From: Anaerolineales bacterium
Lineage (GTDB): Bacteria > Chloroflexota > Anaerolineae > Anaerolineales > Villigracilaceae
Assembly: GCA_011389535.1 (NCBI GenBank)
Contig: JAABUE010000003.1
Span: 1 to 48,808, forward strand
DNA length: 48,808 bases
Reading direction: 5' to 3'
Shown here: positions 1 to 48,808 of the stretch, piece after piece
Position numbering within the stretch: the stretch's first letter is position 1
Layout of the letters: each line of letters starts with the position of its first letter
Notes under the pieces: generated by a model
Database searches by the model: none
The model's input: the letters and a program-made list of their open reading frames with translations, nothing else
What the model was told of the DNA's origin: nothing
Translations under genes and position numbers: made by a program

Positions 1-299
1 TTCTATATGGAAAAAGCTTTCATCTGAACGAAGCGCTTGGGGTGTATGTGCTGCACGCCTGGGTCTGGAAAAATAACCCATCCGGGATGTTCGAAGACTG
101 GAATCCAAAGGTTTCCTGCCCATAAGACTTGCTTTACCAGCAACCGGAAAAGTAAAACTCTCTGAGCTTGTAATCTCTCAGAGAGTTTTCTCATTTTTAC
201 ATAACTGGTTCTTTTGCGAAGAAACACACAAGCGTAGGGGAATCGTTTACAAATTTGACAGTAAATTTTAATGTATCTCCAAGGATTCTATTGTATGAT

Positions 300-525
300 C
301 ATATCAGATAGTCGCTTTCTTATACCGAAAGGAGGTGCGTATCGAGACGATAATACAATTGAGAGGAAAGACCGGGTGAACTACATCTTGGGAGCGGGCT
401 GCTTTATGGGCCCAAACCAAACGTCCCCCTGACGAAAACAAGGTATCACCACTCTTTCCTCGGCTAGAATGAAAAAAAAGTTAGATCTGGCGGATGGGTA
501 AACCCCGTCCGCCTTTTTATTTTTA
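300..525 (+). ncRNA. candidate structured non-coding RNA ending in an intrinsic terminator
   Basis: No convincing ORF. Long-range complementarity GAGGAAAGA (about 363-371) with TCTTTCCTC (about 453-461), inner GGTGA/TCACC and TTGGG/CCCAA pairings, followed by a GC hairpin and T-run at 489-525. No family recognised. Confidence 0.3.
489..525 (+). terminator. Rho-independent terminator
   Basis: GGCGGATGGGTAAACCCCGTCCGCC followed by TTTTTATTTTT. Confidence 0.65.
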
Positions 526-624
526 GGACTTACGCAGTTCGCGAAAAGATACCGGAAATAAGGGGGGCGTGCTGCGCACGCCCCCCTTATTTCCGGGCTT
601 CTCTCATTCAATTGCGTATGTCCT
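525..624. mobile_element. MITE-like 100-bp element with terminal inverted repeats and a core hairpin
   Basis: Left end AGGACTTACGCA (525-536), right end TGCGTATGTCCT (613-624), 11/12 complementary. Perfect 21-bp stem with 3-nt loop at 552-596. Confidence 0.55.
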
Positions 625-638
625 GATTTTATTATTTT

Positions 639-1652
639 TTAATGCTCCGGGAATGCGCTTTCGTAGGCAGAAATGATCCTGTCCCAATGCCGGTTGGCTT
701 CCTGGTCGATCGCCTGGCGGGCGGGGTCGGCTTCGAACCAGGCCAGCGCCTTACGGACTCCTTCAGCCCAGGGGACGACGCACTCGAAATCAGGCACAAA
801 GCGCTTGATCTTGCTATTATCAAAGACGACGCTGTTGGCTTTGTCACCGATCAGGCTGCCGCGCTTATGTTCGTCAAAAGCGGCAATCAAATCGGACGAG
901 ATATGGGCTATCTTGAGATCCAGCCCGAGAGCGCGGCCAACCTCTTCATAAGCCTGGTCCCAGGTTAACACTTCATCGGAAGTAATGTGAAAGTCCTCGC
1001 CAATTGCAGCATGATTCCCCAACAAACCGAGAAAGCCTCTGGCAAAATCCTCGTTCCAGGTGAAGACCCACAATGAGGTACCATCACCGGGGACGATCAC
1101 TCTCTGTCCGCGTTTTATTCTGGCAACAATGGTATAGGGATGTTCCCAGCTCCCCATTGCAAGCGGGATATTGGCCGGACCGTAGGTCAGCGAGGGGCGG
1201 ACGATGGTGACCGGAAAACCGTTCTGATGATAAGCCTGCATCAGGCGTTCTTCGCAGGCGATCTTGTTCTGCGAGTATTCCCAGAAGGGGTTCACTAGCG
1301 GGGTTTGCTCTGTAATGATGTAATGCTGTGGGGGCTTCTGGTAGGCGCTGGCGGAACTGATAAAAACGAACTGGTCTGTTTTCCCGCTGAACAGGCGGAT
1401 ATCGCGTTCGACATCATCAGGGTGGAACGCGATCCAATCTACGACGGCATCGAAGTGATGGCCATCGAGCAAATCAGCTACTCCATCTTCGTCATGGTAA
1501 ACATCACCTTGCAGCAGGGTCGCGCCCTCAGGAACCGGATATTTCTCCGATAGACCCCGATTGAGAATATAAAGATCCACACCACGTTGGACGGCCAGGT
1601 CCGAACAGGCCGAGCTGATCAGGCCTGTACCCCCGATGAATAAGATTTTCAT
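639..1652 (-). CDS. NAD-dependent epimerase/dehydratase (extended SDR family)
   Basis: N-terminal MKILFIGGTGLISSACSDLAVQRG Rossmann motif (GGTGxIS); SDR-type 'TIVRPSLTYGP'. Confidence 0.8.
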   Translation of the reverse strand: MKILFIGGTGLISSACSDLAVQRGVDLYILNRGLSEKYPVPEGATLLQGDVYHDEDGVADLLDGHHFDAVVDWIAFHPDDVERDIRLFSGKTDQFVFISSASAYQKPPQHYIITEQTPLVNPFWEYSQNKIACEERLMQAYHQNGFPVTIVRPSLTYGPANIPLAMGSWEHPYTIVARIKRGQRVIVPGDGTSLWVFTWNEDFARGFLGLLGNHAAIGEDFHITSDEVLTWDQAYEEVGRALGLDLKIAHISSDLIAAFDEHKRGSLIGDKANSVVFDNSKIKRFVPDFECVVPWAEGVRKALAWFEADPARQAIDQEANRHWDRIISAYESAFPEH

Positions 1653-1704
1653 ATGGGCTCCTAAAAAGACGACACAAGTTTCCTTGCAAGGAAGATTTGC
1701 CGCG

Positions 1705-2535
1705 TTAAATATGGGATAACAAAACGATCATTTCGCTGAGCTCGGCTGGCTTGCCGGTCAGCGAAGGATAAAAATCGGGCGTCTCGAAGCCGGCCCGGAC
1801 TAACATTTTTGCGAGCCTATCGTTTTCATAGGCCTGCGTACTGGCTGAGTAGCGGGTCACCTCCGCGCTTGTCGCATCCAAAACATAGTAGCGCTCGATG
1901 GCAACGGATTGGTTTTCATCCCAGAATGATTCCATCAGGCAAACATGTGGCTCATCGGCTAAGAGTTCGTTTTCGGCAGAATACCATGTCGCAGGCTGGT
2001 AACCCAACTCATAAACGGCGTCATAAGTGGTGACTTCGAGCAGCAGTTTCCCACCTGGGTTGAGCGCGGCAAATGATTTGCTCAAGATCAAGTTGGCATC
2101 TTCAGGTTTGAAGACGTTGAACTCGCCAAAGATCAGCATGACCAGATCGTATCCGGAGCCGAAGCCGGTGGTGCGGATGTCGCCGAGGGCGTAGGTGCAA
2201 CCATCGGGGGAGCGTTTAACGGCATATTCGATCGAGGCGGGAGAAAAGTCGATTCCGTGGCAGGCATGCCCGAGCCCGGCAAGACGCGCAGTGTATAGGC
2301 CGGGGCCGCAACCCAGGTCAAGGATCCGGGAGGGCTTGGCATCCAGGATAGAGCTATGGATCCAATCCACATGCTTTTTGAGCGTAGCCGTTCGGCGACT
2401 GGCAGCGTCGTGCCTCTGGGAAAGATGCTCCTTGAGCATCCGCCGGCTGAACGCAGGGTCATCCCAGGGAATTTTCTCGCCTTCCGCCCAGGGCTCAGGC
2501 ACCATGTCTCGATGAAAGACTTCCAGCAAATTCAT
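1705..2535 (-). CDS. class I SAM-dependent methyltransferase
   Basis: Motif ILDLGCGPGLYTARLAGLGHACHGIDFS. Start placed at MNLLEVFHRD (2535), overlapping the upstream stop by 4 nt; the ORF track start is 2589. Confidence 0.8.
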   Translation of the reverse strand: MNLLEVFHRDMVPEPWAEGEKIPWDDPAFSRRMLKEHLSQRHDAASRRTATLKKHVDWIHSSILDAKPSRILDLGCGPGLYTARLAGLGHACHGIDFSPASIEYAVKRSPDGCTYALGDIRTTGFGSGYDLVMLIFGEFNVFKPEDANLILSKSFAALNPGGKLLLEVTTYDAVYELGYQPATWYSAENELLADEPHVCLMESFWDENQSVAIERYYVLDATSAEVTRYSASTQAYENDRLAKMLVRAGFETPDFYPSLTGKPAELSEMIVLLSHI

Positions 2536-3191
2536 TTCTTGTAGGCCAGGATGAGTCCATCCCGTACGGGCAGGAGCGAGACGATCCAATCGGGGTCGCT
2601 GGTGATGAGTTGTGTAAGCTCGCGTACGCCTTCGGTGGAGCTGGATTTGTCGGACTCATCGAATACCCGGCCACTCCAAAAGATGTTATCGACAATTAAC
2701 AGCCCACCGGATCTCAGTTTCTTCTTGATGCTGGGTAAGGAGGAGGGGTAAGCCTGTTTATCTATATCGTTAAAGATGAGATCAAACGGACCTGGCGTAT
2801 CTTGCAACGTTTCCACTGCTTCAGCAACATGGTACTCAACCAACCCGTCGAATCCCAGCCTGGACAAGTGGCTTGCTGCCATTTTAGAGAGCTTTTCATC
2901 CCAGACGGTGTGATGCACGACCCCGTCACTACTTTGTTCCTCCGCGCAGGTCTCCTTTACTGCCCGGGCAAACCAGGCGGTGGAATATCCGTAGCCGGAA
3001 CCCATTTCAAAGACAGATTTTGCGCGGATCATGCGCGCGATCTGGTAGCAGGTATATCCGGCAGCCGGTCCGATGATGGGAAAGTTGTGTTCTTCGGCGT
3101 ATCGTTCCATCAGCCGCATCTCAGATTCCCGCTCCGGGACAAGCTCTTTCAAGAACTCCTGTATAACCGGGTAACTCAGTTTTTCATTCAT
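2532..3191 (-). CDS. O-methyltransferase (class I SAM methyltransferase)
   Basis: Motifs SVFEMGSGYGYSTAWFA, FDLIFNDIDKQAYP, GGLLIVDNIFWSGRV are typical of the O-methyltransferase 3 family. Confidence 0.8.
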   Translation of the reverse strand: MNEKLSYPVIQEFLKELVPERESEMRLMERYAEEHNFPIIGPAAGYTCYQIARMIRAKSVFEMGSGYGYSTAWFARAVKETCAEEQSSDGVVHHTVWDEKLSKMAASHLSRLGFDGLVEYHVAEAVETLQDTPGPFDLIFNDIDKQAYPSSLPSIKKKLRSGGLLIVDNIFWSGRVFDESDKSSSTEGVRELTQLITSDPDWIVSLLPVRDGLILAYKK

Positions 3192-3380
3192 TAAGGCTCC
3201 TCACAACCAGTAATCATTAATTGAAATTATAGTCTAACAATAAGAGCTACTTTCTTGCTCCCAATTTCAATCTCGGTCGGGGATAACATCTTTCTTCAAT
3301 GGATGACGGAAATATGTCCACGATAGAAAGTGTGAAACACTTCTCACGAGAGCAAGATGGCATCTATTGGCTGTAAAAAT

Positions 3381-4565
3381 TTATCCCAACAAGGAAGATT
3401 TAATTCTTTGTAATGCTTGTTCCAGCACAGTGCGCGGACAGCCAAAGTTAAGGCGCACGGTCCCTTCCCCGCCAGGGCCGAACTGAGAGCCGTCGACCAG
3501 TGCAACTTTGGCTTTTTCCAGGAAGAAATCAAAGGGAGAACCCGTGATCTTGCCGGATTCAAGCAACAGGCTGCAATCCAGCAAGTTCATGTAAGTAGCA
3601 TCGGGAACCGTCACGCGCATGTCCGGTACGTTTTCTTGCACGAAGTTGACCACAAAATCACTGTTACCAGCCAGATAAACGAGCGCCTCTTCCAACCAGC
3701 CATCGCAGGCCCCGGAAAAGGCGGCCTGGGCGGCAATCTGACCCAGGCTGTTGACATGTAGAGTCATTTGCTGGACTGCTTTCTGGTAGCGTTCACGCAA
3801 CTCCGGGTTGGGAATGATTGCAAAACCACAGAATAAGCCAGCCGTATTGAAGGTTTTGCTGGGCGCAATGAGCGTGATGGTTTTTTCAGCGACTTCCGGT
3901 GAAAGCATTGCGATCGGGATATGTTGCGCGCCGCCAAGCAATAACTCGCTGTGGATTTCATCCGCGCAAATGAGAACCTCGTGACGCAGGCAACTCTCAG
4001 CCAGGCGGGACAACTGCTCCCGTGTAAAGGCATTGCCGGTCGGGTTATGGGGATTGCACAACAGGAACAGACGTGTGCGCGCATTGCCTGACTCCATCGC
4101 TGTTTCAAAAGCATCGAAATCGATCTCATAGCGGGCGATGATCCCGTCCACCAGCTTGACGAGCGGCGCAAACTGGCGCTGGAGTCCAATATTCTCGTGG
4201 ACAGTCAAAAACGGGAAGTAAACCGGCGGCTGCATGAGAACTCCTTCACCAGGAGCGCAAATCGCCCGCGCGGCGGCATTAAACCCGCTGACGATGCCCG
4301 GGGTGGCGGTTATCATGTCGGGGTCGATTTTCCAGTCGTATAACACCTGCATGCGGGCCGCAACGGTCTCAAATAAAGCGCGCGAGGGGATCTCATAGCC
4401 CAGCACCCCACCCTCGAGGGCGGCCCCCAGCGCATCCAAGATGGGCTGGGGGGTCATGAAATCCATGTCCGCGACCCAGAGTGGGAGAACGTCTTCAGGA
4501 TAAAGTGTCCACTTGATGGAGTTCGTAGAACGACGATCAATGACCGTATCGAAGTTATATGACAT
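3381..4565 (-). CDS. MalY/PatB family PLP-dependent aminotransferase (cystathionine beta-lyase type)
   Basis: MSYNFDTVIDRRSTNSIKWTLYP...LPLWVADMDFMTPQPI N-terminus; LLCNPHNPTGNAFT; APSKTFNTAGL Lys motif. Confidence 0.88.
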   Translation of the reverse strand: MSYNFDTVIDRRSTNSIKWTLYPEDVLPLWVADMDFMTPQPILDALGAALEGGVLGYEIPSRALFETVAARMQVLYDWKIDPDMITATPGIVSGFNAAARAICAPGEGVLMQPPVYFPFLTVHENIGLQRQFAPLVKLVDGIIARYEIDFDAFETAMESGNARTRLFLLCNPHNPTGNAFTREQLSRLAESCLRHEVLICADEIHSELLLGGAQHIPIAMLSPEVAEKTITLIAPSKTFNTAGLFCGFAIIPNPELRERYQKAVQQMTLHVNSLGQIAAQAAFSGACDGWLEEALVYLAGNSDFVVNFVQENVPDMRVTVPDATYMNLLDCSLLLESGKITGSPFDFFLEKAKVALVDGSQFGPGGEGTVRLNFGCPRTVLEQALQRIKSSLLG

Positions 4566-4667
4566 GAGGCCCTCCGCAATCGTTCAGGAGTATACAACAG
4601 AAGGATTAATAAAAACGAAAAGCAGCCTGGAATTCCGGGCTGCTTTTCCAAAGAGTAGAAGGGATGG

Positions 4668-5612
4668 CTAAAAAGACTTGACTTTCCACCACAGAGAGGG
4701 GATTCGGCTGATTTTATCCCATGCACCTAAACTGGCACGTTTGCTGAAGACGTCATAAGCATTAGCTTCGATCGCATCCAGGATACCCTGGTAGAAAACG
4801 GCGGCCGCGCCAATCGCGAGCTGCCCTTCACGTTCGAGCATCCTAACGCCCGGCCAGGCCTCATCGTACAGTTTACGGGTACGCTCGATCTGGAATTTCA
4901 TGAACAGCCGCCAGGCGTCTGTCACGTTGCCGGCAGCGATGTCCGTTTCACGGATACCATACAGCGCCAGCTCATCACGGGGGAGATACACGCGTCCATT
5001 GCGGAAATCTTCGCCCACATCGCGCAGGATGTTGGTCATTTGCAGGGCTACACCGAGTTTGATCGCGTACGGAACGGCCTCGTTCGTTTTGAAGCCAACG
5101 ATATACATGCTCATCAGCCCGACAGTGGATGCGACACCATAACAATAGGTGGCCAGCTCTTCGAAGGTCTGGTAACGGGTCTGGGTCATGTCCCGGTTGA
5201 CACCGTCGATCAGCTGCAGGGCGTAGTGGCGCGGGATGTGGTATCGAGCCAGGGTGTCGGTCCATGCGGCGGCGACCGGGTCAGCATCCGAGAAAGAAGC
5301 GGACTGGACCACTTCCCGCCAGTAGTCCAGATGTGAGTCTCTTTCATCAAGAATATCTTCGTCCACGATATCATCCACAATCCGGCAAAAGGCATACAAG
5401 GCACGCACAGCGGAACGTTTTTCTTCGGGTAACAGCTGCGAAGCCAGAAAGAAGGATTTGCTATGCTCCCGGGTGACTTCTCGGGTGTGCGCGTAAGCTT
5501 TGCGGAGAGACGCATCTCCGGCCCAATACGAAAAGAACGGCCGTGTTGAGGGATGGGGAACATTTCCGGCCAGAGCGATCAATTGATTTTCCCAGCGAGC
5601 CTGCACTTCCAT
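4668..5612 (-). CDS. crtB: phytoene/squalene synthase family protein
   Basis: Asp-rich motifs RIVDDIVDE and NILRDVGEDFRNGRVYLPRDEL; SKSFFLASQLLPEEKRSAVRALYAFCR. Confidence 0.9.
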   Translation of the reverse strand: MEVQARWENQLIALAGNVPHPSTRPFFSYWAGDASLRKAYAHTREVTREHSKSFFLASQLLPEEKRSAVRALYAFCRIVDDIVDEDILDERDSHLDYWREVVQSASFSDADPVAAAWTDTLARYHIPRHYALQLIDGVNRDMTQTRYQTFEELATYCYGVASTVGLMSMYIVGFKTNEAVPYAIKLGVALQMTNILRDVGEDFRNGRVYLPRDELALYGIRETDIAAGNVTDAWRLFMKFQIERTRKLYDEAWPGVRMLEREGQLAIGAAAVFYQGILDAIEANAYDVFSKRASLGAWDKISRIPSLWWKVKSF

Positions 5613-5640
5613 AAGCTACCTCCAAAAGTTTGATTGGGTA

Positions 5641-5715
5641 AGTATACAGGTTTTGTCTATATTGTCAAGGTTTTGTTAATATTTTACTTGACAATATATT
5701 TACAACGTGTATAAT
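5641..5715. promoter_or_regulatory. divergent crtB/crtI promoter pair with repeated TTGACAATATA motif
   Basis: Plus: TTGACA (5688-5693), 16 bp, TATAAT (5710-5715). Minus: TTGACA (complement of 5663-5668), 16 bp, TATACT (complement of 5641-5646). Both start TTGACAATATA. Confidence 0.6.
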
Positions 5716-5798
5716 ACAGCTATCTTAATAACCATCACCCCTGCCCCTCTACCCTTTCGGGCACACGTCTTCCAGGGAGAGGGATTTAAAGGAGAAAT

Positions 5799-7334
5799 AT
5801 GCAACACAACCCAACTGCCATTGTGATTGGCGCCGGGATCGGCGGGATCGCTACCGCCGCCAGGCTGGCAAAAAACGGATACAACGTGACCGTGCTCGAA
5901 AAGAATGAATCCCCTGGCGGGCGCTGTAACCAGATCGTACAAGACGGCCATCGGTTCGACATCGGCCCAACCCTGTTTCTGATGCCCGAGGTTTGGGAAG
6001 AGACTTTCGCGTCTTTGGGCGAAAAGATGGGCGACCATCTCGACCTGCGACGCATCGACCCAACCTATATGGTCCGTTTCGACGATGGCCTGCAACTTGA
6101 GCTGACATCTAACATTGGCGATATGCAAGCCCAGCTCGAAGCCGTGGAAAAGACCGCCTTTACAGGTTTCCTTAACTACATCGCCGAAGGCTCGAAACAC
6201 TACAAGGTTTCACTCGATAAATTTGTGGGCCGCAACTTCTTCAGCATCTTCGATTATTTCAGCCTGAAGAACCTGCCGCTGATCTTCAAGTTGAAAGCGC
6301 TGGGCAAGCACTACCGCAACACAGGCCGCTTCTTCAAGGACGAGCGCCTGAAAGCGGCCTTCACCTTCCAGAACATGTACCTGGGACTCAGCCCTTACGA
6401 TGCCCCGGCCACTTATTCCCTGCTGCAATATACAGAACTGGCAGAAGGCGTCTGGTATCCGATGGGCGGGGTGTATGCGGCGATCGAAGCCCTGGTGAAA
6501 ATTGCTGAAAAGCTGGGTGTAAAGTTCATCTACAACGCTCCTGCCAAGAAGTTGAATGTTGAAGGTTCGCAAGTGAAAACGGTTGAACTGGGAAATGGGA
6601 AAACGCTCGAAGCCGATATTTTCGTCGGAAACGCAGACCTGCCTTACATCTACAAGGAACTGCTGCCCGATCCCATCGCGGCCAAAAAACTGGATAAAAA
6701 GCTCTACACCTGCTCCACGATCATGTTTTACTGGGGCGTGGACAAGCAGTACCCACAGATCGGTCACCACAATGTCTTCCTGGCCAGCGATTACAAGGCT
6801 TCCTTCGACCAGATTTTCAAGGAGCACAACCTGCCCGATAAGCCCAGCTTCTATGTCCACGCGCCGGCCCGCACCGATCCCGCCGCCGCGCCCGCAGGCC
6901 AGGATACGCTCTACGTGCTGGTCCCGGTCGGTCACCTGGATGCGGCCAGCGAGCAAGACTGGGACGAACGCGTTAACCGGGCGCGAAAGGCCGTTTTCGA
7001 GCGGCTGTCGAAAGAGATGGGGATCGACGATCTGGAGAGCCATCTCAAGTTCGAGATCGCCTACCAGCCCAAGGTCTGGAAAGAACGTTTTAACCTTGAG
7101 AAGGGCGCCGCCTTTGGGCTCAGCCACAATTTCTGGCAGGTCGGTTATCTACGTCCACAAAACCGTCACAAAAAATACAAGAATCTGTATTTTGCCGGCG
7201 CGTCTACCCATCCCGGTACGGGCCTGCCTATCGTGTTGCTCTCTGCCAGATTAACGACCGAGCGGATTCTGCTGGAAAAGGGTACAATAACTGTACAAAA
7301 CATGGTCAATGCGGTTGCGGCTGCAACCGACTAG
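5799..7334 (+). CDS. crtI: phytoene desaturase (CrtI family)
   Basis: IVIGAGIGGIATAARLAKNGYNVTVLEKNESPGGRCN dinucleotide-binding motif; C-terminal LYFAGASTHPGTGLPIVLLSARLTTERIL. Confidence 0.92.
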   Translation: MQHNPTAIVIGAGIGGIATAARLAKNGYNVTVLEKNESPGGRCNQIVQDGHRFDIGPTLFLMPEVWEETFASLGEKMGDHLDLRRIDPTYMVRFDDGLQLELTSNIGDMQAQLEAVEKTAFTGFLNYIAEGSKHYKVSLDKFVGRNFFSIFDYFSLKNLPLIFKLKALGKHYRNTGRFFKDERLKAAFTFQNMYLGLSPYDAPATYSLLQYTELAEGVWYPMGGVYAAIEALVKIAEKLGVKFIYNAPAKKLNVEGSQVKTVELGNGKTLEADIFVGNADLPYIYKELLPDPIAAKKLDKKLYTCSTIMFYWGVDKQYPQIGHHNVFLASDYKASFDQIFKEHNLPDKPSFYVHAPARTDPAAAPAGQDTLYVLVPVGHLDAASEQDWDERVNRARKAVFERLSKEMGIDDLESHLKFEIAYQPKVWKERFNLEKGAAFGLSHNFWQVGYLRPQNRHKKYKNLYFAGASTHPGTGLPIVLLSARLTTERILLEKGTITVQNMVNAVAAATD

Positions 7335-7352
7335 CCCTTTTCCGGAGGAACA

Positions 7353-8645
7353 ATGTCCATCAGCACTACACCCACTTTTAACTTAAAAGTCGTCTTAAAA
7401 GAGACAGGCCTTGCCGCCGACACCCTGCGCGCCTGGGAACGCCGTTATGGACTGCCCATGCCAGAACGTACCCCGGGCGGTCACCGGCTCTATTCCCAGC
7501 GCGACATCGAGACCATCAAATGGCTGATGGCAAAGCAGCGCGAAGGACTGAGCATTTCCCGCGCCGTAGACTTATGGAATGAACTAAGCGCATCCGGCCA
7601 GGACCCGCTGCCTGCGCCCGTTAAACAAATGATTTCCACCCCCAGCGCAAACCTGGACGCTGTCCGCCAGGCCTGGCTAGAGGCATGTCTGAATTTCAAC
7701 GAAAATACCGCAGAACAGGTTTTAAACCAGGCCTTTGCGCTGCACCCTCTGGAAACAGTTTGTATTGAAGTGCTACAACGCGGTCTCAGTGAAATCGGTG
7801 AAATGTGGTACCGCGCGGAAGCGAGCGTCCAACAGGAACACTTCACCGCGGCACTGGCCCAACGCCGCCTGGACGCGCTTATCACAGCAGCGCCGCCTCC
7901 AACACGCCCGCAAACCATCCTGATCGGCTGCACGCCAGGAGAACAACACACTTTCACACCGCTATTGCTTTCTCTGCTCCTTCGGCGCCGCGGGCTGAAA
8001 GTCGTCTACCTGGGAGCCAATGTACCGATCCAGCGCTTCAATGAAACCCTTATATCGGTCAAACCGCATCTGATCATTCTCTCGGCGCAACAACTGCAAT
8101 CCGCCAATGGACTACGAGAGACTGCCGCTTACTTGAACGCCAATGGCGGGCATGTCGCCTACGGCGGCCGCGTTTTCAATCAGATCCCCGAACTTCGCAA
8201 CCGAATCCCTGCCCACTTTTTGGGCGATTCGATCCAGGCAGCAATTCAATCTACTGAAACTTTGCTGACCTCCGATATATCTCCTGAAGGAATCGTGCCG
8301 GTCAGTAAGCAGGATATTGATCTGAGCAAATTGTTTATCCAAAATCGGCCAATGATCGATACATACGCTCTCACACAGGCTGTCAAGATCGGCATTCCTA
8401 TAGAATTTTCGACCATTGCCATCCAACAACTGGGAAGCGACATAGCTTCTGCGCTATCCCTCGGATATATTGAGAGCCTGGCAACGGAGATGGAATGGAT
8501 CAAAGGACTGTTGCAGGAACACAGCCATAGCGTCGAGAGCCTGGATAGCTTTTTGAAAGCTTACGCAAAATCTATCGATTCGGCGATGGGTAAAGAGGGT
8601 CAACCTATATCAACCTGGATAAGAACACAGATTGGTGGAAGGTAA
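7353..8645 (+). CDS. carH: MerR-family regulator with B12-binding domain (CarH/LitR-type photoreceptor)
   Basis: N-terminal MerR HTH (LAADTLRAWERRYGLPMPERTPGGHRLYSQRDIETI), C-terminal cobalamin domain with WYRAEASVQQEH (W-x9-EH) and GEQHTFTPLLLSLLLRRRGLKVVYLGANVP (ExH type axial His). Confidence 0.85.
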   Translation: MSISTTPTFNLKVVLKETGLAADTLRAWERRYGLPMPERTPGGHRLYSQRDIETIKWLMAKQREGLSISRAVDLWNELSASGQDPLPAPVKQMISTPSANLDAVRQAWLEACLNFNENTAEQVLNQAFALHPLETVCIEVLQRGLSEIGEMWYRAEASVQQEHFTAALAQRRLDALITAAPPPTRPQTILIGCTPGEQHTFTPLLLSLLLRRRGLKVVYLGANVPIQRFNETLISVKPHLIILSAQQLQSANGLRETAAYLNANGGHVAYGGRVFNQIPELRNRIPAHFLGDSIQAAIQSTETLLTSDISPEGIVPVSKQDIDLSKLFIQNRPMIDTYALTQAVKIGIPIEFSTIAIQQLGSDIASALSLGYIESLATEMEWIKGLLQEHSHSVESLDSFLKAYAKSIDSAMGKEGQPISTWIRTQIGGR

Positions 8646-8674
8646 TCATCTTTCAAACCGGTAAAGGAAACGAA

Positions 8675-9520
8675 ATGAAAACACGTATTGTCACTGACAG
8701 CACCTGTGATTTGCCAGAATATTTGGTCAGCAAGTACAAGATTTCGGTCATCCCGCTTCACATCAACCAGGGAGGTAAAACCTTCCTGGATGGCGTCGAT
8801 CTGACCCGCAACGACTTTTACACCCAATTGCCAGACTACAAACCTGCCCCGACCACTGCTGCACCCGGCCCGGAAATTTTTCGGCAGAAATACGAGCAAT
8901 TGGCAGATGAAGGAGCGCAATCTGTTATATCAATCCACATTTCAGAAAGCCTGAGCGCAACCATTAATTCTGCTCTCATAGCAGCCGGGCAATTCAAACG
9001 CATCCCAGTCACCGTGCTGGACTCAACACAACTCAGCCTGGGGTTAGGCTTCATCGTTGAAAGAGCTGCCCAACTGTCTGAACTCGGTCATAAAGTGGAT
9101 GAAATCCTTGCCAGCCTTCAAGAACTGATGAAGCACACTTACGTATTTGCTTCGTTGAAAACACTCGAGTACCTGCGCCGCAGCGGACGGATGCACTTCG
9201 CCCTTGCCCGCCTGGGCGAAATACTGCAGATCAAGCCTTTGCTGCATATGCACCTGGGAAAACCCACTGCGCATCGCGCCCGCACACAGACTCGCGCCAC
9301 CGAACGTCTCTTTGAGTGGCTGAACGAATACGCACCTTACGAACGGTTGGCCATCGTTCACGCAGGTGTGCAAAGAGAAGCCGAAGAAATGGCACAGCGC
9401 ATCAAAAAATATCTGCCGAATGGCGACATCCCCATCGTGCAGATCACCCCCGTCCTTGGCGCCCATCTTGGCGTCGGCGCGCTTGGTTTCGCTTGTATTG
9501 CAAAGGAAAATAAATCATGA
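8675..9520 (+). CDS. DegV family protein (fatty-acid-binding)
   Basis: MKTRIVTDSTCDLPEYLVSKYKISVIPLHIN...GKTFLDGVDLTRNDFYTQL...TTAAPGPE; C-terminal LGAHLGVGALGFACI. Confidence 0.9.
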   Translation: MKTRIVTDSTCDLPEYLVSKYKISVIPLHINQGGKTFLDGVDLTRNDFYTQLPDYKPAPTTAAPGPEIFRQKYEQLADEGAQSVISIHISESLSATINSALIAAGQFKRIPVTVLDSTQLSLGLGFIVERAAQLSELGHKVDEILASLQELMKHTYVFASLKTLEYLRRSGRMHFALARLGEILQIKPLLHMHLGKPTAHRARTQTRATERLFEWLNEYAPYERLAIVHAGVQREAEEMAQRIKKYLPNGDIPIVQITPVLGAHLGVGALGFACIAKENKS

Positions 9521-10407
9521 AGACAACAGATCGCAATGCGCTAATCGTTTTCCCAATTTTGATCCTGATCGGCATCTTGGTTGCTTTGGCTGGAAGTCAA
9601 GGCGGTACTTCAATCGCTGGAGTTCCGTTGTTCGCTTTGTCTATCGGACTGGCCTTTTTGATCCAGTGGCTGGCCTTTATCCCGGCCTATTTGTTGCAGA
9701 CCGAAAAATTCTTCGATCTGACTGGAAGCATCACCTATATCTCCGTCACCACAATCGCCCTTGTACTTGGCGCGGGTGGTGACGGCAGGGCCATCCTTTT
9801 GTGGGCTTTGGTGGTCGTCTGGGCAATCCGCCTGGGGACGTTCCTGTTTGGCCGAATCAAAAAGGCTGGCAAGGATGATCGCTTTGACGAGATCAAGCCT
9901 TCCTTTATCCGCTTCCTCAACGTCTGGACCATCCAGGGATTGTGGGTAACCTTTACCGCGGCCGCCGCGCTGGTCGCCATGACAACCGCCACCCGAAAAG
10001 AATTGGATGGTTTCGCCGTGGTCGGCTTGTTGGTATGGGTGTTTGGCTTCATCTTTGAAGTAATCGCCGACACCCAAAAAAGCCGCTTCAGCGCGAACCC
10101 AGACAACAAAGGCAAGTTTATTCAAACAGGATTATGGTCCCGCTCCCGCCATCCCAATTACTTTGGCGAGATCGTTCTCTGGATCGGCATCGCCATCATC
10201 GCCTTGCCCGTTCTGCAAGGCTGGCAGTGGGTCACCCTGATTTCTCCCATTTTTGTCACTCTGCTTCTCACCCGCGTCAGTGGCGTTCCTCTGCTTGAGA
10301 AAAAGGCCGATAAAAAATGGGGTGGGCAGGAAGATTATGAGTCTTACAAAAAGAGGACGCCTGTATTAATTCCCCGCCTGTCAAGTTTTTCAAATTCAGG
10401 AGAATAA
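9517..10407 (+). CDS. DUF1295 / steroid 5-alpha-reductase-like membrane protein
   Basis: RFSANPDNKGKFIQTGLWSRSRHPNYFGEIVLWIGI signature; multiple TM segments. Confidence 0.85.
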   Translation: MKTTDRNALIVFPILILIGILVALAGSQGGTSIAGVPLFALSIGLAFLIQWLAFIPAYLLQTEKFFDLTGSITYISVTTIALVLGAGGDGRAILLWALVVVWAIRLGTFLFGRIKKAGKDDRFDEIKPSFIRFLNVWTIQGLWVTFTAAAALVAMTTATRKELDGFAVVGLLVWVFGFIFEVIADTQKSRFSANPDNKGKFIQTGLWSRSRHPNYFGEIVLWIGIAIIALPVLQGWQWVTLISPIFVTLLLTRVSGVPLLEKKADKKWGGQEDYESYKKRTPVLIPRLSSFSNSGE

Positions 10408-10751
10408 TGAATATCCTCAAAATCCTCCAAATTATCGCCATCATCGGCACCATCCTGACCGGCATGCTCTCCCTGTTCTGGCCGAAAATGGCACAGGGCT
10501 TCACAGGCCTGACAGCCCCCGGCGGGCGCGGCATCACCGAGATCCGCGCAGTGCTTGGCGGCCTGTTCATCGGGCTGGGGATTGCCGTCTTCCTACTGGG
10601 GACGCGCGAAGTCTATCAAATGCTTGGCATCATGTACATTGCCATCGCTGCGGTGCGCGCGGTTTCCATGGTAATAGACAAATCCATCGAGCGATCCAAC
10701 ATCATCAGCCTGGTGGTCGAGATCATCTTTGGCATAATTCTGGTGCTTTAA
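10407..10751 (+). CDS. small membrane protein (DUF4345-like)
   Basis: Four hydrophobic segments, GGRGITEIRAVLGGLFIGLG motif; start overlaps upstream stop. Confidence 0.6.
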   Translation: MNILKILQIIAIIGTILTGMLSLFWPKMAQGFTGLTAPGGRGITEIRAVLGGLFIGLGIAVFLLGTREVYQMLGIMYIAIAAVRAVSMVIDKSIERSNIISLVVEIIFGIILVL

Positions 10752-11077
10752 TGAAACTGGCAAAGCTCATTGCGTGGCTTGGCCTGCTCGCCATGACCAC
10801 CGTCCTCATATACGGCTTCATCGTTGGCGACTTCTTTGCTGAAGGAAGCCAACTGGCCAGCATGCCCTGGGGCATCGTCTCTCTCGTAGACCTTTACACC
10901 GGCTTCACGCTCTTCTCAGCCTGGATCATCTACCGCGAAAAGTCCCTGCCTGTGGCCCTGCTGTGGACAATAGCTATGCTGGTACTTGGCTTCTTTGCAG
11001 GCAGCCTGTACGCTTTGATCAACCTGTATACAAGTCAGGGCGATTGGCGCACGTTCTGGATGGGAAAGCATGCCTGA
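10751..11077 (+). CDS. small membrane protein (DUF1475-like)
   Basis: MPWGIVSLVDLYTGFTLFSAWIIYREKS motif; overlapping start/stop with neighbours. Confidence 0.6.
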   Translation: MKLAKLIAWLGLLAMTTVLIYGFIVGDFFAEGSQLASMPWGIVSLVDLYTGFTLFSAWIIYREKSLPVALLWTIAMLVLGFFAGSLYALINLYTSQGDWRTFWMGKHA

Positions 11078-11768
11078 AAACCTGACTCCCACCCGGGAAA
11101 GCAAAGGTCGCGAACTCCTGGATGAGTTCCGTCTGGTTCTGGGAAGCGGAAATTTGTTGGACGCGGTCCTCCCACCGCTCATTTTCCTGCTGATTAACGC
11201 TCTTTTCGGATTTCAGGTTGCCATGTGGGTATCCCTGGGGCCGGCGATATTGATTGCTGTCCTGCGCCTGTGGCGAGGGCAATCCCTGCTGTACGCCCTG
11301 GCAGGGATCGGCAGTGTAGGGCTGGCCCTTCTAATCGTCTGGTTTCTAGGCCGGTCTGAAGGATATTTTCTACCTAACCTCGTTAGTGGTAGCGTGACCG
11401 CTGCTCTAGCGCTGATCAGTCTGCTTATCCGTCGCCCCCTCGTTGCCTGGACGAGTTTCATCGCCCGACGCTGGCCATTGGATTGGTACTGGCATCCGCG
11501 GGTACGCCCTGCTTATAGCGAAGTCACCCTGGCCTGGACGGTTTTTTTCGCTGTACGTTTGATATGGCAGTTCTCGCTTTTCCAGGCCGAGGCTGCCAGC
11601 CGGTTGGCATTTATCAATTTCATATTGGGCTGGCCCGCGCTAGTCATCCTGCTGGTGCTCAGTTACCTGTACGGTACCTGGCGGCTGAGAAACTTAAACG
11701 GACCGAGCGTAGAAGAATTCCGTAGACAGGTTCCGCCTCCCTGGCAGGGACAAAGACGAGGTTTCTGA
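11070..11768 (+). CDS. DUF3159-like integral membrane protein
   Basis: Multiple TM segments and WTSFIARRWPLDWYWHPRVRPAYSEVTLAWTVFFAVR motif; overlaps neighbours. Confidence 0.6.
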   Translation: MPENLTPTRESKGRELLDEFRLVLGSGNLLDAVLPPLIFLLINALFGFQVAMWVSLGPAILIAVLRLWRGQSLLYALAGIGSVGLALLIVWFLGRSEGYFLPNLVSGSVTAALALISLLIRRPLVAWTSFIARRWPLDWYWHPRVRPAYSEVTLAWTVFFAVRLIWQFSLFQAEAASRLAFINFILGWPALVILLVLSYLYGTWRLRNLNGPSVEEFRRQVPPPWQGQRRGF

Positions 11769-12253
11769 TGGGTAACCGTATTCAAATCAACCAGCCTGCG
11801 CCCGATTTCTCACTGACCGGCGCCAACGGACAACCGGTCCGGCTCTCGAATTTTCACAATAAAGCCAATGTACTGCTGGTCTTTAACCGCGGTTTCATAT
11901 GACCGTTCTGCCAGCGGCACATGGCGCAGTTGCGCCGGGACTATTCTAAATTCCAGGAACTAGAAACTGAAATTATCGTGGTAGGGCCAGAAGATTCGGA
12001 CTCTTTCAATATGTATTGGAAATCACACAAATTGCCCTTCATTGGCTTGCCTGACCCGACTCATAGCGTTTTGAAGCGCTACAGACAGGAAGTCAATCTG
12101 TTCAAGCTGGGGCGCATGCCAGCCCAGGTGATCATCGATAAACAAGGGATTGCCCGTTATGCTCACTACGGGCACGCGATGAGCGACATACCTGAAAACA
12201 GTGAAGTTTTACAAATCGTGCGATCGCTTATCGGTGAGGAAGTATCAGGGTAA
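11768..12253 (+). CDS. candidate selenocysteine-containing peroxiredoxin/redoxin (in-frame UGA read as Sec, U-P-F-C motif)
   Basis: One continuous frame from ATG 11768 (overlaps DUF3159 stop by 1 nt) to TAA 12251-12253, interrupted only by TGA at 11900-11902: MGNRIQINQPAPDFSLTGANGQPVRLSNFHNKANVLLVFNRGFI-U-PFCQRHMAQLRRDYSKF... The redoxin N-terminal motif (APDFSL) is upstream and the rest of the fold downstream. The ORF track gives only 11921-12253. Confidence 0.75.
11900..11936 (+). promoter_or_regulatory. UGA codon plus candidate bacterial SECIS hairpin
   Basis: UGA 11900-11902; GGCGC-AGUU-GCGCC hairpin at 11923-11936, apical loop starting 25 nt after UGA with G as second loop base. Confidence 0.6.
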
Positions 12254-12331
12254 TTTAAGTTTACTGCTTATCCTGATGCTTCAGCCTGTACCAAGGAAAA
12301 AAACAGCTTCTTTAGATAGAAATTTAATAGT

Positions 12332-13015
12332 ATGAAAAACATAAAACGTACTCCTTTCATCCTGTTCCTGCTCATCCTGCTCATCCCATTATCCTCCGCT
12401 TCAGCACATCGCCCGATTTGGGGTGATCATTATGGCCCAATTGAGATCCCGGATCTGCGCACCTCCTTCGCTGTTTACCGCAACCTGGACTCCGGTCAGA
12501 TCGATGTGTATACCTTCGAGTCTGAAGCCGGGCAGGATTTGCATGCCGGCATCCAGATCCCCGCCGTCGATGGGCTGCAGGAGTACGGCGTCACTGCTGC
12601 GCTCTTTGGCCCCGGCCTGCCTGAAGCAGACTCCAATACCCTGCCTCCCGATCGCCCCGAAGACCTGGGGGTGCTGGTTTTCCCTTCAAGCGTGAGCGCT
12701 GATTTCTTCGAGCCATTCACCCAGACCACCTATTGGGGCCGCCAGCAGATCGACCTGGTTTTGCCGGCCGACGGCGCTTACTATCTGCTCGTCTGGCATC
12801 CGGACGGGAAGCCTGGAAAGTATGTGCTCGACACTGGCCGGGCAGAGGTCTTCGAACCTGCTGACCTGTTCCGCTTCCCGGTCTGGTGGCTGCGCGTGCA
12901 TATCTTCTTCGGGCATGGCTTGGCGCTGGCACTCACGGGCGTTTTGATCGCACTAGCTGTTCTACTGGTTGTCATCCGCAAGCGGACGAAAAAAACCAGC
13001 CCAGCAAAGGAGTGA
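12332..13015 (+). CDS. secreted/membrane-anchored hypothetical protein
   Basis: N-terminal signal peptide (MKNIKRTPFILFLLILLIPLSSASA), C-terminal TM segment plus KRTKK tail. Confidence 0.7.
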   Translation: MKNIKRTPFILFLLILLIPLSSASAHRPIWGDHYGPIEIPDLRTSFAVYRNLDSGQIDVYTFESEAGQDLHAGIQIPAVDGLQEYGVTAALFGPGLPEADSNTLPPDRPEDLGVLVFPSSVSADFFEPFTQTTYWGRQQIDLVLPADGAYYLLVWHPDGKPGKYVLDTGRAEVFEPADLFRFPVWWLRVHIFFGHGLALALTGVLIALAVLLVVIRKRTKKTSPAKE

Positions 13016-13021
13016 GCCACG

Positions 13022-13663
13022 ATGACTGAAACCACCCGCTACGAGCTCCCGCCCGAAGGGATATCCCTGCTCGGTTACATTGTGCGCCGTATGCACAAGA
13101 CCGCCTGGTTGGTTCCCGTTTCTGAACTGCTTTCCCAGGGAAAAAGTGTCAAAGCCCTGGAACATATCGCGCTTTATACCGTCGCATCTTCCACTTCCTA
13201 CGGGCGCGCCTATTACCAGCCAAACTTCGACAGCACAGGCCAGTCCGTCACTGAGCCGGACCCTGCCACAGGAGCAAACGTCACGGCCCGCTTGGACAGC
13301 CGTTCACCGAGTTACCGGATATCCTACCGGGTTGCCATGCCTGGCGGCGACAGCTTCGCAGGCAGCGAAGAGATCACAGGCACCACCGTCGGCTTGCGCG
13401 GTCTGGGCATGCCCGCCCCCTCCCGTTTCACCTTCACATCCGGCGAATATAGCGCCGAACTGACCGGGGTCATCACCAGCGAGCTGGCGCTTTCGCTTAT
13501 AAGGAAGACACACATCCGCGCTTACGGATCGCTAAATTTCAAAGATAATGCTGGCAATTCGGGGCGCATGGAATTGAAACGCGATGGCAGCCTGACCATT
13601 ACCATCAACGACCAGGTCAGACAACATTCGTTGACCGGGTTACAGGTACCGGAAAGCACATGA
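13022..13663 (+). CDS. hypothetical protein
   Basis: Complete ORF between co-directional genes; stop overlaps photolyase start. No family recognised. Confidence 0.65.
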
Positions 13664-15033
13664 CTGCCATCTGGTGGATCCGCCGGGACCTGCGTCTGAC
13701 AGATAACCCCGCGCTTCAAACTGCGCTGGAAGCTGCTTCCGTACTCCCGGTCTTTATCCTTGACCCGGCCCTGCTCTCCCGCCCGGCCCCAAAGCGACAG
13801 GCCTTCCTGTTCAATGGTCTGCGCGCCCTGGACGCGGACCTGCGCCAGCGCGGCAGCTACCTGGTGGTCCGCAGCGGGGAACCGGTGGAAGTCCTGCGTT
13901 CCTTGCTGGCCGAAAGCGACGCAAGGACTGTTTACGCTGAAGAAGATTACTCTCCTTATTCGCGCCAGCGGGACAGGCAGGTTTCCCGCGAACTGCCATT
14001 GCAGCTGGTTTTGGGACAAACCGTCCAGCACCCTGAATTCGTCAAAAAGGCGGATGGTAGTCCGTATACGGTTTACACACCCTATGCCAAAGCCTGGAAA
14101 GCCATGCTGCCAGGCAGCATTCACATGGTCTCCGCGCCTGCGCGCATCCAAACCCCGGCAGGCATCCGCACCGAAACCATTCTTGAAGCCCCCACCAGCG
14201 CCCTGTTCCCGGCAGGCGAAGCAGAGGCGCTTAAACGGTTGTACCAATTTACCAATTTACCAGTTACCAAATACGCTGAAAACCGCAACCGCATGGACCT
14301 GGACGGCACCTCCGCCCTTTCGCCCTACATCCGGTTTGGGATGCTGGGGCTGAGACAGGCTGTCCATAACGCGCAACAGGCCATTCGGTCCGCGGAAGAT
14401 GTGGAGTCGCGCAAAGGCGCCGAAGTCTGGCTGAATGAGCTCATCTGGCGCGAGTTCTACATCCAGATCCTGTATCATTTCCCGCAGGTCAGCAAAACAG
14501 CCTTCAACCCGTCGCTGGCGGAGATCCCCTGGCGGAACAATGTTGAAGAATTCGAAGCCTGGAAAGCGGGACAGACAGGTTACCCCATCGTGGACGCCGG
14601 CATGCGCCAACTGCGCGAGACTGGCTGGATGCACAACCGCGCGCGCATGATCACTGCCTCGTTCCTGGTCAAAGACCTGCTGATCGACTGGCGCTGGGGT
14701 GAGGCCTGGTTCATGGAAAACCTGTTGGACGGCGACCCGGCGGCTAACAACGGCGGCTGGCAATGGACAGCAGGCACCGGCACAGACGCAGCGCCATATT
14801 TCCGCATCTTCAACCCGCTGATACAGGCCATCAAATTCGACCCGCACGGGGATACCATCCGCAAGTGGGTACCCGAGCTGCGCAAGTTAAACGGGAAAGA
14901 AATCCACACGCCGTGGGAGCAGGGCGTGAATGTGGCAGGCTATCCCACGCCGATCGTGGACCACAAAGTTGCACGAGAGCGAACACTCTTGGCATATAAC
15001 TATGCCAGATCTTTTCAGGAATCGACATTATGA
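13660..15033 (+). CDS. phr: deoxyribodipyrimidine photolyase (cryptochrome/photolyase family)
   Basis: [17 protein letters not shown]-terminus; C-terminal FAD domain [64 protein letters not shown]. Confidence 0.95.
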
Positions 15034-15569
15034 CCGAACTCCACAAACGCGATGTATCCATTTCAATGGCAAAAGCCAACTTGTTCGGCATGCTTATTGC
15101 CATTCCGGTTGCCATAGCTCAGGTTGCCAGTTTTTACTCCATCCATGGCGCAGCAGGGTTTGAACCAAAATGGAATATCAGTTTTCTTATCGGTGTTATT
15201 CTCGGCGGGATTATCCTACATGAAGTTCTTCACGGCCTTTCTTGGGCAATCTTTGGCAAAAAGCCGTTTAGCGCGATCAAATTCGGCTTCATGTGGAAAA
15301 CCATTACACCCTATGCTCACGTCAGGGAACCGCTGGAAGTAAGCCCTTACCGGCTGGGAGCATTCATGCCCGGGCTGGTACTGGGGCTCATCCCCTTTAT
15401 CATCGCCATGTTCACCGGCAGCGGTGACTTGATGTGGTTCAGCCTGCTGCATGCTACAGCTGCCAGCGGCGACTGGCTGGTCCTGTGGCTCATCCGCGGG
15501 GTACAACCTGGCTCGTTCGTGGAAGACCATCCCACCAACGCCGGCTGTTATGTTCTGGAGAACGCCTGA
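15030..15569 (+). CDS. DUF3267-like membrane zinc metalloprotease-type protein
   Basis: [44 protein letters not shown] with HExxH; TM segments. Confidence 0.75.
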
Positions 15570-15570
15570 G

Positions 15571-16872
15571 ATGGCGCCTCCTACTGACTCCCGGATCGGC
15601 ATTGCAGCACTGAAAGCCTTGCTGGCCGAGCGATCTCCGCTTGGTCCGTTGAAAGTGATGGCTGAGCAGGTTGGGCGTTTCTTCCAGATCCCATTGCCAG
15701 GATTCAAACCATACGTCGTCTTTGGACCCGAAGCCAACCGCAAGGTACTGGTCAGCGAGCGGGAAAAGCTGCTCTGGCGCAACCACGATCCGGTCACTGA
15801 CCTGCTACGGCGCGGCGTACTGGTCACCGACGGTCAGGAGCATGACCAGTACCGCAAATTGATGGAACCCAGCCTGCACCCCTCGCAACTCGATGGTTAT
15901 ACGCAAATGATGCTCGAAAAAAGCGGTCAAGTCACGGCTGCCTGGCAGGATGGCCAGATTGTGGACATGCTGGTCGAAAGCCGTAAGATTGCCCTGCTGA
16001 TCATCATGCAAGCGCTCTTCAGCGTGGATGTTTGGGACGACATGTCCCGCATTTGGACACCAATCCTGAAAGCTATCGAATATATTTCGCCCGGATCGTG
16101 GATCATTTGGCGTAAGATCCCCAGGCCAGGATACAAAAAGCATTTGCGAATTCTGGATGAATATTTACACGAAATCATCTCGAACAGGCGCCAAACGGGC
16201 GATATCACACGCCATTACAACCAATTTACCGATTCCCAATTACCAAATCCCGATCTTCTCCAACACCTGATCGACGCTGGCCTGGACGATAACACCATCC
16301 GCGACCAGATGCTCACCATGCTGATCGCCGGACACGACACATCCACCGCCCTGTTGGCCTGGACCTTTGCCCTGCTCGGCCAGCACCCGGAGATCCATAA
16401 ACAACTCGTCGCCGATCTGGAACAGGATGAACGGCCGCCCCTGCTCGATCAAGTCATCAAAGAAGCGCTGCGCCTGTACCCACCCATTCACATCGGCAAC
16501 CGCATGGTGGCGGAAGATATGGAATTCGAAGAAGGGACTGTCCCTTCGGGGTCGCGCATGTTCTACTCGATCTATCTTACCCAACGCGACCCGTCTATCT
16601 GGGAAAATGCGGACCAGTTTTGTCCCGCCCGATTCGAGCGCGGCCGAAAAACCCCGTCCTTTTCCTATATCCCGTTCGGCGGCGGGCCGCGAGCCTGCAT
16701 CGGCGCGGCTTTTGGCCAGGCCGAAGCGCGCCTGGTATTGGCTTACTTGCTAAAAAACTTTGCCTTTACTCCACTCAACGCGGAAAAAATCCATCCCCAT
16801 ATGGGCGCGACGCTGGAGCCCTGGCCGGGGGTGATGATGAGGGTCATGCGCAGGGGATCGGGCGTTGAGTAA
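15571..16872 (+). CDS. cytochrome P450 (candidate carotenoid hydroxylase)
   Basis: I-helix AGHDTSTALLAW, EALRLYPP (ExxR), heme loop FSYIPFGGGPRACIGAAFG. Start set at ATG 15571 (MAPPTDSRIG) rather than 15451. Confidence 0.92.
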   Translation: MAPPTDSRIGIAALKALLAERSPLGPLKVMAEQVGRFFQIPLPGFKPYVVFGPEANRKVLVSEREKLLWRNHDPVTDLLRRGVLVTDGQEHDQYRKLMEPSLHPSQLDGYTQMMLEKSGQVTAAWQDGQIVDMLVESRKIALLIIMQALFSVDVWDDMSRIWTPILKAIEYISPGSWIIWRKIPRPGYKKHLRILDEYLHEIISNRRQTGDITRHYNQFTDSQLPNPDLLQHLIDAGLDDNTIRDQMLTMLIAGHDTSTALLAWTFALLGQHPEIHKQLVADLEQDERPPLLDQVIKEALRLYPPIHIGNRMVAEDMEFEEGTVPSGSRMFYSIYLTQRDPSIWENADQFCPARFERGRKTPSFSYIPFGGGPRACIGAAFGQAEARLVLAYLLKNFAFTPLNAEKIHPHMGATLEPWPGVMMRVMRRGSGVE

Positions 16873-16888
16873 CCTATTTATAGACAAC

Positions 16889-16916
16889 GAGTCCAACGAC
16901 TGGAGTCGTTGAACTC
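16889..16916. repeat. palindrome containing CAACGACT-GG-AGTCGTTG
   Basis: Perfect 8-bp arms at 16894-16901/16904-16911 with further GAGT/ACTC pairing outside; between P450 stop and lycopene cyclase start. Confidence 0.6.
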
Positions 16917-16929
16917 CGAAAATCAAACT

Positions 16930-17751
16930 ATGACTTACTTTGGCTTTCTGCTTCGATTTCTGGTAATCCCCATTCTGCTCCTGCTCTGGCTCTATTGGCG
17001 AGTAAAGGATCGCTCGTTAATCGGTTTCAATAGCGCCAAACTCTGGCAGGGCATCTTGATCCACATCGTTTTGGCAGTGACGTACACCACGCCCTGGGAT
17101 AACTACCTGGTGGCCACCGGTGTGTGGTATTACGACCCGAATCTGGTCACCGGGATCGTGTTTGGCTATGTCCCGCTGGAGGAATACACCTTCTTTGTGC
17201 TGGAAACAATCTTGGTCGGGCTGTGGTGGTGGACGCTGGCAAGGATGGAAATATTTGTCCCCAATGCTCCTTTCAGACCCAGCAAACCGCTTCGCGCCTG
17301 GACCCTGGGCCTGCTGGCCGTGCTATGGGCAGTCTCGCTCTTTGTCCTGCTCTCAAGCTGGCAACCCGGGACGTATCTCGCCATCACGCTGACATGGGCC
17401 CTGCCCGCCATCGCCCCGCAGTTGGCCTTCGGCGCGGACATCCTGTGGCACCACCGCCGGTTGCTGGGAACGGTCATTTTAACGGGATCAGGCTATTTGT
17501 CCGCGATGGACGCGCTCGCAATCGGCGCCGGGACGTGGACCATCGATCCGTCCCAGTCCGCCGGCATATTTATTGGGAATCTGCCCGTCGAGGAAGCGGT
17601 CTTTTTTGTGATCACCGTCGTATTGATCTCATTTGGGATGACGCTTTTGCTGTCGGATGCGAGCCAGAAACGGCTGGAAGAACTCAAATCACTTCTGGCG
17701 CGTTTACGAGGTTGTGGATCCACTTCCGCGAGCGATAGCGCCGGACCATGA
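16930..17751 (+). CDS. lycopene cyclase (fused CrtYc/CrtYd type membrane protein)
   Basis: Two tandem repeats of the domain: WDNYLVATGVWYYDPNLVTGIVFGYVPLEEYTFFVLE and MDALAIGAGTWTIDPSQSAGIFIGNLPVEEAVFFVIT. ATG 16930 preferred over the TTG at 16909. Confidence 0.85.
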   Translation: MTYFGFLLRFLVIPILLLLWLYWRVKDRSLIGFNSAKLWQGILIHIVLAVTYTTPWDNYLVATGVWYYDPNLVTGIVFGYVPLEEYTFFVLETILVGLWWWTLARMEIFVPNAPFRPSKPLRAWTLGLLAVLWAVSLFVLLSSWQPGTYLAITLTWALPAIAPQLAFGADILWHHRRLLGTVILTGSGYLSAMDALAIGAGTWTIDPSQSAGIFIGNLPVEEAVFFVITVVLISFGMTLLLSDASQKRLEELKSLLARLRGCGSTSASDSAGP

Positions 17752-19054
17752 CGAATACTTTCGCCACTTCTTCCAGCAATACCAGCATATAGACCCCGTA
17801 GACCGGCAGGTGCAAAACGAATCCACCGATCAGCGCCGCGGGGACACCGATCACCCAGATGGAAAACAGTTCCATGAACATGGCAAAGCGCGTATCCCCG
17901 CCTGCACGCAGGGCGCCAATAAATAGAATAAAGTTGATCCCGCGCAACCAGGCCGTCAGCGAGAAAATAGTCATCAGCCTGAAAACGTTGCTGGCTGCCC
18001 CTTCGGAGATGTCATAAAGGCCGATCACAGGTCCGCGGACGGAGAGGATCACTGCGCCAGCGACCAAAGCCATCAGAACGGTCAGGATCGTAAAGCGGCG
18101 GCCATATTCGAAAGCAACTTCCTTCTCGTCCGCACCGATCTTGTTACCGACCATGATCGCACAGGCATTGCCCAAACCGATGAAAAATACAAACGCAATT
18201 TCTTCCATTGTGGCGTTGATCTGTACGGCGGCAATGGCGTCCGTTCCGATGCGCGCATAGACCGCATTGTAGACAGTAATCCCTACTGACCAGAAGACTT
18301 CATTGGCCGCAGCGGGCATGGCTGTCTTGAGAACTTTTCCAAGGAAAGCGCGATCGAAGCGGAAAAAGGTTAACGGATTGGCAGCCAGGGGAGTTTTTAA
18401 CACATAGACCAGGATGATGATCAAGACACATTGAAAAACCCAGCCAAAGGTGGTGCCAATCGCAGCGCCGCGCACGCCCAATGCTGGCAGCCCGCCGATC
18501 CCAAAGATAAACAGATACCCCAGCCCTGTTTTGAGAATGATGGCAATCACGCTGACGATCACCGTAATTTTGACAAACGTAATACTGCGCAGGACCGCAA
18601 AGTAGGATGTGGTAACCGCCATGAACATGTAGGAAAAGCCGACAATCCGCAGGTAACTACTTCCGATCTCGATGACTTCAGGGTCTTCCGTATAAAACCG
18701 CAAGACGGTTTCGGGGATCATGGTAGCAGCCAGGGTGAACAACAATCCAACCCCCAGAGCAACCGTCAAACAGATGCCCAATACTCTACGAATGCCGTCC
18801 TCATCTCCCTTACCCCAGAACTGGGCGGTGAAAATCGCCATACCGCTGGTTACACCAAATAAAAACAGGATCAGCAGGAAAAAGACCTGGTTGGCAAGTC
18901 CCAGACCGGCGATGGAGGCTTCGCCCAACTGGCCGACCATAAGCACATCCACCATGTTCATCCCGGCAGAAATAAACTGCTGGAATGCTACCGGGATCGC
19001 CAGGGACAGCATGGAACGCATGAAAGGTTTATCACGCAGGAAAGATAGATTCAT
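17684..19054 (-). CDS. MATE family efflux transporter
   Basis: Twelve-TM pattern; SLAIPVAFQQFISAGMNMVDVLMVGQLGEASIAGLGLANQVFFL; GLGNACAIMVGNKIGA. Confidence 0.92.
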   Translation of the reverse strand: MNLSFLRDKPFMRSMLSLAIPVAFQQFISAGMNMVDVLMVGQLGEASIAGLGLANQVFFLLILFLFGVTSGMAIFTAQFWGKGDEDGIRRVLGICLTVALGVGLLFTLAATMIPETVLRFYTEDPEVIEIGSSYLRIVGFSYMFMAVTTSYFAVLRSITFVKITVIVSVIAIILKTGLGYLFIFGIGGLPALGVRGAAIGTTFGWVFQCVLIIILVYVLKTPLAANPLTFFRFDRAFLGKVLKTAMPAAANEVFWSVGITVYNAVYARIGTDAIAAVQINATMEEIAFVFFIGLGNACAIMVGNKIGADEKEVAFEYGRRFTILTVLMALVAGAVILSVRGPVIGLYDISEGAASNVFRLMTIFSLTAWLRGINFILFIGALRAGGDTRFAMFMELFSIWVIGVPAALIGGFVLHLPVYGVYMLVLLEEVAKVFVMVRRYRSRKWIHNLVNAPEVI

Positions 19055-19144
19055 TTTGGCCCAGAAAAATGCGGCTCCCGGTCTTAATCGTGACCTGACC
19101 AGAGAACCGCTTTTAGAAGATGATTATTGGTAACTTAAAACTGA

Positions 19145-20104
19145 TTACTGACTACTGCTTACCGGTAACTGCCTCGGGACATCCGGCGCTTCGCTGACGA
19201 TATACAACGGCCTGCCCTTTGCTTCGTCGTAGAGACGACCGATGTATTCCCCCAGAATTCCCAGCGAAATCAGTTGGACCCCACCAAGGAACAGGACGGC
19301 GATCAAGGTTGTTGCCTGGCCAAAGAAGGCTTGCGAGCCAGTAATACGCATGTAAATGACAACCGGGATTGCCAGGATCGCAATCCCCGCAGCGACAAAA
19401 CCAATATAGGTCGCTACCTGCAACGGGAAATACGAAAAGCTGGTAACAGCATTTAATGCCAAACGCAGCATTTTCCTGAAGGGATACTTGGTCTCACCGG
19501 CAACGCGGGCGGCGCGCTTGTATTTTACGCCGATCTGTTTAAAACCGACCCAGGCGGACATACCCCGCGGGAAGCGATGACGCTCGCGCATGGTCTTGAT
19601 CACATCTACCACCTTGCGGTCCATCAATCGGAAATCGCCCGTATCAAGCGGGATTTTCACGTCTGTAATCCGGTAGATGATGCGATAAAACAGGGACGCG
19701 GTCCAGAGCTTGAACCAGGATTCACCTTCGCGTTCCGTGCGCACAGCGTAGACTACCTCATAACCTTCCTTCCACTTTTCTATCAAATCTAAAATCACTT
19801 CGGGTGGGTCTTGCAAATCCGAATCAATGGTGATGACCGCATTGCCACAGGCATAGTCCCAGCCCGCGGTGATGGCGATCTGGTGCCCGAAATTGCGCGC
19901 AAAGATGACCGGCCGGACACGTTCATCGGCTCCGGCCAGTTCGCGGATTTTTTCGGTGGAACCATCTGTGGAACCATCGTCCACTAAGAGCAATTCCCAG
20001 GTTTCGCCCGACGATTCCAACACTTCCTTGACCCGACGGTAGAGTTCAAGAAGATTGTCAATCTCGTTGAAGATAGGTGCGACAATCGAATACGTGGTAT
20101 TCAT
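19145..20104 (-). CDS. glycosyltransferase family 2 (dolichol-phosphate-mannose synthase/GtrB-like)
   Basis: [51 protein letters not shown], two C-terminal TMs, [22 protein letters not shown]. Confidence 0.93.
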
Positions 20105-21297
20105 TTTGTCACGTCCTGTTCCTCAATGGCTTCCTGCTCCTGTGCGACCTCCTGGTTCCCAAGATCCTTCTTAAATTTCCATCCCGGTTTTTTAATCACT
20201 TCTTCCGGCTCGACAAATTGCACTTTGTCACCTTCGTCAAAAGCTGGCAAACCAAGAACTTTCCGTCGCACGTACTCGCCCATCACAGCCACGCTGGCCA
20301 GTAATGGCACTACCAGCAACGCGCCCATGATACCCTCCAGGATCGTGGCGATCAAGATTGCAATGAACACCAGCCCCTCGTGCATGTGAACGCTGCGTCC
20401 CATGATATAAGGACGCAACCATAAGCCCTTAAGATTGATCAAGACCAGGTAAGTGATCGTCACAATCCCAGCCACCCAGAAATTGGAAAGCGGGATCCAG
20501 TTCGAACCTTCCAGTAAGGCTACACCAACAGCCAGTAGATAAGCCAGGAATGGACCCACATCAGGAATCAGGGTAAGAAAGCCAGCGACAATACCCAGCA
20601 CCAGCGCACCCGGGATCCCGATAACCACCCAGGCAACAGTGAAGACGATCCCAACGATGATCATTAAGACGATTTGTCCACGCAAGTAAGCCATCCACAC
20701 GTGGCGGATGCGTGTGTACAACTCGTGCATTTCACCCTGATAAACGGGTGGCGCCAGGTTGATCAACCAGTCACGAATCCGTGGCCAGTGAGAAAGGAAC
20801 ATGTGCACGCTGACCAAAATCACCAGGAACCACAAGACTCCCACGGACGTGGACTCCAGCAGCTGCAGCAACTCCTCCGGCAGCGGCGAGAGTACTGTGG
20901 TCTCCAACTGGTTCAACGATGCGCCTAACTGTTCAAAATGGAATACATACCCGGCAAATACGATCGGCTCGGAAAATGTTTGTTGTAACTGGTCTGTCAA
21001 ATCCAACAGGTCCTGAATAACAATTTGTGCTTCGTTAAGGAGGAGGGGTGTAAGCGAGGCCGGGATTCCAACGAGAAGGATCAGGGCTGAAAAATAAACA
21101 AAATTGACAGCCTGCGTTCTGGTCATTTGCGTCCGTTCGGCCAGGAATATAACCGCCGGATTGATCAAATAGGCTGAAAATCCGGCAATGACCAGCGCGT
21201 TCACGGCTTCATGCGCGTAGAACAATAACGCGATGAAAGCAGCAAATGCAACAGCTCCCATCAGGTAACGGAACGACGTGCTCCAATTGTTACTCAT
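20101..21297 (-). CDS. AI-2E family transporter
   Basis: Eight-TM PerM/YdiK-like pattern: [44 protein letters not shown]. Confidence 0.88.
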
Positions 21298-22529
21298 AAC
21301 AACTTCTTGAGGGCCTCCAGCGTTGGTTCAATGATGGGCGCTTCAGACACGGCTTGCATCGCCGCCTTGACATCTTTCAGCCCGCTGCCAGTATTTAACA
21401 CCAGGATGGGATCATCGCTTCCCACGGCGCCCGAGCCGGCTGCCTTCACCAACCCGGCATAGGAGGTAGCCCCGGCCGGTTCCGCAAAAATGCCCACCTT
21501 ACCGAGCTCCGCAATCGCGGACAGGATCTCTTCATCTGACACGGTAATGTACGTCCCACCGGTATCGCGCGCCGCCCGTACCGCCCGCACCCCGTCGCGC
21601 GGCAGGTCCACCGAGATGCTGTCGGCCAGGGTGGTTGCCGAAACAGGGACAATTTCCTCGGTCCCAGCGCGGAACGCATTGGCCACCGCTGCCGATCCCT
21701 CGGCCTGCACGCCAATGATGCGCGGTATCTGCTCGATCCAGCCCAGTTCCAGCAAATCCTTGAATCCTTTGTGGATGCCGGAGATGATGTTGCCATCGCC
21801 AACCGAAACGAAGAGTGTGTACGGCGAGGTTCCGATAGCTTTCTGCATGAATTCCCACATCTCGAAGGCGGCGGTCTTCTTGCCCTCGGCGGTAAAGGGA
21901 TTGTAGCCCGTGTTGCGGCAGTACCAGCCGAACTCTTTCGCTGCCTTAATGGTAAGGTCGAAGGCGTCATCGTAACTGCCGTCCACCAGCATGACCTTCG
22001 CGCCGAAGACCAGCAGCTGCGCCACCTTGGCCGGCGGCGCGGACTTGGGCGCAAAGATAACTGCCTTCTGCCCAACCGCCGCCGCCATACCTGCCAGCGC
22101 CGCGCCCGCGTTACCCGTGGAAGCCGTCACCACCACTTCGGCTTTGATCTCGCGCGCGCGCGCCACCACAATTGCGCTGGCGCGGTCCTTGAAAGAAGCG
22201 GTCGGGTTGCGGGACTCGTCCTTGAGCCAGAGCTGTTGAAGGCCGAGTTTTCCGGCAAGCTGTTCCATCTTGAAGACCGGCGTCCAGCCCGCAGCATGCA
22301 GCGGCGTGCCACCGCCTTTCACTTCAGGGACGGGCAGCAGGGGCGCATAGCGCCACAGCGAGGGATCGGTCCGGCTGGTGATATCTTCGGGTTCATATTT
22401 CTCTCGAATGGTCTCATAATCGAGGATGACGTCCAGATTACCTCCATCCTTTGGACAGATATAGTTTACCTGCCCGGGCTGGTATTCCGTCTTGCAGATC
22501 GAACAACGATAGCCTATGAATTTAATCAT
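21294..22529 (-). CDS. thrC: threonine synthase
   Basis: N-terminal zinc-ribbon-like CSICKTEYQPGQVNYICPKDGG; SRNPTASFKDRASAIVVARA PLP lysine motif; TASTGNAGAALAGMAA. Confidence 0.9.
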   Translation of the reverse strand: MIKFIGYRCSICKTEYQPGQVNYICPKDGGNLDVILDYETIREKYEPEDITSRTDPSLWRYAPLLPVPEVKGGGTPLHAAGWTPVFKMEQLAGKLGLQQLWLKDESRNPTASFKDRASAIVVARAREIKAEVVVTASTGNAGAALAGMAAAVGQKAVIFAPKSAPPAKVAQLLVFGAKVMLVDGSYDDAFDLTIKAAKEFGWYCRNTGYNPFTAEGKKTAAFEMWEFMQKAIGTSPYTLFVSVGDGNIISGIHKGFKDLLELGWIEQIPRIIGVQAEGSAAVANAFRAGTEEIVPVSATTLADSISVDLPRDGVRAVRAARDTGGTYITVSDEEILSAIAELGKVGIFAEPAGATSYAGLVKAAGSGAVGSDDPILVLNTGSGLKDVKAAMQAVSEAPIIEPTLEALKKLL

Positions 22530-22563
22530 GAGTTCCTCTCTTAAGTTCGCTCTATTTTACCCT
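22457..22563. repeat. direct repeat copy 1 (5' end of thrC and its upstream)
   Basis: About 100 bp clearly alignable with 23425-23531, e.g. shared CAGATCGAACAACGATAGCCTA and AGTTCCTCTCTT.AGTTCGCTCTATTTTACC. Confidence 0.85.
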
Positions 22564-22762
22564 TAATACCAATAGATCGCTCAAGCCGCCTGCCTTGGCG
22601 GCGAGGTATACACTGAGTTTGTCGAACTGACGCCCGAGGGTAATTTTTTAGGTATATAGTTTCCGACAATTAATTATTACTCAACTACTTTAAGTAATGT
22701 AAGATATTTCATTATTGACTTACATATTAATATATAGTACACTTTTCAGCAAAGGAGCAACT

Positions 22763-22993
22763 ATGGAAACTGTTACCACATCAAAAGGGCAAGTGGTTAT
22801 TCCTGCTAAAATTAGGCGCAAGCTGGGTATCAAGGAAGGCACGCATATTCAAATTGACCTGGACGAAGCCAACAAACGAATTATCCTGACCCCTGTTACG
22901 CGCGAGTATGTCGATGGCCTGCGCGGCAAGTACAAAGGCACAGGCTTGATGAAAGCGCTGAAAGCTGAAAAAGAACAGGAAAAGGGATATTGA
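22763..22993 (+). CDS. AbrB/MazE-type antitoxin (SpoVT-AbrB domain)
   Basis: METVTTSKGQVVIPAKIRRKLGIKEGTHIQIDLDEANKRIILTPV. Start set at ATG 22763. Confidence 0.9.
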   Translation: METVTTSKGQVVIPAKIRRKLGIKEGTHIQIDLDEANKRIILTPVTREYVDGLRGKYKGTGLMKALKAEKEQEKGY

Positions 22994-22994
22994 A

Positions 22995-23405
22995 ATGCCG
23001 CCCAAACCCAAAGCGTTTGTGCTGGATTCATGGGCTGTCATCGCCTACTTCGAAGATGAGCCCGCCGGCGGACAAATTGCCGATTTAATTTCCAGCGCTC
23101 ACGAAGCTGGAATTCCTGTCCTTATGTCAGTGGTGAACGTTGGGGAAGTCTGGTACATCACCGCGCGCGAAATCTCGGAAGGTGACGCCGATACGATAGT
23201 CAAGGAAATTAGTGATTTACGGATTCAATTTGTAGATGCGGATTGGGAGGTTACTCTGGAAGCAGCACGCTTCAAATCACAACACAAAATGTCTTACGCG
23301 GATTGTTACGCAGCCGCGCTGGCGAAGATAAAAGGTGCAAATTTGATAACCGGGGATAGTGAATTTAAGACAGTAGAAGATCAGCTCAAAATTCTGTGGG
23401 TCTAA
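22995..23405 (+). CDS. vapC: PIN-domain ribonuclease toxin (VapC family)
   Basis: VLDSWAVIAYFEDEPAG, NVGEVWYI, SYADCYAAALA, LITGDSEF: acidic PIN residues; directly follows antitoxin. Confidence 0.88.
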   Translation: MPPKPKAFVLDSWAVIAYFEDEPAGGQIADLISSAHEAGIPVLMSVVNVGEVWYITAREISEGDADTIVKEISDLRIQFVDADWEVTLEAARFKSQHKMSYADCYAAALAKIKGANLITGDSEFKTVEDQLKILWV

Positions 23406-23496
23406 GGGTGAGCGTTTTATCGGCAGATGCAGGTGACCTGCCCGGGTTTTCCTCCGCCTTACAGATCGAACAACGATAGCCTACGAATTTGCTCAT
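23402..23496 (-). pseudogene. truncated thrC 5' fragment
   Basis: Minus strand reads MSKFVGYRCSICKAEENPGRSP..., matching thrC MIKFIGYRCSICKTEYQPGQ, then diverges. Confidence 0.75.
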
Positions 23497-23531
23497 AAGT
23501 TCCTCTCTTGAGTTCGCTCTATTTTACCTTG
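23425..23531. repeat. direct repeat copy 2 flanking the TA module
   Basis: See copy 1 at 22457-22563. Confidence 0.85.
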
Positions 23532-23555
23532 ATGTTGATAACCTTTTAAAGAAAA

Positions 23556-23613
23556 ACCACGAAGACACCGAGGTACAAAGAAGTGACTCTCTGTAACTCA
23601 GTATCTCCGTGGT
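23556..23613. repeat. short inverted-repeat element (ACCACGAAGACACCGAG ... ACTCAGTATCTCCGTGGT)
   Basis: Arms imperfectly complementary; similar ends flank the GxxExxY gene at 26443-26980. Confidence 0.55.
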
Positions 23614-23631
23614 AAAAGCTGAAGATAAACT

Positions 23632-26421
23632 TTACCGCGTAGCCAACTCCATTGCAATCTTTTCCTGATCCACCGGCAGCGTATCCACGCGCACACCCAC
23701 CGCGTTGTAGATCGCGTTGGTGATAGCCGGCGTGGTCGGGATGCTGCATATTTCACCCACACCCTTGGCGCCGTGCGGCCCGTCGGCGGTGGGGTGCTCG
23801 ACCACGATCGAGATGATCTCCGGCGTGTGCACAATGGACGGGATACGGTAGCGCGCCAGCCGGTCGGTGATCACGTAGCCGTCTTCAACGATGAAGTTCT
23901 CGGTAAGAGCGTTGCCCAGGCCCATCATCACGCCGCCTTCCACCTGTCCCTGCAGGCCAAGCGGGTTGACGGCTGTGCCCACGTCGTTGGCAGCGATCAC
24001 GCGCAGCACGCGTACCTCACCGGTCAGCGTGTTGACCTCTACCTCGGCCGCTTGCGCGGCGAACGAGAAGGCGAAGTGCATGTCGCCGCCCGTGCCGAGC
24101 GGCTGGGTCCTGGGGGCTTCATATTCGTACAGGGCGCGCGGCTGCTGGCCCATTTCCTTCATTTCCCTGGCGACATCCGCATAGGTCAGCGTGGTGCCAT
24201 TTACCCGAACGCTTCCGTTCTCGAACCGGATTTCTTCAGGAGGGATATCGTACTTTTCGGCCATAGAGCGTGAAATCGCTTCGCGCAGGGTGACGGCAGC
24301 CAGGCGCGAGGCGTTGCCTGTCACGTAGGTCTGGCGGGACGCCGTGGTCGGGCCGCCGTTGGGGGTCAGGTCGGTGTCCATGACCAGCACGCGCACCTGA
24401 CCCGGCGGGACGGCCATTTCTTCGGCCACCATCAATTGCATGACCGAGACCAGTCCCTGGCCGAGTTCGGCTGCCGAGCTGCGGACTTCGAAGGTGCCGT
24501 TGTCGTAAAGCTCCAGTTCCGCACCGGATTTGTCGGGTGCGCCGCCGCCCAGACCGGTGTTCTTGTACCCGGCGGCAATCCCCCAGGCGCGCACCAGGTG
24601 TTCGGAGCCGGGAACAGGCCGGGGCGTGAAAAGATGCGGTCCCTCCGTCAGACGACGCATCTCCGCTTCCACTTTATCGATACATTCCACCAGTCCCACG
24701 CTGTCGCGCAGCTCCTGTCCGGTATTGGTGATGCTGCCCACGCGCAGGGCATTCATGCGGCGCAATTCGACAGGGTCGAGGCCGAGCGTTTCGGCCAATT
24801 TGTCCATCATGCTCTCGACCGCAAAAGCCGACTGGGTGACGCCGAAGCCACGGAAGGCTCCGGCAGGCGGATTGTTGGTGTACATGGCGTAGCAGTCGGC
24901 GCGGACGTGCTCGACATCATAAGGGCCGGCTGAATGGGTGGTGGCACGCGTCATGACCTTCTCACCCAACGAGGCATACGCGCCGGTGTCGCCGTACAGT
25001 TCGGTTTCAGCGGCCACAACGCGGCCATCCTTCATCGCGCCGATCTTTACTTTGATCTGGGTGGCGTGGCGCTTGGGATGCACCACCAGGCTCTCGTGGC
25101 GGTCAAAGAGCAGCTTCACCGGGCGTCCTGTGGAGTTCGCCAGCATGGCCGAGTGGATCTGCCCCATTACGTCTTCCTTGCCGCCAAAACCGCCGCCCAT
25201 CAACTGGCCGATGATGCGTATGCGTTGTTCCGGCCAGCCCAGGGCACGCGCTACCTGGGTGCGGTCCTGGTAGGGGATCTGCGAGCCGACATAGACTTCC
25301 ATACGCCCGTCTTCGAGCGGCACTGCGATGCTGCACTCCGGCTCGAGGAAAGCGTGATCGGTCATGGCGGTGTGGAAAGTGTGTTCCAGGATGACGTCTG
25401 CTTTGGCAAAACCGACTTCCATGTCACCTTTGCGGACTTTGATGTGCTTGAGCAGGTTACCAGACTCGTGCAACCTGGGCGCATCCGGCTGGTAGGCCTG
25501 AACCGCATCCTTGACCACCGTTTGAAGCTCGAACTCAGGTTCAATCAAAGCCACGGCCTGCTCGGCGATCTCCTGCGTTTCCGCGGCTACAAGCGCGAGC
25601 GCGTCTCCCACATAGCGGACCCGCTCCCCAGTACCGACCAGCACCGGCCAGTCGAAAACGACCAGCCCGTGGGTGTGTTCGCCAAGGATATCTTCAGCAG
25701 TTAAAACCGCAATTACGCCGGGCAAGTTTTGGGCTTTGCTGATGTCGAGGTTTTTCAAAATGGCGTGCGGCACCCCTGCGCGGCACACGCTGGCAAATAA
25801 CATGCCTTCGAATTCCAGGTCATCGGTGTAGATGGCTTCGCCGGTCACCTTCTCGAACGCATCCGGGCGGATCTGGCTTTTGCCGATCAATTTTTTGGCG
25901 TTGACCGAATCCGGGATGTGCGGCGGGTGAACCGGTTCGCCGGTCCGCAGTGCGTGGGCGGCGTCCAGGATAGCATTCTCGATGGTGGGATAGCCCGCGC
26001 AACGGCAGAGCGTGTCCTTTAACGCGTGACGCAGCTCGTCCGACGAGGGGTCAGGATTGCGCTTGAGCAGCGCGTAGGAGGTCATGATCTGGCCGGGGAT
26101 ACAGAACCCGCACTGCACCGCGCCGTGCTGGACAAAGGCTTCCTGCAAGGGATGCAGGACCAGTTTGCCATCTTCTGATTTTGCCAACCCTTCAATTGTT
26201 AAAATCGTTTTCCCGTCCGCACGTGCAGCGGGGTAGACACAGGAAAGCGTTGGTTCACCGTCCACCAGCACGGTGCAGACGCCGCATTCGGCCTCCTCGC
26301 AACCGATCTTGGTGCCGGTCAGTTTCAGACGCACCCGCAGGGCATCGGCGAGGGTTTCGGTGGGGGTAACCGTAAGGGCATGGGATTGTCCGTTTACTGT
26401 TAAAGAGATTTTATTTTCCAT
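23632..26421 (-). CDS. xanthine dehydrogenase-type molybdenum hydroxylase, fused [2Fe-2S] small subunit and molybdopterin large subunit
   Basis: N-terminal CEEAECGVCTVLVDGEPTLSC and CGFCIPGQIM / CRCAGY cluster ligands; C-terminal GGGFGGKEDV, NPPAGAFRGFGVTQSAFAVE, catalytic GVGE in HGAKGVGEICSIPTTPAITNAI. Confidence 0.92.
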   Translation of the reverse strand: MENKISLTVNGQSHALTVTPTETLADALRVRLKLTGTKIGCEEAECGVCTVLVDGEPTLSCVYPAARADGKTILTIEGLAKSEDGKLVLHPLQEAFVQHGAVQCGFCIPGQIMTSYALLKRNPDPSSDELRHALKDTLCRCAGYPTIENAILDAAHALRTGEPVHPPHIPDSVNAKKLIGKSQIRPDAFEKVTGEAIYTDDLEFEGMLFASVCRAGVPHAILKNLDISKAQNLPGVIAVLTAEDILGEHTHGLVVFDWPVLVGTGERVRYVGDALALVAAETQEIAEQAVALIEPEFELQTVVKDAVQAYQPDAPRLHESGNLLKHIKVRKGDMEVGFAKADVILEHTFHTAMTDHAFLEPECSIAVPLEDGRMEVYVGSQIPYQDRTQVARALGWPEQRIRIIGQLMGGGFGGKEDVMGQIHSAMLANSTGRPVKLLFDRHESLVVHPKRHATQIKVKIGAMKDGRVVAAETELYGDTGAYASLGEKVMTRATTHSAGPYDVEHVRADCYAMYTNNPPAGAFRGFGVTQSAFAVESMMDKLAETLGLDPVELRRMNALRVGSITNTGQELRDSVGLVECIDKVEAEMRRLTEGPHLFTPRPVPGSEHLVRAWGIAAGYKNTGLGGGAPDKSGAELELYDNGTFEVRSSAAELGQGLVSVMQLMVAEEMAVPPGQVRVLVMDTDLTPNGGPTTASRQTYVTGNASRLAAVTLREAISRSMAEKYDIPPEEIRFENGSVRVNGTTLTYADVAREMKEMGQQPRALYEYEAPRTQPLGTGGDMHFAFSFAAQAAEVEVNTLTGEVRVLRVIAANDVGTAVNPLGLQGQVEGGVMMGLGNALTENFIVEDGYVITDRLARYRIPSIVHTPEIISIVVEHPTADGPHGAKGVGEICSIPTTPAITNAIYNAVGVRVDTLPVDQEKIAMELATR

Positions 26422-26442
26422 AATTTTTTCCTTCAAAAGAAA

Positions 26443-26980
26443 AACCGCGGAGACACAGAGCCACCGAGTTTTTCATTTTCTTTACAAGACACGGCGGTAA
26501 ATACCGTTTTTGAGGAGAGGGACATTGAAGTTAATGAGCAAGCCAACACGAATACTGGTCAATTTTAGATAAGTGAGTAATTGTGCCTCATGTACAGGAA
26601 GTACACTCTCAACTGTTTTTAATTCCACAACAACGCGATGGTCATAGAGAAAATCTAGACGATAGCCACCATCCAATTCAAGTCCTTTGTAGTTGACTTT
26701 CAAAGGTACCTGTTGCTCAAACGATAGATTTCTCAACTTACTTTCGTGCGCCATGCACAACTGATACGCAGACTCGAGTAACCCGGGGCCCAAAGCCTTA
26801 TGGATTTCAATCGCAGCGGCAATGATTTGATCCGTCAGGTCTTTTTCGAGTAACTGAGGACTGTTTTCGCGAGTCACATAGTTCCGTTGCATTGTTGACT
26901 ACCTTTTCTATTCACCACGGAGATCCTGATTCACAAAGAAGGACTTTTAAGATTCTCGGTGTCTCCGTGACTCAGTGGTT
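26443..26980. mobile_element. putative GxxExxY-carrying unit bounded by imperfect 26-bp inverted repeats
   Basis: Left AACCGCGGAGACACAGAGCCACCGAG (26443-26468) and right CTCGGTGTCTCCGTGACTCAGTGGTT (26955-26980), 21/26 complementary, enclosing the GxxExxY ORF. Confidence 0.45.
26482..26892 (-). CDS. GxxExxY family protein
   Basis: IAAAIEIHKALGPGLLESAYQLCMAHESKLRNLSFEQQVPLKVNYKGLELDGGYRLDFLYDHRVVVELKTVE: family motif GPGLLESAY and nuclease-like EhK region. Confidence 0.92.
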   Translation of the reverse strand: MQRNYVTRENSPQLLEKDLTDQIIAAAIEIHKALGPGLLESAYQLCMAHESKLRNLSFEQQVPLKVNYKGLELDGGYRLDFLYDHRVVVELKTVESVLPVHEAQLLTYLKLTSIRVGLLINFNVPLLKNGIYRRVL

Positions 26981-26988
26981 AGTCCAGT

Positions 26989-27912
26989 TTATCCAGCCCG
27001 CTCCCAGGCAGTCTCGAGCGTATCTTTTAACAACGTGCCTACCAGGTGATAACGATACTCAGAAGTAGCGCGCATGGCGCTGGTGCGGAATTTGACTTCT
27101 GCAACTAACGCCTCTAACGCTGTCTTAAAAGTTTCGTCAGAGTAAGGTCTATCTGCCAGGAAAGCCTCGGCTTTGCGGGCACGGAACGGTACTGCGCCGC
27201 CAGGCCCTACCGCGATGCGGATTTGCTTGATCGTATTGCCATTCCGCTCCAGCCAGATGGCGAGATTGATAATAGGCAAAGCCACACCCTGCGGGCGCAT
27301 GATACGTTTGAAACAGGAGGCATAAGTGCGCCCATCGCCGTTACCGGCAGCCAGGAAAGTGCCCGTTAAGGGTACGCCGCCTTGAGCATAGGTTTGAATG
27401 TAAAACCCGACGATGATTTCGCCACTTTGCAGTGCGGACTTGCCAGGACCCACGAATAATTCAGGCAGGGGCACGCAACGGCTTCCATGCAGGCCAGTCA
27501 CTTCAGCCTCGGCATCCAGGCACAGCAGACCAATGGTGCCATCGGCGGCAGGCAGGGCATGGGCGACATTGCCGCCCAGCGTAGCCACGTTGCGCACCTG
27601 CGGTCCGCCGACCAGGTCACAGGCTTCGACCAAAGCCCGGGCATGGGTAACAACCAGCGGGTCCCGGGCGATGCGGGAGAGCGGCACGCCCGCGCCGATA
27701 AAAAGACGCTCATCCCGAAGTTCAAGAGACTTCATCTCCGGGATTTCGGTCAGGTCAACAATGGTGTGGACAGGGGAATGCCGACCTTGTTGCAGGTCGA
27801 GCAAAATGTCCGTCCCACCGGCAAGTGGAAGCGCCGGGCCGGGAGCGGACGTGAGGGCAGTAATAGCCTCTGCAACGGTAGTTGGACGGATGTATTGCTG
27901 CCAAAGGTTCAT
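26989..27912 (-). CDS. xanthine dehydrogenase FAD-binding subunit
   Basis: YIRPTTVAEAITALTSAPGPALPLAGGTDILLDLQQGR and VRNVATLGGNVAHALPAADGTIGLLCLDAE. Start set at MNLWQQ. Confidence 0.9.
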   Translation of the reverse strand: MNLWQQYIRPTTVAEAITALTSAPGPALPLAGGTDILLDLQQGRHSPVHTIVDLTEIPEMKSLELRDERLFIGAGVPLSRIARDPLVVTHARALVEACDLVGGPQVRNVATLGGNVAHALPAADGTIGLLCLDAEAEVTGLHGSRCVPLPELFVGPGKSALQSGEIIVGFYIQTYAQGGVPLTGTFLAAGNGDGRTYASCFKRIMRPQGVALPIINLAIWLERNGNTIKQIRIAVGPGGAVPFRARKAEAFLADRPYSDETFKTALEALVAEVKFRTSAMRATSEYRYHLVGTLLKDTLETAWERAG

Positions 27913-28034
27913 AGGTGGAACGACCTCCTTCGTAAGGACGGCGGCACTTTTCGAGGGACTATAGCCCACGCCGCTGAGGGGGTTTCTTCCGCAGCGACCA
28001 CCGAACCAATGGTGTATTTATTGTAGCATAATTT

Positions 28035-28060
28035 GTAATAACGACTTAAGTCGTTACTAC
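28035..28060. repeat. 26-bp palindrome GTAATAACGACTTAAGTCGTTACTAC
   Basis: Central 18 bp perfect (TAACGACTTAAGTCGTTA); outer mismatch pair is G-U compatible; overlaps the stop codon of the ABC ATPase. Confidence 0.7.
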
Positions 28061-29614
28061 GGAGGCACTTTCATCTTTCACTCCGGCCATCAGCAGGCCC
28101 AGCTTTGCCGGCGTGGCTTCCTCCCGCGGGACGATGTCCATGATCTGGCCTTCATAGATGACGGCGATACGGTCAGAGAGCGACAGGATTTCATCCAGAT
28201 CTTCAGAAATGAGCAGGATTGCCGTGCCTGCATTGCGCTGCTCGATCAACTGCTGGCGGACGTACTCGGTTGCGCCGATATCGAGGCCGCGGGTGGGCTG
28301 GGCCGCCAGGATGACACGCGGCTTCCGCGAGAGCTCGCGCGCGATGACCACCTTCTGGATGTTGCCGCCCGACAGGTTTTTGGCGAGCGTTTCCTGGGAA
28401 GGCGTCTTGACCTGGAACTTGGTGATCAGCTCGGCGCTATGGCGGGCAATTTCACCCAGGTTGAGAAAACCGGAGCGCGAGAACGGCATTTTGTGGTGTT
28501 CGCGCAGGATCATGTTCTCAGCCACGCTAAAATTCCGGATCATGCCATCGCGCATGCGTTCTTCAGGGACATAAGAGAGCATACGCTCGGTCAGTTCGAC
28601 GGGCAACAGGTTGGTGACATTTTCACCTTCCAGCGTGACTTTGCCTTCCGTTACTTTTCGCAGACCGGTCACTGCCTCCGCCAGCTCGCGTTGACCGTTA
28701 CCCGAAACACCGGCAATCCCCAGGATTTCGCCCGCCTGGACATCCAGGCTGACTGCGCGCAGGCCGGGCGTACCACGGTCGCTGCCACAAGAGACAGCTT
28801 CGAGTTTCAAGCGTACTTCGCCGCGCTCCACAACGCCGCGGTTGGGGGCAAAGCCGACCTCACGCCCGACCATCCAGTTTGCCAGATCCTGCTTGGTGGT
28901 CTCGGAGGTGGGACGGGTGCCAATCTTGCGCCCATCGCGCAGCACGCTGACCCGGTGGCTGATCTCGACAACCTCGTGCAATTTATGAGAGATAAAGATA
29001 AGTGCATGGCCGTCTTTGACCATCTGGTTCATGATGGTAAATAATTCGTCCACTTCCTGGGGTGTGAGCACCGCGGTCGGCTCATCAAGGATGAGCAGGG
29101 CTGCCCCGCGATAGAGAGCCTTTATGATCTCGACGCGCTGCTGCTGTCCCACCGAAAGCTGCCAGATATAAGCAGATGGATCAATTTTCAGGCCGTAAAT
29201 GTCGGCCAGTTCGATAATGCGTTTGGAAACCCGGTCAAGATCGGTGAGCAGGCCACGCGAGGAGGGCAATCCCAGCGCCACGTTCTCGGCAACGGTCAGC
29301 GTCTGGACCAGCATAAAGTGCTGGTGGATCATCCCGATTCCCAGATGGATCGAATCGTTCGGCGATGAGATTGTCACCGGCTTGCCGTTCAGCAAGATTT
29401 CCCCTTCATCCGGGTGGTACAGGCCATAGAGAATCTTCATCAAGGTGCTTTTACCAGCTCCGTTTTCACCCAGCAGAGCGTGAACCTCGCCAGACTTTAC
29501 ATCGAAATCGACACGGTCATTGGCAAGCACGCCTGGAAACCGCTTGGTAACCCCACGCATTTCCAGGCTGTCAATGCGGGCTTTGCCGGAGGGAAGGATA
29601 TTGGCTTCTGGCAT
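28046..29614 (-). CDS. BMP-type nucleoside ABC transporter ATP-binding protein (tandem NBD), system 1
   Basis: LLGENGAGKSTLMKILYGL Walker A, LSVGQQQRVEIIKAL signature, second half NLSGGNIQKVVIARELS. Confidence 0.92.
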   Translation of the reverse strand: MPEANILPSGKARIDSLEMRGVTKRFPGVLANDRVDFDVKSGEVHALLGENGAGKSTLMKILYGLYHPDEGEILLNGKPVTISSPNDSIHLGIGMIHQHFMLVQTLTVAENVALGLPSSRGLLTDLDRVSKRIIELADIYGLKIDPSAYIWQLSVGQQQRVEIIKALYRGAALLILDEPTAVLTPQEVDELFTIMNQMVKDGHALIFISHKLHEVVEISHRVSVLRDGRKIGTRPTSETTKQDLANWMVGREVGFAPNRGVVERGEVRLKLEAVSCGSDRGTPGLRAVSLDVQAGEILGIAGVSGNGQRELAEAVTGLRKVTEGKVTLEGENVTNLLPVELTERMLSYVPEERMRDGMIRNFSVAENMILREHHKMPFSRSGFLNLGEIARHSAELITKFQVKTPSQETLAKNLSGGNIQKVVIARELSRKPRVILAAQPTRGLDIGATEYVRQQLIEQRNAGTAILLISEDLDEILSLSDRIAVIYEGQIMDIVPREEATPAKLGLLMAGVKDESASVVTT

Positions 29615-29700
29615 CTGGATCCCTTTCTACTCTCTATCATGACAATTTTCGAACGACATGGCAAATAAGTATAGTTCTTCAGGATTTGGCGTAAAGAAGT

Positions 29701-29750
29701 CCGGATTTGGGGTGCGAGCGTGCGTACGCACGCTCGCACCCCAAATCCGG
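29701..29750. repeat. perfect 50-bp palindrome
   Basis: CCGGATTTGGGGTGCGAGCGTGCGT|ACGCACGCTCGCACCCCAAATCCGG equals its own reverse complement over all 50 bases. Confidence 0.9.
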
Positions 29751-29820
29751 GTATCCACCACGGAAATACCCAAAGATCCATAAGTATGTGACATTGTCAT
29801 AGTAAGGTCGTTTCCATAGA

Positions 29821-29853
29821 GGCCTGACGGCTTCAGAGAGAAACCGTCAGGCC
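29821..29853 (-). terminator. hairpin 3' of BMP gene (terminator/attenuator or 3' stabiliser)
   Basis: GGCCTGACGG ... CCGTCAGGCC, 10-bp perfect arms just after the BMP stop. Confidence 0.55.
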
Positions 29854-29871
29854 AGTTTTTAACTGTAAGTG

Positions 29872-30945
29872 TTATTGGCCCAGATCAATGGTGATCGAAC
29901 CGTCGATGATGCCCTGAATGGTCTGTTCAGCTACAGTATTGACATTTGCAACCAGTTCATATTCCGGGTTGAACTCGATCACTTCGCCGCCGTTGGCGAG
30001 GTCGATGATAAAGGATTGGCCACCAAGTGTGCCGCCCTTGATCATGTCGATCATCTCAGCCAGGATTCCTTCCCAGTGATAGACCTGGCTGGCAACCACG
30101 ACGGAGGGGGCCAGGGAGGCCTGGTTGGACTGCGTGCCGAACCAGAGCACATCGTTCTCTTCGGCCACACCGATCGCGCCCACAACCATCTGAGCCGTGC
30201 CGGTCAGTACATCCGCGCCGGCCGACACATGGGTGTTGGCGGCTTCAGAAGCCAGCGCCACGTCCGAGAAAGAACCAATGTAGCTCACACGAACGTCGAT
30301 ATCGGGTTTGATCGCCTCCGCGCCAGCCTTGAAGCCATCTACGTAGAGCTTGGCATCGCCGGTCTCGATCGGGCCAACCACGCCTATTATATTGCTTTCT
30401 GAAAGGCTGGCAGCGATCGCGCCATTAACAAATCCGCCCTGGTCAGAAGCGGCTTCGTACGCGAAAACGTTCGGCAAGCCGAAAGTATCTACGGTAGTGC
30501 CCCAGGCGAAGCTGGTTTCGGGGAAATCGGGAGCAATTTCCTGCAGGGAGGAACCGTATTGGGAGCCGTGGCCGATCACCAGGTCAAAGCCCTGGGAGGC
30601 GTAGTCACGGAGCGCGGCAGCGGCATCGTCCACCACGAACATGTTCTCAGAGTAGACGATCTCGAACATTGACTCGCCGCCCATCTCTTCCTGGATGCGT
30701 AGCAGGGCATCGTGCATGCTCTGGCTGAAAGCCAGGTCATTGATGGCGCTGGGCATGACAACCGCTACGCGGAAAGGTTCCTCTGCGGCAGGTTCTTCTG
30801 TAGCAGCAGGCTCTTCTGTAGCGGCGGGGGCAGCGGGTTCGGTGGGCTGTACGGGCGCCGGGGCTACCGTGGCAGGGGTACCGCAGGCGCCTACAACAAG
30901 CGCCAGCAACACGAACAAAACGAACAGGCGTACATTCTTTTTCAT
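29872..30945 (-). CDS. BMP family lipoprotein substrate-binding protein, system 1
   Basis: Lipobox VGAC then EPAATEEPAAEEP linker, then FRVAVVMPSAINDLAFSQSMHDALLRIQEEMG; typical PBP1-BMP (Med-like) fold motifs. Confidence 0.9.
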   Translation of the reverse strand: MKKNVRLFVLFVLLALVVGACGTPATVAPAPVQPTEPAAPAATEEPAATEEPAAEEPFRVAVVMPSAINDLAFSQSMHDALLRIQEEMGGESMFEIVYSENMFVVDDAAAALRDYASQGFDLVIGHGSQYGSSLQEIAPDFPETSFAWGTTVDTFGLPNVFAYEAASDQGGFVNGAIAASLSESNIIGVVGPIETGDAKLYVDGFKAGAEAIKPDIDVRVSYIGSFSDVALASEAANTHVSAGADVLTGTAQMVVGAIGVAEENDVLWFGTQSNQASLAPSVVVASQVYHWEGILAEMIDMIKGGTLGGQSFIIDLANGGEVIEFNPEYELVANVNTVAEQTIQGIIDGSITIDLGQ

Positions 30946-31034
30946 TTTCTTCTCCTTATTACATATTTATTTGAGCGAACGTTTTTTGGAGCCAGCAAAA
31001 TTTTTGCCAACGCACCTCCTGATTTGGGGGAAGC

Positions 31035-31967
31035 TCAATCTTCCCGTTCGAACGGTTTTGTCAATGCAGACGGGCCGCGTACCCTCGAAACCGACGCGAC
31101 CAGCACCAGAATTGTCAGCACATAGGGCATCATGACAGCAATGTCAGACGGGATGGGAATGCCCAACACCTGGATCCACAACTGCAACGAGTTTACCATG
31201 CTGAACAACAACGCGCCGCCGAGCACACCCCACGGACGCCAGCCGCCAAAATAAACCAACGCAACGGCAATAAAACCCAGACCACTGGTCATGTTTTGCT
31301 GGAAGACATTCAACAAAGCGATGGACAGGGATGCCCCGGCCACTCCGGACAGGGTCCCGCCCAGCACGATCGTAAAATAGCGGACGCCTGCCACCGATAC
31401 CCCGAGCGAATCGGCCGCTTCGGGATTTTCACCCACCGAGCGGATTTTCAAACCCAGGGTGGTCTTGTTCAACACAAACCAGGCGATCGGCACCAGTAAA
31501 TAGGCCGCATAAACCATCAGGTTCTGGCTGAAGAAGATCTGACCCAGGCCGGGAATATCACTCAACACAGGGATGTGAATTCTCGGGAAACCTCTCACTG
31601 TTTCGACTGTGCCCAGCATCTTCTGGAACAGCAGATCGCTCATCCCGAGGCCGAACAGGTAGAATCCGATCCCGCTGATACCCTGCTGGGCATGCAGGTT
31701 GACGGTCACAAAGGCCATTGCCAGCCCCATGATCGCGCCCACGAGCATGGCAACCAGCACCGCCAGTCCCAGGTTCCCGGTTGTCAATGCCACATAGAAA
31801 GCTGCAAAAGCACCCAGCAACATCTGGCCTTCTACGCCCAGGTTCAACACACCGCTGCGCTGAGCAAACGTCTCGCCAATGGCTGCGTACAGATAAGGCG
31901 TGGCCAACCGGATACCGGAAGCCAGAATGCCGACCAGAACGGTAACGGAGAAAAGATCGGAAATCAT
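31035..31967 (-). CDS. ABC transporter permease, system 1 (BPD_transp_2 family)
   Basis: PYLYAAIGETFAQRSGVLNLGVEGQMLLGAFAAF. Confidence 0.92.
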   Translation of the reverse strand: MISDLFSVTVLVGILASGIRLATPYLYAAIGETFAQRSGVLNLGVEGQMLLGAFAAFYVALTTGNLGLAVLVAMLVGAIMGLAMAFVTVNLHAQQGISGIGFYLFGLGMSDLLFQKMLGTVETVRGFPRIHIPVLSDIPGLGQIFFSQNLMVYAAYLLVPIAWFVLNKTTLGLKIRSVGENPEAADSLGVSVAGVRYFTIVLGGTLSGVAGASLSIALLNVFQQNMTSGLGFIAVALVYFGGWRPWGVLGGALLFSMVNSLQLWIQVLGIPIPSDIAVMMPYVLTILVLVASVSRVRGPSALTKPFERED

Positions 31968-33100
31968 GCGCGCACCTTCGTCTTACCGGGAGTATCAGGA
32001 TCAGGCTTGGGCGGCACATCCTCTTCTTTGGCGGCAGCCAGTCTGCGTCTTTGTCTGCGACGGCGCCAGATCTCGCTGCTGACAACGAAGACGACCACGA
32101 GGCCGTTTAAGGCTGTCACCAATGCAGATGGGATCTGTACCATACGCTGCATGCTATTGGCTCCGACCAGCAACGCGCCAAACAAGACGGAAGCAGGGAT
32201 TGACCAGATGGGATGCAATTGTCCGAACAGCGCGGCCACGATACCGTTAAATCCTGCACTGCCGGTAAAGCCCGAGGCAGAGCCGTCGGTGATCATCCTG
32301 TAGTTCACGCCATACACCTGGATCATGCCTGCCAGCCCGGCGAACGCTCCGCTCAGGAGCAGGGCCAGCACAACGTGTCGTTTCACATCGATGCCGGCAT
32401 AGCGCGAGGCGTTCGGGTTCTGGCCAACCGCCCGGATGCGATAGCCAAGCGTGGTACGCCACAGCAGAATATAGACCAGGATCGCCAGAACCACCGCGAT
32501 CAGCGCGCCCAGGTGGAGGCGAGTGGGCGCCCAACGCAGCAGCCGGAAAGGTTCCAGCAAGCGGGCAGTTTGGGGAATTTTCGAAGCTAATTCTGCCTGG
32601 GATGGATCGATCATCGGGCCGCGCAGCATGAAATTCATGAACTGGACAGCAATGGCATTCATCATCACCGTGCTCAGGATTTCGTTCACGTTGAAATACG
32701 CCTTGAGGACACCCGGAATGCCGCCCCAAATCCCGCCACCGATGAACCCGGCCAGCATCGCCATTGCGATGACCAGCCAGCCCGGCAGGCCGGTAAAGGT
32801 CAGTCCCACCGAGGTGGCCAGGATTGCGCCAACGATCATCTGCCCTTCTCCGCCAATATTGATCACATCCCCGCGGAAGGAGATACAGATACCCAGCGCA
32901 ACCAGCAGCAAGGGCGTCGCCTTGACCAGGGTCTCTGCAAAGGCGTTGGTGCTGCCGAATGCGCCCACCCACAGGGCGCCATAGGCTTCCAATGGATTGG
33001 CCCCGAGCACTAACAACATCACCGCGCCAACGCCAAGCGCGGCCAGTGTTGCTATGACGGGCAGCAAAGCATCAAACAACGAGTTTAATCGAGATCGCAT
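31964..33100 (-). CDS. ABC transporter permease, system 1 (BPD_transp_2 family)
   Basis: TPLLLVALGICISFRGDVINIGGEGQMIVGAILAT; FNVNEILSTVMMNAIAVQFMNF. Confidence 0.92.
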   Translation of the reverse strand: MRSRLNSLFDALLPVIATLAALGVGAVMLLVLGANPLEAYGALWVGAFGSTNAFAETLVKATPLLLVALGICISFRGDVINIGGEGQMIVGAILATSVGLTFTGLPGWLVIAMAMLAGFIGGGIWGGIPGVLKAYFNVNEILSTVMMNAIAVQFMNFMLRGPMIDPSQAELASKIPQTARLLEPFRLLRWAPTRLHLGALIAVVLAILVYILLWRTTLGYRIRAVGQNPNASRYAGIDVKRHVVLALLLSGAFAGLAGMIQVYGVNYRMITDGSASGFTGSAGFNGIVAALFGQLHPIWSIPASVLFGALLVGANSMQRMVQIPSALVTALNGLVVVFVVSSEIWRRRRQRRRLAAAKEEDVPPKPDPDTPGKTKVRA

Positions 33101-33233
33101 CGATTCCCTTCCTCCTCAGGGCCAAATAGAAAACAATTCCTATCGTTCAAATGAATAGAGGGAACTGGGGTAACCCTATATCCTGTTACATTCAAAAAAT
33201 ACAATAATTCTTTCAAATGTAAATCTATGCGCA

Positions 33234-33965
33234 TCAGCTCCATGCCTGTACCAGACTGAGTCGTAAGACCTTGTCGTCAAAATAATTTACACCCAGAGCC
33301 AGGGGCAAGTTTTGATTGCTATAAAATGCTACCTTTAATACCAGGACGGCCTGATCCAGCTCTTTTGCCAGCAATTGATGAACACGTTCTTCTACCAACA
33401 CTGACCGGATTTCTGTGATCGCAAAAGCAATGTTCTGATGGCAATAGCGCTTGAGAATCTCGCTGATATGCAGTTGCCCGTCGATATGCTCAGCAGCCTC
33501 CCTGAGAAAGGTGGTAGGGATGACATTCCTTGCCAGAATGACAGGCCGCTCATCCGCATAAAATAGACGCGTCAGGGATATCAATTCGTCGCCCGGCTCG
33601 ATGGCTAGCGCATTCGCTTGCTCTTCGGACGCAACTTTTTTCTCTATAGCTAAAGATCTGATGGTTGGCTTATACCCGTTGGTTTCGATGATGCGCACAA
33701 ATTCCCATAAATATCCCTGATGCGCATTTATTTCTCGAACCTTGATATTGACATACGTGCCATCCCCCTGTTTCCGTAAGATCAGTCCGTTCACTGCCAG
33801 CTTTGCGAGAACCGTCCGCAAAGTTGCCCGGCTCACGCCAAATTCATCCGACAACTCGCTCTCGGACGGCATGCGGCTTCCGGGCGCATAGGTGCCATCG
33901 CGGATTCGTCCGCGAAGGAGCTCTTCGACCTGGTCTGCGATTGACTTCGTTTGAATTAAGCTCAT
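33234..33965 (-). CDS. GntR family regulator with UTRA domain
   Basis: VEELLRGRIRDGTYAPGSRMPSESELSDEFGVSRATLRTVLAKLAVNGLILRKQGDGTYV winged helix plus UTRA domain. Confidence 0.92.
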   Translation of the reverse strand: MSLIQTKSIADQVEELLRGRIRDGTYAPGSRMPSESELSDEFGVSRATLRTVLAKLAVNGLILRKQGDGTYVNIKVREINAHQGYLWEFVRIIETNGYKPTIRSLAIEKKVASEEQANALAIEPGDELISLTRLFYADERPVILARNVIPTTFLREAAEHIDGQLHISEILKRYCHQNIAFAITEIRSVLVEERVHQLLAKELDQAVLVLKVAFYSNQNLPLALGVNYFDDKVLRLSLVQAWS

Positions 33966-34103
33966 GCAATGTATTTTATAGTGGGCAGTCGTCTGACCTT
34001 TAGATTAATTTGTACCATAAATCACAAGTTATTACAAGTACACTTAAGAAATATTAAGGATACGGGAGTCAAAAGTGGCGGAAAATTAATTTCTGCCCTA
34101 ACA

Positions 34104-35072
34104 TTATAGACCGCGTTCGCCTCGGATGTAGGGATTCCCGAGGGCAGCTGGAGCACCCAGTCGCTTGCGGATGGCCTCCCGTGAACCGATCACCAGCACG
34201 ATGACGGTAAACGCATAAGGGAGCATCTGCAGGAAGAAGCCCCAGTACGGGTTGTAATAGAACGGATTGTCAAAACCCAAGAGCGTAAGCGGGCCCTGGA
34301 TGTCGAGGATCAGCCGGCGAAGTGCTCCAAACGCATAGGAGCCAACCGCCGCACGGACCGGGTCCCATTGCGCGAAGATGACAAGCCCGATAGCGATCCA
34401 ACCCTGGCCGGCTGTGGTCAGTTCGCTGAACCAACCCGGCGCAACAGCCAGGCTTATGGTTGCTCCCGCTAAACCGGCCAGCATCCCGCCAACGAAAACA
34501 TAAAAATAGCGCATGCGGAACACGTTGATACCCAGCGCATCCGCCGCGGACGGGTATTCCCCCACCGCGCGCAGGTGCAAACCGGGCCGGGTGCGGTTAA
34601 TGTAATACCAGGCCAGCGGGATCATCAGGTAGCCGATGTAGACCAGGATGCTCTGTCGTGCAAAGAAGATCGGGCCAAGCAGTGGGATCTGGGACAGCAG
34701 CGGAATGGAAAGGTTCGGCAGCAATGAGACAGTGCCCGCCTTGCTCAAACCCTCGCCCAACACCAGGCTGATGCCCGTCCCGAGGAAGGTCAGCGCCAAT
34801 CCGCTGACAACCTGATCGGCGTGAAGTGTGATGGTAATAAAGGCATGGACCTGGCTGATCAAGCCCGCAGCGAACATAGCAACCAGCAGGCCCAGCCAGG
34901 GATTTCCGGTCGCAATGGTGGTGCTGAATGCAGACATGGCGCCGATCAGCATCATGCCTTCCACCCCCAGGTTGAGCACACCTGCACGCTCGGAGAAAAT
35001 CTCACCGATGGTAGCAAAGAGCAGCACGGTTCCGGTAGCGACGCCAGCTTGCAGGATGATGATAAAGTCCAT
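34104..35072 (-). CDS. ABC transporter permease, system 2
   Basis: TGTVLLFATIGEIFSERAGVLNLGVEGMMLIGAMSAF. Confidence 0.92.
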   Translation of the reverse strand: MDFIIILQAGVATGTVLLFATIGEIFSERAGVLNLGVEGMMLIGAMSAFSTTIATGNPWLGLLVAMFAAGLISQVHAFITITLHADQVVSGLALTFLGTGISLVLGEGLSKAGTVSLLPNLSIPLLSQIPLLGPIFFARQSILVYIGYLMIPLAWYYINRTRPGLHLRAVGEYPSAADALGINVFRMRYFYVFVGGMLAGLAGATISLAVAPGWFSELTTAGQGWIAIGLVIFAQWDPVRAAVGSYAFGALRRLILDIQGPLTLLGFDNPFYYNPYWGFFLQMLPYAFTVIVLVIGSREAIRKRLGAPAALGNPYIRGERGL

Positions 35073-35075
35073 GTT

Positions 35076-36212
35076 CTACTCCTCCGACCCGGCGCGAATG
35101 ATGCGGATGCGATAACGCAGCAAGAAGTCGCTGGCGATAAGACACACCAAAATAATACCCTGGATCATCTTGGGCACCCCCGAAGGCTGGATCTCGCGCC
35201 CTGCCAGGATTAATGCGCCAAAGAGCACAGAAACGACGACAATGACACCCGGATGTAGCTTGGCTAGCCAGGCTACAATGATTCCGGTAAAACCATAACC
35301 GGCTGCGACAGGCGACGTCTGTAAACGATGGACAACTCCAGTAATTTCGCTCATCCCGCCCAGACCGGCCAGCGCGCCGGAAACCATCATCACCAAAATC
35401 GTATTGCGTGAGATATCGATGCCTGCGTACCGAGCGGCACTGGGATTATCTCCGATCAGGCGTATTTCATAACCCCAGCGGCTGCGGTAAATTAACAGCC
35501 ACAGCACAAAAGCTGCCGCGATTCCAATCAGCAACCCTGCATGGGTGGTCAAGCCACGTAAAATTGGAAAGGTTTCTGCATAATCGAGCAAGCGGGGCAG
35601 CCAGGCTGTCCTTGGGAACCTGGGGCTCATTTGGAAGCCGCCCTCAGACCAGACTCCAAAAATCCAGAAGTTCATCCAGGAAATCGAGATATAGTTCAGC
35701 ATCAACGTGCTGATGATCTCGTTGACATTGAATTTGGCCTTCAGATATCCCGGTATAAAACCCCACAGAGCGCCCGCTAACATTCCCGCCACCATCATGA
35801 CCGGGATGAAAATCCAGGCCGGGGTTTCTGCAGACAGTAACGGCGCAAGCACAACAGCACTGGCGCCAAACGCGCCCATGATGAACTGTCCCTCTGCGCC
35901 GATATTCCACAATTTCATCCGGAAGGCAATCGAACAGGCCAGGGCGGTCATCAAGATGGGTGTAGCTTTCACCAGCGTATCCGAGATCACGCCAAGGTTA
36001 CCGAATGAAGCCCGCGCAATATGAGCATAGGAGAGGAATGGGTCACCACCGGCAAAAGCGATCACAATCCCACCCAGGATGAGCGCTATGAAGATCGCGC
36101 CTAAAGACACTGCGACAGGATACCAGCGTGGAGGCTCCTGCAGGCGCGGTTCCAGTTTGATGCGGAAGGAGCCGGCTTGAGGTCCGGTTTGAGGCGTTGT
36201 GGTTTCTGTCAT
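35076..36212 (-). CDS. ABC transporter permease, system 2
   Basis: ATPILMTALACSIAFRMKLWNIGAEGQFIMGAFGAS; FNVNEIISTLMLNYISISWMNF. Confidence 0.92.
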   Translation of the reverse strand: MTETTTPQTGPQAGSFRIKLEPRLQEPPRWYPVAVSLGAIFIALILGGIVIAFAGGDPFLSYAHIARASFGNLGVISDTLVKATPILMTALACSIAFRMKLWNIGAEGQFIMGAFGASAVVLAPLLSAETPAWIFIPVMMVAGMLAGALWGFIPGYLKAKFNVNEIISTLMLNYISISWMNFWIFGVWSEGGFQMSPRFPRTAWLPRLLDYAETFPILRGLTTHAGLLIGIAAAFVLWLLIYRSRWGYEIRLIGDNPSAARYAGIDISRNTILVMMVSGALAGLGGMSEITGVVHRLQTSPVAAGYGFTGIIVAWLAKLHPGVIVVVSVLFGALILAGREIQPSGVPKMIQGIILVCLIASDFLLRYRIRIIRAGSEE

Positions 36213-37783
36213 GCGGCTGCTTCCTTTTCAATTTTATCCAGTGGTGTGCCGGTCATCATCAAGCCGATCTTTTCCACAATTTCGTCGGATGGTTCTTCCA
36301 TTCCCAATTGGATTTCTCCCATAATGCGGCCCTCATAGATGACGTAAAGGCGGTCACTGAGCGAGAAGAGTTCTTCCAGTTCCTCCGAAATCAACAGCAC
36401 CCCGGAGCCTGCCTCCCTTTGCACAAGCAGCAGCCGGTGGACGCCTTCGATCGCGCCCACATCCAGGCCGCGGGTTGGCTGGACAGCCACCATAAAGGCC
36501 GGTTCGCCGGAAATCTCGCGCGCCAGGATCACGCGCTGAAGGTTACCACCCGAAAGCAGGCGCACGGGCGTATCCACGGACGGTACAATGATGTCATAAG
36601 CCTCTTTGAGTTCTTTTGCAAAGCGGCCAGCTTCGTTCATATCCAGCAAACCACCGTGAGAAATAGGCGGCTTGCGATACTTTTTCATGATGACGTTATC
36701 CGTCACGCTCAGGTTGGGCGAGGAGCCGACGTGCGTCCGATCTTCTGGCACGTACGCCATTCCACGCTGGATACCATATAGAGTGGGACGGTTGCTGACC
36801 AGTTCGCCGGTCAGGGCCACCTCACCCTGAGTTGCATTTCGCAGACCACAGATGACCTGCGAAAGTTCGCGTTGTCCGTTGCCGGCAACCCCCGCCACAC
36901 CCACAATCTCACCTGCGCGCACGTTCAAAGACAAGCCGCGCAGGGCCGGTAAGCCTTTGTCATTTTCAGCATACACATCCCGCACATCCAAGACCACTTC
37001 CCCGGGCTTCGCAGGTTTCTTCTCGACGCGGAAGACCACCTCACGGCCAACCATCTGGCGGGCCAGTTCCTGAGTGGTGACACCTTTGGCAGGCAGGCCA
37101 TTGGCGGTGACTTTTCCGCGCCGCAACACCGTGATGCGGTCAGCGATGGCTGCCACTTCGTTCAGTTTGTGGCTGATAAAGATGATGGATTTTCCCTGGG
37201 CAGTCATGGAGCGCAGTGTTTCGAACAAATCATCGATTTCCTGCGGTGCGAGGACCGCTGTTGGCTCATCCATAATGAGAACCTGGGCGCCTCGATACAA
37301 CATCTTTAAAAGCTCGACGCGTTGCTGCTCTCCCACCGATAATTGCCAGACCTTGGCCCGCGGGTCGACATCCAAACCATATTGCTTTCCAAGCTCTGCT
37401 ATTTTGTCATCGTATTCGCTGAGCCTCATTAAGAAACGCGGTTCATCCAATCCGAGCAGCACATTTTCGGTCACAGTTTGAGAGGGGACCAGCATGAAGT
37501 GCTGGTGCACCATCCCGATCCCGGCTTTGATCGCATCCCGCGGCGATGAAAGATTGACTGTCTTGCCATTGACTTGAATAACACCTGCATCAGGTCTATA
37601 TAGCCCGGCCAGAACATTCATCAGAGTGCTTTTGCCAGCACCATTTTCCCCCAACAAAGCGTGTATTTCACCACGCATTAAATCAAAGTCGACATGATCG
37701 TTTGCCAGCACGCCAGGGAAGCGTTTGACAATGCCACTCATGGTGACAACAGGCGGGAGCGTAGTCTGGTTTGAAGTCGCCAA
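36209..37783 (-). CDS. BMP-type nucleoside ABC transporter ATP-binding protein (tandem NBD), system 2
   Basis: LLGENGAGKSTLMNVLAGLYRPDAG; LSVGEQQRVELLKMLYRG; LLSGGNLQRVILAREIS. Confidence 0.92.
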   Translation of the reverse strand: MATSNQTTLPPVVTMSGIVKRFPGVLANDHVDFDLMRGEIHALLGENGAGKSTLMNVLAGLYRPDAGVIQVNGKTVNLSSPRDAIKAGIGMVHQHFMLVPSQTVTENVLLGLDEPRFLMRLSEYDDKIAELGKQYGLDVDPRAKVWQLSVGEQQRVELLKMLYRGAQVLIMDEPTAVLAPQEIDDLFETLRSMTAQGKSIIFISHKLNEVAAIADRITVLRRGKVTANGLPAKGVTTQELARQMVGREVVFRVEKKPAKPGEVVLDVRDVYAENDKGLPALRGLSLNVRAGEIVGVAGVAGNGQRELSQVICGLRNATQGEVALTGELVSNRPTLYGIQRGMAYVPEDRTHVGSSPNLSVTDNVIMKKYRKPPISHGGLLDMNEAGRFAKELKEAYDIIVPSVDTPVRLLSGGNLQRVILAREISGEPAFMVAVQPTRGLDVGAIEGVHRLLLVQREAGSGVLLISEELEELFSLSDRLYVIYEGRIMGEIQLGMEEPSDEIVEKIGLMMTGTPLDKIEKEAAA

Positions 37784-37897
37784 GGGTCTCTCCTCCGTGC
37801 TCTTATTTTGTTTGATGATGTCACATTTGCCAAGTTCGTCAAGAGAGGTCCGAATTTTGGGTGTTCTTTTTGTAGTGACATTGTCAGGTTAGAAACA

Positions 37898-37925
37898 GGG
37901 CCAGGACCCAGTAGAGTCCTGGCCC
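37898..37925 (-). terminator. hairpin 3' of second BMP gene
   Basis: GGGCCAGGAC ... GTCCTGGCCC perfect arms just after the BMP stop. Confidence 0.55.
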
Positions 37926-37944
37926 CTTACAAACTTAATTCTTA

Positions 37945-39243
37945 CTAAGGCAACTCAGCGGTAATGCCTTCAGCCCACCACTTCATACAAACATCAATAC
38001 TGCACGGCAGACCAAATTCGGGGAAGGCGTCCAGGTCAACCTGCTCGAGGCTCTGACCGGCAGGCAGAACCACATTGCCCTTGTTGTCATTGATCGGACC
38101 GGTGAACACATCGAAGCGGGTGAACTCGCCGGCAAGCATCTGCGCCAGAATGTCGCGCACTTCCTGAACAACCTCTTCAGGTAGCTCGGCAACACCGGGG
38201 GGTAGCTCTTCGCCTTCCATGAAGCCATACAGACCCAGCGCGCCGGTTTCGGCATCGAAATAATCCCAGCCCGGTACGTAGGTGCCGTCGATTGTACCCT
38301 GCGTAATGCGGGCATATTCCGGACCCCAAACCCAGTAGGGAGCGGTAAGACAAGCATCCACTTTGCAGGAACCGTACCAGTCATAGGTAACGCCCCATTT
38401 GCCCTTTTCCTGGGCCACATCGGCGACTGCCGGGGTATCGGCACCGGTGAAGACCACCTGCGCACCCGCGTCGAACAGGGAAGCAGCTGCTTCCTTTTCG
38501 ATGATCGGATCGTGCCAGGTGTTGATCCAGCGGATATCCATCGTGCACTCGGGGCAGGTCTTCTTCATACCCAGCGCAATGGCGTTACCCAGGCGGATTT
38601 CTTCCGGGATCGGGAAGGTAGCCATATAACCCAATTTCGGGTTTCCGTCCATCTGGGCGCGGGCGCCTGCCAGCATACCAGCCAGGTACTTCATATTTTC
38701 CATGGCGCCCATCAGGTTGCCAAAGTTTTCCTGGTTGGAATTGATGCCGGTCAGGTGGATGAACATCACATCTGGATACTCTTCCGCAACCGCCTGCATC
38801 GGGTCGCCAAAGCCGAACGACGTACCGAAGATCAGGTCAAAGCCCTTGCGAGCCAGGCTGCGGAAAACCTGTTCTGAATCCGCGCCTTCGGGCACATTTT
38901 CGATATAGGCAACGTGCGTGTTGGGCACGTTTTCCTCAACGTAGAGCAGACCTTCATAGTGCGCCTGTGACCAACCGCCATCATCATGCGGGCCAATCAG
39001 TACCATGCCTACATTGAACTTGCCTTCCTCGATCTCAGGAATTTGGAAACCGGTCGAGGGCTCGGCCGGGGCTTCGGTGGCTGCCGGAGCTGCAGGTTCA
39101 GCAGGGGACTCCGTTTCGGCTGGTTCAGCGGGGACTACTGGCTCGGCGGGTTCGGCAGTTTGAGGGGTCACACCGCAAGCTGAGGCGATCATCACAAACG
39201 CCAGCGCAAATGTTAAGATTCGCAACATTGTAAGGCGATTCAT
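37945..39243 (-). CDS. BMP family lipoprotein substrate-binding protein, system 2
   Basis: Lipobox ASAC, E/P/A-rich linker, FNVGMVLIGPHDDGGWSQAHYEGLLYVEENVP; PBP1-BMP fold motifs. Confidence 0.9.
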   Translation of the reverse strand: MNRLTMLRILTFALAFVMIASACGVTPQTAEPAEPVVPAEPAETESPAEPAAPAATEAPAEPSTGFQIPEIEEGKFNVGMVLIGPHDDGGWSQAHYEGLLYVEENVPNTHVAYIENVPEGADSEQVFRSLARKGFDLIFGTSFGFGDPMQAVAEEYPDVMFIHLTGINSNQENFGNLMGAMENMKYLAGMLAGARAQMDGNPKLGYMATFPIPEEIRLGNAIALGMKKTCPECTMDIRWINTWHDPIIEKEAAASLFDAGAQVVFTGADTPAVADVAQEKGKWGVTYDWYGSCKVDACLTAPYWVWGPEYARITQGTIDGTYVPGWDYFDAETGALGLYGFMEGEELPPGVAELPEEVVQEVRDILAQMLAGEFTRFDVFTGPINDNKGNVVLPAGQSLEQVDLDAFPEFGLPCSIDVCMKWWAEGITAELP

Positions 39244-39427
39244 TTTTTTTCTCCTAGATAGTTTAGATATAGTAGATCGACAAAGTAGCGTAGAGATGTT
39301 TTATTTTTGCGAAGCGGTACCTCCTTTCTTGGCAAAATGTCTAGACAATAGGCGCTATTCTACTTGTAAGGCACGTTTTCGGCAACTAATTGTGTCTTAA
39401 AATCGGTACGAACGCAAGTCACAAGTC

Positions 39428-41419
39428 TCATGGATTACACACGAATAATGTCGTAGCTTGGCGGATAAAGTCATCTTTTTCGGGTGATGCGGGCGCCTCC
39501 CGCTGAATGCGGTCCCATAACCTGCACAATAATGGGCCGAGATAATTCTTTGAGAACTGGTAGGAATCCTGCGAATACGCAAGCGCCTGCTCCCACTCGC
39601 CCACGTGGGCGTAACCTTCAACAAAGACAAACCGCTCGAGCGGGTCATCGGTGTGCTCATCCAATTTGAAGGCCTTATCGCCCAGTTCTGCTACTTGCTG
39701 CCAGTCGCCTACCTGCCGCGCCAGGTCTGCCCGCTCGAAGTAGTAACACCAACCATGGGCTGGTTCAGGGCTGTAGATTTCCGGCATGCGCGAGGTCGAT
39801 CCAGCTTCCAAAACAGGCCCGGATGATGAAAGCTTGGCAGCTTCGCGCATCAAGCTGTCAGCGGGGATCAAACGGTTATACGGGTCTATTTCCGGGTCGA
39901 GCAGGCGCAGGCAGCCTGGCGGCGCATAGAAAAAAGTCACCACCCGCGAAGTATTTCCTTCGAACCGCCCGGCCAGGTAATCATATTCCACGGCTTGCCC
40001 CGGCTCCATACTGGCCAGTGTACCGCCCAGCCGGTTGGTAGGATAGAAAAGCACATAATCCACGCGGCCCGTGTGGTTGTCTGGCGCATAGATCCAGTTC
40101 AGCGCCGCACCGATCGAATTATCGGCGTAAAAATCCAGTTCCTCGTTCATCAGCACAATCGTGCCCGGCTCCAATCCCGGCGCGCGCCAGGTCATCTGCC
40201 AGAACAGGTTTTTCTGCGCGTTCCAATCGCGGCGAAAATCATTCGACCACTGGAACTGACGCCCGGCGGCAAGCGAAACGAGCACCGCTAAAAAGATCCA
40301 ATTCAATTGGCGGGGCAGCAATGCCAGCAGCCCGGCCAACAGCAGGCTGACGCCCAGCATAAAGGACAACGTTGCGCGGTTGGCCGGATAACCCAACGAG
40401 ACCGGCACACCCGTCAGCCAGAACGGCCAGCCCGCCACGAACAGGATGAAGAGGCCTAATCCCAGCGCCCAAAAAGCATCTTTTCTGGCGCTTCTTTTCG
40501 CTCCCTGTGTTTGCCAGCCGAACAAGGCAATAACCAGCACACCGTATGTGAGCAGCGCCACCGCCCCGTAAACCAGGGTCGTACGCGGACCGTCAGTTGC
40601 AAGGTCAGGCAGCCGGAAGACCTGCGCCCAGGCCGCCACGCTGACCGTCCACAGGCTGGCCGGGATGGTGGTGACCAAATTGAATGGACTCGTTCCATCC
40701 TGGCCAGTGCCGATCTCGTAGATCTGGTTGTTGAAGATGAATAAACGGGATAAGACCGCAGCCACGAAGACGGCCAGATAAGGCGCCCACAGGCCAAGGG
40801 TCCGGCGTAGACGCGCACCGAAGTCCAGGTCTTCCTCGCGCAGCGCAGTCCAGATGACGGCCGGCCGTATCAATTCCAGCACAAAAAAATATTCGTGCAT
40901 CCACAGGTTCAACCCGGAAAAAAACATCCCAAAGCCCGTCTTGAGCCAGTAGCGCTCCCGCCAGGCGCGCAGCATGAGATAAAGAGAAAACAAGAAGAAG
41001 TTGAGAACAATGAAAAAATGACTGTAAAGGAAAGCCCCCGATTGTTGGTTGAAGCCGGGATAGACCAGGAAAAGCAGCGCGGATCCGAGCGCAAGCCTGG
41101 GCTGCTTTGGGAACAGTTCTCGCAGGATCGCCCAGGCCAGCAAAGCCGTCAGCCAACGCAAGAAGAGCGCGAAAACATGCCAGTAGATTGGGATTTGTGA
41201 GAATAATTGCGTGGTACCCTGGTAGAGCAGGCCCCATACGGGACGATTGGTGGAAAAATAACGCTCCATCGCCTCCGGCCCCAACTGGTAACGAATCCAG
41301 GAAATTCCCATATCGTCCCAATAAAAGCCGAGCTGCGGCAGCAACAGCCCGTAGGCAAGAACTGCCACGATTGCCAGCACCAACGGTGGGGATGTGAGGG
41401 AGGAGGCGAGGCGTTTCAT
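39428..41419 (-). CDS. multi-TM membrane protein, possible GT-C-type glycosyltransferase
   Basis: Many TM segments, early FYWDDMG acidic loop motif as in GT-C folds, large C-terminal soluble domain. Start set at MKRLASS. Confidence 0.6.
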   Translation of the reverse strand: MKRLASSLTSPPLVLAIVAVLAYGLLLPQLGFYWDDMGISWIRYQLGPEAMERYFSTNRPVWGLLYQGTTQLFSQIPIYWHVFALFLRWLTALLAWAILRELFPKQPRLALGSALLFLVYPGFNQQSGAFLYSHFFIVLNFFLFSLYLMLRAWRERYWLKTGFGMFFSGLNLWMHEYFFVLELIRPAVIWTALREEDLDFGARLRRTLGLWAPYLAVFVAAVLSRLFIFNNQIYEIGTGQDGTSPFNLVTTIPASLWTVSVAAWAQVFRLPDLATDGPRTTLVYGAVALLTYGVLVIALFGWQTQGAKRSARKDAFWALGLGLFILFVAGWPFWLTGVPVSLGYPANRATLSFMLGVSLLLAGLLALLPRQLNWIFLAVLVSLAAGRQFQWSNDFRRDWNAQKNLFWQMTWRAPGLEPGTIVLMNEELDFYADNSIGAALNWIYAPDNHTGRVDYVLFYPTNRLGGTLASMEPGQAVEYDYLAGRFEGNTSRVVTFFYAPPGCLRLLDPEIDPYNRLIPADSLMREAAKLSSSGPVLEAGSTSRMPEIYSPEPAHGWCYYFERADLARQVGDWQQVAELGDKAFKLDEHTDDPLERFVFVEGYAHVGEWEQALAYSQDSYQFSKNYLGPLLCRLWDRIQREAPASPEKDDFIRQATTLFVCNP

Positions 41420-41450
41420 TTGCTTAGTTTGGTAGTTTAGTAGTTTGTTA

Positions 41451-41489
41451 GTTGGGCAGTCGTCTATCTTAACGCGACTACCCAACTAC
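41451..41489. repeat. dispersed hairpin repeat A (AGTTGGGCAGTCG ... CGACTACCCAACT)
   Basis: Imperfect 13-bp arms (1 mismatch); related hairpin at 43489-43527. Confidence 0.55.
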
Positions 41490-41517
41490 ACAACAATTCG
41501 ACTAACGAACTATGGTA

Positions 41518-42474
41518 CTAAGGCACGATCCAGGTACCGGTTTCACCCTTAAGAGCGCGGCCGATGTTTTCAGGATCGGTGATGAGGGCCTGTTTGCCGC
41601 CGTTTTCCAGGAACCAGATAATGGCCTCGATCTTCGGCGCCATCGAGCCTTTGGCGAAATGGGTGCCTTCCGCCAGGTACTGTTTTGCTTCGGCCAGGGT
41701 CATTTTGTCGAGCCATTTTTCATCCGGCTTGCCAAAGTTGATCGCTACTTTCTCAACCGCGGTCGAGATCACGAACAGGTCGGCATTGACTTTTTGCGCC
41801 AGCAGGCTGGAGGCAAAGTCTTTGTCGATTACGGCGGCGATGCCTCTATAATTACCATCGCCGGGGTCAATGACCGGGATACCGCCGCCGCCGACCGTAA
41901 TGGTGATGATTCCGCGTTCCAGCAAGGTTTCGACGGTTTCGAGTTCGACAATCTCTTTCGGCAACGGGGAAGCAACCACACGCCGCCAGCCGCGACCGGC
42001 ATCTTCCACCACGGTCCAATCCTGCTCTGTTTCACGGCGTCTGGCTTCCGGTTCATCCATGAAACCGCCAATCGGCTTACTGGGGTTTTTGAAAGCCGGG
42101 TCTTCCCTGTCCACCAGCACCTGGGTGATAACGGTGACGACTTTCTTCTTGACACCCCGCTGGTACAGCTCGTTTTGCAGGGTTTGCTGGAGGGCATAAC
42201 CGATCGCGCCCTGGGTGTCCGCGCCGCAGACGTCCAGCGGGACTTCGTGCATGCCCTCGGCTTTGGCAGCAATCTCCGAGCGACGCAGGATGAACCCGAC
42301 TTGCGGCCCATTCCCGTGACCGATGGCCACATCCCAGCCCTGTTCGATCATATCGGCGATGTGGAAAGTGGTTTCTCTGGCCGCCTCGTACTGGTCTTCG
42401 ACTGTTTGGTGTGTTTTATCTTTGATAAGTGAATTGCCGCCGATGGCGACAACAGCTAATTTTTGTTCAGCCAT
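41518..42474 (-). CDS. arcC: carbamate kinase
   Basis: VVAIGGNSLIKDK, GHGNGPQVGFILRR, RRVVASPLPKEIVE, VGGGGIPVI, IDKDFASSLLAQKVNADLFVISTAVEKVAINFG. Confidence 0.94.
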   Translation of the reverse strand: MAEQKLAVVAIGGNSLIKDKTHQTVEDQYEAARETTFHIADMIEQGWDVAIGHGNGPQVGFILRRSEIAAKAEGMHEVPLDVCGADTQGAIGYALQQTLQNELYQRGVKKKVVTVITQVLVDREDPAFKNPSKPIGGFMDEPEARRRETEQDWTVVEDAGRGWRRVVASPLPKEIVELETVETLLERGIITITVGGGGIPVIDPGDGNYRGIAAVIDKDFASSLLAQKVNADLFVISTAVEKVAINFGKPDEKWLDKMTLAEAKQYLAEGTHFAKGSMAPKIEAIIWFLENGGKQALITDPENIGRALKGETGTWIVP

Positions 42475-42476
42475 GC

Positions 42477-43466
42477 CTACCTCATCGTCAAGGCCATAAC
42501 GGCCTTCTGTGCGTGCAAACGGTTCTCGGCTTCATCGAACACGACTGAGTTCGGTCCATCCATCACTTCGCTGGTAACCTCAACGTCACGGTCTGCGGGC
42601 AGCGGGTGCATGTAGACGGCGTCATCCTTGGCCACCCTCATCAGCTCGGAGTTGGTGATCCAGTGCTTGTACTGGTCCTGGATCTTCTTGCCTTCCTCTT
42701 GATCGTCCGTGACCAGGAGCGGACCCCAGGACTTGGCGTAGACCACGTCCGCATCTTCGACGGCCTTTTGCATGCCATCCGCATCACTGATGACCTCGAA
42801 GCCGGTATGGTATTTGCGGGCCTGCTCCTGGGCCTGGTCCATGATCTCGGGCATGAGCTTGAATTCCGGCGGGTGCGCCAGCACTACATCCATGCCGAAG
42901 CGAGGCATCTGCAGGATCAGGGACTGGGGCACGGAAATCGGCTTCAAGTAAGAAGACGCATACGCCCAGGAAACAACCATCTTCTTCTTGCGCAGGTCGC
43001 GGCCTTTCTTTTCCATGATGGTCATCAGGTCTGCCAGGCACTGGAAGGGATGGTAGATTTCGCACTGCATGTTGAGCACCGGCACGCGCGAGGCTTCAGC
43101 CACCAGGTTCAGGTAGCGGTTGCCCGTTCCCCAGGTAACGTGGCGGATGGCAATACCATCAAAGTAGCGGCCAAAGATATCGCCCATTTCACGCTCGGTG
43201 TCGCCGTGTGAAATCTGGGTGGTCTTGCTGTCGATAAAAGCGCCGTGGCCGCCCAACTGGGCAATCCCGGCTTCGAACGAGCCGCGCGTGCGGGTGCTGC
43301 TGAAAAAGAAAAGCATGGCCAGCACCTTGTCGCGCAGGTAGGCATGTGGTTCGCCCAGCGCGCGTTTGCGCTTCAGGTCCCATGCCACGTCCAGGACGGT
43401 TTCGACTTCTTCTTTCGAGAAATCGAGATCACCGATCAAATCGCGGTTGCGTAAATCAGTCTGCAT
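42477..43466 (-). CDS. ygeW: knotted carbamoyltransferase YgeW-type
   Basis: FFFSSTRTRGSFEAGIAQLGGHGAFIDSKTTQISHGDTEREMGDIFGRYFDGIAIRH; MQCEIYHPFQCLADLMTI; MHPLPADRDVEVTSEVMDGPNSVVFDEAENRLHAQKAVMA. Confidence 0.88.
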   Translation of the reverse strand: MQTDLRNRDLIGDLDFSKEEVETVLDVAWDLKRKRALGEPHAYLRDKVLAMLFFFSSTRTRGSFEAGIAQLGGHGAFIDSKTTQISHGDTEREMGDIFGRYFDGIAIRHVTWGTGNRYLNLVAEASRVPVLNMQCEIYHPFQCLADLMTIMEKKGRDLRKKKMVVSWAYASSYLKPISVPQSLILQMPRFGMDVVLAHPPEFKLMPEIMDQAQEQARKYHTGFEVISDADGMQKAVEDADVVYAKSWGPLLVTDDQEEGKKIQDQYKHWITNSELMRVAKDDAVYMHPLPADRDVEVTSEVMDGPNSVVFDEAENRLHAQKAVMALTMR

Positions 43467-43488
43467 TGTAGTCTCCTAGTTCTTAGTT

Positions 43489-43527
43489 TGATAGTTGGGT
43501 AGTCATTTCGTCCACTACTACCCAACT
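43489..43527. repeat. dispersed hairpin repeat B (TAGTTGGGTAGT ... ACTACCCAACTA)
   Basis: Inverted arms between ygeW-like gene and the next carbamoyltransferase. Confidence 0.55.
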
Positions 43528-43546
43528 ATGTAACTACCGAACTGAA

Positions 43547-44500
43547 CTATTCCATCTTCCCCAATACCAGCGCCAGCAGGGCCATGCGCATGACAACGCC
43601 GTTGAAGGCTTCCTGCCAGTAGCGTGACCAACGCGTGATATCTACGTCGGTCGGGACTTCGTCCATGCGCGGAAGGGAGTGCAGCAAGATGGCATCCGGT
43701 TTGGCCTTCGTCGCGAGCAGTTCGCGCGTGATCTTGTAGTTGGCGGGGGTCAAATCCAGTTCGCCGGTGCGCTCGTCGCGGGCCTTGGTGTAATCGGGCT
43801 GCACGACCGGCTCGACCAGAATCACATCCGCATCGGCGATGGCCTCTTCCACGTGTTCGACTTCATTAAAGTTCACATTGAACTGGTTCAACTCGGTCCG
43901 GAATTCATCGGTCAAACTCATATCGGGCGGCGAGACAAAAGTGATCGGGCAATCGAACTGGCTCATGGCATAGCCAAGCGAGTGCATGGTGCGCATGCGC
44001 ATATCGCCGACAGCCAGCCATTTCAGGCCGTCAATGGTGCCTTTTTCGGTCAGGACCGTATACAGATCGGTCAGGATTTGGGTCGGGTGCTCGCCCCAGC
44101 CGTCACCACCGTTAATGATCGGGATCGAGGCCCATTTTGCGGCTTCGTGCGGCGCGCCCTGCTGGAAATGGCGCATGACAATGACGTCACCGTAGAACTC
44201 CAGCATCTTGACGGTATCCTTGATCGACTCCTGGTAAAAGTCTCCGGCGCGGGTCATCTTGGCATCCGCAAAACCGGTCACGTGACCGCCCAACCTGTGC
44301 ATGGCCGCTTCGTGTGCCAGGCGTGTACGCGTGGATGGCTGGTAGAAGGCCGTTACCATGGTTTTCTCGGCAAGGAGATCGGTATTGCGCCGGCTGCGGG
44401 CAATCGGCTCCATTTCATCGGCTACTTCAAATACATGAAAGAATTCATTCCTTTCGAATTCCTTGAGTGACAGAATGTCACGACCTGCAAAACTACGCAT
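43547..44500 (-). CDS. aspartate/ornithine carbamoyltransferase superfamily protein, divergent substrate-binding region
   Basis: FYQPSTRTRLAHEAAMHRLGG carbamoyl-phosphate loop; GGDGWGEHPTQILTDLYTV; HSLPRMDEVPTDVD; lacks the ATCase TRxQxER segment. Confidence 0.85.
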   Translation of the reverse strand: MRSFAGRDILSLKEFERNEFFHVFEVADEMEPIARSRRNTDLLAEKTMVTAFYQPSTRTRLAHEAAMHRLGGHVTGFADAKMTRAGDFYQESIKDTVKMLEFYGDVIVMRHFQQGAPHEAAKWASIPIINGGDGWGEHPTQILTDLYTVLTEKGTIDGLKWLAVGDMRMRTMHSLGYAMSQFDCPITFVSPPDMSLTDEFRTELNQFNVNFNEVEHVEEAIADADVILVEPVVQPDYTKARDERTGELDLTPANYKITRELLATKAKPDAILLHSLPRMDEVPTDVDITRWSRYWQEAFNGVVMRMALLALVLGKME

Positions 44501-44552
44501 TTCTTACCTCCAGATGATTTTTTTGATTTTGTATTTTTTCAGCAACAATGGT

Positions 44553-45299
44553 TTACACATCCATGTGACCATTGGAAACTGCTTTGCCATTCCCTATCCG
44601 CCGGATGACGTGGAAATTGAAGTACCCGGGGATAAAGTTACTGACCGTGTAATCTACCACGCTGCCATCGGCCACGTAAAGCTGGGAAGTGAACTTCAGC
44701 AAGACGTCCTCGCGCTGGATCTCAAGCACACGGGCCACGTCCGCCGTTGCGCCCGTGGCGCTGATCGCTGTTCGCGAGATTGTCAACGGGATGCCCCGAG
44801 CAACCAAAAAGTCCAGGATCGAACCGTTGAAGTTCTCGGGCAAGTCTTCCGGTTTGAGAAAATCCTCCGGCAAGGTATCGACCAGGTAGGCCACAGGACG
44901 TCCCTCCGCGCGGACCACACGGCGGATATTGATCAGGCGGGAAGCCAGCGGCAGCTTAAGGCCTTCCGACAGTTCCTGGTCAGCGTAGACCCGTTCGACG
45001 TGCAAGTCGCTGACGGTGACCGCCAGGTTCATTCGCCGGGCGATGGTTTCCAGGCTCTCCAGAACTTCCAGGCCGCTATCCAGCACCGATACCTGCCCGC
45101 CGACAAAGGTACCGGCGCCCTGCCGCCGCCGGATCATGCCCTGCGTTTCGAAGGTCCGCATGGCCTCGCGCAGGGTGGCGCGTGAAACACCCAATTGCTT
45201 GGCCAGTTTCGGCTCGGAAGGCAGACGTTCTCCCGCCTGGGTGCCCGAAATTAAAATTGCCAGTTCCGATTGAAGCCGTTGAAAAGGAAAATTTGCCAT
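44553..45299 (-). CDS. GntR family regulator with UTRA domain
   Basis: GERLPSEPKLAKQLGVSRATLREAMRTFETQGMIRRRQGAGTFV winged helix; UTRA ligand domain. Confidence 0.92.
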   Translation of the reverse strand: MANFPFQRLQSELAILISGTQAGERLPSEPKLAKQLGVSRATLREAMRTFETQGMIRRRQGAGTFVGGQVSVLDSGLEVLESLETIARRMNLAVTVSDLHVERVYADQELSEGLKLPLASRLINIRRVVRAEGRPVAYLVDTLPEDFLKPEDLPENFNGSILDFLVARGIPLTISRTAISATGATADVARVLEIQREDVLLKFTSQLYVADGSVVDYTVSNFIPGYFNFHVIRRIGNGKAVSNGHMDV

Positions 45300-45314
45300 A
45301 ATCCGCTCACAAAG

Positions 45315-45671
45315 TTAGTCCAGATCCTGATAGATTTTGTTGTACAGGACCCAGTTGATGGCCGTCAGTGCCACCAGACAGATGACAAAAACGCCCAGGA
45401 ACACCAGGCCAATCTGCCGGTAGCCCTGCCAGTCGAAAAACAGGAACCCGGCCATCCCCGCCAAAATGCCGGTCTTGATGATGGCCTTCGAAGTAAGCAA
45501 CAGCCTGTTTGCGTTTGCCCATTCTTCGTACCTGCCTTGCACTATCAGCTCTCGCCTGATTTTTTCGAACCGGATCCTGCCGTGCGCTCTGCGCAGGCTA
45601 AAAACAAGGACAACAAACAAGAGCACAGCAAAGACAACCACACCAACGAGCACAAACAGTACATCTCTCAT
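45315..45671 (-). CDS. small membrane protein, hypothetical
   Basis: Three hydrophobic segments; lies 15 nt from the GntR gene in the same orientation. Confidence 0.55.
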   Translation of the reverse strand: MRDVLFVLVGVVVFAVLLFVVLVFSLRRAHGRIRFEKIRRELIVQGRYEEWANANRLLLTSKAIIKTGILAGMAGFLFFDWQGYRQIGLVFLGVFVICLVALTAINWVLYNKIYQDLD

Positions 45672-45782
45672 CCGTCATTCCAATAAATGAACAAATAGAA
45701 TAACTTCAAAAAGAGGGCGAGGTGGTGTGTACCATTTTATTGAACAATAAAAAAATATACCGGTAAAAATCTGGCGTAAGGT

Positions 45783-47579
45783 TTAGCTTGATTCCTGTAA
45801 AACTGGCACCAGGCTGAAATTCCTCACATCTACCAACCCCTTATCAGAGATGCGTAATTCAGGGATGACCACCAGCGCCAGCAAACTCAACTGCATGTTC
45901 GGGTTGTTGAGCGTGCAGCCGCAAGCACGGAACCCCTCCAAAACGGTGGCAGCCTTACGGGCAACGATCTCGGCCCGCTCGGTGGACATCAGGCCGGCAA
46001 TCTGCAGCTCGACTTGGCCGATTACCTGTCCATCCTTCACCACGATCTGACCGCCCCCGCTGCGCGCCAGGCTGTTGGCTGCTTCCGCCATATCGGCCTC
46101 GTCCGTGCCCACCACGATCATGTGATGGCTGTCGTGGGCCACCGTCGAAGCGATCGCGCATCTCTCCGTAAAGCTAAACCCGCTCACCAGCCCCAGCGTC
46201 ACGCCGCCTGTGCCGTGATGGCGTTCCACCAGCGCAATCTTGGCAATATCGCGGCTCGTATCCGGCTGGACTTCCCCGGCGTTGGTGGTGACGGGCATTT
46301 GCAGATGGCGCGTCGGCGCCTGGTTTTCGATCACGCCGATCACGTTTGCGTTGAGTTCGGCTCCATGGCCAGCTTCCGTTTTCAGCGCAAAATCCTCAGC
46401 CCTCAACGGGTTGCGCAAATTCACCGACTGCCTGGCCCATGCAGGGTATTCCACAGCAGGCAAATCCAGCACCCATTGACCGCCTTCTGCAATGACTTGT
46501 CCTCTGGCGATCACCAGGTCGGCGCGGAAATCGCGCAGATCCTCCACCAGGAGGACGTCCGCCCAGCGGCCGGGGGCGATCATGCCCATTTCGCGTGACA
46601 AGCCGAAATGCTCGGCCGTATTAATGGTGCACATCTGGATGACCATCATCGGTTCAAGACCAGCCCCAATGGCATGCCGCAGCACGCGGTCCATGTGACC
46701 GTCGTGGGTGAGCGTCTGGGCATGGGAATCATCGGTGCACAGGATAAATCGGCGCGAATCCAGCCCCTGTTCGGTAATCGCTTTGACCTGCTCCTCCACA
46801 TCCAGCCAGGCCGAGCCATAGCGCAGCATAGCCTTCATACCCTGGCGCACGCGCGCCACCGCATCTTCCTTGCGGGTGCCCTCGTGGTCGTCTTCGATCC
46901 CGCCTGCCACATAACCGTGGAAGGGCAAGCCCAGCTCCGGTGAGGGATAATGACCGCCAACGACCTTGCCAGCCTTATGAGTGGCCGCCAGTTCGGCCAG
47001 CATCTTCTCGTCGCCGTTGAACACACCGGGGAAATTCATCATCTCGCCCAGGCCAATGATCCCGTCCCAGGTCATCGCTTCAGCCACTTCGTCCGGACCG
47101 ATCGAAGCGCCCGGTGTCTCCAATCCCGGCGCGGACGGCACGCAGGACGGCATCTGCACCCAGACGTGGATCGGCTGCTGCGCGGCCTCGTCCACCATCA
47201 ATTTGACGCCTTTCAAGCCAAAGACGTTGGCGATCTCGTGCGGGTCTACGAACAGGCCGGTAGAACCGCGCGGCGCGACCGCGCGCACGAACTCGGTCAC
47301 GGTGACCATACCCGACTCGACGTGCATGTGCCCGTCCAGCAAGCCAGGGACAAGATAACGCCGGCCCGCCTGGACGACCTGTGTCTCTAACCCAACACAA
47401 TGCGAGGCATCCTCGCCCACATAGGCGATATGGCCATCTACAACCGCGATGTCGGTGTCAGGGATGATCTCCCCGGATTGTACGCTGACCCACTGTCCCT
47501 TGCGGATGACCAGGTCGGCTGGTTTACGCCCCATAGCCACGTCAATCAGGCTTCGGATGAGTTCGATGGACGACGGCAT
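45783..47579 (-). CDS. ade: adenine deaminase
   Basis: GLLDGHMHVESGMVTVTEFVRAVAPRGSTGLFVDPHEIANVFGLKG; CTDDSHAQTLTHDGHMDRVLRHAIGAG; TVAHDSHHMIVVGTDEADM. Confidence 0.94.
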   Translation of the reverse strand: MPSSIELIRSLIDVAMGRKPADLVIRKGQWVSVQSGEIIPDTDIAVVDGHIAYVGEDASHCVGLETQVVQAGRRYLVPGLLDGHMHVESGMVTVTEFVRAVAPRGSTGLFVDPHEIANVFGLKGVKLMVDEAAQQPIHVWVQMPSCVPSAPGLETPGASIGPDEVAEAMTWDGIIGLGEMMNFPGVFNGDEKMLAELAATHKAGKVVGGHYPSPELGLPFHGYVAGGIEDDHEGTRKEDAVARVRQGMKAMLRYGSAWLDVEEQVKAITEQGLDSRRFILCTDDSHAQTLTHDGHMDRVLRHAIGAGLEPMMVIQMCTINTAEHFGLSREMGMIAPGRWADVLLVEDLRDFRADLVIARGQVIAEGGQWVLDLPAVEYPAWARQSVNLRNPLRAEDFALKTEAGHGAELNANVIGVIENQAPTRHLQMPVTTNAGEVQPDTSRDIAKIALVERHHGTGGVTLGLVSGFSFTERCAIASTVAHDSHHMIVVGTDEADMAEAANSLARSGGGQIVVKDGQVIGQVELQIAGLMSTERAEIVARKAATVLEGFRACGCTLNNPNMQLSLLALVVIPELRISDKGLVDVRNFSLVPVLQESS

Positions 47580-47906
47580 TTAGCCTCCTGATAGATTCTT
47601 GTTTTGCGCCATGACCAAAAACGCCAGCCAGGCGCTGGCCAGGATCGGCGCCGAGAGCAAGGCCCAGGCGATGACCACTTTACCTTGTTTGACATAATAA
47701 GCCGCGCCAAGAATGAACACGGGCAGCAGCATCCCAAACCAGCGAATGGACGGGTAACCGCTCAAATACCAGGCAGGTGGCACGAAAAAGAGTGCGCCTG
47801 CCACCAGCAATGCGGGGTGCTTCATGATTACGCCTGTCACCGCGAGCAGCAGTGAGAGGATGATAAATGGCCAGCCAAAGACAATTTGAGCGAAGTATTG
47901 CTGCAT
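47580..47906 (-). CDS. small membrane protein, hypothetical
   Basis: Hydrophobic ORF whose stop abuts the adenine deaminase start region. Confidence 0.55.
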   Translation of the reverse strand: MQQYFAQIVFGWPFIILSLLLAVTGVIMKHPALLVAGALFFVPPAWYLSGYPSIRWFGMLLPVFILGAAYYVKQGKVVIAWALLSAPILASAWLAFLVMAQNKNLSGG

Positions 47907-47918
47907 TGCAGACGGGTC

Positions 47919-48299
47919 CTACGGTAACGCGATTGGAAATCTGATCACATCGATAATGCGAAGTACGTCCAGGCCGGTGTTGCGGAAGCGATGGTTCACA
48001 TAGGCCGGGACGAAGATAACCGAGCCTTCTTCCAGCTTTGCTGTCTCTTCCTCTGTTTCGATTTCGCCGCCGCCTGCCAGCACAAAAGCCTCGTGCTCGT
48101 TTTCGTGCTTGTGGAAGGGCGACTCTTTTCCAGGTTCGAGTTCAAAGACACGCATTGCGAAGTTTGTTGCACCCTGCGAAGCATTGATCACCCAGCGAAC
48201 CGTCAGCCCATCGGCCCCACCGGGCTCGGACTGGACGTCCCGATAATTCTTGACATACATGGTGGTCTCCTTTCGAGGTGTAGGAACAATTTTTTTCAT
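47919..48299 (-). CDS. cupin domain-containing protein
   Basis: MRVFELEPGKESPFHKHENEHEAFVLAGGGEIETEEETAKLEEGSVIFVPAYVNHRFRNTG cupin motifs. Confidence 0.9.
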   Translation of the reverse strand: MKKIVPTPRKETTMYVKNYRDVQSEPGGADGLTVRWVINASQGATNFAMRVFELEPGKESPFHKHENEHEAFVLAGGGEIETEEETAKLEEGSVIFVPAYVNHRFRNTGLDVLRIIDVIRFPIALP

Positions 48300-48334
48300 G
48301 TCATTGCCCCGCTAAGGTGCGCGGAGCAATGACA

Positions 48335-48808
48335 TCAGGAAAGCAGCCGTTTCGCCGCATTGTTATGCTTCTCGACCAGCGCCCGCTCATCAAGCGTAGC
48401 CACGCTTCCTTCGCGGACCACGAACCTGCCGCCTACTACAGTGTAGTCCACGCGGACGGGCTGACAGAAGACGATCGCCGCGACCGGGTCATGTACCGCG
48501 CCGCCAGCATAATCGAGACGACTCAGGTTGACCGCGAAAAAGTCCGCGCATTTACCGGGTTCGAGCGAGCCGATGTCGCTGCGGCCCAAAACTGCCGCCC
48601 CACCGCGTGTGCTGAGATACAGTGCTTCTCTGGCGGTCACCAGCTTGCGGTTCGGATCGTTCGAGAGCGAGAAACCGGTGATGCCCTCCTTGACCCTGGC
48701 CAGCAGCATCGCCTGTCGGACTTCGGCCAGCAGGTGCGAACCGTCGTTGGAAGCGGAGCCATCTACGCCCAGGCCGACGTTGACGCCCGCGGCGCGGTAT
48801 TCCTTGAT
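48335..48808 (-). CDS. amidohydrolase, 8-oxoguanine deaminase/SsnA-like (partial, runs off window edge)
   Basis: Reading to the window edge: IKEYRAAGVNVGLGVDGSASNDGSHLLAEVRQAMLLARVKEG ... LYLSTRGGAAVLGRSDIGSLEPGKCADFFAVNL. Confidence 0.82.
   Translation of the reverse strand: MKEYRAAGVNVGLGVDGSASNDGSHLLAEVRQAMLLARVKEGITGFSLSNDPNRKLVTAREALYLSTRGGAAVLGRSDIGSLEPGKCADFFAVNLSRLDYAGGAVHDPVAAIVFCQPVRVDYTVVGGRFVVREGSVATLDERALVEKHNNAAKRLLS

Follow-up and report, generated by a model that had tools for sequence, protein, structure and literature searches.

The locus

The window analysed here is the whole of a 48,808-nucleotide stretch of contig JAABUE010000003.1, taken from a 65% complete, fragmented MAG of 2.6 Mb that belongs to the Villigracilaceae (Chloroflexota). 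A frame on its forward strand opens at the ATG at 11768 and runs to the TAA at 12251–12253, with exactly one internal stop, a TGA at codon 45 (11900–11902). Translation confirms the single open readthrough frame described in an earlier note on this DNA, and the ORF list, as that note had said, contains only the downstream fragment, 11921–12253. Read through, the frame predicts a Prx-like/ResA-like redoxin of 161 residues in which the TGA falls within the motif NRGFI-U-PFC, as the first residue of a U-P-F-C site whose partner, Cys48, is encoded at 11909–11911. The Pfam family AhpC-TSA (PF00578) matches residues 7–131 straight across the TGA (E = 5e-22, 78.6 bits against a cut-off of 26), so that the parts before and after the stop form one domain. 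The ATG shares bases with the stop codon of the DUF3159 gene that precedes it (11070–11768, forward strand; assigned from Pfam and sequence, and a conserved neighbour in related loci) in the sequence TGATG at 11766–11770, which suggests that the two genes are translationally coupled. A putative Shine–Dalgarno-like GACGAGG, read from the sequence, lies at 11755–11761, 6 nt before the ATG.

The redoxin gene belongs to a forward-strand operon. This contains a phytoene-desaturase-like amine oxidase gene (crtI-like; 5799–7334, Amino_oxidase 3.6e-28, named by its context) and a gene for a predicted light-sensing regulator of the CarH/LitR type (7353–8645), in which MerR_1, B12-binding_2 and B12-binding domains are combined and whose function is assigned by this architecture; DegV, DUF1295, DUF4345, DUF1475 and DUF3159 genes follow and lead to the redoxin. 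Beyond it are two unknown genes, a DNA photolyase (13660–15033, FAD_binding_7 1e-86), a DUF3267 gene, and a cytochrome P450 (15451–16872) and a lycopene-cyclase-like gene (16909–17751), both identified by domain search. A squalene/phytoene synthase gene (crtB-like; 4668–5612, reverse strand, SQS_PSY 2.1e-80) diverges from the operon. The two genes between redoxin and photolyase (12332–13663) encode proteins of 227 and 213 residues that have no Pfam match; the second of these is conserved in related light clusters.

Conservation of the TGA codon

The readthrough protein, compared with GTDB genomes, recovered 23 loci, and in all 20 that cover the site (52–70% identity) this codon is again TGA. 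The consensus of these 20 aligned sequences is NRGF-x-U-P-[FY]-C-[QR]-x-H-M, with NRGF invariant. The homologue search patterns included MPAQVIID and YAHYGHAM, which carry no bias toward Sec over Cys. Of 400 Chloroflexota genomes, 47 contained the gene at E 1e-30, with one TGA in 51 of 52 copies. The corresponding figures are 23 of 27 copies in the Syntrophaceae-bin phylum (395 genomes), the four stop-free copies all coming from one genome and the 23 including a frameshifted Smithella copy whose TGA lies away from the Sec codon, and 11 of 11 copies in the Alkalibacter phylum (398 genomes). With duplicates removed, 98 distinct copies from these three phyla have U at the Sec codon. A TGA kept at the same codon in the near homologues and in so many copies from three phyla is not due to chance.

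Just one homologue, L067 from genome G232, has a CPFC site (NRGLVCPFC), and its Cys aligns with the UGA position, so that a Cys/Sec pair is present. The alignment with homologues that the earlier note had proposed as a check thus gives TGA nearly everywhere and Cys in the CPFC form, with four paralogues in one genome being CxxS. In a quick tree, which leaves many forks unresolved and brings long branches together, the CxxS forms nest among the Sec forms. The gene is absent from G387, the one genome of the same genus that was searched. A phage origin was considered and rejected, since there is no relative in viral contigs and phage records hold only distant ones (27%).

These data bear on the possibility that the TGA is a nonsense change of TGC or TGT, either in a pseudogene or through an error of sequencing or assembly. 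A single-base difference would suffice for this and the MAG is fragmented, but the explanation retains almost no probability and is already refuted by the approximately 98 homologues, which share the TGA in independent assemblies. In addition, the part after the TGA is under protein constraint, differences at third codon positions exceeding those at first and second positions, and the RNA hairpin described below covaries. The earlier note had judged a random nonsense mutation improbable, in line with the TGA in all 20 near homologues, and the assembly error that it had envisaged is excluded.

Selenocysteine machinery

The MAG encodes a tRNA-Sec with anticodon UCA, a SelA (match of 478 bits), a SelB in a 639-residue frame and a SelD whose own Sec site carries an in-frame TGA; all of selA, selB, selC and selD, on whose presence the earlier note had made its reading depend, were therefore found. 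Among the 46 Chloroflexota genomes that have the TGA form, 45 contain a tRNA-Sec above the Rfam cut-off and the remaining one, G241, has a 93-nt candidate scoring 45.2 bits against a cut-off of 47. In G232, the 99% complete source of the CPFC homologue, the tRNA-Sec search detected none. The search of the Thermomicrobium roseum plasmid gave no tRNA-Sec above the cut-off.

Two other loci of the MAG were seen to have in-frame TGA codons. SelD (G000:C204, L011, reverse strand) is itself a selenoprotein, with the site SSCAGUASKLN and GGCGCAGGUCCUGCGCC downstream of the TGA. A possible further selenoprotein is a TlpA/DipZ-like protein with the sequence WTFGUINCRNVIP (G000:C173:1113-1472, L090, reverse strand), for which a possible hairpin is GGAAU-GUA-AUUCC. 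Every in-frame TGA was scanned at these two loci, which gave many meaningless frames, and the two with protein homology were kept.

The SECIS hairpin

A bacterial SECIS hairpin is predicted at 11922–11937 on the forward strand, with a stem of U/GGCGC pairing with GCGCC/G and the loop AGUU, on the basis of its fold energy, covariation and codon invariance. It is 16 nt long with a stem of 5–6 bp and a G at loop position 2, the loop lying 25 nt after the UGA, and folds with about −9.3 to −9.9 kcal/mol (z = −3.6 at −9.9). The published bSECIS model has a loop of 3–9 nt with G in its first two positions, a stem of 4–16 bp, a distance of 16–37 nt from the UGA and an energy of −7.5 kcal/mol or below (PMC13188914). 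The hairpin satisfies this model, which answers the earlier note's call for a SECIS prediction. The significance lies in the short hairpin, a longer stretch of 76 nt having an unremarkable fold (z = −0.66). An Rfam search with the hairpin matched no family at gathering or permissive thresholds, which counts weakly against a SECIS because the bacterial elements are short and diverse.

Across 21 aligned sequences, 99.2% of cells are paired and two pairs are doubly changed; the covariation score was reached by none of 500 shuffles. The constraint extends to the choice of codons: copies with Gln-Leu at the loop use CAG in 69 of 69 cases and TTG in 69 of 69, TTG being elsewhere a minority codon (about one-fifth of all Leu codons), and GCG encodes 56 of 57 alanines. 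In a strict energy test of the unbulged stem, 69 of 99 Sec rows (one of which is a duplicate reading of L021) pass, against 4.9% of synonymously re-coded controls; the other 30 miss −7.5 kcal/mol, for the most part by a small margin (−6.3 to −7.4) and with the same paired stem. The double-sided pair changes include G24–C37 to C–G, G25–C36 to A–U, C26–G35 to U–A and G27–C34 to A–U. The Alkalibacter phylum (on the Bacillota side) has six copies in which Ala53 and Arg56 have jointly become Met53 and His56 (GCG..CGC to ATG..CAT) with the stem kept, which indicates that the RNA dictates the protein. The Cys form L067 has CAA CTT for Gln-Leu instead of CAG TTG, and there the hairpin is lost through synonymous changes.

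A second account of the open frame is that the UGA is read as a residue other than Sec, by Trp recoding or by plain readthrough of a stop codon. We found nothing beyond the open frame itself to favour this and regard it as exceedingly improbable. TGA ends nine of the 16 neighbouring genes examined and is thus a normal stop in this MAG; the aligned residue is Cys, not Trp, in both L067 and ResA, and Sec machinery and a SECIS are present. With a probability that we put at about 0.95, the UGA at 11900–11902 encodes selenocysteine. The earlier note's proposal of a selenoprotein redoxin is backed, at the level of sequence, by the homologous TGA codons, the sel genes, the covarying SECIS and the AhpC-TSA domain.

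Paralogues

The family falls into types that differ in the position of the hairpin. In type A, to which the redoxin at 11768–12253 belongs, the hairpin lies over MAQLR. Type B, present in many family members, has the site UPYCRAQLARLRDD and the hairpin CGCGC-AGUUG-GCGCG, which keeps the CAGUUG loop but lies closer to the UGA by 9 nt. Comparison of the two suggests that the SECIS has shifted by 9 nt between paralogues and that the protein has followed the RNA (HMAQLR versus QLARLR, as well as Ala/Arg to Met/His). The same MAG carries a second, B-type Sec paralogue (G000:C128:7992-8429, L066, reverse strand), given as UPYCRAQLARLRDG. The Syntrophaceae phylum contains a third group, with UxxA or UxxS sites and, for the most part, other hairpins. 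Relatives with UxxA, UxxS and CxxS sites were noted there (L107–L118), and G504 has one UxxA copy together with four CxxS copies.

Active site and fold

By profile alignment, U45-P-F-C48 coincides with the CPHC of ResA, and the peroxidatic Cys of a Bcp-type peroxiredoxin is matched by C48. From these two alignments Sec45 takes the Thr position of TxxC, the UxxC motif of the redoxin sitting at the TxxC site. The earlier note had put the Sec at the first Cys of a CxxC-like site. This holds by comparison with the CxxC of ResA and thioredoxin, where Sec matches the first Cys; the site does not, however, have the classical peroxiredoxin motif, since the Sec stands at the Thr of TxxC. The same offset separates the TxxU and UxxC families (PMC1914089, Fig. 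3 legend). The canonical peroxiredoxin signature PxxxTxx(C/U) is absent, FNRGFIUPFC being found in its place. In the alignment, an invariant GRMPA segment corresponds to the RLP of a thioredoxin-like protein. The AlphaFold2 model, calculated with Cys for Sec, has a pLDDT of 86.7 and in structure comes closest to the Bcp/PrxQ and AhpE peroxiredoxins, with TM-scores of 0.82–0.83. Taken together, the ResA/thioredoxin-like alignment and the match of the model to Bcp and AhpE are best described as a putative Trx-like site on a Prx scaffold.

The selenoprotein might instead be a strict peroxidase, either a Sec peroxiredoxin or GPx-like, rather than a disulphide oxidoreductase. We give this some weight, though clearly the lesser share. 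Bcp/PrxQ and AhpE are the best structural matches, and glutathione peroxidases also carry Sec at the first position; on the other hand, PxxxTxxC is not kept, its Thr being Sec and its Pro position not being Pro, and the cis-Pro-type GRMPA, aligned with the RLP of the thioredoxin-like protein, is found near what we take to be the position of the catalytic Arg of peroxiredoxins.

The mechanism that we favour would proceed as follows. SelB loaded with Sec-tRNA(UCA) would bind the hairpin at 11922–11937 and selenocysteine would be inserted at the UGA, giving the full 161-residue AhpC/TSA-fold redoxin with the site Sec45-Pro-Phe-Cys48. Sec45, which corresponds to the leading Cys in the CxxC of ResA and thioredoxin, would be the attacking nucleophile and Cys48 would resolve the selenenylsulphide, with the cis-Pro-type loop GRMPA predicted to lie opposite this pair. 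The outcome would most likely be fast reduction of a disulphide or organic hydroperoxide, with thioredoxin as the probable reductant that recharges the redoxin.

Known relatives

Prx-like UxxC selenoproteins with PF00578 have been predicted to be redox proteins, their function being unknown (PMC13188914, PMC1088965, PMC2398784). They include a Prx-like thiol:disulphide oxidoreductase family with UxxC or UxxU, represented by WP_010940744.1 (PMC13188914, Table 1), and the Sargasso ‘Prx-like protein’ belongs with them (PMC1088965). We would place the redoxin with these known selenoproteins by fold and motif, the family being compared by its description. It resembles them in the AhpC-TSA fold, the UxxC, the first-position Sec and the distance from true peroxiredoxins, and differs in its light-cluster setting, of which the papers found make no mention.

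Other relatives are less close. The SelL-related redox protein model NF040769 is the best NCBIfam match and is matched by all 20 members, but the redoxin scores 74.8 bits against a curated cut-off of 120, and no NCBIfam model reaches its cut-off. ResA/TlpA proteins share the CxxC aligned with UPFC and the thioredoxin-like cis-Pro segment, whereas the redoxin has no apparent signal peptide or membrane anchor, has Sec for the first Cys and matches Bcp/PrxQ better in structure. Bcp/PrxQ and AhpE share the overall fold (TM-score 0.82–0.83), but their PxxxTxxC is replaced by the Sec-containing UxxC.

The light-response cluster in related loci

Neighbourhoods were compared at 20 extended relative loci, 11 of A-type (Chloroflexota) and nine of B-type. 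CarH, crtI and crtB adjoin the A-type copy in five of the 11: three loci from the same family (L135, L136 and L142) repeat the gene order seen here, including CarH, crtI, crtB, photolyase and DUF genes, and in two others (L133 and L138) CarH/crtI/crtB are next to the redoxin, with lycopene cyclase or photolyase. A sixth A-type locus, L137, has a photolyase nearby. No light-cluster neighbours were found at the A-type loci L134, L139–L141 and L143, so that light defence is not the only role of the family. None of the nine B-type loci has CarH, crtI, crtB or photolyase as a neighbour.

The position of the gene might be incidental and its role general redox housekeeping, as roughly one in two of the A-type loci examined lies outside a light cluster and the family is also found in Syntrophaceae and Bacillota genomes. 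We think this rather unlikely, given the recurring order of CarH, crtI, crtB, photolyase and DUF genes, their adjoining the redoxin in two further loci, and the B-type paralogues never being in a light cluster. The comparison lends support to the photo-oxidative role that the earlier note had inferred from the operon, and such a role is slightly favoured over part of the range of type A. Membership of a CarH-type light-response operon would make it most likely that the redoxin, probably induced by light, repairs or detoxifies photo-oxidation products. A literature search for a link between a selenoprotein and a CarH cluster found no paper.

Discussion

Selenoproteins of this kind were already known; what is unusual here is the apparent link to a light regulon and the repositioning of the SECIS. 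The fullest reading of the data would be a light-regulated Sec redoxin under control of a CarH-type B12 photoreceptor, by which selenium is dedicated to photo-oxidative defence in Chloroflexota, with Sec kept in almost every genome having the gene and a SECIS moved by 9 nt between paralogues while the protein followed the RNA; on this whole we are evenly divided.

Gene finders read the Sec UGA as a stop, and the enzyme is therefore routinely mis-annotated. This happens even in Thermomicrobium roseum, a cultured organism with a finished record: its TRD_RS15230, a ‘hypothetical protein’ of 42 residues, comprises the beginning of a family member up to the UGA, where the listed gene ends. This locus (L130, NC_011961.1 545266-545394) has no listed gene for the remainder past the UGA, and a clear SECIS-like hairpin, CUGGCGC-AGUU-GCGCCAG, follows the UGA. 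Standard annotation does not show the catalytic residue of the redoxin.

With a redoxin that retains Sec in three phyla and is tied to a light cluster in part of its range, a link between selenium and photoprotection becomes testable. The family also offers a clean natural case of an RNA element dictating amino acids, in which the loop and stem positions of the SECIS are fixed at codon level and compensatory changes in the RNA force paired changes in the protein.
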